Assembly (NCBI GenBank): GCA_031082005.1 | Contig: JAVHLR010000002.1 | Location: forward strand, 1 to 42,111 | Reading direction: 5' to 3' | DNA length: 42,111 nt | From: Patescibacteria group bacterium | GTDB lineage: Bacteria > Patescibacteriota > Patescibacteriia > 2-12-FULL-60-25 | Part shown: one piece after another, positions 1-42,111 of the stretch | Position numbering within the stretch: position 1 is the stretch's first letter | Layout: each line of letters starts with the position of its first letter | The notes under the pieces: model-generated | The model's database searches: none | What the model was told of the DNA's origin: nothing | The model's input: only the letters and a program-made list of their open reading frames with translations | Made by a program: the position numbers and the translations under genes

Positions 1-20
1 TGGAGCCGCGCTTCTTTTTA
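1..20 (+). terminator. 3' half of a rho-independent terminator cut by the window edge
   Basis: The first 20 bases are the right arm and T-tract of a hairpin terminator. They match the right arm and tail of the complete terminator at 1444-1480 almost base for base. A rightward gene must therefore end just outside the window. The stop codon of the leftward regulator gene lies in the T-tract. Confidence 0.6.
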
Positions 21-806
21 TGCCCATGCATGAGCGACCGGCTTGCCTTGGATATACAACCCATCGAACATCAAAGCCAACATACCTGCGATGCTTTCAT
101 GTTGGATAATCATGACTAGGTCGATATCGGCAAATAGAAACAACACCTTATCTCCGCAAATGAGCATCAGCTCTTGAAAAGGCATGACGGAGTCGGGCAC
201 TGTACGCATATTCCAGACGCGTTTGCGCAACAGCAGTTCGTTTTCTCGTGTGAACTTTTGAGGCGTCATGCGTTGGGTGGATTCCGTGACCAGTGCCTTT
301 GAGCCGATATTCTTGGCAATCGTCATTTTAAGGTATTCGGTCCACTCGGCTTGCGTCATTGACCCGAGTTCCAGAGCGACTGCCCGTGGACCCTCAAGCA
401 ATCGGTAGGTCGAACCCTTGGACAGGGCTGTTATGGTTTCGTAGATCTTTTTATATCCTTCTTTTGAATCAAAGATTTCGATGAGTGGAGCCTGACTTTC
501 TTTTTTACGCAATGATCTCAGCAGTGGCAGCACGTCTTTCAGCTGGTTTACGATCTGTTCGGCATCAGCCACAACTTCTTCCGGAGATTTCGCGATAAAA
601 CGGGCGAGCTTACCTTTGCGTGACTGTTTGATGATGCCTTTTTTCAGCAAATGGTCGAGATGAAAGTAAGTAGCTGTCCGACTTTTGCCGATTTTTTTTG
701 CGATGTCATTGACACTAGCAGAGCCCAATCCCAAAGCAGCAAGATAGATTTCAGCTTCGTGATCCGTAAGATTAAGCTGGGTCAATAAATCTTTAGGAGA
801 CGGCAT
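18..806 (-). CDS. TrmB-like winged-helix transcriptional regulator
   Basis: This 262-residue protein begins with a winged-helix DNA-binding domain (about residues 5-75) of the TrmB type: a Leu-rich first helix, then a segment containing SVNDIAKKIGKSRTATYFHL as the likely recognition helices. A short linker follows, then a C-terminal domain (about 105-260) of the kind TrmB relatives use for effector sensing. TrmB proteins usually control sugar transport or metabolism; the target here cannot be read from the sequence. The ATG at 806 is preceded by a TTGACA/TATTCT-type promoter whose -10 box ends 7 bases before the start, with no Shine-Dalgarno, so the mRNA is probably leaderless. No obvious partner gene lies beside it. 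The family call is by motif and length, without a search. Confidence 0.75.
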   Translation of the reverse strand: MPSPKDLLTQLNLTDHEAEIYLAALGLGSASVNDIAKKIGKSRTATYFHLDHLLKKGIIKQSRKGKLARFIAKSPEEVVADAEQIVNQLKDVLPLLRSLRKKESQAPLIEIFDSKEGYKKIYETITALSKGSTYRLLEGPRAVALELGSMTQAEWTEYLKMTIAKNIGSKALVTESTQRMTPQKFTRENELLLRKRVWNMRTVPDSVMPFQELMLICGDKVLFLFADIDLVMIIQHESIAGMLALMFDGLYIQGKPVAHAWA

Positions 807-813
807 GAGAGCA

Positions 814-841
814 AGAATAGCATTTTTTTAGTGAATGTCAA
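814..841 (-). promoter_or_regulatory. sigma70-type promoter of the TrmB-like gene
   Basis: On the minus strand TTGACA (836-841) and TATTCT (814-819) are 16 bases apart. Transcription should start at about position 807, right at the ATG, which predicts a leaderless mRNA. Confidence 0.6.
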
Positions 842-916
842 TAAAAGTAGTTAACAAAAATACTCGCTTAAATTAGCTATAATTGTTCTTTTTGCTCTTT
901 TCATGAGCTATTATTA

Positions 917-945
917 TTGACAAAATTATTAAAATGGGGTATTAT
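917..945 (+). promoter_or_regulatory. sigma70-type promoter of the orphan gene at 1015
   Basis: TTGACA (917-922), a 17-base spacer and TATTAT (940-945) make a near-consensus promoter. The start would be near 952, giving a leader of roughly 60 bases before the ATG at 1015. Confidence 0.7.
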
Positions 946-1014
946 TTCTTGTTCAAACTTGAATGGGCACGTTAACAAGGAGACCCGTCGCAAAATAATC
1001 GACAGGGAAAAAGA

Positions 1015-1431
1015 ATGAAAAAAATTCGACTTTCATACAGTTCGGGCTGGACGGAGCAGCAGACAGCGCTGTTCGAAAAGCTCGGAAAGGCAATCGAATC
1101 CTCTCACGAGCCAGTGAAGGGTTGGGAGATGACTCTTTGCGGACACTACGCATGCGACAACTACATAGTCGCAGTTCTGGTGGAGTCCGTCCCGTCCTGG
1201 ATTGCTCTCGATCCAGATGGTCAGCAGAGAGTTCTACGATTTGCAGTTGCGTGGCAGGAAGGATGGGCATTCTCCAGGCCATGGAAGCCTGAATGGAGGG
1301 GATGGGACTACATTCCCTCGGCCACGAACGAGACCGACAAAGCAATCAACTTCGTAATAGCATGGTACCCGAAGGTGCGCCGAGAAACGTTTTCGGTCAG
1401 CAAAAATAGTCTCAGCCCCTTCATCAGATGA
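1015..1431 (+). CDS. orphan protein, 138 residues, function unknown
   Basis: I do not recognise this protein. It is soluble, has no signal peptide or membrane segment, and is rich in tryptophan (8 in 138 residues) with aromatic clusters such as WQEGWAFSRPWKPEWRGW. The reading frame is well supported by context: a near-consensus promoter about 70 bases upstream, a purine-rich ribosome-binding stretch (GGGAAAAAGA) directly before ATG, and a strong intrinsic terminator after the stop. Gene plus own promoter plus own terminator forms a self-contained cassette. The terminator sequence recurs at the left edge of the window, so a sibling cassette may lie just outside. A small regulator or defence component are possibilities, but nothing in the sequence decides. 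Confidence 0.7.
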   Translation: MKKIRLSYSSGWTEQQTALFEKLGKAIESSHEPVKGWEMTLCGHYACDNYIVAVLVESVPSWIALDPDGQQRVLRFAVAWQEGWAFSRPWKPEWRGWDYIPSATNETDKAINFVIAWYPKVRRETFSVSKNSLSPFIR

Positions 1432-1443
1432 ACAACTCTACCA

Positions 1444-1480
1444 GCGGCTCCACATACTCGTGGAGCCGCGCTTCTTTTTT
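1444..1480 (+). terminator. rho-independent terminator of the orphan gene
   Basis: GCGGCTCCAC (1444-1453) pairs perfectly with GTGGAGCCGC (1460-1469) around a 6-base loop, followed by CTTCTTTTTT. Its right half is duplicated at positions 1-20. The leftward gene that follows has its stop codon in the T-tract. Confidence 0.9.
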
Positions 1481-3275
1481 ATCCGATCATGTTCCTGATG
1501 CGTGCTATATCTTCCGGTGTCGGAGATGAAAGAATGTCTTTCGTCGGAAAGGCGTATTTAAAGTCTTTACTTGGGGCATCCCTGTCCGAAGGCGTTGCAC
1601 CTTTTTTAGTCTTTGCGAAGCGAGCAAGCATGTTCTTTTTGGCCGTAAGGAATCGCGCCGTGTCACCTTTCCAGTCTTCGGGGAGAAAACCGTATACCTT
1701 CAACACATCAGAAGTGAATAACCCGACAAGATTTTCCGGTGGCCAGCCTCCGGTCTCCAGTTTCTTTTCTTCTTTCTTCTGACGGCGCTCTTCGGCTTTG
1801 CGCGTTTTCTCTGCCGCTGCGTCGGCCGCTGCCTTTTCGGCTGCTTCGCGCGCTTCACGTTCAGCTCTTTCGGCCTCGCGCGTGCCCTGTTTTACTTTAA
1901 GTCTTTCTTGCTTTGCCCTCACAGTGGCATCGCGTTCGGCTTGTGCCGCCAGAACCGCTTGCCTCTGGCGTTCCTGTTCCGCTTGTTCTTTTGCGGCAGT
2001 ATCGATTGCCGCTTGTTCTGCGGCAGCTTTAGCGGCGGCTTCGGTTGCGGCTTCACGTGCGATCTCCTCTTCCCTCATCTTCTTCCTGTCCTCATCGAAG
2101 CGCTCGCGTTCTTCCTGGTTCTTCCGCAGTTCCGCCAACTCACTTTCCATGTCTGACTCGGTCAAACTGAAAAGCTTCAGTACACCGCGGCCGAATTCTT
2201 CCTCAACCATCTCGAGCAGCGGTTCAACCGCTTCTTTCTTGCTGATCCGCAGAATATCTTCTTCAGTATCTTTCTCGACAGATGACGCATATGAACGTCT
2301 GACCAAGCCGGAATCCAGTGTAATTAGCTCAGCTCCGGTTTCCTTGGCTTTCTTGGCCGCCCGATCAAGCACCATGAGCTGGATGTCCCTCGCTTCTGCA
2401 CCTGCCCCTCGATTCAAGGTCTTGAGTTGAATCATAAATACTTTTCCGGCGACATCCAGTTCAATGTCAGCGTTACCCATGTCTTTGCGCAGATCGACGC
2501 GCGGTGAAGTGTGGAAGACAGAGACCAGGTGCCCCTCGTCAGCAGCATGGATCAGACGCCGCATGAGATAAATGACTTCTATCTCGAAACGCTTTCCAGT
2601 TTGTTCATCCGGAATACGAGAAATAATCTCTTTCAATTCTTCGTCTAGTCCGTGCAGGGCCTGACGGCGTGCAGCATGGTCAGCCATCCTTTCTGCCATG
2701 CGCACGCGCAGGTCGTTGACTAAAGCTTCGACGTCGCTGCGGGTAATCTCGATTTTCTCGGATGCTTTGGCGGTTTCACCTTTCTTGTCCACGCGGATGG
2801 CACTAAAAGTGTCGACAGCCAGGAGTTTGGTGTAGTTTTCCAACGCTTCTTTTTCGGCTTCGAGAAGATTCTGTCGGCGGTAGAACGCTTCAAACTCACG
2901 GGCGACTTCATCGCGGGTCAACGTCTCCGGCGGCTTGGGGGGCATAGGTCGTTGAGCTATCTGACGGAGCAACGCAGCCTGCCAAGCACCGCCAAAAATC
3001 AGATCCGCACGCTCCTGCGCCTCGATACCTCTTAGCAAAAAGTGTAGGGATTCCAGACCGCGGTTTTCTTTTTCGATGGGCTGCAATATTTGAGTGTGTT
3101 GCTTGGCACCGATAGTCCGCGCGATGTCTGCAGCATCCAATTTCCCTACATTGTAGATATAGTGTTGCGCCAGAGCCGCGACAGACTCGCGATATCTTGC
3201 CTGTTGTTCGACAGCGGCTTCATGGCTGCTGAATGGGTTGGACGGAAGACTGCGAAAAGCGTTCGACTCGTACAT
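1479..3275 (-). CDS. coiled-coil protein with a possible PD-(D/E)XK nuclease-like core, unknown function
   Basis: The 598-residue protein has no family I can name. Residues about 1-220 are helical. Residues about 228-330 look alpha/beta: GKRFEIEVIYLMRRL (E231) is followed by DIELD (D270-D274) and IQLK (Q283, K285). That layout, an early Glu helix, an Asp strand, then (E/Q)xK about a dozen residues later, is typical of PD-(D/E)XK nucleases, including the Q-x-K variant. Residues about 375-505 form a long Ala/Glu/Lys/Arg coiled coil. The C-terminal 90 residues contain WPPENLVGLF and a DW-containing globular patch. No signal peptide or membrane segment is seen, so it should be cytosolic. The nuclease reading is inference only. 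The ATG at 3275 follows a TTGCTC/TACACT promoter by about 12 bases. Confidence 0.65.
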   Translation of the reverse strand: MYESNAFRSLPSNPFSSHEAAVEQQARYRESVAALAQHYIYNVGKLDAADIARTIGAKQHTQILQPIEKENRGLESLHFLLRGIEAQERADLIFGGAWQAALLRQIAQRPMPPKPPETLTRDEVAREFEAFYRRQNLLEAEKEALENYTKLLAVDTFSAIRVDKKGETAKASEKIEITRSDVEALVNDLRVRMAERMADHAARRQALHGLDEELKEIISRIPDEQTGKRFEIEVIYLMRRLIHAADEGHLVSVFHTSPRVDLRKDMGNADIELDVAGKVFMIQLKTLNRGAGAEARDIQLMVLDRAAKKAKETGAELITLDSGLVRRSYASSVEKDTEEDILRISKKEAVEPLLEMVEEEFGRGVLKLFSLTESDMESELAELRKNQEERERFDEDRKKMREEEIAREAATEAAAKAAAEQAAIDTAAKEQAEQERQRQAVLAAQAERDATVRAKQERLKVKQGTREAERAEREAREAAEKAAADAAAEKTRKAEERRQKKEEKKLETGGWPPENLVGLFTSDVLKVYGFLPEDWKGDTARFLTAKKNMLARFAKTKKGATPSDRDAPSKDFKYAFPTKDILSSPTPEDIARIRNMIG

Positions 3276-3287
3276 ATATATGAGGAC

Positions 3288-3316
3288 AGTGTATTGAAGT
3301 TGGACGATGAGAGCAA
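3288..3316 (-). promoter_or_regulatory. probable promoter of the coiled-coil gene
   Basis: Minus-strand TTGCTC (3311-3316), 17-base spacer, TACACT (3288-3293). The start would fall close to 3281, only a few bases before the ATG at 3275. Confidence 0.45.
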
Positions 3317-3338
3317 TGACGCTTAATGATCATCCAGC

Positions 3339-3366
3339 TTTACTCATACGAGAGCAGAGGTATAAG
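3339..3366 (+). promoter_or_regulatory. probable promoter of rfbC-rfbD
   Basis: TTTACT (3339-3344), 16-base spacer, TATAAG (3361-3366). The predicted start is about 5 bases before the rfbC ATG at 3378, so the mRNA would be almost leaderless. Confidence 0.5.
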
Positions 3367-3377
3367 ATGAATCGGAT

Positions 3378-3926
3378 ATGAAAATAACGCAGACGAAACT
3401 TGAGGGAGTATTACTCATCGAACCAAGCAAGTTCACAGATGACCGCGGTTATTTTTTTGAAGCCTTCAAGAAAAATGTCTTGGCCGAGGGCGGAGTCGCT
3501 TGCGATTTCGTACAAGATAACCAATCAACCTCAAAATTAGGAGTCATCCGCGGTCTTCACTACCAGCGGAATCCGCATGCCCAAGCTAAGCTCGTCAGGG
3601 TACTCAAGGGAAAAGTGCGTGATGTGGTGGTGGATTTACGCCATGGCTCCCCTACCTATAAACAATGGATTGGCGTCGAGTTGTCCGACGAGAATCTGTT
3701 GCAGGTCTTCATCCCGCGCGGCTTTGCCCATGGTTTCTGCGCTTTAACTGATGACGCCGTACTGATGTACAAGTGCGACGATTACTACGCACCAGAAACA
3801 GAGGGCGGAATCAGATATGACGATCCTGAATTGAACATAGACTGGGGCGTGCCGAGCGATAAGGCGATAGTTTCGCCTAAGGATCTGGAACTACCGTTTT
3901 TGAAAAATGCCCCGCAGGATTTCTGA
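3378..3926 (+). CDS. rfbC: dTDP-4-dehydrorhamnose 3,5-epimerase
   Basis: This enzyme (RmlC) epimerises dTDP-4-keto-6-deoxyglucose at C3 and C5, the third step of dTDP-L-rhamnose synthesis in the cytosol. At 182 residues it has the normal length of this cupin family. Visible hallmarks are DDRGYFFEAF, the active-site motif RGLHYQ (His61), the KLVRV cupin strand, IPRGFAHGF, and the late DPELNIDW motif. It sits two bases ahead of rfbD and the pair is clearly an operon; rfbA and rfbB are not in this window. A Shine-Dalgarno is absent and the promoter is nearly on the ATG. The product supports rhamnose-containing surface polysaccharide, consistent with the envelope genes elsewhere in the window. 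Confidence 0.95.
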   Translation: MKITQTKLEGVLLIEPSKFTDDRGYFFEAFKKNVLAEGGVACDFVQDNQSTSKLGVIRGLHYQRNPHAQAKLVRVLKGKVRDVVVDLRHGSPTYKQWIGVELSDENLLQVFIPRGFAHGFCALTDDAVLMYKCDDYYAPETEGGIRYDDPELNIDWGVPSDKAIVSPKDLELPFLKNAPQDF

Positions 3927-3927
3927 T

Positions 3928-4773
3928 ATGAAAATACTGATTACTGGAGCAAAAGGACAATTGGGTACAGAGCTAGCAAAAAATGCGGATGGGTCGAAAC
4001 ACGAACTTATCCTGACTGACATGGAGGAATTCGATCTGACTGATAGATTATCAACAGAATCGTTTTTGAATCTAACTAAACCAGAGGTCATCATCAATTG
4101 CGCCGCCTACACGCAGGTCGATGCGGCAGAGATGAATGCGGAAATCGCGCGTAAAGTGAACGCGGACGCGCCGGCTGCATTAGCTGCGTGGTGCGCGAAG
4201 AACGGCGCGAGGTTCATCCATATCTCGACGGACTACGTTTTTTCGGGCGAACATTTCGTACCGTACGCGGAGAGTGACGAACCGGATCCACGGAGCGTAT
4301 ACGGACGCACGAAACTCGAGGGCGAACAGAGGGTCATGATGGCCGACAACAAAGCGATAATCATCAGGACAGCCTGGCTGTATTCACCACATGGGAAGAA
4401 TTTCGTGAAGACGATGTTAAAATTAATGACAGAAAAGGAAGAGCTCAAAGTGATAGCTGACCAAATCGGCTCGCCGACCTCGGCCGCTGACTTGGCGCGA
4501 GCTATACTGTCGCTTCTGGAGAAAGACGATGTGAAGGGAATATTCCATTTTACGAATGAAGGCGTCGCGAGTTGGTATGACTTCGCGTATGCGATCGCAA
4601 GGGCATCAGGCAACAAGTGCCGCGTTCTTCCGATAAAGACCGAGGAATATCCGTTACCCGCGAAGCGACCGGCGTATAGCGTCTTGGATAAAAGCAAAAT
4701 CAAAAACCTGATCGGACCGATCAGGCATTGGCGCGAAGCACTTGAGGAGTGTCTGGAAGAAATCAATAAATAG
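3928..4773 (+). CDS. rfbD: dTDP-4-dehydrorhamnose reductase
   Basis: RmlD reduces dTDP-4-keto-L-rhamnose to dTDP-L-rhamnose using NAD(P)H, the last step of the pathway. The 281-residue form starting MKILITGAKGQLG is chosen: the glycine-rich nucleotide motif begins at residue 7 as in relatives, and an AGGAT ribosome-binding stretch precedes the ATG by a normal distance. An upstream in-frame ATG at 3907 would overlap rfbC and is less likely. The short-chain dehydrogenase features DYVFSG and the catalytic YGRTK (Tyr-x-x-x-Lys) are present, as is the C-terminal RPAYSVLD stretch typical of RmlD. The gene starts 1 base after the rfbC stop, so the two are co-translated. Confidence 0.95.
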   Translation: MKILITGAKGQLGTELAKNADGSKHELILTDMEEFDLTDRLSTESFLNLTKPEVIINCAAYTQVDAAEMNAEIARKVNADAPAALAAWCAKNGARFIHISTDYVFSGEHFVPYAESDEPDPRSVYGRTKLEGEQRVMMADNKAIIIRTAWLYSPHGKNFVKTMLKLMTEKEELKVIADQIGSPTSAADLARAILSLLEKDDVKGIFHFTNEGVASWYDFAYAIARASGNKCRVLPIKTEEYPLPAKRPAYSVLDKSKIKNLIGPIRHWREALEECLEEINK

Positions 4774-4865
4774 TTTTTTGTTCGGCATCGTCGAGTAGAC
4801 AGTGTCGTCGTCAGAGGCTCGCTGGCCCAAGCCGCCTGCGCGGGAATGACGCATCCTGAAAAAAA
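4774..4865. other. short spacer with a REP-like fragment
   Basis: This 92-base gap between convergent genes contains CCTGCGCGGGAATGAC (about 4840-4855), which resembles the REP-like repeats at 8393-8642. It is bracketed by an inverted pair TAGTTTTTT / AAAAAACTA. Confidence 0.4.
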
Positions 4866-5813
4866 CTACTCTTCTTCTTTCCTTCTTCTCGCGTGGAAAG
4901 CCTGATGGACTTCTTTGAGTTGCTGGTTTGTGACGTGCGTATAAATCTGCGTCGTGGTGATGGAGGAGTGGCCAAGCATGGATTGCACGCTGCGCAGGTC
5001 CGCGCCGTTCATCAAGAGATCTGTGGCGAATGAGTGACGCAGTGTATGCGGTGAAACTTTTTTGGGGATACCAGCTGCGGCCGCGTATTTCTTCACCAGA
5101 CGTTCGATTGAACGCGGCGTCAACGAGCCGACCTCCTCGGCGCCTGATTTGGCACGGTCATGACGCACGAACATGAACGGACACTCATCTTTACGGTACT
5201 TAAAATATTCGTATAAAAAATGACGCGACTGGTTAGAGAGGAAAACCACGCGCGTCTTGTCGCCTTTACCACGGACGGTGAACTCTTCACGATCGAGGTT
5301 TATCTGATCCTTTTTGAGAGTCGCCAGTTCGGAGACGCGCATACCGGTCGAGAAGAACAGTTCCAAGATGGCGCGATCGCGTGCCTTGATGACGTCGCTT
5401 GCGTCCGTTTTCTCGGGTGCGGCCAATAGCCTTTCCAGATCAGTGGCGTCCAAGAAAGAGACATCGCGGCTCCCTTGCTTGGCCAGCTCAATCTTTTCCG
5501 GCGACATGGTCTGGATATCGTGACGCGCCAAATATTTCAGGAACGAACGCAGAGCTATCAGATGATAATTCTGCGTCGTTTTTTTCAGCGTACCGCGCCT
5601 GGGGTCTTCGAGACGGTTCAAGTAAAGACGGTATTGCCGGATTTTTTCGTAATCGATCTCATCCGTCTTCGGATCTTTCGACCATTCGATGAATCGTTGG
5701 AGGTAGAAATCATAATTCCGCACGGTCAAAGGCGAACGGCCTTTTTCGATCTCGAGATATTCGAGGAACTTGCGAAGATGGTGGGAGATGGGGAGGGACA
5801 CAGGGGTTGGCAT
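4866..5813 (-). CDS. tyrosine recombinase of the XerC/XerD family
   Basis: A 315-residue site-specific recombinase. The N-terminal SAM-like core-binding domain (about 8-100) contains the typical LEIEKGRSPLTVRNY segment. The catalytic domain carries the full set of residues: Arg159 in GMRVSEL, Lys183 in RGKGDKTR, His256 and Arg259 in HTLRHSFAT, His282 in LGHSS and Tyr291 in TQIYTHV. This is the architecture of Xer proteins that resolve chromosome dimers at dif during cell division. No att sites, phage genes or tRNA lie beside it, so a housekeeping role is more likely than integrase. I cannot tell XerC from XerD; CPR genomes often carry one. The ATG is 7 bases after a TATAAT box, so the mRNA is probably leaderless. 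It converges with rfbD. Confidence 0.92.
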   Translation of the reverse strand: MPTPVSLPISHHLRKFLEYLEIEKGRSPLTVRNYDFYLQRFIEWSKDPKTDEIDYEKIRQYRLYLNRLEDPRRGTLKKTTQNYHLIALRSFLKYLARHDIQTMSPEKIELAKQGSRDVSFLDATDLERLLAAPEKTDASDVIKARDRAILELFFSTGMRVSELATLKKDQINLDREEFTVRGKGDKTRVVFLSNQSRHFLYEYFKYRKDECPFMFVRHDRAKSGAEEVGSLTPRSIERLVKKYAAAAGIPKKVSPHTLRHSFATDLLMNGADLRSVQSMLGHSSITTTQIYTHVTNQQLKEVHQAFHARRRKEEE

Positions 5814-5819
5814 TTAGGA

Positions 5820-5849
5820 ATTATAGTGGATGCGTCGGAAAACAGACAA
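5820..5849 (-). promoter_or_regulatory. promoter of the Xer gene
   Basis: Minus-strand TTGTCT (5844-5849), 18-base spacer, perfect TATAAT (5820-5825). The predicted start coincides with the ATG at 5813. Confidence 0.6.
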
Positions 5850-5877
5850 TGACGTCTGCCATGTGGAGCAGGTACAG

Positions 5878-5907
5878 TTGACAATCCGCGGGTAATGGGT
5901 CTAGCAT
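5878..5907 (+). promoter_or_regulatory. promoter of the orphan/phosphatase pair
   Basis: Perfect TTGACA (5878-5883), 18-base spacer, TAGCAT (5902-5907). It leaves a leader of about 20 bases that includes the GGGGGG ribosome-binding sequence. Confidence 0.55.
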
Positions 5908-5932
5908 TCCCCCGTCAAGTTGGGGGGTCAAC

Positions 5933-6418
5933 ATGGCGAAACAGCTCAAGATCACCGTACATTCACCCAATGGGAGCGAACGGGAATATGGACCGCTCGA
6001 ACAAGGCACGATCACCATCGGTAATATCCGAGGGTGCACCATCTTCGCCTCGTCTGCGGGGCCGTTCTGCTTCACCCTTTTCAGCAGGGACAGCAGACGG
6101 GATCTGCTCCTGCTCTTCCTGACTGATGCCGTGAAAGGAGAGTTTTTCGCCAACGGGGAAACGCGATCATTCAAATCATCCATCCGTGATGGATCGGCGA
6201 CTGGGGTTGAGGCGCTTGGCATCTGGTGCCTTCCGCTACCGGTCCCTTGCTCCGGGTATCTGACGATAGCCGGATTAGTCATCAGCTTTGAGGTTGAGGC
6301 TGGTGAAGGTAGGACGTCAGATTTCCATGAAATCCTGGAGCGCCCGGAACAGGGAATATCAACTGCGAAAAACCGTACGCGTAGGTTTTTTCGTCAACCT
6401 GCCATGAGGCGAGGATGA
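5933..6418 (+). CDS. orphan protein, possibly FHA-like beta domain
   Basis: The 161-residue product is not one I recognise. Its central part reads like a degenerate forkhead-associated (FHA) beta sandwich: GPLEQGTITIGNIRGCTI, then a strand pair, GEFFANGE, and a final YLTIAGLVISFEV. This matches the FHA order of an IG-initial strand, an N-G turn and an xxIxxxxxxFEV end, but the conserved phospho-threonine-binding Arg and Ser-x-x-His are not clear, so binding is doubtful. The last 40 residues are basic. A strong ribosome-binding stretch (GGGGGG) lies 5 bases before ATG, unlike the SD-less core genes. Its TGA overlaps the ATG of the next gene (ATGA), so the two are translationally coupled and probably act together. 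Confidence 0.7.
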   Translation: MAKQLKITVHSPNGSEREYGPLEQGTITIGNIRGCTIFASSAGPFCFTLFSRDSRRDLLLLFLTDAVKGEFFANGETRSFKSSIRDGSATGVEALGIWCLPLPVPCSGYLTIAGLVISFEVEAGEGRTSDFHEILERPEQGISTAKNRTRRFFRQPAMRRG

Positions 6419-7089
6419 TCCACGAGCACTTTGACTGCACTTTCTACCTGGTCCGACATCCGCGATGCGAGACCAACGACAACAGACAGCTCATCGGCGG
6501 CTTGAACCGGTTTACGCGCGTGACCGAGCTTGGGCGACGTCAGCAGGAAGCCGTGATCAAGCGCTTGGTCGCCATGGAGCTGCAGTTCGACTCCATGCTC
6601 TGTTCGCAGACTGTGCGCACCAAGACTATGACCGCGGCTGTCGCGCAGAACGTCGGATTCGATCCGAAGAAGATCAAGTCCAGCAAGGATCTAAACGAGC
6701 GCGGCCAGGGCGAGTGGGAGGATCGCGTCAGGTCAGAAGTCTGGACGCCGGAGGTGATCAATAAGATGAATCTCCGGACCATCGACTTCCAACCGCCTGG
6801 CGGAGAATCTCTGCGCCACGTGGGACGAAGGCAGCTCCAGTTCCTGGAGAAAGCCGTGCTCTTCAACCCTGAGATGCTGGAGCTGGCGCGTGACCACGCG
6901 CTCAAGGTGTTCGTCGGAACACACGGGCTGGCGTTGCAGGCGCTGCTGCGCGAGACGTTGAATTTCGACTCGAGCCTCGTGTGGCGCTGGCCGATCGAGA
7001 ACTGCTCCTTGACCATCTTGCGCTTCGCGCGCGACGGATGGTTCCCAGGGTGCATCAATGACACGGGGCATCTGGTGGGGATCGAATAG
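6415..7089 (+). CDS. histidine phosphatase superfamily protein
   Basis: A 224-residue member of the phosphoglycerate-mutase-like phosphatases. The phospho-accepting histidine sits in FYLVRHPRCETNDN (Arg14, His15); proline replaces the usual glycine after RH. Other expected pieces are LTELGRRQ-like TELGRRQQ, the acidic residue region GQGEWEDR, and the second catalytic His170 in VGTHGLALQ. Members dephosphorylate sugars, nucleotides, phosphoproteins or act as mutases, so the substrate cannot be predicted. The start codon overlaps the stop of the possible FHA-like gene, and GAGGCGAGG just before it is a good ribosome-binding site. A phosphopeptide-like reader next to a phosphatase would make sense, but that is inference. 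A bidirectional terminator follows. Confidence 0.88.
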   Translation: MIHEHFDCTFYLVRHPRCETNDNRQLIGGLNRFTRVTELGRRQQEAVIKRLVAMELQFDSMLCSQTVRTKTMTAAVAQNVGFDPKKIKSSKDLNERGQGEWEDRVRSEVWTPEVINKMNLRTIDFQPPGGESLRHVGRRQLQFLEKAVLFNPEMLELARDHALKVFVGTHGLALQALLRETLNFDSSLVWRWPIENCSLTILRFARDGWFPGCINDTGHLVGIE

Positions 7090-7124
7090 AGAATCGTACC
7101 TCGTGCTACGTACCTCGTACGAAC

Positions 7125-7166
7125 AAAAAAAGACCCGACGGGTTCACCGTGCGGGTCTTCTTCTTT
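7125..7166. terminator. bidirectional rho-independent terminator
   Basis: AAGACCCG (7130-7137) pairs with CGGGTCTT (7152-7159), with an inner ACGG/CCGT extension. T-rich tails flank both sides (CTTCTTTT rightward, seven A's giving TTTTTTT leftward). It can end the phosphatase transcript and any leftward transcript from the 7969 gene. Confidence 0.85.
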
Positions 7167-7169
7167 TCC

Positions 7170-7432
7170 CAAGAGTTTCCGGCAGAGCGTGTGCGATAGC
7201 GAGAGAGTGCTTTCACATGCGCCATACCAGACTTCTTCGTGGAATGATGAGCTTGATTGCTCATTCGGCCAGCCGAATCAATTCATCGCGGTGAACGCGA
7301 TTTCAGCTCTCCGAACGAGCAGAGGAGACGAAAGTCATCCATCTCCTCGAGAACCCACCGTCGCCGCGTGACGGCTATGGTGGATGAAGTTTCCCTGTAA
7401 CGCCGGGGCAGCGGATCCCGTTGAACGTGGGA
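7170..7432. other. gene-free stretch of consecutive hairpins, possible structured 3' UTR or RNA
   Basis: No convincing gene is seen. Five hairpins follow one another: ATTCGG/CCGAAT (about 7262-7277), TCGCG/CGCGA (about 7286-7302), GAGGAG/CTCCTC (about 7323-7350), CCACC-CGCCG/ACGGC-GGTGG (about 7356-7382) and GATCCC/GGGATC (about 7413-7434). Read leftward, this is the region between the stop of the 7433-7969 gene and a T7 terminator, so it would be a structured 3' UTR. Small open frames here lack ribosome-binding sites of normal spacing. Confidence 0.4.
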
Positions 7433-7969
7433 TCAGGACGAGCTTGCTTCGCCCGCAGTGGGGGCGGCTTCGATTCCATCAGCACACAGCCCGTCGTTGT
7501 CCTGATCGTCGTCGCAACAGTCGCCTAGTCCTTGAAACTTGATTTCCCTACCCACGAGCGTAGAGAACTCGCCGTACGTACAGATGTCCTTGACGTGACC
7601 GAGGCCGGGAACGTCGTAGACCTGCTCGAAGGAGACAGTGGCAAAAACTCTCATCGCACCTTGGCGATGAGGCTTTGCCAGCTCGGCCTTTTCTATCATC
7701 TTCTGGACTCTTCTTGGGAGCACCTTCCTGTGCGGATGGGACTCCCACTCCTCCGAGTAGTCCATATCCACACATACCGTTCTATCTGTCAGGCGGCCAT
7801 TGGTGTACCCGCAGATATCCGTTACCCCGCGAATTGGACTTTTCGAGTAACGACAGGCGATGTGCTTCTGGAAGACGACGGTCGTTTGCAGACTTATCGT
7901 GCCAGACCGATGCTCTGCTGACCCCTCAAGCCTTGCAATGAGCTCTGCAACTTCTTTCGGATATTCCAT
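7433..7969 (-). CDS. orphan protein with internal duplication, function unknown
   Basis: The 178-residue product is unfamiliar. It contains two related segments: about residues 23-66 (TVVFQ...RGVTDICGYTNGRLTDRTV) and about 103-142 (ATVSFEQ...GHVKDICTYGEFSTLVGREI). Both carry VxDIC-x-Y followed by G and R, so a small beta-type unit was duplicated. The tail is very acidic (CCDDDQDNDGLCADG), resembling a calcium-binding DxDNDG loop, then Ala/Ser-rich. There is no signal peptide. A strong ribosome-binding site (GGAGGAG) precedes the ATG. It is read leftward, towards the phosphatase, and shares the terminator at 7125-7166. A candidate attenuated RNA lies upstream at 8130-8267. Confidence 0.7.
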   Translation of the reverse strand: MEYPKEVAELIARLEGSAEHRSGTISLQTTVVFQKHIACRYSKSPIRGVTDICGYTNGRLTDRTVCVDMDYSEEWESHPHRKVLPRRVQKMIEKAELAKPHRQGAMRVFATVSFEQVYDVPGLGHVKDICTYGEFSTLVGREIKFQGLGDCCDDDQDNDGLCADGIEAAPTAGEASSS

Positions 7970-8129
7970 GTTTCACTCCTCCTCAACACCATTGCTCCTG
8001 CGGAATTGCAGGTTTGCGATAGTGTCCGACCTGAATAGACGAAAATAGCTTTCATCAACTCGGGTCGTATTAAGTTGTCAAAGTTTCGAGAGGATTTACC
8101 TCTTTGCTGATTTTTATGTCAGTTGACAC

Positions 8130-8181
8130 AAAAAGCGGCTAGGTGCGTGGGCACTCAAAGAGAGACCACACACCAAACCGC
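8130..8181 (-). terminator. terminator of the candidate small RNA
   Basis: On the minus strand GGCGG and GGTGTGTGG pair with CCCACGCACC and CCGC around a pyrimidine-rich loop, followed by TTTTT (8130-8134). Confidence 0.8.
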
Positions 8182-8267
8182 CTAATTTACTTATCCGATG
8201 CCTGCTCTCTCCTTCAGACATGGGATGTCTTTAGTTTTCAAGCACGATTCTCCATTACATCGTTAAC
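8130..8267 (-). ncRNA. candidate small RNA or attenuated leader, about 138 nt
   Basis: A near-consensus leftward promoter predicts a start near 8267, and a strong hairpin plus T5 ends the transcript near 8130. Inside are two mutually exclusive hairpins that compete for ATGTCT: AGACAT-CCC-ATGTCT, or ATGTCT with the downstream AGGCAT. AGAGAG in the middle can also pair with CTCTCT in the terminator loop. Such alternatives are typical of leader switches. It could be free-standing or regulate the 7969 gene about 160 bases downstream. A short open frame through the terminator has no ribosome-binding site. I could not match it to tmRNA, 6S, SRP or RNase P RNA. Confidence 0.5.
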
Positions 8268-8273
8268 AAAAGC

Positions 8274-8302
8274 ACTATAACACGTTTTGATGGTTTTGTC
8301 AA
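8274..8302 (-). promoter_or_regulatory. strong promoter of the candidate small RNA
   Basis: Minus-strand TTGACA (8297-8302), 17-base spacer, TATAGT (8274-8279), one mismatch from consensus overall. Confidence 0.75.
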
Positions 8303-8392
8303 GGGTATTGTTTACAAATTATTCGAATAAGGCTATTTTTAGCTGTTTTTTGCGTAAGTACGTTGACTTAGAGAAGTCTAACATAGACTTTT

Positions 8393-8422
8393 CTGGATTC
8401 CAGCCTGCGCTGGGATGACAAA
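8393..8422 (+). repeat. REP-like palindromic repeat, copy 1
   Basis: CTGGATTCCAGCCTGCGCTG begins a 30-base element ending GGGATGACAAA. It differs by one base from copy 3 at 8613-8642 and folds into a small hairpin. Confidence 0.75.
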
Positions 8423-8612
8423 AGGCGTGAAAAACGAAAGATCCCGGGTCTGTGCCCGGATGACAGAGGGATTCGTCCCTTGCTTTTTCTACCTATATCT
8501 GGTAATTTTTCAGCACTAAATAACTTACGCAGGTGCGGCGCCCCGACACTTCGGTCGGGACTCGGCTGTGCCTTGCGCGAATCCGGGCTTACTCGTCTAC
8601 TGTACAATTCAC
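8423..8612. other. gene-free repeat-rich spacer between two REP-like copies
   Basis: Apart from divergent copy 2 it holds a GC-rich hairpin CCCGA-CACTTCGG-TCGGG (about 8542-8560) and a possible rpsO -10 box TACAAT at 8603-8608. An inverted pair GCGTAAGT (8352-8359) / ACTTACGC (8523-8530) brackets part of the block. No coding frame is convincing. Confidence 0.4.
8440..8465 (+). repeat. REP-like repeat, divergent copy 2
   Basis: GATCCCGGGTCTGTGCCCGG followed by ATGACAG has the same design as the flanking copies: a palindromic core then ATGACA. Confidence 0.55.
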
Positions 8613-8642
8613 CTGGATTCCAGCCTGCGCTGGAATGACAAA
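8613..8642 (+). repeat. REP-like palindromic repeat, copy 3
   Basis: Identical to copy 1 except one base (GGAATGACA instead of GGGATGACA). It ends 38 bases before the rpsO start codon, so it would be in the rpsO leader. Confidence 0.75.
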
Positions 8643-8680
8643 GGGTGGATTGTCAGCAAGCGATTGAGGCCGACAGAGAC

Positions 8681-8941
8681 ATGTTGGATCCCAACAAGAA
8701 GAAGCGAGTCATAGAAAAATTCAAGACGCACGCGACCGATACTGGTTCGCCGCAAGTCCAGATTGCTTTGCTCACCGAGGAAATCAAGCAATTGACCGAG
8801 CACTTGCGCACGCACAAGAAAGACTTCTCCTCGCGTCGCGGTCTGATCAAGATGGTCGGCGATCGCCGTCGTCTGATGAAGTATCTGAAGCGTGAAGACT
8901 CGAAGGCTTACGACGAGTTGATGGCGAAACTGAAGATTTAA
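8681..8941 (+). CDS. rpsO: 30S ribosomal protein S15
   Basis: S15 binds the central domain of 16S rRNA and helps start 30S assembly. The 86-residue product begins [14 protein letters not shown], matching the usual S15 N-terminus, and carries the diagnostic [15 protein letters not shown] and the [19 protein letters not shown] rRNA-binding stretch. Length is normal for the family. An upstream in-frame start at 8645 would add 12 unrelated residues and run into the repeat, so the ATG at 8681 is chosen; GAGG lies about 11 bases before it. As in many bacteria, pnp is close downstream, although here a NYN-domain gene has been inserted between them. A terminator follows at once, so rpsO is probably expressed on its own. 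Confidence 0.97.
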
Positions 8942-8948
8942 GGGATGG

Positions 8949-8976
8949 ACCGCCTCGGATAACCGGGGCGGTTTTT
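8949..8976 (+). terminator. terminator of rpsO
   Basis: ACCGCC-CGG pairs with CCG-GGCGGT, followed by TTTTT (8972-8976). Confidence 0.85.
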
Positions 8977-9012
8977 GATTATGGTTGGTTTTGCCGCGAA
9001 AGCTCCAAATGA

Positions 9013-9041
9013 TTGACAAAAATAGGGAAATGCTGTATTTT
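9013..9041 (+). promoter_or_regulatory. promoter of the NYN-domain gene
   Basis: Perfect TTGACA (9013-9018), 17-base spacer, TATTTT (9036-9041). A second, perfect TATAAT at 9058-9063 could instead set the start near 9070, without a good -35. Confidence 0.55.
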
Positions 9042-9087
9042 TACTGTGTTAATTTTTTATAATCGTTATCCGTTTTAAACTACAATT

Positions 9088-9714
9088 ATGACCAATCTGG
9101 ACCAACGCGTGGCTGTGCTTATCGACACGCAAAACATGTACCACTCGGCCAAGCACATCCACAATGCGCGTTTGGCATTCGCGAAAATCGTTGACGCCCT
9201 GACAGGAGGCCGGCCGCTCATCCGCGTGTTCGCGTATGTGGCTAAATCCAAGACCGGCGAAGAGCAAGCGTTCTTTGGAGCACTGCAGGAGGCCGGCATC
9301 GAGCTTAAAGTCAAAGATATCCAGGAGTTCGCCAGCGGCGAGAAAAAGGCTGACTGGGACGTGGGCATGACGGTCGATGCCATCCGCTTGGCGCCGAAAG
9401 TCGATACTATCATCCTCATGACAGGAGACGGCGACTTCGTGCCGCTTGTACATTTCCTCCAACAGCAAGGTGTGCGCGTCGAGGTAGCAGCTTTCGGTGA
9501 ATCGACGAATGCGCAGCTCAAAGCGTCAGCCGACAAGTTCTACGACATCTCGACTGAAGGCCGTTCATTCCTCATGACTTCAAAAGGCTCCCGCACGCGT
9601 CACTCCGATGCGTACGACGAAGCGTTCGATGAAGAACCGAGACCCATGGCGCAGAGGAGGGGCGACGATAAGGATAAGATGCAGCCGGGCAAGAAGGTTA
9701 GAGTCACTTTTTAG
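9088..9714 (+). CDS. NYN-domain protein (LabA/DUF88 family), predicted RNase
   Basis: The 208-residue protein has a PIN-like NYN domain from about residue 6 to 150. Key acidic residues are visible: Asp13 in AVLIDTQNMY, Asp89/Asp91 in ADWDVGMTVD, and Asp114/Asp116 in MTGDGDFVPLV. NYN proteins are metal-dependent nucleases, most acting on RNA, so a role in RNA processing or decay is likely. The C-terminal 45 residues are charged and probably disordered. Its position between rpsO and pnp (PNPase) supports a link to RNA turnover. No Shine-Dalgarno precedes the ATG. A stem-loop (9724-9756) directly follows the stop and may terminate it weakly or begin the pnp leader. Confidence 0.9.
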   Translation: MTNLDQRVAVLIDTQNMYHSAKHIHNARLAFAKIVDALTGGRPLIRVFAYVAKSKTGEEQAFFGALQEAGIELKVKDIQEFASGEKKADWDVGMTVDAIRLAPKVDTIILMTGDGDFVPLVHFLQQQGVRVEVAAFGESTNAQLKASADKFYDISTEGRSFLMTSKGSRTRHSDAYDEAFDEEPRPMAQRRGDDKDKMQPGKKVRVTF

Positions 9715-9939
9715 ATGACAAGTGGCGATTCGACGGACTGGAACAGTCGAGTCGCCTTCCCTTGATCCGCGATGATTTTCGTCGCGGGCCAAGGGGAGTA
9801 ATCCCCTGCTTAATAATTCAAAGACTTGTCTCGAGACATCGATCTGCAAAAGCAGATTCAGTTTCGAGACAAGCGAATCGACCTTCGTGTTTAGCGTATC
9901 ACTGCGCCAAATATCGAGGTCAACCACATCACAAAGGTT
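9715..9939 (+). promoter_or_regulatory. hairpin-rich pnp leader
   Basis: Four stem-loops fill this 225-base spacer. The first, 9724-9756, is an 11-bp stem (one G-U). The second, 9759-9795, pairs CCCTTG/CAAGGG and CCGCGA/TCGCGG. A competing GGGG/CCCC hairpin at 9793-9806 overlaps its 3' arm, so only one can form. The last, 9825-9873, pairs CTTGTCTCGA with TCGAGACAAG around an inner ATCTGC-AAAA-GCAGAT. In E. coli a leader hairpin of pnp is cut by RNase III and used for autoregulation; something similar may happen here. No clear promoter is seen inside. Confidence 0.6.
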
Positions 9940-12291
9940 ATGCAAAACCAGAAAGAGTTTTCCATCGAATGGGGTGGCCGTACGCTGACTATCGGCGTCG
10001 GACGCCTGGCTCAACAAGCCAACGGCTCGTGCACCGTACGCTACGGCGACACCGTCGCCCTTTGCACAGCAACTATGGGAGAGTTGCGTGAAGGCATCGA
10101 CTTCTTCCCGCTCCAGGTGGATTTCGAAGAACGCATGTATGCAGCAGGCCGCATCAAAGGCTCGCGCTTCATCAAGCGTGAAGGAAGGCCGACCGACGAA
10201 GCGATTTTGTCCGGACGGTTGATCGATCGCGCCATACGCCCGTTGTTCGACGATCGAATGCGTAATGAAATCGCGGTCGTAAGCACCGTCTTTTCACACG
10301 ACCAAGAGAATGACGCCGATATCCCGGGATTGATCGGCGCAGCGTGCGCACTCACCATCTCCGACATACCTTGGCACGGTCCGATGGTCGCTTTGCGCGT
10401 CGGACGTGTCGATGGCCAATGGATCCTCAATCCGACATACGCCCAGACAGAAGCCGGCGATTTGGACTTAGTCGTTGCCGGAGGAAACGGCAAGACCGTC
10501 ATGCTCGAAGCAGGCGCCAAGCAAGTCTCGGAAGATGATGCATACGCAGCCGTTGCCTGGGCGCTCGAACAGATGCAACCGGTCATCGACCTGATCAACC
10601 AAGTCAAACAAGAAGTAGGCAAGACAAAGCTTGATCCATTCACCCCAAAGACGGAGGAAGACAAGGCGGCTCGTGTCGAACTCGACAAGTTGCTCGAAGT
10701 TTCACGCCAATTCCTTGCGACACGCAAGAGCGAAAGCCTTTTCGCGACTCCGCTGAAAACGAAAGCTGACCGCAAAGCCGCAGTCTATCGCCTGAAGGCA
10801 GAGCTAGACGCACATCTCATGGAAACACAGACGCCGAAGGAAATGCGCAAGAAGGCATTGGACATCGTGGATGAATTCGTGGATAACGAAATCACCCGCC
10901 TCATCTTGGACGATGGACGCCGCGCAGACGGTCGCGCCTTAGACGAAATTCGTCAGCTCACGGCTGAAGTAGAAATCGTGCCACGTACCCATGGTTCCGG
11001 CTTGTTCCAGCGCGGTGCGACGCAGGTGCTCTCATCCGTCACACTCGGCTCACCGGGCATGGAGCAGACGTTGGACACCATGGAGTACCAGGTGAAGAAG
11101 CGCTATTTCCATCACTATAACTTCCCCAGCTATTCAGTCGGCGAGACGAAAGGCAACCGCGGCCCGGGTCGCAGAGAGATCGGTCACGGCGCACTCGCAG
11201 AGCGAGCCATCATGCCGGTACTGCCTACGCGTGAGGCTTTCCCCTACACGGTCCGCGTGGTTTCGGAAGTCTTGGGATCGAACGGTTCAAGTTCCATGGG
11301 CGCGACCTGCGGGTCGACTTTGGCTTTGATGGACGCAGGCGTGCCGATCAGCGCTCCAGTCGCAGGTATCGCCATGGGCGTGGCCAGCGATGAGAAGACA
11401 GGGAGGTTCCGCGTATTCACGGATCTGCAAGACCTGGAAGACGGTGAAGGCGGCATGGACTTCAAGGTCGCCGGCACGCGCACCGGCATAACCGCCATAC
11501 AGATGGACACCAAGACGCACGGCATACCTCTCGAGACAGTCAAAGAGACTTTGAGGATGGCTCGCGACGCACGCTTCAAGATACTCGACGTGATCGAAGC
11601 GACAATCCCCGCGCCGCGCAGCGAACTCTCCAAGTGGGCGCCGCGCATCGAATCGTTCCACATCAATCCGGACAGGATCCGCGACGTCATCGGACCGGGC
11701 GGAAAGATCATCAACGAGATCATCGCACAGTGTACGGTGCAGATAGATATCGAAGACGATGGCTTGGTCATGATCACGGCCAACGATCCAGTAGGCATGA
11801 AGAAGGCCGTGGATTGGGTCAAACAATTGACACGCGAGATCGTGGTCGGTGAAATATTCACCGGTCCTGTCACACGTCTCATGGACTTCGGCGCGTTCGT
11901 TGAGATAGCACCAAAGCAGGAGGGCTTGGTGCACATCAGTGAAATGGCGCCGCATCGCGTGGAGAAGGTCAGCGATGTGGTGAAGGTCGGCGACATGGTG
12001 ACAGTGAAGGTGTACGAAATCGATTCCATGGGTCGCGTCAATCTTTCCATCAAACGCGCCTCACCAGACTACAAAGAGAGCGACCGCGACTGCCAACCTT
12101 TGCGCAGCAATGGACCGCGCAGGGAAGGCAACGGAGGACGCGGATTCGATCGCGGGCCAAGGCGCGATGGGTTCGATAGAGGACCACGTCGAGACGGCAA
12201 CGGACCGCACAGGAGCAACGGATTCGATGCCCCGAAAAAAGATGTCGAACCGCCAAAACCACCGGCAGACCCATCGATATTAGGCTTCTAA
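9940..12291 (+). CDS. pnp: polynucleotide phosphorylase
   Basis: PNPase degrades RNA 3' to 5' by phosphorolysis as a trimer. The 783-residue protein has the full order: first RNase PH domain (about 10-230, including GRLIDRAIRPLF), an alpha-helical linker, second RNase PH domain (about 310-550, with RADGR, the catalytic-core GSGLFQRGATQ and EGGMDFKVAGT), a KH domain with the GPGGKII loop (about 565-630), and an S1 domain (about 636-705, GPVTRLMDFGAFVEI). The last 70 residues form an Arg/Gly-rich tail with repeated FDRGPRRDG and a Pro-rich end, probably disordered and RNA-binding. AAGG lies only 2 bases before ATG. It is preceded by a structured leader and followed after 9 bases by a membrane-protein gene. 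Confidence 0.97.
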   Translation: MQNQKEFSIEWGGRTLTIGVGRLAQQANGSCTVRYGDTVALCTATMGELREGIDFFPLQVDFEERMYAAGRIKGSRFIKREGRPTDEAILSGRLIDRAIRPLFDDRMRNEIAVVSTVFSHDQENDADIPGLIGAACALTISDIPWHGPMVALRVGRVDGQWILNPTYAQTEAGDLDLVVAGGNGKTVMLEAGAKQVSEDDAYAAVAWALEQMQPVIDLINQVKQEVGKTKLDPFTPKTEEDKAARVELDKLLEVSRQFLATRKSESLFATPLKTKADRKAAVYRLKAELDAHLMETQTPKEMRKKALDIVDEFVDNEITRLILDDGRRADGRALDEIRQLTAEVEIVPRTHGSGLFQRGATQVLSSVTLGSPGMEQTLDTMEYQVKKRYFHHYNFPSYSVGETKGNRGPGRREIGHGALAERAIMPVLPTREAFPYTVRVVSEVLGSNGSSSMGATCGSTLALMDAGVPISAPVAGIAMGVASDEKTGRFRVFTDLQDLEDGEGGMDFKVAGTRTGITAIQMDTKTHGIPLETVKETLRMARDARFKILDVIEATIPAPRSELSKWAPRIESFHINPDRIRDVIGPGGKIINEIIAQCTVQIDIEDDGLVMITANDPVGMKKAVDWVKQLTREIVVGEIFTGPVTRLMDFGAFVEIAPKQEGLVHISEMAPHRVEKVSDVVKVGDMVTVKVYEIDSMGRVNLSIKRASPDYKESDRDCQPLRSNGPRREGNGGRGFDRGPRRDGFDRGPRRDGNGPHRSNGFDAPKKDVEPPKPPADPSILGF

Positions 12292-12300
12292 AATAGAAGG

Positions 12301-13419
12301 ATGGATAGTCAGCTACCAAACAATTTAGCGCAAGGAACGGCGATATTGGGATACGGCGAAAAAAAACGCAGCTACGTGAAATACGTGGCTGCGTTTTTCG
12401 CCGCTATCGGTGCAGCGCTTTTGATGGCGATCATCTTTTGGGCGCTGCTTTCACCCGTAAGCGTTCCGACCGGGGTACTTGCGACAATCTCAATACCAGG
12501 AAAAATCCAGCTGCCTGATTACGCTCCAGAGGTTTGGCGAAAAGCGACACAGCCTGGTCTGCCGGTAATGCTTGGAGTGAGCCGAAATGGCGAAGGCTTG
12601 AGGTACTTCGCCGTCACTCTGCGCTGGGTAGATTCGGGAGACTCGAAAACTTTAAGTTCCGGAGCACTGAAAACTTTTTTTGAAAACGGCACCTCTGATT
12701 CGACGGAAGATTTCAGCGCTACGTCTTTTTTTTCGCAAGTCCTGCTCAAGACAAGAGGGAAGGACGCATACATGTCACTTTGGACAGGGGCAGCTACGAG
12801 TGAGAAAATTTCCGGGAGCATCAAGGGATCCAAATGGGAAACGGATTTTAAGTTGGGGGACGCTAATGACGCTCTCTCGATCGACAACGATAACTTCGTA
12901 AACCTGAAAGCGCTTCCCAAGGCGTGGGAGATGATCAGCCGGTCACTCGCGGAGCGCTTTTCGCTAGACCTGCAGGAGATGCCAAGCGCGGTCGGCTGGG
13001 AGAACATAGACGAGCAAGACTTCAAACTGAAATTCATCTTCAACGAACAGATGACCGACAGGACTCTGCACGCTCTTTATGCGGCAGCCGGCCAAAGCAG
13101 GACGGCGAGCTATCGGTTGGCAGACGGAAGCTTAGCTTCTGAATTACTTATACCAGACGCCACTGCGGATATAGAAAGAGTCGCTGCCATCGGTCTGCCG
13201 CTCGAGGTGACCCTAACCAGGTCCAATCTAGTCATGAATAAGTACCAACCAGCGACAAAAGGACCAATTTGCGGTGAGAGGCAGATCGCAGTCGTCGACA
13301 TAAGCACCATCCCGGGAATGGCGGCTGGCTCACCGAAAGCGGGCATTGAATCGAGCAAATTGATTTTTTCTGCTGATAAAGGCAATCTTACGATTTGTTA
13401 TCAAGTTATCAACAGGTAA
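12301..13419 (+). CDS. membrane-anchored protein of unknown function
   Basis: The 372-residue protein is not one I can place. Residues about 27-50 (VAAFFAAIGAALLMAIIFWALL) form a single transmembrane helix after a short, lysine-containing cytosolic N-terminus; the remaining 320 residues should lie outside the membrane. That part is beta-rich with no obvious catalytic motif and contains only two or three cysteines, near the C-terminus. It starts 9 bases after pnp and so is likely co-transcribed, but no functional link to RNA decay is apparent. GAAGG sits right at the ATG, an unusually short spacing. The 3' end of the reading frame contains two DnaA-box-like sequences (TTATCAAGT, TTATCAACA), which constrains its codons. 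Confidence 0.75.
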   Translation: MDSQLPNNLAQGTAILGYGEKKRSYVKYVAAFFAAIGAALLMAIIFWALLSPVSVPTGVLATISIPGKIQLPDYAPEVWRKATQPGLPVMLGVSRNGEGLRYFAVTLRWVDSGDSKTLSSGALKTFFENGTSDSTEDFSATSFFSQVLLKTRGKDAYMSLWTGAATSEKISGSIKGSKWETDFKLGDANDALSIDNDNFVNLKALPKAWEMISRSLAERFSLDLQEMPSAVGWENIDEQDFKLKFIFNEQMTDRTLHALYAAAGQSRTASYRLADGSLASELLIPDATADIERVAAIGLPLEVTLTRSNLVMNKYQPATKGPICGERQIAVVDISTIPGMAAGSPKAGIESSKLIFSADKGNLTICYQVINR

Positions 13420-13425
13420 TCAACA
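13398..13425 (+). promoter_or_regulatory. cluster of three DnaA-box-like sequences
   Basis: TTATCAAGT (13398-13406), TTATCAACA (13406-13414) and TAATCAACA (13417-13425) are in tandem. TTATCAACA is also found upstream of dnaA (22507-22515). DnaA binding is inferred only from similarity to TTATCCACA. Confidence 0.4.
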
Positions 13426-13486
13426 TTTCATTAAATCGAAAGCAAATTCAAAATCTCTGCACCTTATTTAGCTTATTTTAGGCCCG

Positions 13487-13515
13487 TTGATAGTTTGCAT
13501 AAAAAGGAATATTAT
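13487..13515 (+). promoter_or_regulatory. promoter of the large structured RNA
   Basis: TTGATA (13487-13492), 17-base spacer, TATTAT (13510-13515). Transcription should begin near 13522. Confidence 0.65.
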
Positions 13516-13521
13516 ATATTT

Positions 13522-14010
13522 GTACGGTCACCGCGACTGTATTATCCACAACCGTGTGGAAAAGCTCTTTCTCTGCAGAAATCGCGTAAATCGCGAAAAA
13601 CAATCTCAATGGAGCCTTCGGGCGACAACCTCAAGCACTTTTTGTCTGCAATAGACTGATTACCACGCCTGTTACTTGGTGATCGATCTCATGCCCTAAC
13701 TCGTTCCGCTCCCTAGGGAGCACCGATACCAAAAAACAAAAGTAAAATTCCTATACTTAGGCACCCTCACCAACCGAGCCTGCGGGCTCAACCGAGGTAA
13801 TGCCGGGATCGGGTCGAGGCAGCAGCACCTTTTCTGAGACCAGGACGCTTAAATGTGTTCGCAACGTCTGCGCTAAGGCGCAACCCAGAAACCAACGGGA
13901 AGACGTTCTCGAATCATACGCACACACCGCAAGGTGTACTGCCGCGCCCAGGTCTGAAACCGCGCGGCCACTTATTCAAACAAGGGCCCTCCGCGGTTTC
14001 TTCTTTTTTT
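13522..14010 (+). ncRNA. candidate large structured RNA of unknown class, about 490 nt
   Basis: The stretch has no convincing coding frame but has a promoter at its start, a strong terminator at its end and many stable hairpins between. They are GCC-TTCG-GGC (13614-13623), GATTACCA/TGGTGATC (13658-13684), GCTCCC/GGGAGC (13708-13721), GAGCC-TGCG-GGCTC (13776-13789), an AACGTC/GACGTT stem (13863-13868 with 13902-13907) enclosing TGCGC-TAAG-GCGCA, and ACACC-GCAA-GGTGT (13924-13937). UUCG and GNRA loops are hallmarks of stable RNAs. I looked for tmRNA (tRNA-like ends, tag frame), RNase P (GAGGAAAGTCC, ACAGAA) and SRP RNA signatures and did not find them. A perfect DnaA box TTATCCACA (13542-13550) forms part of one 5' hairpin. 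The exact 5' end is predicted, not seen. Confidence 0.55.
13956..14010 (+). terminator. strong terminator of the large RNA
   Basis: GAAACCGCG (13956-13964) pairs with CGCGGTTTC (13992-14000), with inner GGCC/GGCC, followed by TTCTTTTTTT. Confidence 0.9.
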
Positions 14011-14175
14011 ACAAAATTTCAGGTTGCTGCTAAGCGTGGGTAAGCGCGTGGTTTACTAGATTCAAGGATTTTTAATCTTTCTATCCGTGAACGCATAAAT
14101 CCAATGTTAACAAAAACGGTCTTGCCAGTAGTTCAAAATCCATGCAAACTGTAATTACACGTCAGATGTTTACGA

Positions 14176-14204
14176 TTGACGTAATTTTTTTACCAGCCTA
14201 TACT
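14176..14204 (+). promoter_or_regulatory. promoter of the dksA-like gene
   Basis: TTGACG (14176-14181), 17-base spacer, TATACT (14199-14204). The start near 14211 leaves only about 14 bases before the ATG at 14225. Confidence 0.7.
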
Positions 14205-14224
14205 TGGTTATCCTAAAAAAATAT

Positions 14225-14599
14225 ATGACCCCTGAAAAAATCGCTTATTTCAAGGATCGCTTGCTCCAAGAGTTGCAGCGCTTGAACCAACAGATCCAGG
14301 ACCTAGGAGAGGAAAACCCGAACCAGCCGGGACGTTTTAACGTACGCTACCCAGAATCAGGCAGTAATTCCGAAGACGATAACGCCGCGGAAATAACAGA
14401 ATACACTGACGAACAGTCGATCATGGCTCGTGCAGCAGACGAACTGAAAGACGTCGAAGATGCAATTAAGGCAGTAGAAAACGGCAACTACGGCGTCTGT
14501 AAGTATTGCAAATCGGAGATCGACGAGAAGAGACTTGAAGCAAGGCCCGCTTCTTCGAGCTGCATCAAGTGCAAGAAGTTGTTCACCCAGGAACTGTGA
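14225..14599 (+). CDS. DksA/TraR-type zinc-finger protein
   Basis: A 124-residue member of the DksA/TraR family, which binds RNA polymerase through its secondary channel and tunes transcription, often with ppGpp. The N-terminal two thirds form a helical hairpin (LLQELQRLNQQIQ... then DELKDVEDAIKAVENGNYGVC), and the four-cysteine zinc finger is complete: CKYC ... CIKC. The motif NYGVCKYCKSEIDEKRLEARP is the classic signature. The ATG at 14225 is chosen because an upstream in-frame TTG at 14204 lies in the -10 box. No Shine-Dalgarno is visible. lspA follows with a 4-base overlap. It is shorter than E. coli DksA (151), nearer to the shorter homologues. Confidence 0.92.
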   Translation: MTPEKIAYFKDRLLQELQRLNQQIQDLGEENPNQPGRFNVRYPESGSNSEDDNAAEITEYTDEQSIMARAADELKDVEDAIKAVENGNYGVCKYCKSEIDEKRLEARPASSSCIKCKKLFTQEL

Positions 14600-15072
14600 A
14601 CGGGTCGACGGGTAAGCATCATCTTATCATCGCGCTAGTCCTGGCAGGACTTGATACTGCGTCAAAGTATTTCATCAGCCAGATGAATCCCAAGCCTCGG
14701 CTCATACCCGGGGTTTTTGATTTGACTGACCATCGCAATTTCGGCTTAGTCGCAAATATTGAAGTACCTCGAATCGTAATTCTCCTTTTCACCTGCGTTC
14801 TGATCGCCGTCATGTCGTATGCGCTCATACAAAAAGCGGAACGGATGACGCTCGCCCAGGCTGCGGCGTTATGTCTGATCGTTGGTGGTGCATTAGGCAA
14901 TTTTATGGATCGCCTGCTTAATGGCTTCGTATATGACTGGATCCTGCTTTTCAATACATCAATCATCAACCTCGCGGATATCTTGATAGGCGCGGGAATC
15001 GCAATCTTATTGTTTGAGAACCTTCGACAGAACAGACGCGAGACGATTGACACGAACGACAGCGAGGCGTAG
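14596..15072 (+). CDS. lspA: lipoprotein signal peptidase (signal peptidase II)
   Basis: LspA cuts the signal peptide from prolipoproteins in the cytoplasmic membrane. The 158-residue form starting at the GTG that overlaps the dksA-like stop (GTGA) is preferred, because CAGGA precedes it at a good distance; a longer GTG start at 14569 would overlap by 31 bases. Four membrane segments can be traced (about 10-30, 58-80, 85-105, 125-150). The two catalytic aspartates are in GGALGNFMDRL and the later INLADILI, with the FN-like FNTSIINLAD context typical of the family. It is translationally coupled to the regulator and 36 bases ahead of the comM-like gene. Some secreted proteins of this genome may therefore be lipoproteins. 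Confidence 0.93.
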   Translation: MNGSTGKHHLIIALVLAGLDTASKYFISQMNPKPRLIPGVFDLTDHRNFGLVANIEVPRIVILLFTCVLIAVMSYALIQKAERMTLAQAAALCLIVGGALGNFMDRLLNGFVYDWILLFNTSIINLADILIGAGIAILLFENLRQNRRETIDTNDSEA

Positions 15073-15108
15073 CTGTATTAGTAGGTGCAGGGTTGATCCA
15101 AAAAATTT

Positions 15109-16608
15109 ATGGCATCAACCGTAGCGACAGCGTCGATTTTCGGAATCGACGCTCATTCAGTCGAACTTGAAGCAGACGTCTCACCCGGCTTGAGCGCATT
15201 CCTGGTCGTAGGGCTGCCTGACACTGCAGTACAGGAAGCCAGGGAAAGAGTAAAAAGCGCAATGAAGCATTCCGAGCTTCCTTTCCCAAGAACAAAAATT
15301 ACCATCAATCTCGCGCCCGCAGATTTACGAAAAGCCGGGACAGGTTTTGATTTGCCGATGGCGATTGCGATACTGATAACGAGCGGGAATCTCCCTGCAC
15401 TTGATCCAAATGGCTCGATGTTAGCCGGCGAGCTATCGCTTGAGGGTAGGCTAAGGCCAATCGCAGGAGCGCTTTCCATTGCGTTACTTGCAGCAAAGAG
15501 AGGCTACAGAGAAATCATCTTGCCAGAAGCGAACGCGAGCGAAGCGGCGTTGGTTCCGGGCTTAGTAGTCCGTGCCGCATCTTCGCTCAAGCAGGTCGTA
15601 GAGCACCTTGAGAAAAAAACTATTTTGCGAGCCGTAGAAACGAGAATACTGGACATTCGATCGGGAGATACGATGGGATTCGACATGACGAATATCCGAG
15701 GACAAGAACAGTCAAAACGCGCGCTCGAGATAGCGGCTGCAGGTGGACACAATATCTTGCTGCAGGGTCCGCCGGGATCAGGCAAGACATTGCTCGCCAG
15801 GACGCTGCCCAGCATACTGCCAAGCCTTACAACCGAGGAATCACTCGAAGCGACGCGCATCCATTCGGTGATGGGTCTGCTGCCGACGGGCGGATACCTG
15901 ACTACACGCCCCTTCCGCACGCCCCATCACAGCGCGTCAGCAATCGCCCTAGTCGGAGGAGGTTCGATCCCGAAACCCGGAGAGATATCACTAGCTCATC
16001 GCGGAGTGCTGTTCCTGGACGAGTTCCCCGAATTCCCCAGAGCTGTCCTCGAGAACCTGCGACAACCGTTGGAGGATGGCACGGTCACGATATCCAGAGC
16101 ACAAGGTACAATCCACCTCCCCGCGCGTTTCCTCATGGTAGCCGCGATGAACCCTTGCCCCTGCGGGTATGCAACCGATCAAGATCGCCACTGCACGTGC
16201 ACGCCGCTCCAAATCGATCGTTACCGTAAGAAACTTTCGGGGCCATTGCTCGACAGGATCGACCTGACGATCGAGGTACCGAAGGTCCAGATCGATAAGC
16301 TGACTGACCTTGAACCTAGTGAGAGCTCGACGGCAATAAGACATAGGGTCCAGGCGGCACGCGATCTTCAGGTGGCGCGATTCGGCAAGACCAATTCCGA
16401 ACTTAGTGGAGAAGAGACGCGACGCAACATATTGCCTGAAGAAGAAGCCAGACAGCTCTTGAGACAAGCCGTGGAACGCTTCAAGCTCTCCGCGCGCGCC
16501 TACTTCAGAACGCTAAAAGTCAGCCGTACCATCGCAGACATCGAGCAATCGGAAAGCGTCAGGGTCCAACATATTGCGGAAGCATTACAGTATCGCCAAG
16601 TCACTTAA
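15109..16608 (+). CDS. YifB/ComM-family Mg-chelatase-like AAA+ ATPase
   Basis: A 499-residue protein of the ComM (YifB) family. ComM is a hexameric helicase that drives branch migration during integration of transforming DNA; related proteins are widespread, including in CPR. The N-terminal ChlI-like domain (about 1-180) begins with the typical ATASIFGIDAHSVELEADVSPGL. The AAA+ core has Walker A GPPGSGKT near residue 220, Walker B GVLFLDEFPEF, and a cysteine cluster CPCGYATDQDRHCTC. The C-terminal domain ends with YFRTLKVSRTIADIE, as in ComM. It lies behind lspA with no Shine-Dalgarno, probably co-transcribed. A role in DNA uptake fits CPR biology, but no competence pilus genes are here. Confidence 0.94.
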   Translation: MASTVATASIFGIDAHSVELEADVSPGLSAFLVVGLPDTAVQEARERVKSAMKHSELPFPRTKITINLAPADLRKAGTGFDLPMAIAILITSGNLPALDPNGSMLAGELSLEGRLRPIAGALSIALLAAKRGYREIILPEANASEAALVPGLVVRAASSLKQVVEHLEKKTILRAVETRILDIRSGDTMGFDMTNIRGQEQSKRALEIAAAGGHNILLQGPPGSGKTLLARTLPSILPSLTTEESLEATRIHSVMGLLPTGGYLTTRPFRTPHHSASAIALVGGGSIPKPGEISLAHRGVLFLDEFPEFPRAVLENLRQPLEDGTVTISRAQGTIHLPARFLMVAAMNPCPCGYATDQDRHCTCTPLQIDRYRKKLSGPLLDRIDLTIEVPKVQIDKLTDLEPSESSTAIRHRVQAARDLQVARFGKTNSELSGEETRRNILPEEEARQLLRQAVERFKLSARAYFRTLKVSRTIADIEQSESVRVQHIAEALQYRQVT

Positions 16609-16645
16609 TTTTCGCTAAATCTACGCACGTTTCTGGGTTATACCC

Positions 16646-16674
16646 TTGACCGATTTTGTTAAAAATGGTATGGT
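16646..16674 (+). promoter_or_regulatory. promoter of the LysM/M23 gene
   Basis: TTGACC (16646-16651), 17-base spacer, TATGGT (16669-16674). A leader of about 180 bases follows, including a hairpin ATCGCCC/GGGCGAT (16835-16854) just before the start codon. Confidence 0.6.
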
Positions 16675-16861
16675 TTCCGAACCAAAAGATAGTAATCGGA
16701 TGAGCAAGAGAGAGCTTAAGACCCAATCCGGACATGTCGAAGCACCCTATTGTAGTTCCATTTCCTTCGACGCCCGTGGTTGATCAGAGGTACATATACC
16801 TAACTACATAAAACTCACTACAACCAAGATCGCCATCGCCCTCTTCAGGGCGATACGTTAT

Positions 16862-18157
16862 GTGAAACGCGGGCTGCAAGGCGTCCTGCGCGAACTGGGT
16901 AAGGGCATAGCCCCGGTCACCAACTTTGGAGTTAAGTTATTCATCCTTCCGGTCTACGGACTGGTGGTCAGCCTAAAACTCAAGATCCAGCGACTTGCCC
17001 TGCCAGCCAGAGGGATGGTTCTTTTCATTTTGACGAATCGTTATCTGTTCCATGGGATCATCGCGATCCTGGCTTTGACGACTGCCCTAAGCAACGTAAA
17101 GTGGCATCAGGCATATGCGCAGGACGTGGGACAGAATACTCTTCTTTTTTCATTGGCGACCAACCAAAGAAATGAGATTGTAGAGGAGTTTGCGAATCCG
17201 GAATCGGTCGCGAAAAACACCAATTATCTGGGATCGGATACGGTCATCAACATACCCCACATCGACTTTGATTATGCAGATGAGGCGACAACCAGCCCCA
17301 CGCCGCTGCCTGCCACGATAGCCGCAAGACCGACAGCTGAAGACGAGGAAAGTACGGCTCCGCGGACAAAAACAGAATATTATACGGTGCGCGAGAACGA
17401 TACGATCAGCACGATAGCCAATCGCTTTGGAGTCAATGTCGGAACAATCTTGTGGAACAACAATCTGCAAGAGAAGCAGTACATCAGACCGGGCGACGTC
17501 CTGAAGATACCGCCGGTATCGGGTATGCTGGCGACCATCAAAAAAGGCGATACCGTCGGCAAACTAGCGAAATACTATACGGCTACTGCGGATGAAATCT
17601 ACACATTCAATAATCTGTCGCCGGATGACACTTTGGCTCTGGGGACGGAAATCATCATCCCGAACGGTAAACCGCCAAAGATAGTACAAACGACCACACA
17701 GATCGCCAGCAGAGCCAGAAGCGGCGAAACTGCTGCCGTAGTCTCATCCAGCAATACGAAGCGCCCCCCCGACGCCGACACGAAGAGCGCGACGAAGACG
17801 AAGCTGTTGTGGCCTACGCCTGGACGCGTCATCACTCAATACTTCGGATGGAAACATATCGGTCTGGATATCGATGGCGACTTCACTTCGCCGCTATATG
17901 CATCTGAAGATGGCGTAATCGAAACCTCTGGCTGGAGCAACGCGGGCTATGGGCTCATGGTGCTGATCAATCACGGAGGCGGCACGAAGACGCGCTACGC
18001 TCATGCCTCGAAGCTGTTCGTCAAAGCCGGAGATACGGTGAAACGAGGACAAGTCATCGCCATGATGGGAACCACCGGAAGATCGACAGGAACACACATC
18101 CATTACGAGGTAATCATCAATGGTACACGGGTCAATCCGCTGGGATACATAAGATAA
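16862..18157 (+). CDS. LysM-M23 peptidoglycan endopeptidase, membrane-anchored
   Basis: A 431-residue wall-remodelling protein. Residues about 60-79 form a membrane segment or signal anchor. Two LysM domains follow (about 173-217 and 222-267), each with a GDT-like/NDT start and a final IPP or IPNG. Residues about 328-427 form the M23 metallopeptidase (LytM/NlpD type). Zinc ligands are His332 and Asp336 in HIGLDID and His414 in HIHYEV, with His381 also expected in the site, so the enzyme should be active. It is likely to cut peptide crosslinks outside the membrane. The GTG at 16862 is the annotated start, but the frame is open upstream to 16784 and an AGAGG sits well before a non-standard ATA at 16796. 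A terminator follows. Confidence 0.92.
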   Translation: MKRGLQGVLRELGKGIAPVTNFGVKLFILPVYGLVVSLKLKIQRLALPARGMVLFILTNRYLFHGIIAILALTTALSNVKWHQAYAQDVGQNTLLFSLATNQRNEIVEEFANPESVAKNTNYLGSDTVINIPHIDFDYADEATTSPTPLPATIAARPTAEDEESTAPRTKTEYYTVRENDTISTIANRFGVNVGTILWNNNLQEKQYIRPGDVLKIPPVSGMLATIKKGDTVGKLAKYYTATADEIYTFNNLSPDDTLALGTEIIIPNGKPPKIVQTTTQIASRARSGETAAVVSSSNTKRPPDADTKSATKTKLLWPTPGRVITQYFGWKHIGLDIDGDFTSPLYASEDGVIETSGWSNAGYGLMVLINHGGGTKTRYAHASKLFVKAGDTVKRGQVIAMMGTTGRSTGTHIHYEVIINGTRVNPLGYIR

Positions 18158-18162
18158 ATAAG

Positions 18163-18185
18163 CCTCCGCCAAAAGCGGAGGTTTT
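18163..18185 (+). terminator. terminator of the LysM/M23 gene
   Basis: CCTCCGC (18163-18169) pairs with GCGGAGG (18175-18181) around CAAAA, then TTTT. Confidence 0.85.
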
Positions 18186-18207
18186 GCTTAACCCTACCTC
18201 GCAGGCA

Positions 18208-18236
18208 TTGACTTAAGGCTATATTTAGCTTATTGT
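18208..18236 (+). promoter_or_regulatory. promoter of tig, with an inverted repeat in the spacer
   Basis: TTGACT (18208-18213), 17-base spacer, TATTGT (18231-18236). The spacer holds the inverted repeat GGCTA-TATT-TAGCT (18217-18230), a possible operator. The start would be about 10 bases before the ATG at 18253. Confidence 0.6.
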
Positions 18237-18252
18237 CTGACGACACAAATTT

Positions 18253-19557
18253 ATGGAAAACAACGACCTAAACATAAAATATCTTCCGAATTCAGCCGTC
18301 GAGATGAAGTTCGTCGTCTCTCCCGAAGAGGCTAAACCGTATATCGACCAAGCGGTGGCCGAGATCTCCACACACAAACCGCTCAAAGGATTCAGGCCGG
18401 GCAAGGCGGGTTATGCTGATGTGGCGCGTGAATACGGTGAGATGCTCATCTGGGAAACAGCGCTTGAGCGCATCGTCCGCGCCAAGTACGTGAAGACCGT
18501 CCTGGATAACAGCCTGGAGACGATAGGGTCTCCCAAGATTTCAGTCGAGAAGATAACGCCCAATCAGCCCCTTGAGTTCACGGTGGTCGCAGCGATAATG
18601 CCGAAGGTGACGGAGGTAATGGATTACTCGAAGCCGTTGGTGGAAACCAAGAAGCACGAGGTCAGCGATGAAGAACGGAATAAGGTCGTCGAAGATCTGC
18701 GCAAGATGCGGCGCAAAGAAGTCGTGACCGACCAGGCGGCGACTCTGGACGACCTGACGTTGATCGATCTGGAAATCACCAAGGAAGGCGTGGTCGTCGA
18801 AGGCGGAACATCCAAGAACTATAAGGTATATCTGAATGAACCGCATTATATTCCAGGCTTCTCGGAGCAACTCGTCGGCGCAAAAAAAGGCGACAAAAAG
18901 GAGTTCGAGCTGACTTTTCCGAGCGACCACTTCAATAAGCAACTCTCTGGCCAGATGGTAAAATTTACCGCTGACGTCAAAGACGTGTACAAACTCGAAC
19001 TACCCGCTCTGGATGACGAGTTCGCGAAATCGATGGGTCTGGAGAACATCGAGAAACTGAACGAGACGATCAGGAAGAACATGCAGGAAGAAGCGGACCA
19101 TAAGGCCGAAGAAGCAGCGGAGATAGAGCTTCTGGAGAAGCTGACCAAAGGATCCAAGTTCACGGAAATACCTGACATCCTGGTGAACGAAGAAGTACAT
19201 CGCATGATCCACGAAATGGAATCGGCGGTGGAAGAACAGGGCATGCAGATGAGCGATTACCTCGCGAGCATAAAAAAGACGATGGATCAGTTGAAGCTGG
19301 ATTTCGTGCCGCAGGCGCTGCTGCGTATCCAAACCGCCGTCATATTGAAAGAGATCGCAAGGCGCGAGAACTGCGAAGTCTCGGATGATGAAGTTGACGC
19401 CGAAATCGATCGCATCCTGCAACACGTTAAGCCGGGAGATACGGAAACTAAGGAAAGGGTGCTGACGCCGGAGTACCGCGATTATGTGGGAGCAAGACTG
19501 AAGAACCAAAAAACCTTGAAAGCGTTGAAAGACAAGGCGATAGGGAGCACGGTTTGA
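18253..19557 (+). CDS. tig: trigger factor (ribosome-associated chaperone)
   Basis: Trigger factor binds the ribosome exit site and holds nascent chains. The 434-residue protein has the expected order. The N-terminal ribosome-binding domain (about 1-115) contains the signature GFRPGKAGY, where the family consensus has GFRxGKxP. The FKBP-like prolyl-isomerase domain (about 155-245) contains GTSKNYKVYLNEPHYIPGFSEQLVGAKKGDKKEFELTFPSD in order. The C-terminal helical substrate-binding region runs about 250-430. Length is normal. No Shine-Dalgarno is seen and the promoter lies close to the ATG. tig is alone in its transcript: no clpP/clpX follow as in many bacteria, and a terminator closes it. Confidence 0.95.
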   Translation: MENNDLNIKYLPNSAVEMKFVVSPEEAKPYIDQAVAEISTHKPLKGFRPGKAGYADVAREYGEMLIWETALERIVRAKYVKTVLDNSLETIGSPKISVEKITPNQPLEFTVVAAIMPKVTEVMDYSKPLVETKKHEVSDEERNKVVEDLRKMRRKEVVTDQAATLDDLTLIDLEITKEGVVVEGGTSKNYKVYLNEPHYIPGFSEQLVGAKKGDKKEFELTFPSDHFNKQLSGQMVKFTADVKDVYKLELPALDDEFAKSMGLENIEKLNETIRKNMQEEADHKAEEAAEIELLEKLTKGSKFTEIPDILVNEEVHRMIHEMESAVEEQGMQMSDYLASIKKTMDQLKLDFVPQALLRIQTAVILKEIARRENCEVSDDEVDAEIDRILQHVKPGDTETKERVLTPEYRDYVGARLKNQKTLKALKDKAIGSTV

Positions 19558-19590
19558 GTATCCGGCGCTTAAGGAGTGAAGTCGACGACA

Positions 19591-19611
19591 ACGGAGCGGG
19601 AGCTCCGTTTT
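19591..19611 (+). terminator. terminator of tig
   Basis: ACGGAGC (19591-19597) pairs with GCTCCGT (19602-19608) around GGGA, then a short T-run (TTTT). Confidence 0.75.
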
Positions 19612-19637
19612 GTCTTTAACTGACTTTGGGATACGAT
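19610..19637 (+). promoter_or_regulatory. promoter of nfo and the two genes behind it
   Basis: TTGTCT (19610-19615), 16-base spacer, TACGAT (19632-19637). The predicted start lies at the ATG at 19644, so the mRNA would be leaderless; the GGAGG just before ATG is too close to act as a ribosome-binding site. Confidence 0.5.
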
Positions 19638-19643
19638 GGAGGA

Positions 19644-20477
19644 ATGAAATTCGGAGCACACGTTTCTATTGCAGGAGGGGTGCAGAATGCACCGTTGAAT
19701 GCAGAAAAAATCGGCTGCGAGACCTTCCAGATGTTCACGCGTTCACCACAGGGAGGACCGGCGCCCAAACTAACAAATGAAACCTTGGAGGAGTTTGGGG
19801 TGAACTGCGCTGAAAACGGTTTAGTCGATTGGGTCGTGCACGCACCTTATTACATCAATTTCGCTTCAGTAGAAAAACGCATCCGTGATTCTTCGGCGCG
19901 CATCATACGAGAGGATTTGGAACGTGCCTCATTATTAAAAGCCCGCTACCTGATGTTCCACCCCGGAAGCGCAAAAGGAACGGACTTCAAAACGGGTATG
20001 AGGTGGTGCGTGGAAGGGATTAAGACGCTTTTAGACGGATATGCTGGTTCTACGGAGTTGCTGATCGAGATATCAGCTGGCGCCGGGGAAATCATCGGGG
20101 ATACGTTCGAGGAAATCGCCGAGCTGTTGCAGGGCGTTGGTCATACGGGGCTTGGAGCGTGTTTCGATACGGCCCATGCATTCGCATCCGGTTATGACCT
20201 AAGGGACAAGAAAGCAGTGAGACACACATTCGATCAGTTCGATGAGATCATCGGATTAAACAGACTGAAAGCCGTGCACTGCAATGATTCCAAGATCGAA
20301 CTCGGCGCGCACAAAGACAGGCACGAACATCTAGGCAAGGGATTCATCGGTATCGGGGGTTTCAAAGCAATCATCAAAGAAAAAAGATTGGGGAATACCA
20401 ATCTGTATCTTGAGACTGAACCAGAAGGAGTAGAACATGATCTGGAAATCCTCAAGGGATTACGCGATAATGGTTGA
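19644..20477 (+). CDS. nfo: endonuclease IV (AP endonuclease)
   Basis: Nfo cleaves DNA at abasic sites in base-excision repair. The 277-residue form starting MKFGAHVSIAGG is chosen because that is the conserved N-terminus of the family; a TTG seven codons upstream is possible but would sit in the promoter. The TIM-barrel metal-site motifs are all visible: FGAHVSIAGG, VVHAPYYINF, LMFHPGSAKG, LLIEISAGAG, LGACFDTAHAFASGY, AVHCNDSK, and HLGKGFIG. Three metals and histidines are therefore conserved and the enzyme should be active. An inositol-phosphatase-family gene follows after 3 bases and a DUF167 gene overlaps that one, forming a three-gene operon. Confidence 0.95.
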   Translation: MKFGAHVSIAGGVQNAPLNAEKIGCETFQMFTRSPQGGPAPKLTNETLEEFGVNCAENGLVDWVVHAPYYINFASVEKRIRDSSARIIREDLERASLLKARYLMFHPGSAKGTDFKTGMRWCVEGIKTLLDGYAGSTELLIEISAGAGEIIGDTFEEIAELLQGVGHTGLGACFDTAHAFASGYDLRDKKAVRHTFDQFDEIIGLNRLKAVHCNDSKIELGAHKDRHEHLGKGFIGIGGFKAIIKEKRLGNTNLYLETEPEGVEHDLEILKGLRDNG

Positions 20478-20480
20478 ATT

Positions 20481-21278
20481 ATGCACAAACTAGACAAAGC
20501 GTTGCGTGCCGCCAAACAAGCCCTCCTCGCAGGTGAAAAAGAATTGCTGCCGCGGTTCAAAAAAGGGAATCCTGGTACTTGGCGATACAAAAAACATTCC
20601 GAGATCGTGACAGAGGCGGACGAAGCTTCAAACAGAGCCATCATACGGACTCTGACCATGGCTACACCAGAACACGGGATTCTGACCGAGGAATCGCCCA
20701 AATTGCGGGGATCTAAAAACAGCTACTGGGTCGTCGATCCTTTGGACGGAACAACGAACTATACAGCCCATCTTCCGCTTTGGGGCATCTCCATAGCGCT
20801 GGTTGAAGAGGGCGAGGTCACCGTGGCTGCGATATCATTACCTACGATGAAAGAGCGATATTTCGCGATTAAAAATCGCGGTGCCTGGGTCGTAAGCGGG
20901 ACACGTAAACAAAAACTGAACGTATCCAATAAGCAAAAAATCAAAGACGCACTAGGCTTGTTTTGCTACGGGTATATGCCGGAAGAAAAGATACGTGGCA
21001 TCAGGCACGTACCGCAACTGACACAACAATCGCGTTCGACGCGCAGATTGGGAGCCGCGGTCTTCGAAGCCGTTTGGGTGGCTTCTGGTAGAGCTGAATA
21101 TTCCGTGTTGCACGGCATACATGATTGGGATGTAGCGGCAGGAGTCTTATTAATCCGTGAAGCTGGTGGTGAAGTCATGACCCCACAAGGTAAACAATGG
21201 AAACTTGGCGACAAAGATTTTTTAGCTGTCTGCCCGGACATCAAGAAACCGCTCTTAAAGATTTTCCGACATGACTAA
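20481..21278 (+). CDS. inositol-monophosphatase family phosphatase (SuhB-like)
   Basis: The 265-residue protein is a member of the Mg-dependent inositol monophosphatase/FBPase-like family. All metal-binding motifs are present: GILTEES (Glu), WVVDPLDGTTNYT (DPLDGT), and HDWDVAAGVLLIREAGG (WDxAAG). Family members act on inositol phosphate, NADP, 3'-phosphoadenosine phosphosulfate or sugar phosphates, or in the case of SuhB moonlight in rRNA transcription; the substrate is not predictable here. It begins 3 bases after the nfo stop with no Shine-Dalgarno, so translation probably depends on coupling. The stop overlaps the next start. Confidence 0.9.
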   Translation: MHKLDKALRAAKQALLAGEKELLPRFKKGNPGTWRYKKHSEIVTEADEASNRAIIRTLTMATPEHGILTEESPKLRGSKNSYWVVDPLDGTTNYTAHLPLWGISIALVEEGEVTVAAISLPTMKERYFAIKNRGAWVVSGTRKQKLNVSNKQKIKDALGLFCYGYMPEEKIRGIRHVPQLTQQSRSTRRLGAAVFEAVWVASGRAEYSVLHGIHDWDVAAGVLLIREAGGEVMTPQGKQWKLGDKDFLAVCPDIKKPLLKIFRHD

Positions 21279-21525
21279 AATCTCAATCCGCGTCATACCC
21301 AATGCGTCCAAGACAGAAATCGCTGGACGAGAAGGAACGACGTACAAGATTCGCGTGGCTGCACCTCCGGTTGACGGAAAAGCCAACAGTGAACTGATCG
21401 AATTCTTATCAGACGTTTTGGATATCCCTAAAAGTTCAATCGACGTCATCAAAGGCCAAAGCGGAAAACAAAAAATCATCGAAGTACCGATGACGATCAA
21501 TGAGATCGAAGAGCTGTTGAGGTAA
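21271..21525 (+). CDS. DUF167 (YggU) family protein
   Basis: The 84-residue protein is a small member of the DUF167/YggU family of unknown function. The typical elements are present: MTKISIRVIPNASKTEI, then YKIRVAAPPVDGKANSELI and the later IKGQSGKQKIIEV. The family folds as an alpha/beta unit and is widely conserved in bacteria, archaea and eukaryotes. It overlaps the phosphatase gene by 8 bases, so it is the last cistron of the nfo operon. It converges with yidD with only 4 bases between stops and no terminator visible there. Confidence 0.9.
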   Translation: MTKISIRVIPNASKTEIAGREGTTYKIRVAAPPVDGKANSELIEFLSDVLDIPKSSIDVIKGQSGKQKIIEVPMTINEIEELLR

Positions 21526-21529
21526 CTGC

Positions 21530-21784
21530 TCAAGGCACAGGGTCGTGACCACCGGGCGACCACGGGTTGCACCTCAACAATCTTTTTGAAGTCAGTAAGC
21601 CCCCTTTCAAGAGACCATATTTTCCGATTGCGTCATAACCGTATTCAGAACAAGTGGGGTGGAAGCGGCAGATTTGATGACGCGAAAACTTAGACAAAAT
21701 CGGACTGTGATCAAAAGACAGCGTATATTGATATCCAACGATCATCAATTGGGCGACGCGCCGTGGCAGATTGATGATCTTCAT
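21530..21784 (-). CDS. yidD: membrane protein insertion efficiency factor YidD
   Basis: YidD is a small membrane-associated protein that helps YidC-dependent insertion and, in most bacteria, sits between rnpA and yidC. The 84-residue product has the family core [15 protein letters not shown] followed by [18 protein letters not shown], with the conserved cysteines and the NPWxxGG motif. It has a hydrophobic, amphipathic N-terminus. Its ATG overlaps the rnpA stop by 4 bases (ATGA), so it is translationally coupled. yidC and jag, usually next, are not here: a convergent operon follows. Confidence 0.95.
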
Positions 21785-22197
21785 TTCTTTTCAGACTTTG
21801 GTTTAGATAACTTTGCCCTGTGTTTTAAGGCGCGTGAAGATGGCTTTGCCGGTTTTGCCAATGCCTCCGGCACACGGGCCAGCATACGCCTAACTTCAGC
21901 CACAAGGATATCCCAAGCGGCGGTACGAGATTCCGGCTTAAGGACGAACAACAGGTGCATTTCTGCTGGTATTTCCGACCAAAGCAGGCTAATCGCTTCT
22001 CGCATACGTCGTTTTGCGCGATTGCGATCGACCGCCTTCTTAAATACCTTGGTCGAGGTGATAAAAGCGACTTTTGAAGGCAAGCCTTTTGTTTGACGGA
22101 CGCGCAGTGTTGCAAATGGACCAAAAACAGAGTGCCCTTGCGAGGCAAGTTTCATGAAATCCCGCTTCTTGGTCAGTCGTTTTGGTTTGGGCAGCAT
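21781..22197 (-). CDS. rnpA: ribonuclease P protein component
   Basis: RnpA binds RNase P RNA and helps tRNA 5' maturation. The 138-residue protein has the conserved KRDFMKL-like start, the [23 protein letters not shown] signature (RNR box) and a long basic tail of about 25 residues ([21 protein letters not shown]), longer than in most homologues. It sits in the classic rpmH-rnpA-yidD order next to dnaA. A separate promoter with TTGATT/GATAAT lies between rpmH and rnpA, and the start is about 5 bases before ATG. No Shine-Dalgarno is visible. The RNase P RNA was not found in this window. Confidence 0.95.
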
Positions 22198-22209
22198 ACT
22201 TTGGGATCA

Positions 22210-22238
22210 ATTATCCCATTTACACTATGGGTAATCAA
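22210..22238 (-). promoter_or_regulatory. promoter of rnpA-yidD
   Basis: Minus-strand TTGATT (22233-22238), 17-base spacer, GATAAT (22210-22215). The predicted start is within 6 bases of the rnpA ATG. Confidence 0.5.
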
Positions 22239-22247
22239 AGTTACCAG

Positions 22248-22274
22248 AAATCCCGCTATTTGCGGGATTTTTTT
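22248..22274 (+). terminator. terminator-like hairpin with T-run on the antisense strand of rpmH
   Basis: AAATCCCGC (22248-22256) pairs with GCGGGATTT (22262-22270), then TTTT rightward. Leftward the A-run precedes and there is no T-tail, so it would terminate a rightward antisense transcript better than the rpmH mRNA. Confidence 0.6.
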
Positions 22275-22278
22275 GGGT

Positions 22279-22428
22279 TTATCTAGCTTTCTTGACGACC
22301 AGACGCTTGCGTCCTGTAGCCCTCCGGCGGGATAAAACCTTGCGCCCATCGCTCGTTTTCATCCTGGAACGAAAACCGTGGACTTTCACATACCGGCGCT
22401 TTTTTGGTTGGTAAGTTCTCTTGGGCAT
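22279..22428 (-). CDS. rpmH: 50S ribosomal protein L34
   Basis: L34 is a tiny basic protein of the large ribosomal subunit. The 49-residue frame, read leftward, starts [19 protein letters not shown] and contains the family hallmarks RTYQPK, HGFRSRM and [16 protein letters not shown], as in every bacterial L34. Its divergent position from dnaA, followed by rnpA and yidD, is the standard origin arrangement. Length is slightly over the usual 44-46. It is preceded by its own promoter with TTGCCA/TAGTAT. Confidence 0.96.
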
Positions 22429-22452
22429 GTATTTAGCTTTAATTACCACCGA

Positions 22453-22481
22453 ATACTAGCATTTGTTTGGATTTTTGGCAA
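22453..22481 (-). promoter_or_regulatory. promoter of rpmH
   Basis: Minus-strand TTGCCA (22476-22481), 17-base spacer, TAGTAT (22453-22458). Confidence 0.5.
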
Positions 22482-22495
22482 GATGCGTATATACT

Positions 22496-22515
22496 TTATC
22501 CACTTTTTATCAACA
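22496..22515 (+). promoter_or_regulatory. two DnaA-box-like sites upstream of dnaA
   Basis: TTATCCACT (22496-22504) and TTATCAACA (22507-22515) lie in tandem between the rpmH and dnaA start regions, where DnaA boxes usually autoregulate dnaA. Confidence 0.65.
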
Positions 22516-22540
22516 GGTTTGACAATCAATCACCCGACTG

Positions 22541-22569
22541 TTGAGATGAAGCCAAGAAATTCCTTTAAT
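22541..22569 (+). promoter_or_regulatory. probable promoter of dnaA
   Basis: TTGAGA (22541-22546), 17-base spacer, TTTAAT (22564-22569), start expected about 6 bases before the ATG at 22582. An alternative is TTGACA (22519-22524) with TGAGAT (22542-22547). Confidence 0.4.
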
Positions 22570-22581
22570 ACGCGCGTTTTT

Positions 22582-23979
22582 ATGGACAATAATGAAATCT
22601 GGAGAGCAGCTTTAGGAGAACTGGAATTAACGCTGTCAAAAGCCAATTTCACCACCTGGTTCAAGAGTACTTTTATCGCTGCACTAGATAACAACAAGGT
22701 GGTCATCGCGGTTCCAAACACTTTCACTAAAGCCTGGCTGGAAAAAAAGTATCATGAATCCGTAGTACGCGCCCTGCGTAATGTTACCCAAACGAATATT
22801 AGAGATGTTTCATATCGCGTAGAGGTAAGAAACACGACAATCCTGCCGCAATTCGCGGATCAAACCGAAAGGTGCGAGGAAGCTCCATCCGTATTGACGC
22901 AAAAGGCAGAAACAACCCAATCTACCCAGGCCACATCAAACGAAAGCGGCTTAAACCCGCGTTACAGATTCAACTCTTTCGTGGTCGGCAAAGCCAATGA
23001 ACTTGCACATGCGGCAGCCATGGCCGTGGCAGCAAAACCCGGTGAAACCTATAATCCCTTATTCATCTATGGGGGTTCTGGATTGGGGAAAACACACCTA
23101 CTTCAAGCCATTGGACACCACGTCTCAAGCAGCAATCCTGACGCAAAAGTCCTCTATGCGACCTGTGAACGCTTTACGAACGAATTTATCCAAGCTGTGC
23201 GCGGGGGTCGCGGGAAGGACTTCAAAGACTCCTACCGAACAGTCGACCTCTTACTCATCGACGACATACAGTTCATGACAGGAAAAGAAGGGACCCAGGA
23301 AGAATTCTTCCATACCTTCAACACACTACATCAGAACAACAAGCAAATCGTGATAACCTCCGACCGCTCACCTAAAGACATCCAGGGGCTAGAGAGCAGG
23401 CTGTTAACCAGATTCGAATGGGGCATGATCACCGACGTATCAAGTCCGGACTTCGAAACGCGCGTCGCTATCCTTGAGGCTAAATCAAAGGAAAAAAACA
23501 TGGGTCTTTCTCCCGACATCCTGCGGTATGTCGCAGGCACAATTCAGGTGAACGTAAGGGAGTTGGAAGGCGCGCTCAATAAAATCGTGGCCTATCATCA
23601 ATTCAAGAATACTTCGCCATCACTTGAATCAGTGCAATCACTTCTCCAAAGCTTCGTCCCCAATGTGCCGAAACGCAATATCACTCCCAAACGACTATTG
23701 GAAATCGTGACGATGTATTTTGATGTGAGTATGGACGAGATCCTCGGAAAAAGCCGTGAACAAAGACTTGCTTTTCCGCGTCAGGTAGCCATGTTCTTAC
23801 TGCGTGAAGAGGGAAAGTGCTCATTTCCGGCCATTGGTGAACATCTGGGCGGCAGGGATCACACAACAGCCATGCACGCATGCAACAAGATCATCAACCA
23901 ACTTAAAAACGACGATCAACTAAAAAGAGATGTGTCTCTCATCAGGGAGAAGCTTTATGCGGGCAGCGGATCTGGGTAA
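22582..23979 (+). CDS. dnaA: chromosomal replication initiator protein DnaA
   Basis: DnaA binds origin boxes, unwinds oriC and loads helicase. The 465-residue form starting MDNNEIWRAALGELELTLSK matches the conserved N-terminus; the longer open frame back to 22378 would cover the rpmH region and is a shadow. Domain I is about 1-85 and domain II is a short Ser/Thr/Gln-rich linker. The AAA+ domain III has Walker A GGSGLGKT (about 164-171), Walker B LLLIDDIQF and the sensor/arginine-finger segment SRLLTRFEWG. Domain IV ends with the DNA-binding signature GRDHTTAMHACNKI. Length is normal. There is no Shine-Dalgarno. dnaN follows across a 217-base gap that looks like the origin. Confidence 0.98.
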   Translation: MDNNEIWRAALGELELTLSKANFTTWFKSTFIAALDNNKVVIAVPNTFTKAWLEKKYHESVVRALRNVTQTNIRDVSYRVEVRNTTILPQFADQTERCEEAPSVLTQKAETTQSTQATSNESGLNPRYRFNSFVVGKANELAHAAAMAVAAKPGETYNPLFIYGGSGLGKTHLLQAIGHHVSSSNPDAKVLYATCERFTNEFIQAVRGGRGKDFKDSYRTVDLLLIDDIQFMTGKEGTQEEFFHTFNTLHQNNKQIVITSDRSPKDIQGLESRLLTRFEWGMITDVSSPDFETRVAILEAKSKEKNMGLSPDILRYVAGTIQVNVRELEGALNKIVAYHQFKNTSPSLESVQSLLQSFVPNVPKRNITPKRLLEIVTMYFDVSMDEILGKSREQRLAFPRQVAMFLLREEGKCSFPAIGEHLGGRDHTTAMHACNKIINQLKNDDQLKRDVSLIREKLYAGSGSG

Positions 23980-24040
23980 AACCTGTGCGGCGGCTGTATC
24001 AAGGCTGTTGGTGAATCAGGAGGTCGGGGCGACAGAGCAA

Positions 24041-24185
24041 AAAGCATCAACAGAATCCACAGCTTAAACCCACACCGGAGGTTGATAAAAAAGAAGCGAA
24101 AGACCATAAATAATAAGGGTAAAAACACAACATCAACATTCCCACACCCCCTATTACTACTATTAATTAAATATTTATCTTTTAA
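24041..24185 (+). other. predicted replication origin (oriC) with DnaA-trio-like run
   Basis: Four DnaA-box-like motifs lie in the dnaA-dnaN gap: GCATCAACA (24044-24052), GAATCCACA (24053-24061), reverse GGTTGATAA (24080-24088) and ACATCAACA (24130-24138); ATTCCCACA (24138-24146) is a weaker one. A GC-rich patch follows, then five consecutive trinucleotides CTA-TTA-CTA-CTA-TTA (24151-24165) and an AT-rich tract to 24185. This order (box, GC cluster, trios, AT tract) matches the basal unwinding system described for Bacillus subtilis. Confidence 0.7.
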
Positions 24186-24196
24186 GACAGAAAGCT

Positions 24197-25327
24197 ATGC
24201 ATTTCGTATGTACCCAAGAAAACCTGATCCAGGGGTTGAACATGGTGGGCCATGTAGCAGGAAAGAACGTCAACCTGCCCGTATTGGGTAATGTCTTATT
24301 GAAGACAGAGAACGGCGCGCTTAAGCTCTCGTCGACGAATCTGGAGATTGCTGTGAGCTGTCTGGTGCGGGGCAAGGTAGAGGTGGAGGGCGAATACAGC
24401 GTTCCCGCAAAGTTGTTTTTGGATTATGTCTCCTTGTTGCCTTCAGGTAAGGTCGAACTTGTGCTGATCGAGGATGGGTTGGAGGTAAAGTCCGGCGATC
24501 AGGAGACTGTGTTAAAAGGGATTTCGGCTGCGGAGTTTCCGTTGTTGCCGAAGTTGGCCAAAGATGGAGGTTATAGTTTTTCTGCGCTCGACCTGAAAAG
24601 AGCGTTGTCGCAAGTCGTCTTTGCAGTTTCGACTTCACAGTCACGTCCGGAGCTGATGGGGGTCGCGTGTTTTATGGATGGCGGGGATGCTTCTCCGGCA
24701 GCTGTGTTCGTGGCCACGGATTCGTATCGTCTCGCAGAACGTAAACAACCCTTTTCGGGTAATGGCAGCGGCTCGCGATATATCGTTCCTGCTAAGGCCT
24801 TCCTGGAGATGATGCGCATCTTGGGGGCGTATAAGGACGAGTTGAGCGCTCCAGAGAACGTGACGTTGAACTTCACGGAGAATCAGTTAGTGGCGACGCT
24901 GGGGAGCGTAGATTTGATTTCGCGCCTGATTGAAGGGTTTTTCCCTGACTACAAGCAGATAATCCCGCAACAGTTCAAAACCGAAGCTGTGTTGTCGCGT
25001 GCAGAGCTTCAGAAGGCGGTAAGGGCGGCGAGTTTGTTTTCCAAACAGGGTTTGTTTGATGTGCATGTTTCTTTCGATCCGGAAGCTTCAACCTGTACAA
25101 TCGAGTCTGCTGATCAGGGAACGGGAAAAACCAAGACAGTGCTGAAGGGTGAAGTGAAGGGTGTGGTGAACGAGGTGACGTTGAACTTTAGGTTCTTGGG
25201 CGACGGTCTGGCGGCAATGAGTGGAGATAAGGTCAGGATCAAGCAGATAGACTCTCTCAACCCAGTTTTGGTCACTCCAGAGGGAGATGATGGGTATAGA
25301 TATATTGTGATGCCTATTCGTCAGTAG
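24197..25327 (+). CDS. dnaN: DNA polymerase III beta subunit (sliding clamp)
   Basis: The clamp encircles DNA and tethers the replicative polymerase. The 376-residue protein is full length with three similar domains (about 1-120, 125-250, 252-376). Visible landmarks are LPVLGNVLLKTENGALKLSSTNLEIA in domain 1, VFVATDSYRLAERK in domain 2, and the C-terminal YRYIVMPIRQ, which corresponds to the usual M-P-x-R/M-x end. dnaA and the predicted origin lie upstream, a long bidirectional terminator downstream. No clear Shine-Dalgarno precedes the ATG. Confidence 0.97.
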   Translation: MHFVCTQENLIQGLNMVGHVAGKNVNLPVLGNVLLKTENGALKLSSTNLEIAVSCLVRGKVEVEGEYSVPAKLFLDYVSLLPSGKVELVLIEDGLEVKSGDQETVLKGISAAEFPLLPKLAKDGGYSFSALDLKRALSQVVFAVSTSQSRPELMGVACFMDGGDASPAAVFVATDSYRLAERKQPFSGNGSGSRYIVPAKAFLEMMRILGAYKDELSAPENVTLNFTENQLVATLGSVDLISRLIEGFFPDYKQIIPQQFKTEAVLSRAELQKAVRAASLFSKQGLFDVHVSFDPEASTCTIESADQGTGKTKTVLKGEVKGVVNEVTLNFRFLGDGLAAMSGDKVRIKQIDSLNPVLVTPEGDDGYRYIVMPIRQ

Positions 25328-25343
25328 TTTTTTCTTGGGTCGT

Positions 25344-25377
25344 AACATAAACCCGGCTTGATGGCCGGGTTTATGTT
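25344..25377. terminator. bidirectional terminator between dnaN and PBP1A
   Basis: A 14-bp perfect stem, AACATAAACCCGGC (25344-25357) with GCCGGGTTTATGTT (25364-25377), lies between two convergent genes. T-tails are short on both sides. Confidence 0.75.
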
Positions 25378-25392
25378 TGTGGAATCGAAGGA

Positions 25393-28248
25393 TTATTCGA
25401 TTTTTATGTTTATCCTGTCTCCGGTGTGGGTGTTTTCTTGTTTGTCGACGATGGCCGGGAATACGATATAGTTTCCCTTTTCCGGCGCCGTTTGCCAAAC
25501 GAACTGTACGAGGTTGGTGGTGGGTTGGATTTCAGAACCGATCAGGCGGGTTGAGCCGTCTGGGGTTTGGCTATACATGTCCAACTTATTGACGCTGCCC
25601 AGGTCGCTGATGCTGATGGTCAACGTCAAGGGGAAGTTGTTGGTGTTAAGAGTCTCTCCGTTCGATAGGTTGATGATCTTGATGGACAGGGGTTCCGGCT
25701 CGGCGCTTAGGTTGATGGTCAGGTTGGCGGAGCCGGTGTTGCCTACGTCATCCATAGCTTTTACGGATATCTCGTGATAACCCTTTTCGAAAGAGTTGGG
25801 GAAACTTACCTGAATGGAGCTGCCGCTGCCGGTCATGGCTCCAATCAGAACCCCCTCACTCCATGCTTCGACCTTGTTTACGGTTCTGGATGAGCTTAGG
25901 TTGAGTCCAAGGGTGCCGCCCCTGGTTTGCCAAGAGGTGTTGTTGTTGGGATAGGTTATTTGGACCTTGGGTGCGGTTTCGGGGCTGTGTACATCGTCGT
26001 ATTCGGTGGGTGGTGTCGAGGTCGTATTCCAGTTGTTGCGTTTGGCCCAGTCTTGGACCGCGTTTTCCCAGTTCCAGTATTGTGGGTCTTGGGTCGGATC
26101 TTTCGGCATAGGACCGCGAGGGTCGTCCTTGTCCACGTAGTAAAGTATGTTGTGGGCTTCGTGGAAGGTTTTTTCTTCAATCAGTTCGGGTGGGGTGAAC
26201 TCGGTCGCTCTTTTGCCTGTGACTTTATCGATTTTTAGTTTAATCTCCGTGCTCTTTCCCTGCAGGACGGGTTTGTCGCTACTCATCGGTTGCGGTGAAC
26301 TGAATTTTTCTACCGGCGTATTGACCAACGAGCGTTTCATGAAGTTTTGCCAAATCGGTGCGGCGATGACGGAACCGTCAGCGCCCTTTTTCATCTCGCT
26401 GTTGTCGTTGTTGCCTACCCAAACGCCGGCGACTAGTGATGGCGTGTAGCCCATGGTCCAGGCGTCGTGGAAGTTGTTCGTGGTTCCAGTTTTGGCCGCC
26501 ACCGGTCTATCAGATAGAACCAGCTTGTTGTTCAGCCCAAAGATGTAGGCGCGCGCGTTGTTGTCTGAAAGGATGTCGGAGATCGTATCAGCGATGTTTT
26601 CGTCCATCACCTGCTCGCCTTTGGGCGGAGTGAATTCCTCGAGCATCTTGCCGCTCGAGTCTTCTACTTTGAGGATCGCTGCAGTCGGATATTGGACGCC
26701 GCGATTCGCGAACGAGGCGTAAGCGTTGGCGTGTTCCAGGAGCCTGACCTCGCCGCCGCCGAGCACCAAAGATAAACCAAAACGACTTCGATCTTGGAAA
26801 GATGTGTAACCGAGTTGTTCCGCAAAATCCAATACGCGCCCCACGCCAACCAGGTACATCATCTTGACGGCCGGAATGTTGAGAGAGCCTTGGAGGGCTT
26901 TGCGGATGGTCAAAGGACCGTTTTCTTTGAAGTTGTAGTTTCGTGGTTCGTAGTTTTTGATTTCCGTCTTGAATACCGTGTTGACGTCCCACAGGATGGT
27001 GTTCGGTGTGTAGCCTTTGATGAATCCCGCGGCGTAGACGATCGGCTTGAATGACGAGCCGGGCTGGCGCGGGCTGATGGACACGTTGAACTGTCCGTCA
27101 TTTTCGTCGTCAAAGAAGTCTTTTGAGCCGACCATCGAGAGGATCTGTCCGGTTTTAGGGTCTAATGCGACCAAAGACGCGTTGTTGAAATTATAGGTCT
27201 TGCCTCTTTCTTCGACGCCTTTGGCCACCTCTTCTTCGGCGATCTTCTGTTTTTCGTAATCCAATGTCGTGATGACCTTAAGACCCTTCCGTTCGACGGT
27301 GTTCTGGCCGTATTTGTCGATCAGCAAGGACCTGACGTACATCACGAAATGGGGCGCGTCTATGTTGCCGATTTTTTTGGGTATGAGTTTGGAGAGAGTC
27401 TCTACCTTGAGGGCTTCATCGGATTGCTCTTGTGTGATGTAACCCTGTTCGCGCATGAGGCCGATGATGTATTTTTGGCGTTGGACCAGCAGTTCCCTGT
27501 TGTCCCCTCTTGTCCCGTTGCCGTAGGGCGAGTAGCGGTCAGGGGCTTGAGGCAAAGCGGCGAGGAGCGCGGCTTCGTCGACGGTCAGATCTTTGGCGGG
27601 TTTGCCGAAGTATGACCGCGCGGCTGACTCGATGCCGTATATCGTGCTGCCGTAAGGGACCTCGTTCAGATACATCTGAAGTATCTGATCCTTGTCGAAG
27701 ACGCGTTCTATCTGCAATGAGAGCAGAACCTCTTTGATTTTTCTGGTGTAACTTCTTTCGGTGGTCAGAATCGCATTTCTGACCAGCTGCTGCGTGAGAG
27801 TCGATGTACCCTTGATGGATTCGCCGCGCAGGGAGTTGACTACGACGGCGCGCACTAATCCGCGCCAACTGATCCCATGGTGTTGGTAGAACGTCTTGTC
27901 TTCGACCGAGATGGTGGCTTGCCCGACGTAAGCCGGGAGGTCTTTGATCTGGATTAAAGTACGGTTTTCGTCGCCGTGGATTTCGTACAGGAGATGTGAT
28001 CCGCTGCGGTCGTAGATCTTGGTCGACAGCTGGAGCTCGCGGGTTATAAGGGAATTCGGATCAGGAAGGTCGCGAGAAATCCAAGCCATAGCCATACTTA
28101 AGAAAAGGGCTCCTGCCAGACCGAGGCAGCCGATCACCAATACCGCGCCAAAAGCGATTTTCTTCAGCTTATCTTTGCGTTTCTTTTTTTGTTCCGGGTT
28201 GGTCTCGCGCGAACCCTTGACGACTTCTGTGAGATGCTTAATTGGCAT
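25393..28248 (-). CDS. bifunctional penicillin-binding protein 1A with C-terminal Ig-like domains
   Basis: Class A PBPs polymerise and crosslink peptidoglycan at the outer face of the membrane. From the ATG the protein has 951 residues; a GTG 48 bases upstream (28296) would add 16 and is possible. A cytosolic basic stretch and one membrane helix (about 30-56) come first. The glycosyltransferase domain (GT51, about 85-260) has its catalytic Glu in ISVEDKTFYQHHG and the STLTQQLVRN motif. The transpeptidase has SSFK (catalytic Ser near 398), SLN (near 455) and KTG (near 586). Two Ig-like beta domains (about 770-860 and 865-951) follow, absent from E. coli PBP1A. It is divergent from a 3D-domain protein. 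Confidence 0.94.
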   Translation of the reverse strand: MPIKHLTEVVKGSRETNPEQKKKRKDKLKKIAFGAVLVIGCLGLAGALFLSMAMAWISRDLPDPNSLITRELQLSTKIYDRSGSHLLYEIHGDENRTLIQIKDLPAYVGQATISVEDKTFYQHHGISWRGLVRAVVVNSLRGESIKGTSTLTQQLVRNAILTTERSYTRKIKEVLLSLQIERVFDKDQILQMYLNEVPYGSTIYGIESAARSYFGKPAKDLTVDEAALLAALPQAPDRYSPYGNGTRGDNRELLVQRQKYIIGLMREQGYITQEQSDEALKVETLSKLIPKKIGNIDAPHFVMYVRSLLIDKYGQNTVERKGLKVITTLDYEKQKIAEEEVAKGVEERGKTYNFNNASLVALDPKTGQILSMVGSKDFFDDENDGQFNVSISPRQPGSSFKPIVYAAGFIKGYTPNTILWDVNTVFKTEIKNYEPRNYNFKENGPLTIRKALQGSLNIPAVKMMYLVGVGRVLDFAEQLGYTSFQDRSRFGLSLVLGGGEVRLLEHANAYASFANRGVQYPTAAILKVEDSSGKMLEEFTPPKGEQVMDENIADTISDILSDNNARAYIFGLNNKLVLSDRPVAAKTGTTNNFHDAWTMGYTPSLVAGVWVGNNDNSEMKKGADGSVIAAPIWQNFMKRSLVNTPVEKFSSPQPMSSDKPVLQGKSTEIKLKIDKVTGKRATEFTPPELIEEKTFHEAHNILYYVDKDDPRGPMPKDPTQDPQYWNWENAVQDWAKRNNWNTTSTPPTEYDDVHSPETAPKVQITYPNNNTSWQTRGGTLGLNLSSSRTVNKVEAWSEGVLIGAMTGSGSSIQVSFPNSFEKGYHEISVKAMDDVGNTGSANLTINLSAEPEPLSIKIINLSNGETLNTNNFPLTLTISISDLGSVNKLDMYSQTPDGSTRLIGSEIQPTTNLVQFVWQTAPEKGNYIVFPAIVDKQENTHTGDRINIKIE

Positions 28249-28256
28249 AGTTTTTT

Positions 28257-28270
28257 GGCTTATTTTAGCC
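28257..28270. promoter_or_regulatory. inverted repeat upstream of PBP1A, possible operator
   Basis: GGCTT-ATTT-TAGCC lies 8 bases upstream of the PBP1A ATG, and the leftward TAAAAT within it could be a -10 box. It resembles sites at 8331-8344, 13470-13483 and 18217-18230. Confidence 0.35.
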
Positions 28271-28369
28271 AAATTATTGCGTAGAGCGCTTGACACTTAG
28301 GGCCAAGATGGTAATTATATGCGGTTTAGCGGCAGGATTGCCTATGAGCACTGACTGATTGTACCAAAT

Positions 28370-28903
28370 ATGGGAGTACTGACTAATGCCTTCAATCTGA
28401 CGGAGAGACAGCGCAATACTGTCGTGGTTTTGATTGTTGCGCTGCTATTGACCAGCGTGCGCGTCCAGGCGGCGGAGACATCTGATGTTTTGCCCGATGT
28501 CATGCTTTGGGAAACGGGCAAATCGATCCATGATGACAACCAACAGGGCGGGATTTTTGTGGCGGAGAAGTTAGGTGGAGAACTCCATGAGGCTAAGGCT
28601 GTTCCACCAACGGATATAAGGTATGTGACGGTGACCGCTTTTTCGTCGGTGCCCTGGCAAACAGATGACTCCCCTTTCATCACAGCTGATGGTTCACGCG
28701 TCGGTGACGGCATAATCGCGGCCAACTTCCTGAAGTTCGGGACCAGGGTGCGCATTCCGGCATTGTTCGGAGATAAGGTGTTCGAGGTCCACGATCGTAT
28801 GAACAAACGCTATTCGAATCGTGTCGACGTCTGGATGCCGACCGTAGCGAAGTGCCGTCAGTTCGGCGTAAAACGCAACATCAAGATAGAAATCTTGAGA
28901 TGA
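28370..28903 (+). CDS. secreted 3D-domain protein, wall-associated
   Basis: The 177-residue protein has an N-terminal hydrophobic segment (about 17-32, then an Ala-x-Ala-like site VQAAE), so it is exported or anchored. Residues about 85-177 form a 3D domain, named after three conserved aspartates: Asp99/100 in PWQTDDSP, Asp142 in EVHDRMN and Asp153 in RVDVWM. The intervening TADGSRVGDGIIAANFLKFGTRVRIP is typical of the RlpA/YuiC/MltA-type double-psi barrel. Relatives are wall-acting lytic transglycosylase-like or cell-separation proteins. It is divergent from PBP1A, fitting a wall role. The start lacks a clear ribosome-binding site. Confidence 0.88.
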   Translation: MGVLTNAFNLTERQRNTVVVLIVALLLTSVRVQAAETSDVLPDVMLWETGKSIHDDNQQGGIFVAEKLGGELHEAKAVPPTDIRYVTVTAFSSVPWQTDDSPFITADGSRVGDGIIAANFLKFGTRVRIPALFGDKVFEVHDRMNKRYSNRVDVWMPTVAKCRQFGVKRNIKIEILR

Positions 28904-29030
28904 TCGACAGCTCTTCGACGGATGAAGGGGCGAGTTCTTTGCTTTCACGCTCTCGACAAATACCGACAGAATTGGTAAATTCCTGTCGCCCTGATGATGA
29001 AGGTCGATGATTTCAACCCATATTTTTCAA

Positions 29031-29105
29031 GGCCAGATAGCCAAGTGGTAAGGCACGGGTCTGCAAAACCTGTATTCGCGGGTTCGATTCCCGCTCTGGC
29101 CTCCA
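29031..29105 (+). tRNA. tRNA-Cys (anticodon GCA)
   Basis: A complete cloverleaf is visible: acceptor GGCCAGA/TCTGGCC, D arm, anticodon loop CTGCAAA, T arm GCGGG-TTCGATT-CCCGC, and encoded CCA. The discriminator base is T, a cysteine identity element. The anticodon GCA reads TGC and TGT. Confidence 0.95.
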
Positions 29106-29151
29106 TTAATAAGTGTTGAATCCGAAAAAGGTGGATGCCTTTTCATGAAGT

Positions 29152-29859
29152 ATGATGATATTAGGTCACCGTGGGAGGCAGACGCGACAAATGTCCGAAG
29201 ACACGCTTGAGTCTTTTTCTAACGCCATCGCCCATGGAGCCGATGGTGTAGAGATGGATTTGCGTTTGGCTAAAGATGGAGAGGTGGTCATCGTGCATGA
29301 TCCGAATCTGCACCGCATTGCTGGTGTCGCCTTGAAGGTCGAACGCCTGACGGTAAACGAGTTGAAGGCGCTGCCTTTGAGGTACGGAGGCTGCATCCCG
29401 ACGTTAAATGAGGTAACGGCGCACATACATGCCCCGAGCGTGCTTGATTTCGAGATCAAGCACAGAGGTGTGATAGAACCGCTCATAAGGAAGATGAAGA
29501 CGAGCGCTAGTTTGCGCGAAAGGACCTTGATTTCGTCTTTCAACCACTCGATATTGAAATCGGTGAAGGATGAGATACCGGATGCGCGTGTGATCATATT
29601 GCAGTCGCGTTGGCATCTTCCATTGCGCAGCAAACAATGGTTCTCTAGATTGGAAAGACTTTCGCCTTTTGCGGTCGCTTTTCCGTTTCCTGTTTTAAAT
29701 AAACGTAGAGTGGAGGCGCTGCAGCGAAGAGGTTTCAGGGTTGGTGCGTGGGATTATGGTCCGTATATCCCTCGAGACGCGAAGCGACTGGTGAGTTTGG
29801 GTTTGGATGTGGCTATCGTGAGGTGGATCGAGAAATTGCGCGTAGAACTTGAGGGCTAG
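29152..29859 (+). CDS. glycerophosphodiester phosphodiesterase family protein
   Basis: The 235-residue protein has the TIM-barrel GDPD motifs in order: LGHRGRQTRQMSEDTLESF, ADGVEMDLRLAKDGEVVIVHDPNLHR (E-x-D and H-D metal/catalytic residues), LDFEIKH, and a late VGAWDYG. The family hydrolyses glycerophosphodiesters to glycerol-3-phosphate and an alcohol, as in lipid turnover. Compared with E. coli UgpQ (247) the length is normal. A second Met follows the first, so the start could be 29155. There is no recognisable Shine-Dalgarno. It follows tRNA-Cys and is 36 bases upstream of polA, which has its own promoter. Confidence 0.92.
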   Translation: MMILGHRGRQTRQMSEDTLESFSNAIAHGADGVEMDLRLAKDGEVVIVHDPNLHRIAGVALKVERLTVNELKALPLRYGGCIPTLNEVTAHIHAPSVLDFEIKHRGVIEPLIRKMKTSASLRERTLISSFNHSILKSVKDEIPDARVIILQSRWHLPLRSKQWFSRLERLSPFAVAFPFPVLNKRRVEALQRRGFRVGAWDYGPYIPRDAKRLVSLGLDVAIVRWIEKLRVELEG

Positions 29860-29861
29860 CT

Positions 29862-29889
29862 TTTACCTTTTCCATAAGTGCGCTATTTT
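29862..29889 (+). promoter_or_regulatory. promoter of polA
   Basis: TTTACC (29862-29867), 16-base spacer, TATTTT (29884-29889). The predicted start is at the ATG at 29896, giving a leaderless mRNA. Confidence 0.45.
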
Positions 29890-29895
29890 GTAGGC

Positions 29896-32553
29896 ATGTC
29901 TGAAAAAGCACTGGTCATCGATGCTAATGCCTTATTGCATCGCGCTTGGCATGCTCTGCCGCCGTTAACGTCGCCGGACGGGGTTTTGGTCAACGCGATA
30001 TACGGTTTCTCGATGGTGTTGCTTAAGGTCTTGGATACGGAAAGGCCGGATTATCTGGCTGTGTGTTGGGATACGGCGGCGCCGACATTCAGGCACACCG
30101 CAGAACCGCAATATAAGGCGCAGCGAGAAGAACAGCCGCAGGAGTTTTATGATCAGGCGCCGGAAGTGAAGAAAATCGTCACAGCCTTAGGTGGAACGAA
30201 TTTGGAGTTGGATGGATACGAGGCTGATGACCTGTTGGGTACTCTTGCGGTGCGGTTTTCGTCAAAAAACGTAGAAGTGACATTGTTGACCAGCGATAAG
30301 GATGCTTGGCAGGCAATCGGGAAACGGGTAAGGGTGGTTGCCTTCAAAAAAGGCGTCACCGAGACCATGACGTATGACGAGGAGAATCTGAAGACGCTGG
30401 TGGGCTTGCGTCCTGATCAGATTGTTGATTTTAAGGCGATGCGCGGAGATGCTTCGGATAATCTGAAGGGCGTGCCCGGCATCGGAGAAGTCACGGCGAC
30501 AAAGCTGCTTCAGACATATGATGATTTAGACAGGATACTTAAGGCGGCACATGATCCTAAGAGCGAAATGACCGCGTCAGTCAGGAACAAATTATTGGCG
30601 GGCGAGGCGTCGGCGAGAGCTACTCTTCCGCTGGTAAGGCTGGTGACGAATGTACCGATCGTCGATGATTTGAACGAACTGAAGCGCAGATCAGTCGACG
30701 TGGAAGAATTGAAAAATCTGTTCGTCGGTTTTGGTTTCAAGACTCTGCTGTCGCGTCTTGCCCTGAAAGACGAGACTTATGGACCAAGCCAGAGAATAAA
30801 TGAGACGAATGACCGCATCGCGAAAAATAACGAAACAAAACCGGGTTCTTGTGACACTACGTCTGACATAAAGTCTTTTGCGGCAAAGATCAAAGCAGGC
30901 GACGAGATTTTTCTCCAGCAAGTTGCGTTACCGCAAGAATCGTTGTTCGGTGATGTGCCGATCTTTGCGTTAGCCTCGGATAAAGAGATATTAGCGGTGT
31001 CGCAGCACATAATCGATGACGAAGCCGGTAAGAGTGCGTTGAGGATTTTATTGGAGGACGACAGGATATTAAAGTCGGGTCATGGTCTGAAGCGGGCTGT
31101 TCACTGGTGTGCGGAAAAAGGTCTGCATTTAAGGGGTTTGGGTTTTGATACCGAGATCGCCGCCTATCTGCTTTCTGCAGGAGAGGGCGGTCATGACCTG
31201 GACGAACTGGCGAAAGACAGACTGGGTCTGATCAGGAAAGCCGATTGTCCTGATGTCGTATTTTTTGTTGACGCGATAAGAAAATTGGCTCCGGGTCTGA
31301 AGGCGGAGATCGAACAGGACGGTTTAGTCGATATACTCGATAAATATGAAATGCCATTGATACCTGTTTTGGCAGAGATGGAAGAGAACGGGATCAAGAT
31401 AGACAAATTATATTTCAAGAAGTTGTCACAAGATTTCACAGCTGAAAAATCGCGGCTGGAGAAAGAGATGGTCACTTTGGCTGGTGAGGAATTCAACCCG
31501 GCATCCCCCACCCAGCTCTCACATATTTTGTTCGATGTACTAGGTGTCTCCACAAAAGGCATCAAACGCGGAAAGACCGGAATCTCTACGGCTGCGGCAG
31601 AGTTAGACAAACTGAAAGACGCACATCCGATCATCGAAAAGATCGCGGAATATCGAGAGGTCGCGAAATTGCTTTCGACATATATCGACACCTTACCGCA
31701 GCTTGCCGATGCGGACGACAGGATACATACGACGTTCAATCAGGTGGCGACGGCAACGGGTAGGCTTTCTTCGGTAAATCCAAATCTACAGAACATCCCC
31801 ATCAGAACCGACCAGGGACGCCGTATCAGGCGGGGTTTCGTGGCGAGTGAGGGCTTCGTCCTACTCTCATGTGACTATTCACAGATTGAGCTGCGTGTCA
31901 TAGCGGCTCTATCCAAGGATAAGATGATGCTGCAAGCTTTTGCTCAAGGTCACGACATCCATTCATCAACTGCAGCGGCTATTTGGGGCGTCTCCTTGGA
32001 CGCAGTGACGAAAGAGATGAGGCGCGCGGCAAAGGCAATTAACTTCGGAATCGTTTACGGACAGGGTCCGCAAGGTTTGGCGCGATCTGCGGGTATTCCG
32101 ATGGATCAGGCGAGAGTCTTTATCGACGATTATTTCCAAGTCTATTCCGGCATCAAGGAGTTTTTAGATACTACGAGGGCGAGTGCGCACGAAAAAGGCT
32201 ATGTCGAGACATTATTCGGAAGACGCAGGAAGTTGAAAGACATCAATTCTTCGCGGCCCGATATACGAGCGGCCAGTGAGCGTATGGCGATCAATATGCC
32301 GGTGCAAGGCACGGCTGCGGACATGATGAAGCTCGCGATGATTAAGGTGCATGACAGATTGCCCGACATCTCAAAGAGTTCGAGGATGCTATTGCAGGTT
32401 CACGATGAATTGGTTTTTGAAGTCCCGTTTGAGGAGGTGGGCATTGTCGCGGAAAAAGTGAAAATTTTAATGGAGGAAGCCGAGCATATCGGTTGCCCTA
32501 TTGTCGTCGAAGCCAAGCAGGGTGCCAATTGGGAAGAGATGAGAAAGCTTTGA
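29896..32553 (+). CDS. polA: DNA polymerase I
   Basis: PolA fills gaps and removes RNA primers. The 885-residue form starting MSEKALVIDANALLHRAW is preferred; a GTG six codons upstream is unlikely because it lies in the promoter. The 5' nuclease domain (about 1-290) shows LVIDANAL, LDGYEADDLLGTLA and LLTSDKDAWQ. The 3'-5' exonuclease-like domain (about 315-480) keeps its fold, including FDTEIAAYLLSAGEGGHDLDELA, but lacks the Asp-x-Glu of Exo I, so proofreading is probably lost. The polymerase domain has DYSQIELR (Asp660), KAINFGIVYG (Lys713-Gly722 region) and VHDELVFE (His836-Asp837). Length is normal. Confidence 0.97.
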   Translation: MSEKALVIDANALLHRAWHALPPLTSPDGVLVNAIYGFSMVLLKVLDTERPDYLAVCWDTAAPTFRHTAEPQYKAQREEQPQEFYDQAPEVKKIVTALGGTNLELDGYEADDLLGTLAVRFSSKNVEVTLLTSDKDAWQAIGKRVRVVAFKKGVTETMTYDEENLKTLVGLRPDQIVDFKAMRGDASDNLKGVPGIGEVTATKLLQTYDDLDRILKAAHDPKSEMTASVRNKLLAGEASARATLPLVRLVTNVPIVDDLNELKRRSVDVEELKNLFVGFGFKTLLSRLALKDETYGPSQRINETNDRIAKNNETKPGSCDTTSDIKSFAAKIKAGDEIFLQQVALPQESLFGDVPIFALASDKEILAVSQHIIDDEAGKSALRILLEDDRILKSGHGLKRAVHWCAEKGLHLRGLGFDTEIAAYLLSAGEGGHDLDELAKDRLGLIRKADCPDVVFFVDAIRKLAPGLKAEIEQDGLVDILDKYEMPLIPVLAEMEENGIKIDKLYFKKLSQDFTAEKSRLEKEMVTLAGEEFNPASPTQLSHILFDVLGVSTKGIKRGKTGISTAAAELDKLKDAHPIIEKIAEYREVAKLLSTYIDTLPQLADADDRIHTTFNQVATATGRLSSVNPNLQNIPIRTDQGRRIRRGFVASEGFVLLSCDYSQIELRVIAALSKDKMMLQAFAQGHDIHSSTAAAIWGVSLDAVTKEMRRAAKAINFGIVYGQGPQGLARSAGIPMDQARVFIDDYFQVYSGIKEFLDTTRASAHEKGYVETLFGRRRKLKDINSSRPDIRAASERMAINMPVQGTAADMMKLAMIKVHDRLPDISKSSRMLLQVHDELVFEVPFEEVGIVAEKVKILMEEAEHIGCPIVVEAKQGANWEEMRKL

Positions 32554-32601
32554 TTTGAACCTCCTATTCCCTTTCTTTAGATGTCAGGATAGGCTGTACG
32601 C

Positions 32602-33432
32602 ATGTTGTTGATTTGTTCGGGTAAAGATACATTCCGCTCGAGGCAGAAGGCCCAAGAGTTGGTGGATGCATTCAAGCTGAAGTTCGATTCGAGCGGTTTT
32701 TCAATAGAAAAAATCGATGCGAAAAATATTGACGGAGTACTGAATCAGACGGGCGCGATGTCGATGTTTTCCGCCCGAAGGTTGATCAGGTGTGATGGTC
32801 TATTGGCGCAGATAAAGCCACCGCAGCTCAAGACGTTGATCAAGAGATTGAAGGAAGACGCGTCGGGATTGATCCTTGTCACCCTGGAGTCGGACGAAGT
32901 GAGCGAGAAGATGATGAAGGATCTGAAGGACGTCGAGGTACACCGGTACGAATTCGATCTGATGGGTTCAGATGAATTCAAACTGTGGTGCAAAAAATTC
33001 GCAATCAATAATGACGTGAACGAAAAGAGAGCGATGGAAGCGGCGGTCAGGTACTATCCGGATACATGGATGGCTTATCAAGAGATGATGAAACTTTCAG
33101 CTAATCCTGATGCACCAATGATCGAATTGGACACGGATGAAGGAAACGTTTTTGGCGCGGTGGGCAAGTATCTCTCGAAGGCGCAGGGATGGAGATCTTT
33201 TTTACATGATTTTTACGAAGAGCAAGTCCCCTCTTTGGTCTATGGGCAAAGTAAAAGCGGTTTAAAAGTTCAAGACGGACAGGACGTCAGGTTACCGCCT
33301 TTTGCGAAAAATATTCTGATGCGGACAAAAGCCGATAATCTCTTGCTCGGCTTGAAAAGCGGAGCCGAATGTTTATTCGTTTCTCGTACTGGTTTAGCCA
33401 CCGTTGATGAAATCGAGAGTTTTTACAAATAA
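32602..33432 (+). CDS. holA: DNA polymerase III delta subunit
   Basis: The 276-residue protein is a HolA-like clamp-loader subunit. Delta opens the beta clamp during loading. Features are the early LLICSGKDTFRSRQKAQEL, the LIRCDGLL and LILVTLESDE strands of an AAA+-like domain without Walker A, and a late FAKNILMRTKADNLLLGLKSG resembling the C-terminal collar. It is shorter and more diverged than E. coli HolA (343), so the assignment rests on motif pattern, length and position: holA next to rpsT is a common bacterial pairing. It starts just 48 bases behind polA. A shared terminator lies between it and rpsT. Confidence 0.8.
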   Translation: MLLICSGKDTFRSRQKAQELVDAFKLKFDSSGFSIEKIDAKNIDGVLNQTGAMSMFSARRLIRCDGLLAQIKPPQLKTLIKRLKEDASGLILVTLESDEVSEKMMKDLKDVEVHRYEFDLMGSDEFKLWCKKFAINNDVNEKRAMEAAVRYYPDTWMAYQEMMKLSANPDAPMIELDTDEGNVFGAVGKYLSKAQGWRSFLHDFYEEQVPSLVYGQSKSGLKVQDGQDVRLPPFAKNILMRTKADNLLLGLKSGAECLFVSRTGLATVDEIESFYK

Positions 33433-33466
33433 AAAATCGCCCCGAATTGGTCGGGGCGATTTTTTA
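33431..33466. terminator. bidirectional terminator between holA and rpsT
   Basis: TCGCCCCGA (33437-33445) pairs with TCGGGGCGA (33451-33459), with six A's before and six T's after, so it works for both convergent genes. Confidence 0.9.
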
Positions 33467-33730
33467 TTTACCGGCTTTAGCCAGTGATTTCATTAAAGTT
33501 GATTTTTTTCGTGACGCTTTGTTTTTCTTCACGATCCCTACCTTGACTGCTTTGTCCATGATCTGCTGAAAATGCGCAATGTGCGTTTTTGCTTCTTCAA
33601 AGTTTTTTGCATCAAGCGCTTTTTTGCTGGCGTTCGTTAAAAATTTGATATAGCTCTTGAGCTTATCGTTGTGAGCCTGGCGTTTTTTTGTTTGACGCAA
33701 GTGCTTGATGGAAGCTTGCTTGTTTGGCAT
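33464..33730 (-). CDS. rpsT: 30S ribosomal protein S20
   Basis: S20 is a basic helical protein of the 30S subunit. The 88-residue product starts MPNKQASIKHLRQTKKRQAHN and includes KALDAKNFEEAKTHIAHFQQIMDKAVKVGIVKKNKASRKKSTLMKSL in order, the pattern of the family (K-xx-HKNKAARxxS). It is nearly all charged and helical. It has its own promoter (TTGACT/TATATT), whose start is about 7 bases before ATG. The neighbouring holA is the classic partner. Confidence 0.96.
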   Translation of the reverse strand: MPNKQASIKHLRQTKKRQAHNDKLKSYIKFLTNASKKALDAKNFEEAKTHIAHFQQIMDKAVKVGIVKKNKASRKKSTLMKSLAKAGK

Positions 33731-33743
33731 AGATTGTCAGAAG

Positions 33744-33772
33744 AATATACGTAAACTTACAGATTCAGTCAA
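33744..33772 (-). promoter_or_regulatory. promoter of rpsT
   Basis: Minus-strand TTGACT (33767-33772), 17-base spacer, TATATT (33744-33749). Confidence 0.65.
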
Positions 33773-33788
33773 GAGGTTATAGGTATTG

Positions 33789-33817
33789 TTGACTTTAGGA
33801 GTTTAATATCTTATTCT
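33789..33817 (+). promoter_or_regulatory. promoter of the tRNA-Arg/tRNA-Ala pair
   Basis: TTGACT (33789-33794), 17-base spacer, TATTCT (33812-33817), about 53 bases before the first tRNA base. Confidence 0.6.
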
Positions 33818-33869
33818 ATTTTAGCTAAAAATGAGCTAGTTGGTCGTACTTAAATATTTTACGACGCAT

Positions 33870-33943
33870 GTCTCCATAGTTCAAGGGAAGAATAAGGGAC
33901 TCCTAAGCCCTAGATGGTGGTTCGATTCCACCTGGAGACACCA
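33870..33943 (+). tRNA. tRNA-Arg (anticodon CCT)
   Basis: Acceptor GTCTCCA/TGGAGAC, D arm GTTC/GAAT, anticodon loop CTCCTAA, T arm GGTGG-TTCGATT-CCACC and encoded CCA are visible. The anticodon CCU reads AGG. Pair 31-39 is an A-G mismatch, which is an oddity of the stem. Confidence 0.9.
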
Positions 33944-33984
33944 GGAAAGTATTTCATCCGAATATTGTCCCGGTGTCTCCAAAT

Positions 33985-34000
33985 TGTTTCACGTGAAACA
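33985..34000. promoter_or_regulatory. parS site 1
   Basis: Perfect TGTTTCACGTGAAACA between the two tRNA genes. It matches the ParB-binding consensus of chromosomal parS. Confidence 0.8.
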
Positions 34001-34003
34001 TTT

Positions 34004-34079
34004 GGGCCGATAGCTCAGTTGGTAGAGCGCTGCATTCGCATTGCAGAGGTCGGGGGTTCGAATCCCCCTCGGTCCACCA
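34004..34079 (+). tRNA. tRNA-Ala (anticodon CGC)
   Basis: All arms are present: acceptor GGGCCGA/TCGGTCC with the G3-U70 wobble that marks tRNA-Ala, D arm GCTC/GAGC, anticodon stem CTGCA/TGCAG with loop TTCGCAT, T arm GGGGG-TTCGAAT-CCCCC and encoded CCA. The anticodon CGC reads GCG. Confidence 0.95.
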
Positions 34080-34147
34080 TGAGTAAGATCGCCATACGGC
34101 GATTTTATTTTTTTTAGGAAACGATGCGTTATGATTTTTTTCAAAAT

Positions 34148-34163
34148 TGTTTCACGTGAAACA
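34148..34163. promoter_or_regulatory. parS site 2
   Basis: Perfect TGTTTCACGTGAAACA. The dyad symmetry extends 7 bases further on each side (TCAAAAT/ATTTTGA). Confidence 0.8.
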
Positions 34164-34271
34164 ATTTTGAAAATGAATTTTCTAGCAGATCGTGTATTTC
34201 ATGCATTTGAGCTAATTGCGCTGTATGACACTTTGATGGCAACTATTTTTTAACATCGACATGTTTCAAAT

Positions 34272-34287
34272 TGTTTCACGTGAAACA
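34272..34287. promoter_or_regulatory. parS site 3
   Basis: Perfect TGTTTCACGTGAAACA with the symmetric flank TCAAAT/ATTTGA. Confidence 0.8.
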
Positions 34288-34454
34288 ATTTGAGATTAAT
34301 GTACTCGTTATCCAAATTATTTGTGCTATGAAAATCTACTTTTTAGAGATGTTGGTTCTCTTAGTTTAGATAGTATTGTTTAGTTGCTGTCGGCTTAGGA
34401 AGTTTGTCATACAATTGAAAGCTTATACAGTTGAAGCGCCATGTCTTTCAAAAT

Positions 34455-34470
34455 TGTTTCACGTGAAACA
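34455..34470. promoter_or_regulatory. parS site 4
   Basis: Perfect TGTTTCACGTGAAACA, with AAAAT/ATTTT symmetric flanks. Confidence 0.8.
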
Positions 34471-34636
34471 ATTTTTAAATTAAATAAGTAAATTAACGAA
34501 AATGAATTTTGTTTTTGTTTTGGAACATGATTTAACTTATTTAGTCTAAGATGTGGGTGCTTGTTTGGTTATCTCGTGCGTATCCGCGTTCATGGCTTTT
34601 ATAAAAAAATAGGGAATTGTTTATCTTTAAAAAAAA

Positions 34637-34652
34637 TGTTTCACGTGAAACA
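34637..34652. promoter_or_regulatory. parS site 5
   Basis: Perfect TGTTTCACGTGAAACA; flanks are not symmetric. Confidence 0.8.
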
Positions 34653-34822
34653 ATTGCAAAACACCAAATAACTAGGTAAAACTCTCGTATGAGTGTTAAA
34701 AATTTATTTGAGACAAATTTAACACTTATTGATTGATTTGTTTATAGAACGCGCTAATGACAGATCGGGCACTGAGATACCAGATATGAATAATCATAAG
34801 AACGAGGTACAAGGGGAAAAAT

Positions 34823-34838
34823 TGTTTCACGTGAAACA
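34823..34838. promoter_or_regulatory. parS site 6
   Basis: Perfect TGTTTCACGTGAAACA with AAAT-like/ATTT symmetric flanks. Confidence 0.8.
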
Positions 34839-35031
34839 ATTTGTAATTATGAATTTACTTATTGCGAAAAGGATTTGAGGGTTTGAGCGATTAGTTTGGA
34901 GTAGCGATCGAGATATTTGGATGTATTAAGAAATGAGCAAAAGGACGTTCTGCTTTCATGGTTGTTCTGTTTTAAAAAATTGCTGCGTTAATGTACATCG
35001 GTTGTTAAATTGATTGTATGGAGTGTAAAAA

Positions 35032-35047
35032 TGTTTCACGTGAAACA
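35032..35047. promoter_or_regulatory. parS site 7
   Basis: Perfect TGTTTCACGTGAAACA with AAA/TTT flanks, about 70 bases before the surface-protein gene. Confidence 0.8.
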
Positions 35048-35081
35048 TTTATTATGAATTTTACGACGCATAACAGTATTC

Positions 35082-35110
35082 TTTAAAAAATACTAAATTT
35101 AGGCTATAAT
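35082..35110 (+). promoter_or_regulatory. promoter of the first surface-protein gene
   Basis: TTTAAA (35082-35087), 17-base spacer, perfect TATAAT (35105-35110). The start is predicted within a few bases of the ATG at 35119. Confidence 0.65.
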
Positions 35111-35118
35111 TCTAGCGC

Positions 35119-36051
35119 ATGAGAAGCTCTGGCTTGTTGATGCGGATGAGTATTTTATTGATACTTAGTTTTTCTATTGTAAATTTACACGTTTTTGCCA
35201 TGACGAGCACTAACTATCAAATAAACTGGGACTCAATTAACAGCGGTGGTGATGATATATCCACATCCACTAATTACTCACTGCATGACACGGTGGGAGA
35301 GCAGGCGACGGGTGAATCAACTAGTACTAATTACTCAATAAGCGCTGGCTATAGGGTGGGAGAGGGTGAAGAGGCACAATTGAGTTTTAATTTAGGAACT
35401 CAAGAGGATGCAACTGGATCGGCGTATACTGTTTTTAACAATGCCGGTTTGTTTGTGACTGTCAATTCAACCTCTAGTTTTTCCGTTGATGACATGATTG
35501 GTGTTGTGGAAAATATGGGATTATCCCAGATTATTGCAGTCGGAAAGATAACTTCAATCTCGGGTTTTGATGTCTATGTGGATCAATGGGACGGCTCTCC
35601 GGGGAGTTTGAGTGCATCGCCGGCGGGGGGTGATGACTTTGTCTATAGATTAAATGGGAATTCAATTGATTTCGGTACTTTGAGCGCTTCGACAGGGAAG
35701 ACATCCTTGACAGCAACGAGGGTGACATCTGATGCGCAGAACGGTTATACTGTATATGTCAGCGAAAACCATGATTTGTGGTATTCGACTACTACGGCAA
35801 TCCTGGATGTAGCTGATGGAACGGTCACAGTGGGTAGTGAAGAATATGGGTGGGAAGTTTTTGGTTCCGGTGCAACCAGCACGGGTTCGGATTATGCTTT
35901 TACGACGACGACACGGGCAATCCAGCAGTCGAGTGCAGTCGCGACGACGGAAGAGAGAGTCGGGTTTGTGTATAAGATATCGATAAATAATAACACCCCA
36001 GCGGGGAATTATTCGCACCTTGTTTATTACACTGTAACGGCAAATTATTGA
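35119..36051 (+). CDS. secreted beta-rich surface protein, WxL-like C-terminus
   Basis: The 310-residue protein begins with a signal peptide (hydrophobic residues about 7-27, then VFAMT). The mature chain is Ser/Thr/Gly-rich and beta-strand predicted. Two short repeats near the N-terminus, TSTNYQINWDSINSGGDDIS and TSTNYSISAGYRVGEG, share the TSTNYxI start. The C-terminal 25 residues (SINNNTPAGNYSHLVYYTVTANY) closely resemble those of the 336-residue protein next door (TSGTPAGSYSQTVTYYVTATY), so the two share a terminal domain, similar in style to WxL-domain ends, though no W-x-L is present. It is probably displayed at the cell surface. It seems leaderless. The function is unknown. Confidence 0.85.
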   Translation: MRSSGLLMRMSILLILSFSIVNLHVFAMTSTNYQINWDSINSGGDDISTSTNYSLHDTVGEQATGESTSTNYSISAGYRVGEGEEAQLSFNLGTQEDATGSAYTVFNNAGLFVTVNSTSSFSVDDMIGVVENMGLSQIIAVGKITSISGFDVYVDQWDGSPGSLSASPAGGDDFVYRLNGNSIDFGTLSASTGKTSLTATRVTSDAQNGYTVYVSENHDLWYSTTTAILDVADGTVTVGSEEYGWEVFGSGATSTGSDYAFTTTTRAIQQSSAVATTEERVGFVYKISINNNTPAGNYSHLVYYTVTANY

Positions 36052-36257
36052 TCTTTTGATGATCGACGCTCGTGCCAAGAACAGGATGGCACGTCGTGGT
36101 TCTTCAAGAAAACGGTCGATTTCCGTAGCCTCATGCGGAAAGAAGAACTTAATAATTCGTTTTGGGGCAAACAAGTTTATATTTTCATCATCATGAGGGG
36201 GAAAAATATAAACTCGATCTACTTCGGCACTCATGAAGCCGAGGTTAAAAACAAAAT
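36052..36257 (+). promoter_or_regulatory. structured spacer/leader before the second surface-protein gene
   Basis: Three inverted repeats fill this 206-base gap: GTGCC/GGCAC (about 36072-36094), a long AT-rich stem TTTATATTTT/GAAAAATATAAA (about 36175-36212) and CTTCGGC/GCCGAGG (about 36223-36244). A possible promoter with a TATATT -10 box lies at the long stem. GAGG is too far from the ATG to be its ribosome-binding site. The structures could be a riboregulator or a processing site. Confidence 0.4.
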
Positions 36258-37268
36258 ATGAGAAAAATATTATCTAAGATATCACTAGTAGCGATCGTGT
36301 TAAGCACGATGTTGGTAGGTATGCCGGTTGGTGCGTCGGGTGTCGCGGTAACGCTCACGCCGAATTCAAGTTCTTCGTCACCGACTGATGTGACTATTGC
36401 CTGGACTGGATCCGCTATTATCCCTTCGGGAAATACGGTTACCATCACGGCTGCAGGAGCGGGTACGATTACCTTCTCGTCAGGTACACCGGCGACTGTC
36501 GATTTGGACGGCGACGCGACTCCTGATGGTACGTTGACCTCCACGAGCACCAATTCAGCGACTTATACGCTTTCTGCTCCGACGACGTTGCTCACCAATT
36601 CGCTTGAGTTGAGCGTAGCTTTCCCAGCAGGTGCCTATTCGTATTCGATAGCTGTATTTGTTTCCGGCATCGCTGATTTTGGAGCAGCTTTGTTCTATGC
36701 GAACGGCAGCAACCAGGTCAGTGTGACCGCGACCGTGCCAGCCACGCTGTCACTTGCGATTACTCCGGGAACGGATGTGGAGACGTTGACGAATTCATGT
36801 AATTTAGGGACTCTGACTACTGCCGCTTCATCAACTTGCAGTTATCGCTTGTTGATCGGAACGAATGCAGCTTCTGGGTTCCAGGCTACCATTGCTGCCA
36901 ATGCAGACCTGAATTACAGCGGAAGCGCGACGATCACGCAGGTCGTCGATAACGCCGCTTCAAATCCAGGTAACGCAGAGCAATATGGCATAGAGGTCTA
37001 TGGCGCTACGACCGGCGGTCGTGTCGCTGGAGGTGCCTACACTGGTGCGGTAACAGAGAATAATCCGACTGGATATACTTTTGGAACCGATACCTCGCCG
37101 GTACCGACGTCTACGCAGAACTTCATCAGCTATAATGATGCATTCGATAGATCGAATGCCACATTGGCCAAGTCCACTCTAGTCAAACATTTTGCGAATA
37201 TCACCAGCGGTACTCCCGCAGGAAGCTATTCGCAGACAGTTACTTATTACGTAACAGCAACTTACTAG
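36258..37268 (+). CDS. secreted surface protein paralogous at its C-terminus to the previous gene
   Basis: The 336-residue product has a typical signal peptide (MRKILSKISLVAIVLSTMLVGMPVGASG, cleaved around residue 26). The mature protein is Ser/Thr/Ala-rich and beta-strand predicted, with only two cysteines (both in a short central stretch, possibly a disulfide). It contains a DLDGDATPDGTLT acidic loop that could bind calcium. The end, ITSGTPAGSYSQTVTYYVTATY, matches the preceding gene's C-terminus. Such TPAGxYS endings resemble the final strands of WxL-type and pilin-like surface domains. The next gene encodes a DUF916-like protein, the usual partner of WxL proteins. A hairpin with a GCAA loop lies just after the stop. 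Confidence 0.82.
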   Translation: MRKILSKISLVAIVLSTMLVGMPVGASGVAVTLTPNSSSSSPTDVTIAWTGSAIIPSGNTVTITAAGAGTITFSSGTPATVDLDGDATPDGTLTSTSTNSATYTLSAPTTLLTNSLELSVAFPAGAYSYSIAVFVSGIADFGAALFYANGSNQVSVTATVPATLSLAITPGTDVETLTNSCNLGTLTTAASSTCSYRLLIGTNAASGFQATIAANADLNYSGSATITQVVDNAASNPGNAEQYGIEVYGATTGGRVAGGAYTGAVTENNPTGYTFGTDTSPVPTSTQNFISYNDAFDRSNATLAKSTLVKHFANITSGTPAGSYSQTVTYYVTATY

Positions 37269-37284
37269 GGAGTTGGTTCTGCTT

Positions 37285-37310
37285 CTTGATCCCGAGCAAT
37301 CGGGGTCAAG
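37285..37310 (+). promoter_or_regulatory. intercistronic hairpin with GCAA loop
   Basis: CTTGATCCCGA (37285-37295) pairs with TCGGGGTCAAG (37300-37310) with one G-U pair and a GNRA-like loop, without a T-run. It may act as an mRNA stabiliser or processing site rather than a terminator. Confidence 0.5.
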
Positions 37311-37335
37311 GCTGTTGAACTAATAAAACCATATT

Positions 37336-38334
37336 ATGATGAGAAAAATATTCCAAACGATGTCTGTTGTCGTTGTATCGTTCCTTTTTGTGCCTGGTTT
37401 TGCCCATGCCTTAACCATTTCGCCCCCCTTAGTGGACAAGACGATGGATCCAGGGCAGGCTGAACAAGGCTCGGTTCTTCTGATCAACGAATCCAAGCAA
37501 GATCAGACCTTTTATGCCTCGGTACAGAAGTTTATACCTAAGGGAGAAGAAGGACAGCAGGAATATTTGGAAGAATCCGACAACGGCGGTTTACCGAGTT
37601 GGATTTTTTTAGATCAGAAATCTATAACAATAGCTGCGGGTGAGAAAAAAGAATTTAAGTGGTCGGTTAACCTGCCTAAGAATGCAGAGCCGGGGGGTCA
37701 TTATGCGACGCTTTTCTTTTCTACTAACCCGGATGACGCGGGCGGAACCGCAGTCGGAGTTGGCGGAAAACTTGGTGTGTTGTTCTTGGTAAATGTCAAC
37801 GGAAACATTAAGGAATCGGCGAATGTAGAATCTTTCAGTCTAGTGGCTGAAACCCTGGATCCTTCAAATCCAAAAGAAGTGTCGAGTATTAACCACTTGC
37901 CGGCATTTTTCCAGCTTAGGGTAAAGAATACGGGCAGCGTACACATAAATCCGAACGGTCAGATAGATATCTATAACATGTTCGGCACGAAAGTGACGTC
38001 GGTTCCAGTCAATCCAAAAAACAACAAAGTTTTGCCGAACAGTATAAGGAGGATCACTTCGTTTTGGGGTGATATTGGCGATGAGGTCCCGACCAGCTTC
38101 TTGGGTAATCTGAAGGCGGAGTGGAGTGGTTTCGCCGTCGGAAGATACACGGCTAAGGTGGATGCGAAATACGGGACTCAGAACCAGCCATTGAATGCGG
38201 AGGTTTCCTTTTGGGTTTTTCCTTGGAGGTTGGCTCTCGTAGCCTTGTTGTTGCTGTTGGGTCTCGCCGTCATGATAAAGGTGTATAACGCCATGGTCAT
38301 CAAGTCGGCCATGAACAGAAAGACCAAGATTTGA
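37336..38334 (+). CDS. DUF916/WxLIP-like surface protein with C-terminal membrane anchor
   Basis: The 332-residue protein has a signal peptide (to about residue 25, GFAHALT). The first domain (about 26-160), with PPLVDKTMDPGQAEQGSVLLINESKQDQTFYASVQ, resembles the DUF916 (WxL-interacting protein) beginning. The second (about 160-290) is another beta domain with an Asn/Pro/Gly-rich IDIYNMFGTKVTSVPVN. A final membrane helix (about 300-320, LALVALLLLLGLAVMIKVY) and a basic tail anchor it with the bulk outside. In Gram-positive bacteria DUF916/DUF3324 proteins bind WxL proteins to peptidoglycan. The fold call is a pattern match, not proven. It follows the secreted protein by 67 bases and shares the same transcript. 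Confidence 0.75.
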   Translation: MMRKIFQTMSVVVVSFLFVPGFAHALTISPPLVDKTMDPGQAEQGSVLLINESKQDQTFYASVQKFIPKGEEGQQEYLEESDNGGLPSWIFLDQKSITIAAGEKKEFKWSVNLPKNAEPGGHYATLFFSTNPDDAGGTAVGVGGKLGVLFLVNVNGNIKESANVESFSLVAETLDPSNPKEVSSINHLPAFFQLRVKNTGSVHINPNGQIDIYNMFGTKVTSVPVNPKNNKVLPNSIRRITSFWGDIGDEVPTSFLGNLKAEWSGFAVGRYTAKVDAKYGTQNQPLNAEVSFWVFPWRLALVALLLLLGLAVMIKVYNAMVIKSAMNRKTKI

Positions 38335-38350
38335 TCGAGCTACGATTTGT

Positions 38351-38370
38351 CCCCCCGATTTTTCGGGGGG
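38351..38370 (+). promoter_or_regulatory. intercistronic hairpin with a GC-only stem
   Basis: CCCCCCGA (38351-38358) pairs with TCGGGGGG (38363-38370), with no T-run. Like the hairpin at 37285-37310 it separates cistrons of the surface locus. Confidence 0.5.
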
Positions 38371-38391
38371 TGTGATTGTCCCTCGAGACCC

Positions 38392-41300
38392 ATGAAGCGC
38401 CCTTTGTTTTCATTTGTCAGTAAATTGTTTTCGGCGGTAGCGATTACCGCTTTGTTGGTATTGCCTGTTTCATCAGCCTTGGCAGCGCTGGCGACTCCTG
38501 CGTCAGATACGATCGAAACTCATACGACAGGTGCGCAGGCAAATCATCAGATTGTCTTAAAGACACCGAGCGGCATCGACGCGCCGACTGATTATATTGA
38601 TGTAGCCATGCCGGATTTTGTTTTTGGTCTGGTGGGTGTGGGGGATATCGATTTGTCATATGGTCCGGTGACGGGATTCGAGAACGCTTTGACTTTAGCC
38701 GGTGCTGCGGGGGTAGGTGTTTGGGGCGTGTCGATAATCGGTACGACCATACGTTTTACCGCGCCGACAGATGCAGCACTGGGGACGGTACCCTCGAATA
38801 ATTTAATCGGTATAAAAATAGGCACGAATGCAGTTGGGGGCACGAACAAGTTGACGAACCCAGGTTCTGCGATGACGGCTCAAGTGACCATCGGGGGTAC
38901 GTTTGGTGATTCGAATACTCTCGGCGTGGTAATCGTCGATAATTCTTCGGTCGCCGTATCGGCAACCGTGGCGGCGACCACGACGACATCGACACCGCCT
39001 GATGGAGGTGGAGGCGGCGGCCAAAACCCTACTCCGCCGGTGGTTTATAACATCCAGGTCATAAACATTACGAGCAACTCTGTCACAGTGACTTGGTTGA
39101 CGGACGTGTTGGCGAATTCGACTGTACAATTCGGTACAGATTTTTCTTATGCGAGCGGGACGGTTTCTGACGCGACATATACGCTAAGCCATAGCATAAA
39201 TCTGTCCGGTTTGACCCCAAGCACCTTGTATCATTTCATCGTCAGCTCAACGGATCAGGCGTCGTTGTCGACGACGTCGGCTGACCAGACGTTCACGACC
39301 TCTGGAGATTTGACCTTGCCGGTGATATCGAATGTCCACGTCGTGAATATCACAGATACTTCGGCGATAATTGTTTGGGATACGGATGAGCCGGCGAACA
39401 GTACGGTCGATTATGGGATAACGTCAGGTTATGGCCAGGTCGAGACATTGGCTGGTTACGTGACTACGCATGCCGTACCGATATCTGGTCTTCAGGAAGG
39501 CACTTTGTATCATTTCAAAGTCACATCTTCTGATGTGGCGAATAATTCTACCTCGACCGAGGACTATACTTTCACCACGACGATAGATTCGACTGCTCCG
39601 GCGAACGTCAGTGATCTGACGGCAACGCCAGGAGATACGATTGTAACGCTGAATTGGAATGTGCCACCTGATCCGGATTTTGCAGGCACGCGCATCGTGA
39701 GGAAAGAGGGTGGATATCCGACAGGTCCGAATGACGGCATTCTGGTATATCAGGGTGCAGCGAATACCTCCCTTGATAGCGGACTGACTAACGGTGTTAC
39801 GTATTACTACGCTGCTTATGCGTATGATACGCACAATAATTTTGCTTCAGGTGCCCTGGCCAGCGCAACACCGGTTGGTCCAATCGTGCTACCTCCGACG
39901 AGCACACCACCTATTCCTCCCGTACCGACTTCCACACCTCCGTTACCGCCCGTGACGACTACGACTCCGCCGATCGTGACTCCTCCGATAGTACCTCCGG
40001 TCACGACTACGACTCCGCCGATCGTGACTCCTCCGATAGTCGTTCCGACGACGACGCTTCCGGTCGAACCTGGAATCACAATTCTTGCGCAATACTATGG
40101 AGCTGATGGAAGGGTCGAGCTGGTTCCGGATGCTGCGGGCAGGATAGGAGTCTTGTCGGGATCGACTGTGACTGTCGTCGTTCCGGTGATCGGTTTAGGG
40201 GAAATCCCCATCGGCGCTACTTTATCGGTCGCTTCGCAGATCGCGGGTTATTATGCTTTGGTTTACGATTCGAGCCAGAATGCCTACACCGGTTCCTTCG
40301 TTGCGCCTGAAACGGGTATCTATGAAGCGACGGTGACGGTCATCTTCCAGAACGGCACTTCTGGAACAAGGGTAGATTTTCTGAATTCACAACAGGGCGG
40401 CGTGGTGCGTGAAGACGATCTGCTTGGAGAACAGGGGTTACCGGTCGCGGGTGCGACGGTCCGCTTGTATCAACAGTTGGGCGGAGAATGGGTGTTGTAT
40501 GGCCAGGAAACTCAAACGTCAGCTGACGGCGTCTATACATACGTTGTCCCAAATGGCAGATATTACGTGAATGTAAGTAAGGACGGTTTCAGGGAAAAAA
40601 CGACAGAACCGATTTTCGTAAACCAGAACGTCTTCAACCAGAATGTCGCCTTAATCAAGGTTCCGCTGGATAAGCCTCTGATTGAGGGCGCGCCTTTAGC
40701 CACGAACCTCTCGATTATCGCTGGAAATGCGATTGAAGACGTGGGTTATGGAATAAAAGTAATCAGAGCCGCATTAGATGCTCCTGTTGTGCAAACCATC
40801 AGCAGCACGGCGTCGCCTTTGCTGCTTTCCGTCTCGTTGATCAATACGGTGAGTGCGATTTCACTTTTTAACTCACTGGCTTACCTCCAATATTTTTTCA
40901 CACAACCGATTTTGCTTTTCGGACGGAAGAGAAGGAAGAAGTGGGGTGTCGTGTACAATTCCTTGAGCAAACAGCCTGTTGACTTAGCGATCATGCGCTT
41001 GACTCATTTCGAGACTAAGTTGGTGATGCAGACTTCGGTCACGGACAAGGCGGGTAGATATAGGTTCTTGGTCAAACCAGGCAATTATTTGATTGAGGTG
41101 GTTAAGCCTGGCTATGTTTTTCCGACGGAGTACCTTAAGGGAAAGGCAGAAGACGTAGAATTCCTTGATCTTTATCACGGCGATAAGCTGGAGAGTCCTT
41201 CTGACGGCGTATTGGCTTTCAATGTACCGATCGACCCGATCACACGCGAAGAAACGCCGCGTAGGATTTTCTTCAAGAAGTCTTTGCAGCTCATCAGGCA

Positions 41301-41706
41301 CGGAGTGGCTTTCATGGGTATTCCGGTGGGGATGATCATATTGATAATCACACCAAGTGTCCCGAACGCTTTACTGTTGGTTTCTCAAGTCGGTATCTAT
41401 CTCTTATTTAGACGCTTGGCGCTGCCCATCAGACCGAAGAGCTGGGGTATTGTCTTAGATTCTAAGACCAAGAAGCCATTGGCTAACGTCATTATCCGAA
41501 TCTTTGATAAGAAGTTCAATAAACTTTTGGAGACCCAGGTTACTGATAGGAACGGTAAGTATGGTTTCTTCGTAAAGAGGAATATCTACTATGTAACGGC
41601 GGAGAAGCCTGGCTTCAAAAAGTACGTCAGTCCGGATATCGACCTAAGCGGCAAAGAGGAGGCGATCATCGATCAGAATGTAATTTTACAGTCTGTGGAT
41701 AAGTAG
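38392..41706 (+). CDS. large surface protein with FN3 domains, Pro/Thr linker and membrane-spanning C-terminus
   Basis: From the ATG at 38392 the product has 1104 residues; the longer open frame from 38347 has no signal-like start. A signal peptide (MKRPLFSF..., cleaved near 32) is followed by a beta-rich domain (about 33-195), a Gly-rich linker and three FN3-like domains (about 215-310, 312-405, 407-495). Next comes a Pro/Thr/Ile-rich stalk (about 500-560) with TTTTPPIVTPPI repeats. Three carboxypeptidase-regulatory-like beta domains (roughly 690-750, 860-930, 1025-1090) follow, separated by hydrophobic segments (about 810-845 and 975-1010) that look transmembrane. These C-terminal domains lie on different sides if both helices span. 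The repeats look like a surface stalk; adhesion or a scaffold are guesses. Confidence 0.85.
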   Translation: MKRPLFSFVSKLFSAVAITALLVLPVSSALAALATPASDTIETHTTGAQANHQIVLKTPSGIDAPTDYIDVAMPDFVFGLVGVGDIDLSYGPVTGFENALTLAGAAGVGVWGVSIIGTTIRFTAPTDAALGTVPSNNLIGIKIGTNAVGGTNKLTNPGSAMTAQVTIGGTFGDSNTLGVVIVDNSSVAVSATVAATTTTSTPPDGGGGGGQNPTPPVVYNIQVINITSNSVTVTWLTDVLANSTVQFGTDFSYASGTVSDATYTLSHSINLSGLTPSTLYHFIVSSTDQASLSTTSADQTFTTSGDLTLPVISNVHVVNITDTSAIIVWDTDEPANSTVDYGITSGYGQVETLAGYVTTHAVPISGLQEGTLYHFKVTSSDVANNSTSTEDYTFTTTIDSTAPANVSDLTATPGDTIVTLNWNVPPDPDFAGTRIVRKEGGYPTGPNDGILVYQGAANTSLDSGLTNGVTYYYAAYAYDTHNNFASGALASATPVGPIVLPPTSTPPIPPVPTSTPPLPPVTTTTPPIVTPPIVPPVTTTTPPIVTPPIVVPTTTLPVEPGITILAQYYGADGRVELVPDAAGRIGVLSGSTVTVVVPVIGLGEIPIGATLSVASQIAGYYALVYDSSQNAYTGSFVAPETGIYEATVTVIFQNGTSGTRVDFLNSQQGGVVREDDLLGEQGLPVAGATVRLYQQLGGEWVLYGQETQTSADGVYTYVVPNGRYYVNVSKDGFREKTTEPIFVNQNVFNQNVALIKVPLDKPLIEGAPLATNLSIIAGNAIEDVGYGIKVIRAALDAPVVQTISSTASPLLLSVSLINTVSAISLFNSLAYLQYFFTQPILLFGRKRRKKWGVVYNSLSKQPVDLAIMRLTHFETKLVMQTSVTDKAGRYRFLVKPGNYLIEVVKPGYVFPTEYLKGKAEDVEFLDLYHGDKLESPSDGVLAFNVPIDPITREETPRRIFFKKSLQLIRHGVAFMGIPVGMIILIITPSVPNALLLVSQVGIYLLFRRLALPIRPKSWGIVLDSKTKKPLANVIIRIFDKKFNKLLETQVTDRNGKYGFFVKRNIYYVTAEKPGFKKYVSPDIDLSGKEEAIIDQNVILQSVDK
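39955..40040 (+). repeat. tandem DNA repeat in the Pro/Thr stalk
   Basis: Two identical 38-base copies (39955-39992 and 40003-40040, period 48 bases, 16 codons) encode the TTTPPIVTPPI units. Such repeats can change in number by slippage. Confidence 0.8.
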
Positions 41707-41746
41707 TTTATTGTTTCCACACTTTATTAACAATCAAAATTAACAC

Positions 41747-41776
41747 AATAAGGCCAAATATGGCCTTATTTGTTAT
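41747..41776 (+). terminator. terminator of the surface operon
   Basis: AATAAGGCCA (41747-41756) pairs with TGGCCTTATT (41761-41770), then TGTTATT. Confidence 0.7.
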
Positions 41777-41888
41777 TAGGTAAAATATATAGAGCGTTGG
41801 TCCATCTGAAGTTATCCGAGTTTTCATGTCAGTTGTGGGTAAATTCATAGATTTATCAACGCACAAATCTGGTTAGCAGATAGCAACA

Positions 41889-42111
41889 ATGTCCACCAAG
41901 ACATCGCGTACCTTTTTCTTATCAAGCCGATATGTCATCGGGAATATTTTTGTTGCAATTTTAGCGATTTTATCGTTTTTGGTTGTTCCAGTCTCCGCTG
42001 CCTCTTCTGTTCCCCACTTCGTAAACTACCAAGGCAAACTCCTCACCTCTGCCGGAGCAGCTGTGACTGACGGGACATATGCCCTCAAGTTCTCGATCTA
42101 CGACACTTCGG
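41889..42111 (+). CDS. start of a secreted protein, cut by the window end
   Basis: The ATG at 41889 opens a frame of 74 codons that is still open at the window end. The N-terminus MSTKTSRTFFLSSRY is followed by a hydrophobic segment (about 16-36, then VPVSAASS), a clear signal peptide. The mature part begins VPHFVNYQGKLLTSAGAAV and TDGTYALKFSIYDTS, the NYQGKL...DGTYxLxFxIYD pattern seen at the start of many large secreted and phage-tail-fibre-like proteins in CPR and other bacteria. It follows the terminator of the surface operon by about 110 bases. No clear Shine-Dalgarno is seen. The full length is unknown. Confidence 0.8.
   Translation, partial: MSTKTSRTFFLSSRYVIGNIFVAILAILSFLVVPVSAASSVPHFVNYQGKLLTSAGAAVTDGTYALKFSIYDTS

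Follow-up and report, generated by a model that had tools for sequence, protein, structure and literature searches.

An uncatalogued structured RNA encoded beside a dksA-like gene in Patescibacteria

The locus and its predicted transcript

The window (the whole stretch of DNA that we analysed, which is the entire 42-kb contig C4 of a 1.31 Mb genome) carries on its forward strand, at 13522-14010, a stretch of 489 bases with the features of a structured noncoding RNA gene; the predicted transcript, of ~490 nt, starts at about 13522 and ends in a T run. This assignment draws on the fold of the stretch, on its homologues and their covariation, and on the lack of a conserved reading frame. Downstream of the RNA, and outside it, lies a dksA/traR zinc-finger gene (14204-14599, +; PF01258), which synteny marks as a conserved neighbour and which has a candidate promoter of its own, TTGACG-17-TATACT (14176-14204, +), found by promoter scan and separate from that of the RNA. 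The wider context, ~8.4 kb downstream of the RNA, includes dnaA (22378-23979, +) and dnaN (24197-25327, +), both assigned with Pfam.

In five relatives the RNA has a rapidly evolving 372-aa protein on one side and the dksA-like gene, followed by lspA, on the other; the RNA of the nearest relative shares 88% identity, the upstream protein only 52%. The window's copy of this 372-aa protein (12301-13419) is assigned to no Pfam family and diverges far more quickly than the genes around it: amino acid identity between the window and genome G003 is 52% for this protein, against 91% (pnp) and 89% (dksA).

The earlier note, made from the letters of this DNA, had proposed a promoter, tetraloop-capped hairpins and a terminator here, and all three stand. 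The sigma-70-type promoter TTGATA-17-TATTAT is present at 13487-13515 (+); with 3 promoter-like sites against 1.8 in shuffles it is unremarkable alone, but it is kept in homologous loci: a promoter scoring 10 or more is present in 65 of 88, whereas the reverse strand yields one in 3 of 88 and shuffles do so in 2.1% of cases. The hairpins with UUCG (~13616-13625) and GCAA (~13926-13938) loops are in the sequence, together with a UGCG loop (13776-13789), and the folding energy of the 489 bases is -162.9 kcal/mol, against -134.1 kcal/mol in dinucleotide shuffles (z -5.0). At the 3′ end a hairpin, GAAACCGCG...CGCGGTTTC, spans 13956-14000 and is followed by the T run, the two together (13956-14010, +) forming a predicted intrinsic terminator; a simple terminator scan did not list this hairpin, all 7 of whose counted pairs are doubly changed among homologues.

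The stretch matched none of the known families. At the gathering score, none of the 4,227 families of Rfam 15 matched in the window, in five relatives or in 20 loci of the phylum, where only tRNAs were found, and the cmscan check which the earlier note had proposed gave only noise in this region at E<=10. That note's reading of the RNA as neither tmRNA nor RNase P RNA is borne out. Both of these have a complex pseudoknotted fold, and both resemble the window RNA in size and in being the products of housekeeping genes; unlike it, both are encoded elsewhere in the same genome. The RNase P RNA model (RF00010) found nothing in 13300-14200 with the threshold relaxed to E<=10, and that RNA has its true copy at G000:C3:278034-278572, while tmRNA (RF00023) had neither a model nor an ARAGORN match in the window and has its true copy at G000:C3:494239-494636; the RNA at 13522-14010 is therefore neither. 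The RNase P RNA of this genus seems, in passing, to carry large insertions, being 539 bases long at the copy just given and 598 at G003:C1:1266348-1266945, compared with the 367 positions of the model.

In the open-licence PMC literature (subscription journals and preprints lie mostly outside that scope) we found no paper on such an RNA in Patescibacteria. PMC11665869 makes no mention of noncoding, small or structured RNA, DksA or intergenic regions; in PMC10633639 the only passages found concern neutral sites; and PMC8321541 has passages on organelles that have lost SRP RNA, with nothing found on a Patescibacteria RNA.

Homologues, covariation and the shared core

Relatives of the stretch were found at the DNA level in 6 of 57 genomes, its own included, and one scan of named genomes gave 4 loci. 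Within the GTDB family, a profile search with the cutoff E<0.001 recognised the RNA at 21 of 30 dksA loci; ten of the 21 had built the profile and eleven were new. The covariance model R1 then matched 15 of 379 genomes of the phylum at E<=0.01, with ~4 expected by chance, and its matches take in all 6 genomes of the same family in that sample, together with two other families of the class, in both of which the RNA is again upstream of dksA.

The gene dksA was present in 126 of 144 genomes of the class, and 90 dksA-upstream stretches (30 + 60) made up our class set. Unfiltered, R1 gave 10 matches at E<0.1 on the 60 stretches, all of them on the sense strand of dksA. A core, CUCUACUGUUC ... AAAACAAAAACAAAA ... 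GAAYGGUAGAG, was recognised by eye and script in 46 of the 90 and was not recognised by these means in the other 44; alignment A5 was made from 45 of the 46 loci (L161 was left out), and alignment A6 holds 43 of 45 prepared rows. The putative link between the RNA of the window's family and that of the class rests on the R1 matches, on synteny and on shared architecture.

At E<=0.05 a second model, R2, matched 62 of the 379 phylum genomes, where chance would give ~19; at E<0.001 it matched 31, where chance would give ~0.4, and 24 of these 31 lie outside the class, in 10 families. We read 23 of the 24 out-of-class loci: in 15 of them dksA follows immediately, in the same orientation, and in one further locus lspA and comM lie downstream. 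This synteny is independent support, because R2 held no neighbourhood information. A third model, R3, matched 7 of 39 genomes at E<0.01 (one of them, G077, from its training set) and 11 at E<=0.1. The covariance models thus detect the RNA in a minority of the sampled phylum genomes only; R2 and R3 both miss the window's own genome, and their detection rates are therefore lower bounds for a fast-changing RNA.

Covariation was seen at three levels: within the family, within the class and across classes. In the family alignment (22 sequences; helices P1, H1 and P3), 29 of 35 counted pairs show double changes, which answers the check on homologues that the earlier note had asked for, and 82.1% of cells are paired, compared with 70.0% in shuffles and at most 47% with the partner strand slid. 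Helix P1 is long-range: in the family UGC-NN-GACUCGACC pairs with GG-YYGGGUCGA-GCA over ~100 nt, and at its centre the pairs A-U, C-G and U.G are kept in 19, 22 and 22 of the 22 family sequences and in 42, 45 and 42 of the 45 class loci. In class alignment A5, 89.3% of P1 cells are paired compared with 76.8% when shuffled, a comparison in which the strands were hand-anchored, which favours paired columns. These results confirm that the stretch is a real folded RNA, previously uncatalogued.

In the window, all on the forward strand, the 5′ strand of P1, UGC-CCU-AACUCGUUCC, lies at 13692-13707 and covaries with its 3′ strand, GGGAUCGGGUCGAGGCA, at 13805-13821, where the ACU/GGU triple (A-U/C-G/U.G) is invariant or nearly so in both family and class. 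Just before P1 is hairpin H1 (13654-13688, with 13654-13664 pairing 13678-13688), a family-level element of 8 pairs, 6 of them double-changed, with 83% of cells paired. Between the strands of P1 there follow a hairpin in the position of P2, GCUCCCUAGGGAGC (13708-13721), without a pseudoknot loop in the window's family; an A-rich single strand, CCAAAAAACAAAAG (13729-13742), which the alignments mark as the counterpart of AAAACAAAAACAAAA in the class; and P3 (13760-13804), whose covarying helices, GGCA.CCUC ... GAGG.UGCC, enclose the hairpin GAGCC-UGCG-GGCUC.

Beyond these helices, P2 is the hairpin that follows the 5′ strand of P1, and its loop is complementary to bases lying ~10-25 nt after P1. 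The mean complementarity is 13.3, against 10.06 (sd 0.26) with permuted partners, and none of 300 permutations reached 13.3; the test counted 59 of 65 loci, two having been dropped for want of an A-rich match and four for want of the hairpin, and this pair is present in none of the search models. Examples are GCCGAC/GUCGGC, UCUAGUC/GACUAGA and UUUCGAC/GUCGAAA. Among seven later loci, L244, L245 and L246 have perfect partners of 6-7 bp and L247 one of 6 bp (4 of 7); in L243 inspection by eye shows a CCGAUCU/AGAUCGG pair, though the script picked another hairpin, and L248 and L252 have no partner. In most lineages the loop of P2, the first hairpin inside P1, accordingly forms a 6-7 bp pseudoknot with a strand 3′ of P1.

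A pseudoknot was also sought in the window's own family and rejected: for the H1 loop, the P2 region and the P3 loop nothing exceeded permutation, the observed mean being reached by 231, 190 and 232 of 300 permutations respectively. The window's lineage, which shows no sign of a pseudoknot, has presumably lost or replaced it.

The window RNA thus belongs, as its Uhrbacteria-type representative, to an uncatalogued RNA family (structured, ~300-500 nt) that occurs in many lineages of Patescibacteria. The earlier note had raised a new RNA family as a possibility, which is now supported; beyond what that note could see, the RNA is no local oddity, being spread over the phylum in a neighbourhood that is conserved and with DnaA boxes upstream. 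That note had also said beforehand that missing covariation, a conserved protein frame or a significant cmscan match would speak against it, and none of the three was found.

Candidate roles of the RNA

We consider it likely, overall, that this uncatalogued structured RNA of Patescibacteria, built around the P1 core, is the trans-acting RNA of a housekeeping ribonucleoprotein. In that core the long-range helix P1, with its invariant ACU/GGU and U.G wobble, encloses hairpin P2, the A-rich CAAAAACAAAA strand and hairpin P3; in most lineages the pairing of the P2 loop with the strand just 3′ of P1 holds the A-rich strand beside the pseudoknotted helix, while the window's family has P1, the A-rich strand and P3 with no pseudoknot sign. 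The A-rich strand is probably a docking or contact surface, and the RNA would be a stable one, acting in trans within the RNA-protein particle. Its function, that of a housekeeping RNA and perhaps a 6S-like one, is something that we infer only.

Our first candidate for the partner is the transcription machinery, with the RNA binding RNA polymerase and regulating transcription together with the neighbouring DksA-like protein, in a 6S-like role; we hold this with low confidence and regard it as doubtful. The 6S model (RF00013) matched nothing in the window and none of the 28 class genomes searched, compared with 5 of 14 controls; the RNA has a near-consensus promoter and keeps a conserved place adjoining a dksA/traR-family gene. 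Like 6S RNA it is a stand-alone bacterial RNA with a strong promoter, and a link to RNA polymerase through the dksA-like neighbour is conceivable. However, adjacency to dksA is weak evidence of function, and the fold is a different one. 6S RNA folds into one long hairpin whose central bubble resembles a promoter; the consensus here is instead P1 around internal hairpins and an A-rich strand, with a pseudoknot in most lineages, and a distant homologue, which folds with z -8.7, does so as several domains.

The region upstream of the RNA core suggests a different connection, with replication. We take TTATCCACA to be the DnaA box. A perfect copy (13542-13550) faces an inverse copy with one mismatch (13555-13563), so that the pair spans 13542-13563, and the box scan found a DnaA-box-like site, TTATCAACA, at 13406-13414 (+). 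Across 86 of the 88 loci, 80 perfect boxes lie before the RNA core, in upstream regions that reach 580 nt at most; they fall in 60 of the 86, with ~1 box expected, and the downstream regions of the same loci have none; the boxes peak 75-175 nt before the predicted RNA start. The RNA could therefore be an origin-associated transcript (a primer or activation RNA), or the locus could titrate DnaA, acting in either case on initiation, and it is in keeping with this that dnaA-dnaN lies so near in the window and ~15-17 kb downstream of the RNA in G472 and G049. We nevertheless find this unlikely, since 26 of the 86 upstream regions have no perfect box, and the sign change in GC skew lies away from the RNA, by ~50 kb in G238 (from 19 of 20 stretches, one that read N being left out), by ~26-40 kb in G083 and by over ~90 kb in G041, even though G041 has a box. 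In the sampled stretches of G472 and G049 there was no clear skew change. An oriC at the RNA locus, which the boxes had prompted us to consider, is thus unsupported, the sampled skew turning elsewhere. Because GC skew does not put the origin at the RNA, we interpret the boxes as regulating the RNA gene: DnaA would probably tune the synthesis of the housekeeping RNA through them. A tight cluster of DnaA-box-like sites in the window lies at the RNA, and dnaA-dnaN is 8.4 kb further on.

In most loci dksA follows directly after the RNA, in the same orientation, and the RNA ends at a terminator, an arrangement which would also suit a cis-regulatory leader, that is, a large attenuator or riboswitch whose terminator controls read-through into dksA-lspA. 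Were this so, the RNA should always lie upstream in the same transcript as dksA, and it does not: it is divergent from dksA in G015, ~2 kb upstream of it in G006, and beside lspA with dksA ~11 kb away in G036, and no dksA is near it in five out-of-class loci (L172, L174, L175, L185 and L191). The dksA gene of the window has, besides, its own promoter candidate. A leader is accordingly quite improbable. The RNA stays independent of dksA where gene order breaks, and would therefore act in trans; the exceptions in gene order and the separate promoter candidate together argue for an independent, trans-acting RNA.

The earlier note had seen no signatures of SRP RNA, and this holds: the SRP models (RF00169, RF01854) had no match in the window, at the locus or elsewhere. 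A diverged SRP RNA overlooked by the Rfam models has some attraction, as the small form was found in none of 13 relatives, nor in any of the 39 genomes sampled from the phylum, though in 11 of 14 controls, and the large form in none of the 13. The window RNA shares with bacterial SRP RNA the character of a housekeeping-type RNA, and the sampled phylum genomes have no model-detectable SRP RNA. In domain IV of SRP RNA, CAGG and AGCAGC face each other below an apical tetraloop, and we considered such a domain on account of CCGGG/CCAGG-10 nt-AGCAGC in the window's family (CCGGG-10 nt-AGCAGC-like letters in the window itself) and of the lack of SRP matches. We rejected it: the letters are half of P1, pairing with a strand ~100 nt upstream rather than with each other under a tetraloop, and the CAGG/AGCAGC motif is missing from the class and phylum consensus. 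An overlooked SRP RNA is therefore very improbable.

That the stretch is protein-coding, or a spacer with chance hairpins, we regard as practically negligible: frames of 77 and 62 aa do exist in it, but both meet stops in the closest relative (90% identity, with 9 single-base gaps over 485 aligned bases), as the earlier note's view that no frame is credible would predict, and neither reading accounts for the covariation and the pseudoknot.

For 6S and SRP RNA alike, the models match in the control genomes and in none of the Patescibacteria samples, so that these RNAs are either beyond the models or missing. The lack of a model match is not the absence of the RNA, and nothing links the window RNA directly to either job. 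Our RNA nevertheless bears on how Patescibacteria, a large and mostly uncultured radiation with small genomes, manage without model-detectable 6S and SRP RNAs.

OLE, GOLLD, ROOL and the raiA motif (ModT RNA) are known from other phyla, and are presumably among the families of Rfam 15. The window RNA is like them in size class and conserved structure, and unlike them in matching no Rfam family. They are reported to be conserved RNAs of large size and marked structure, and for some of them the function has yet to be found (PMC12286853, PMC11706538).

The covarying helices, the pseudoknot, the near-consensus promoter and the DnaA boxes make it likely that the RNA matters to the cell. Many tiny Patescibacteria (the candidate phyla radiation) have this RNA near the gene for the replication initiator, which points to an important role in the cell. 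It is possible, and we put this forward tentatively, that the RNA is ancestral to Patescibacteria and has been retained in their reduced genomes, forming a housekeeping ribonucleoprotein under DnaA control that does a job for which other bacteria use another RNA, be it 6S-like control of transcription or the work of some other particle; one of the largest bacterial radiations would then possess a core RNA machine of its own, which has escaped notice because no known family matches it. Recognition of the RNA gives a concrete target, with conserved parts, neighbours and testable base pairs.

Two minor observations concern the dksA-like genes. In some genomes of the class one or two in-frame stops lie inside the dksA match, namely in G465, G486, G437, G467, G036, G511, G432, G439, G475, G513 and others, which may be an artefact of the start region, a pseudogene or a change of code. 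Within the family, the DksA-like protein of L062 (940-1311, -) reads CKYTGKPID...TSVEAKK where others have CKYC...CI.CKK, and appears to have lost most of its zinc-finger cysteines.

Follow-up and report, generated by a model that had tools for sequence, protein, structure and literature searches.

A compact cluster of seven parS sites near the origin of a patescibacterial chromosome, remote from parA and parB

The stretch of DNA analyzed here (42,111 bases, referred to as the window) contains seven exact copies of the palindrome TGTTTCACGTGAAACA between positions 33985 and 35047. The first-pass annotation read these copies as a dedicated ParB-binding centromere, in a window without parA or parB. 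This raises the question of whether such a cluster serves the chromosome as its centromere and, if so, where the proteins that act on it are encoded. We conclude that the array is very probably a chromosomal ParABS centromere, about 10 kb from the dnaA-dnaN genes. A cluster of parS sites close to the origin is a well-known element, and what is unusual here is the remoteness of parA and parB.

The parS array and its origin-proximal setting

The array and its surroundings comprise the following features.

22378-25327, plus strand: dnaA (22378-23979) and dnaN (24197-25327), markers of the origin region
33870-33943, plus strand: tRNA-Arg (CCT), which bounds the array on the left; conserved
33985-34000, unstranded: parS site 1, exact match, between tRNA-Arg(CCT) and tRNA-Ala(CGC); a site at this junction recurs in many relatives
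34004-34079, plus strand: tRNA-Ala (CGC), embedded after parS site 1
34080-35118, unstranded: gene-free, A+T-rich stretch (G+C 0.31) in which sites 2 to 7 lie; no stop-to-stop run exceeds 66 aa
34081-34110, plus strand: terminator-like hairpin 3′ of tRNA-Ala (consensus match only) that would insulate the six-site stretch
34148-34163, unstranded: parS site 2, exact match, core of a perfect 36-bp palindrome
34272-34287, unstranded: parS site 3, exact match
34455-34470, unstranded: parS site 4, exact match, within a near-perfect extended dyad (34446-34479)
34637-34652, unstranded: parS site 5, exact match
34823-34838, unstranded: parS site 6, exact match
35032-35047, unstranded: parS site 7, exact match, 71 bases 5′ of the start codon of the secreted-protein gene
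35082-35110, plus strand: promoter-like site TTTAAA-17-TATAAT (consensus match only), between parS site 7 and the secreted-protein open reading frame (ORF)
35119-36051, plus strand: secreted or surface protein gene, 310 aa, conserved right neighbor of the array

All seven copies match TGTTNCACGTGAAACA, the consensus of the 16-bp parS palindrome given in PMC7022226, in agreement with the identification of the 16-mer as parS. Shuffled sequence contained on average 0.31 matches, and no shuffle reached seven. An eighth copy with up to three mismatches was not found in the window, and a search of the 1,312,237-base genome, allowing two mismatches, returned none beyond the seven, which excludes dispersal of the 16-mer at high copy number.

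The steps between successive sites measure 163, 124, 183, 182, 186, and 209 bases, as first described. The three nearly equal lengths are real, but their regularity looks accidental, given that 108 spacings from the family, which range from 25 to 797 bases, showed neither helical phasing nor regular site spacing. Dyad symmetry does extend past the 16-mer at several sites, for example over the 36 bp at 34138-34173. Across the family, predicted pairing beyond the 16-mer exceeded that of shuffled sequence out to ±12, which is suggestive only, because related sites are not independent. An origin of the array by duplication of a repeat unit was considered and rejected; the copies share the palindromes and only a few flanking bases.

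From position 34148 onward, six sites lie, as had been claimed, in a gene-free stretch of 1,039 bases between the end of tRNA-Ala (34079) and the next ORF (35119), with a G+C content of 0.31 versus 0.50 for the window. Two tRNAs had been placed at the edge of the array. Both are present, but site 1 falls between them rather than outside both. The surface-protein gene reported as the other neighbor corresponds to the 310-aa ORF, which is conserved in the family; the protein had no match among Pfam families, and its gene probably does not belong to the centromere. Given the terminator-like hairpin downstream of tRNA-Ala and the promoter-like site in front of the ORF, both of them consensus matches, transcription probably enters the six-site stretch from neither side. 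At 33943-33985, immediately before site 1, GGTGTCTCC repeats the 3′ end of tRNA-Arg (GGAGACACC) in inverted orientation. The pair is possibly the terminator stem of tRNA-Arg, and an inverted copy of this type is also present in a sister genome of the same genus, G003.

Site 1 lies 9.8 kb from the dnaA-dnaN gap, in agreement with the distance of about 10 kb first noted, and the GC skew shifts to strongly positive values at around 24 kb in the window. The contig that carries the array encodes dnaA, dnaN, polA, tig, and pnp. A plasmid partition locus was considered and rejected, as the scanned proteins of this contig included none identified as a plasmid replication protein. Two facing DnaA-box-like sites (TTATCCACA and TTTTCCACA) were seen at 13542-13563, 9 kb before dnaA; this pattern is absent from the dnaA-dnaN gap.

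A remote parA-parB operon linked to scpA-scpB

Neither parA nor parB occurs in the 42,111-base window, as the first-pass annotation had stated. The genome-wide check that it proposed revealed a single complete parA-parB operon outside the window. The only ParB gene of the genome carrying the array (G000) lies at G000:C3:392,342-393,268, and its product contains the Pfam domains PF02195, PF17762, and PF23552. Directly upstream is the gene for a 258-aa ParA (PF13614) with an intact Walker motif. The G000 assembly consists of seven contigs, with parAB on contig C3 (1,241,385 bases) and the array on a separate contig of 42,111 bases. Because of this fragmentation, the distance between the two loci assumes one chromosome; on that assumption, the array and parAB are separated by at least 392 kb in either direction. 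In G003, where both loci share a contig, they are 389 kb apart; the corresponding figure for G049, a genome from outside the family, is 216 kb. Thus, parAB is unlinked from parS wherever the distance could be measured (G000, G003, and G049), and its absence from the window is explained by an operon that sits 0.39 Mb or more away. According to a review, parAB adjoins parS in most bacteria, in contrast to the arrangement found here. Proximity of parAB to oriC and parS is a usual but not a required feature, and the combination of parS at the origin with parAB elsewhere indicates that linkage between the two is not needed.

The operon belongs to a continuous stretch (G000:C3 384.9-393.3 kb; L006:923-9272) in the order scpA, scpB, a D-Ala-D-Ala carboxypeptidase gene, a glycosyltransferase gene, an unassigned ORF, a HAD hydrolase gene, parA, and parB. 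This places scpA-scpB 7 kb upstream of parB in G000, and scpA is found near parB in most relatives.

The encoded ParB retains the CTP-binding motifs GERR (as GERRLR) and ENIQR together with a parS-type recognition helix. Absence of any ParB homologue had been named as the finding that would speak against a centromere, and with a ParB of this kind encoded in the genome, the reading stands. Four positions, 173, 179, 184, and 201, set the specificity for parS versus the Noc site (PMC7383237; position 201 is in Caulobacter numbering and corresponds to residue 206 of this ParB). They are occupied by Arg, Thr, Asn, and Ser, respectively. Arg at 173 and the lack of Lys or Arg at 179 and 184 point to a parS-type ParB under the rule of that study, in which Arg173 and Gly201 go with parS. 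Ser at 201, the equivalent of Caulobacter Gly201, was present in every family genome read (31 of 31). Gly201 is reported as absolutely conserved in about 1,800 ParB orthologs, although in a library scan ParB with Ser at this position still bound parS specifically (PMC7383237).

Conservation of the array and comparison with other parS clusters

Comparison across relatives, as had been proposed, placed the array at the same position in the 25 family genomes whose contigs reach there, with 1 to 10 sites at the tRNA-Arg(CCT)/tRNA-Ala(CGC) pair. A homologue of the 310-aa ORF follows downstream where the contig continues. In most of these genomes, 10 to 13 kb separate the array from dnaA; in G023, the block is about 20 kb away and intact, and in G016 and G035 it is inverted yet intact. 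Two genomes from beyond the family, G049 and G052, share the association of parS with this tRNA pair. Between the sites, the sequence has diverged even relative to G003, which belongs to the same genus, while the sites themselves are mostly exact. About ten family genomes contained no parS with up to one mismatch; several of these are fragmented assemblies broken before the array, and for several, apparent loss of parS was therefore discarded in favor of contig ends. In two others of these genomes (contigs G018:C5, L329; G006:C67, L312), the secreted-protein gene is present, and no parS-like site with up to three mismatches was found in the adjoining DNA examined. The conserved position, together with the parA-parB operon, the ParB motifs, and the parS-type helix, supports the proposal of a dedicated ParB-binding centromere. 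Ser at ParB position 201, the remoteness of parAB, and the family genomes lacking a parS match speak against it.

The view of a tight array of identical sites as exceptional did not hold, since such arrays are the rule in the family and occur in other phyla as well. Among 119 listed contigs, which were chosen for two parS sites 160 to 190 bases apart, at least seven loci have seven exact parS sites within 1,063 bases. The seven-copy compact arrays among the matches listed (L099, L104, L113, L083, L057, L120, and L123) come from Bacilli, Lachnospiraceae, other Clostridia, and Thermosporothrix and resemble the present one in holding seven exact sites in 1.06 kb. Hence, the compactness of the array is not new. 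Unlike here, parB was found in the adjoining DNA examined for 11 of the 36 arrays with at least five sites among the matches listed.

Myxococcus xanthus, with 24 parS sites near ori, likewise combines many clustered origin-proximal sites with a canonical ParA/ParB pair (PMC3778016). In M. xanthus, however, the sites immediately precede parAB and are located about 30 kb from ori (PMC3778016), whereas here parAB is 0.39 Mb or more from the array and beside scpAB. Together with the arrays from other phyla, this precedent makes the parS cluster a known sort of element. Multiple copies of parS near the origin are described as a general rule in PMC7022226. Pseudomonas aeruginosa also has several parS sites near oriC, parS1 to parS4, and a single one of them can be enough for segregation; in contrast to the present sites, these are reported as TGTTCCACGTGGAACA-type, and the excerpts of the two papers describe no all-identical intergenic array of one kilobase for this species (PMC7022226 and PMC4368675).

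Proposed role, alternatives, and a possible altered segregation system

By analogy with these systems, we infer that the array would be the place of ParB binding, of sliding and spreading, of segregation, and of SMC loading. ParB made at least 0.39 Mb away would load at the seven parS sites as a CTP-dependent sliding clamp, and the clamps would spread over the origin region. ParA would then move the ParB-parS complex so that sister origins separate, and the complex would probably recruit SMC-ScpAB to the origin region as well. Several close sites could form one robust loading platform, with their exact number and spacing being immaterial.

A different emphasis would make the array mainly a loading platform for SMC-ScpAB, from which condensin zips the arms together starting at the origin, with movement by ParA being secondary. 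The genome has an smc gene, a compact cluster rather than scattered sites would give a single loading point, and the proximity of scpA to parB noted above fits such a role. The intact Walker motif of the ParA encoded beside ParB argues against this emphasis, as does the SMC itself. This protein of 748 aa, conserved throughout the family and encoded on the minus strand at G000:C3 about 1142756-1145002 (L243:2257-4503), scores above the SMC_prok_B cut-off and has intact heads and shortened arms, but Pfam detected no hinge in it, and therefore loading may differ. An above-cut-off hinge was likewise found in none of the 36 family genomes; in the class sample it was found in 2 of 57 genomes (G050 and G038, from two other families). 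In the alignment, the 748-aa protein keeps about 70 residues where G050 and G038 have the hinge and longer arms, and it may possibly hold a reduced, unrecognized hinge. Our literature search on hinge-less SMC proteins found nothing relevant. We consider a primarily SMC-loading array rather unlikely, and such a role does not exclude a centromere.

It is very improbable that the array is instead a ParB-dependent regulator of the secreted-protein gene (35119-36051) or of the tRNAs and no centromere at all. Site 7 does lie 71 bases before the ORF, with the promoter-like site in between; the ORF is a conserved neighbor in the family, and in P. aeruginosa some genes next to parS are repressed by ParB (PMC7022226). 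However, these are canonical parS sites close to the origin, ParB would otherwise be left without a centromere in a genome that has no other parS, and G049 has parS at the tRNA junction without the secreted-protein ORF.

That the palindromes are binding sites for Noc, the ParB paralogue of nucleoid occlusion in Firmicutes with a related 16-bp palindrome (NBS), or else unrelated hairpins or terminators, is hardly credible: the best relative of this ParB among solved structures is Noc and the palindrome at 34138-34173 scores as terminator-like, but two positions in each half distinguish parS from the Noc site (PMC7383237), the residues Gln173, Lys179, Lys184, and Arg201 of Noc are missing from the ParB, so that both target and specificity residues are unlike those of Noc, and terminators would leave seven identical copies unexplained, only one of which was flagged as terminator-like.

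Read as a ParABS centromere, the array provides a defined, testable centromere for uncultured bacteria with reduced genomes, and the arrays of 1 to 10 sites that occur across the family form a natural series for questions of copy number and spacing. Our literature search found no relevant paper on parS or chromosome segregation sites in Patescibacteria. Less ordinary than the array itself are the unlinked parAB, Ser201 of ParB, the covariation of ParB residue 204 with parS, and the SMC with its missing hinge; the last two would matter more, if confirmed. A tentative and somewhat doubtful extension is that the system for origin segregation is altered in this lineage of Uhrbacteria-related Patescibacteria, with parS at a tRNA junction, remote parAB linked to scpAB, Ser201, the 204-parS covariation, and loss of the SMC hinge. 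As part of that extension, the SMC loaded at the array would have shed the hinge along with much of the arms, leaving a tip of about 70 residues.

The covariation was compiled from the ParB sequences of L155-L184 and L335-L353 and the parS variants in L355-L374. Residue 204 was Arg in all seven class-sample families with TGTTTCACGTGAAACA, two of them by one-mismatch sites only, and Lys in all five with exact TGTTCCACGTGGAACA. With families as units, Fisher's test gave a P value of 0.0013, which is optimistic because families are related. Arg204 and Lys204, tracking the TTTC and TTCC forms of parS, possibly represent a natural specificity covariation. The TTTC form was present in 27 of 36 family genomes versus 110 of 381 genomes in a class-wide sample, and one family genome, G029, also carries a stray TTCC site.
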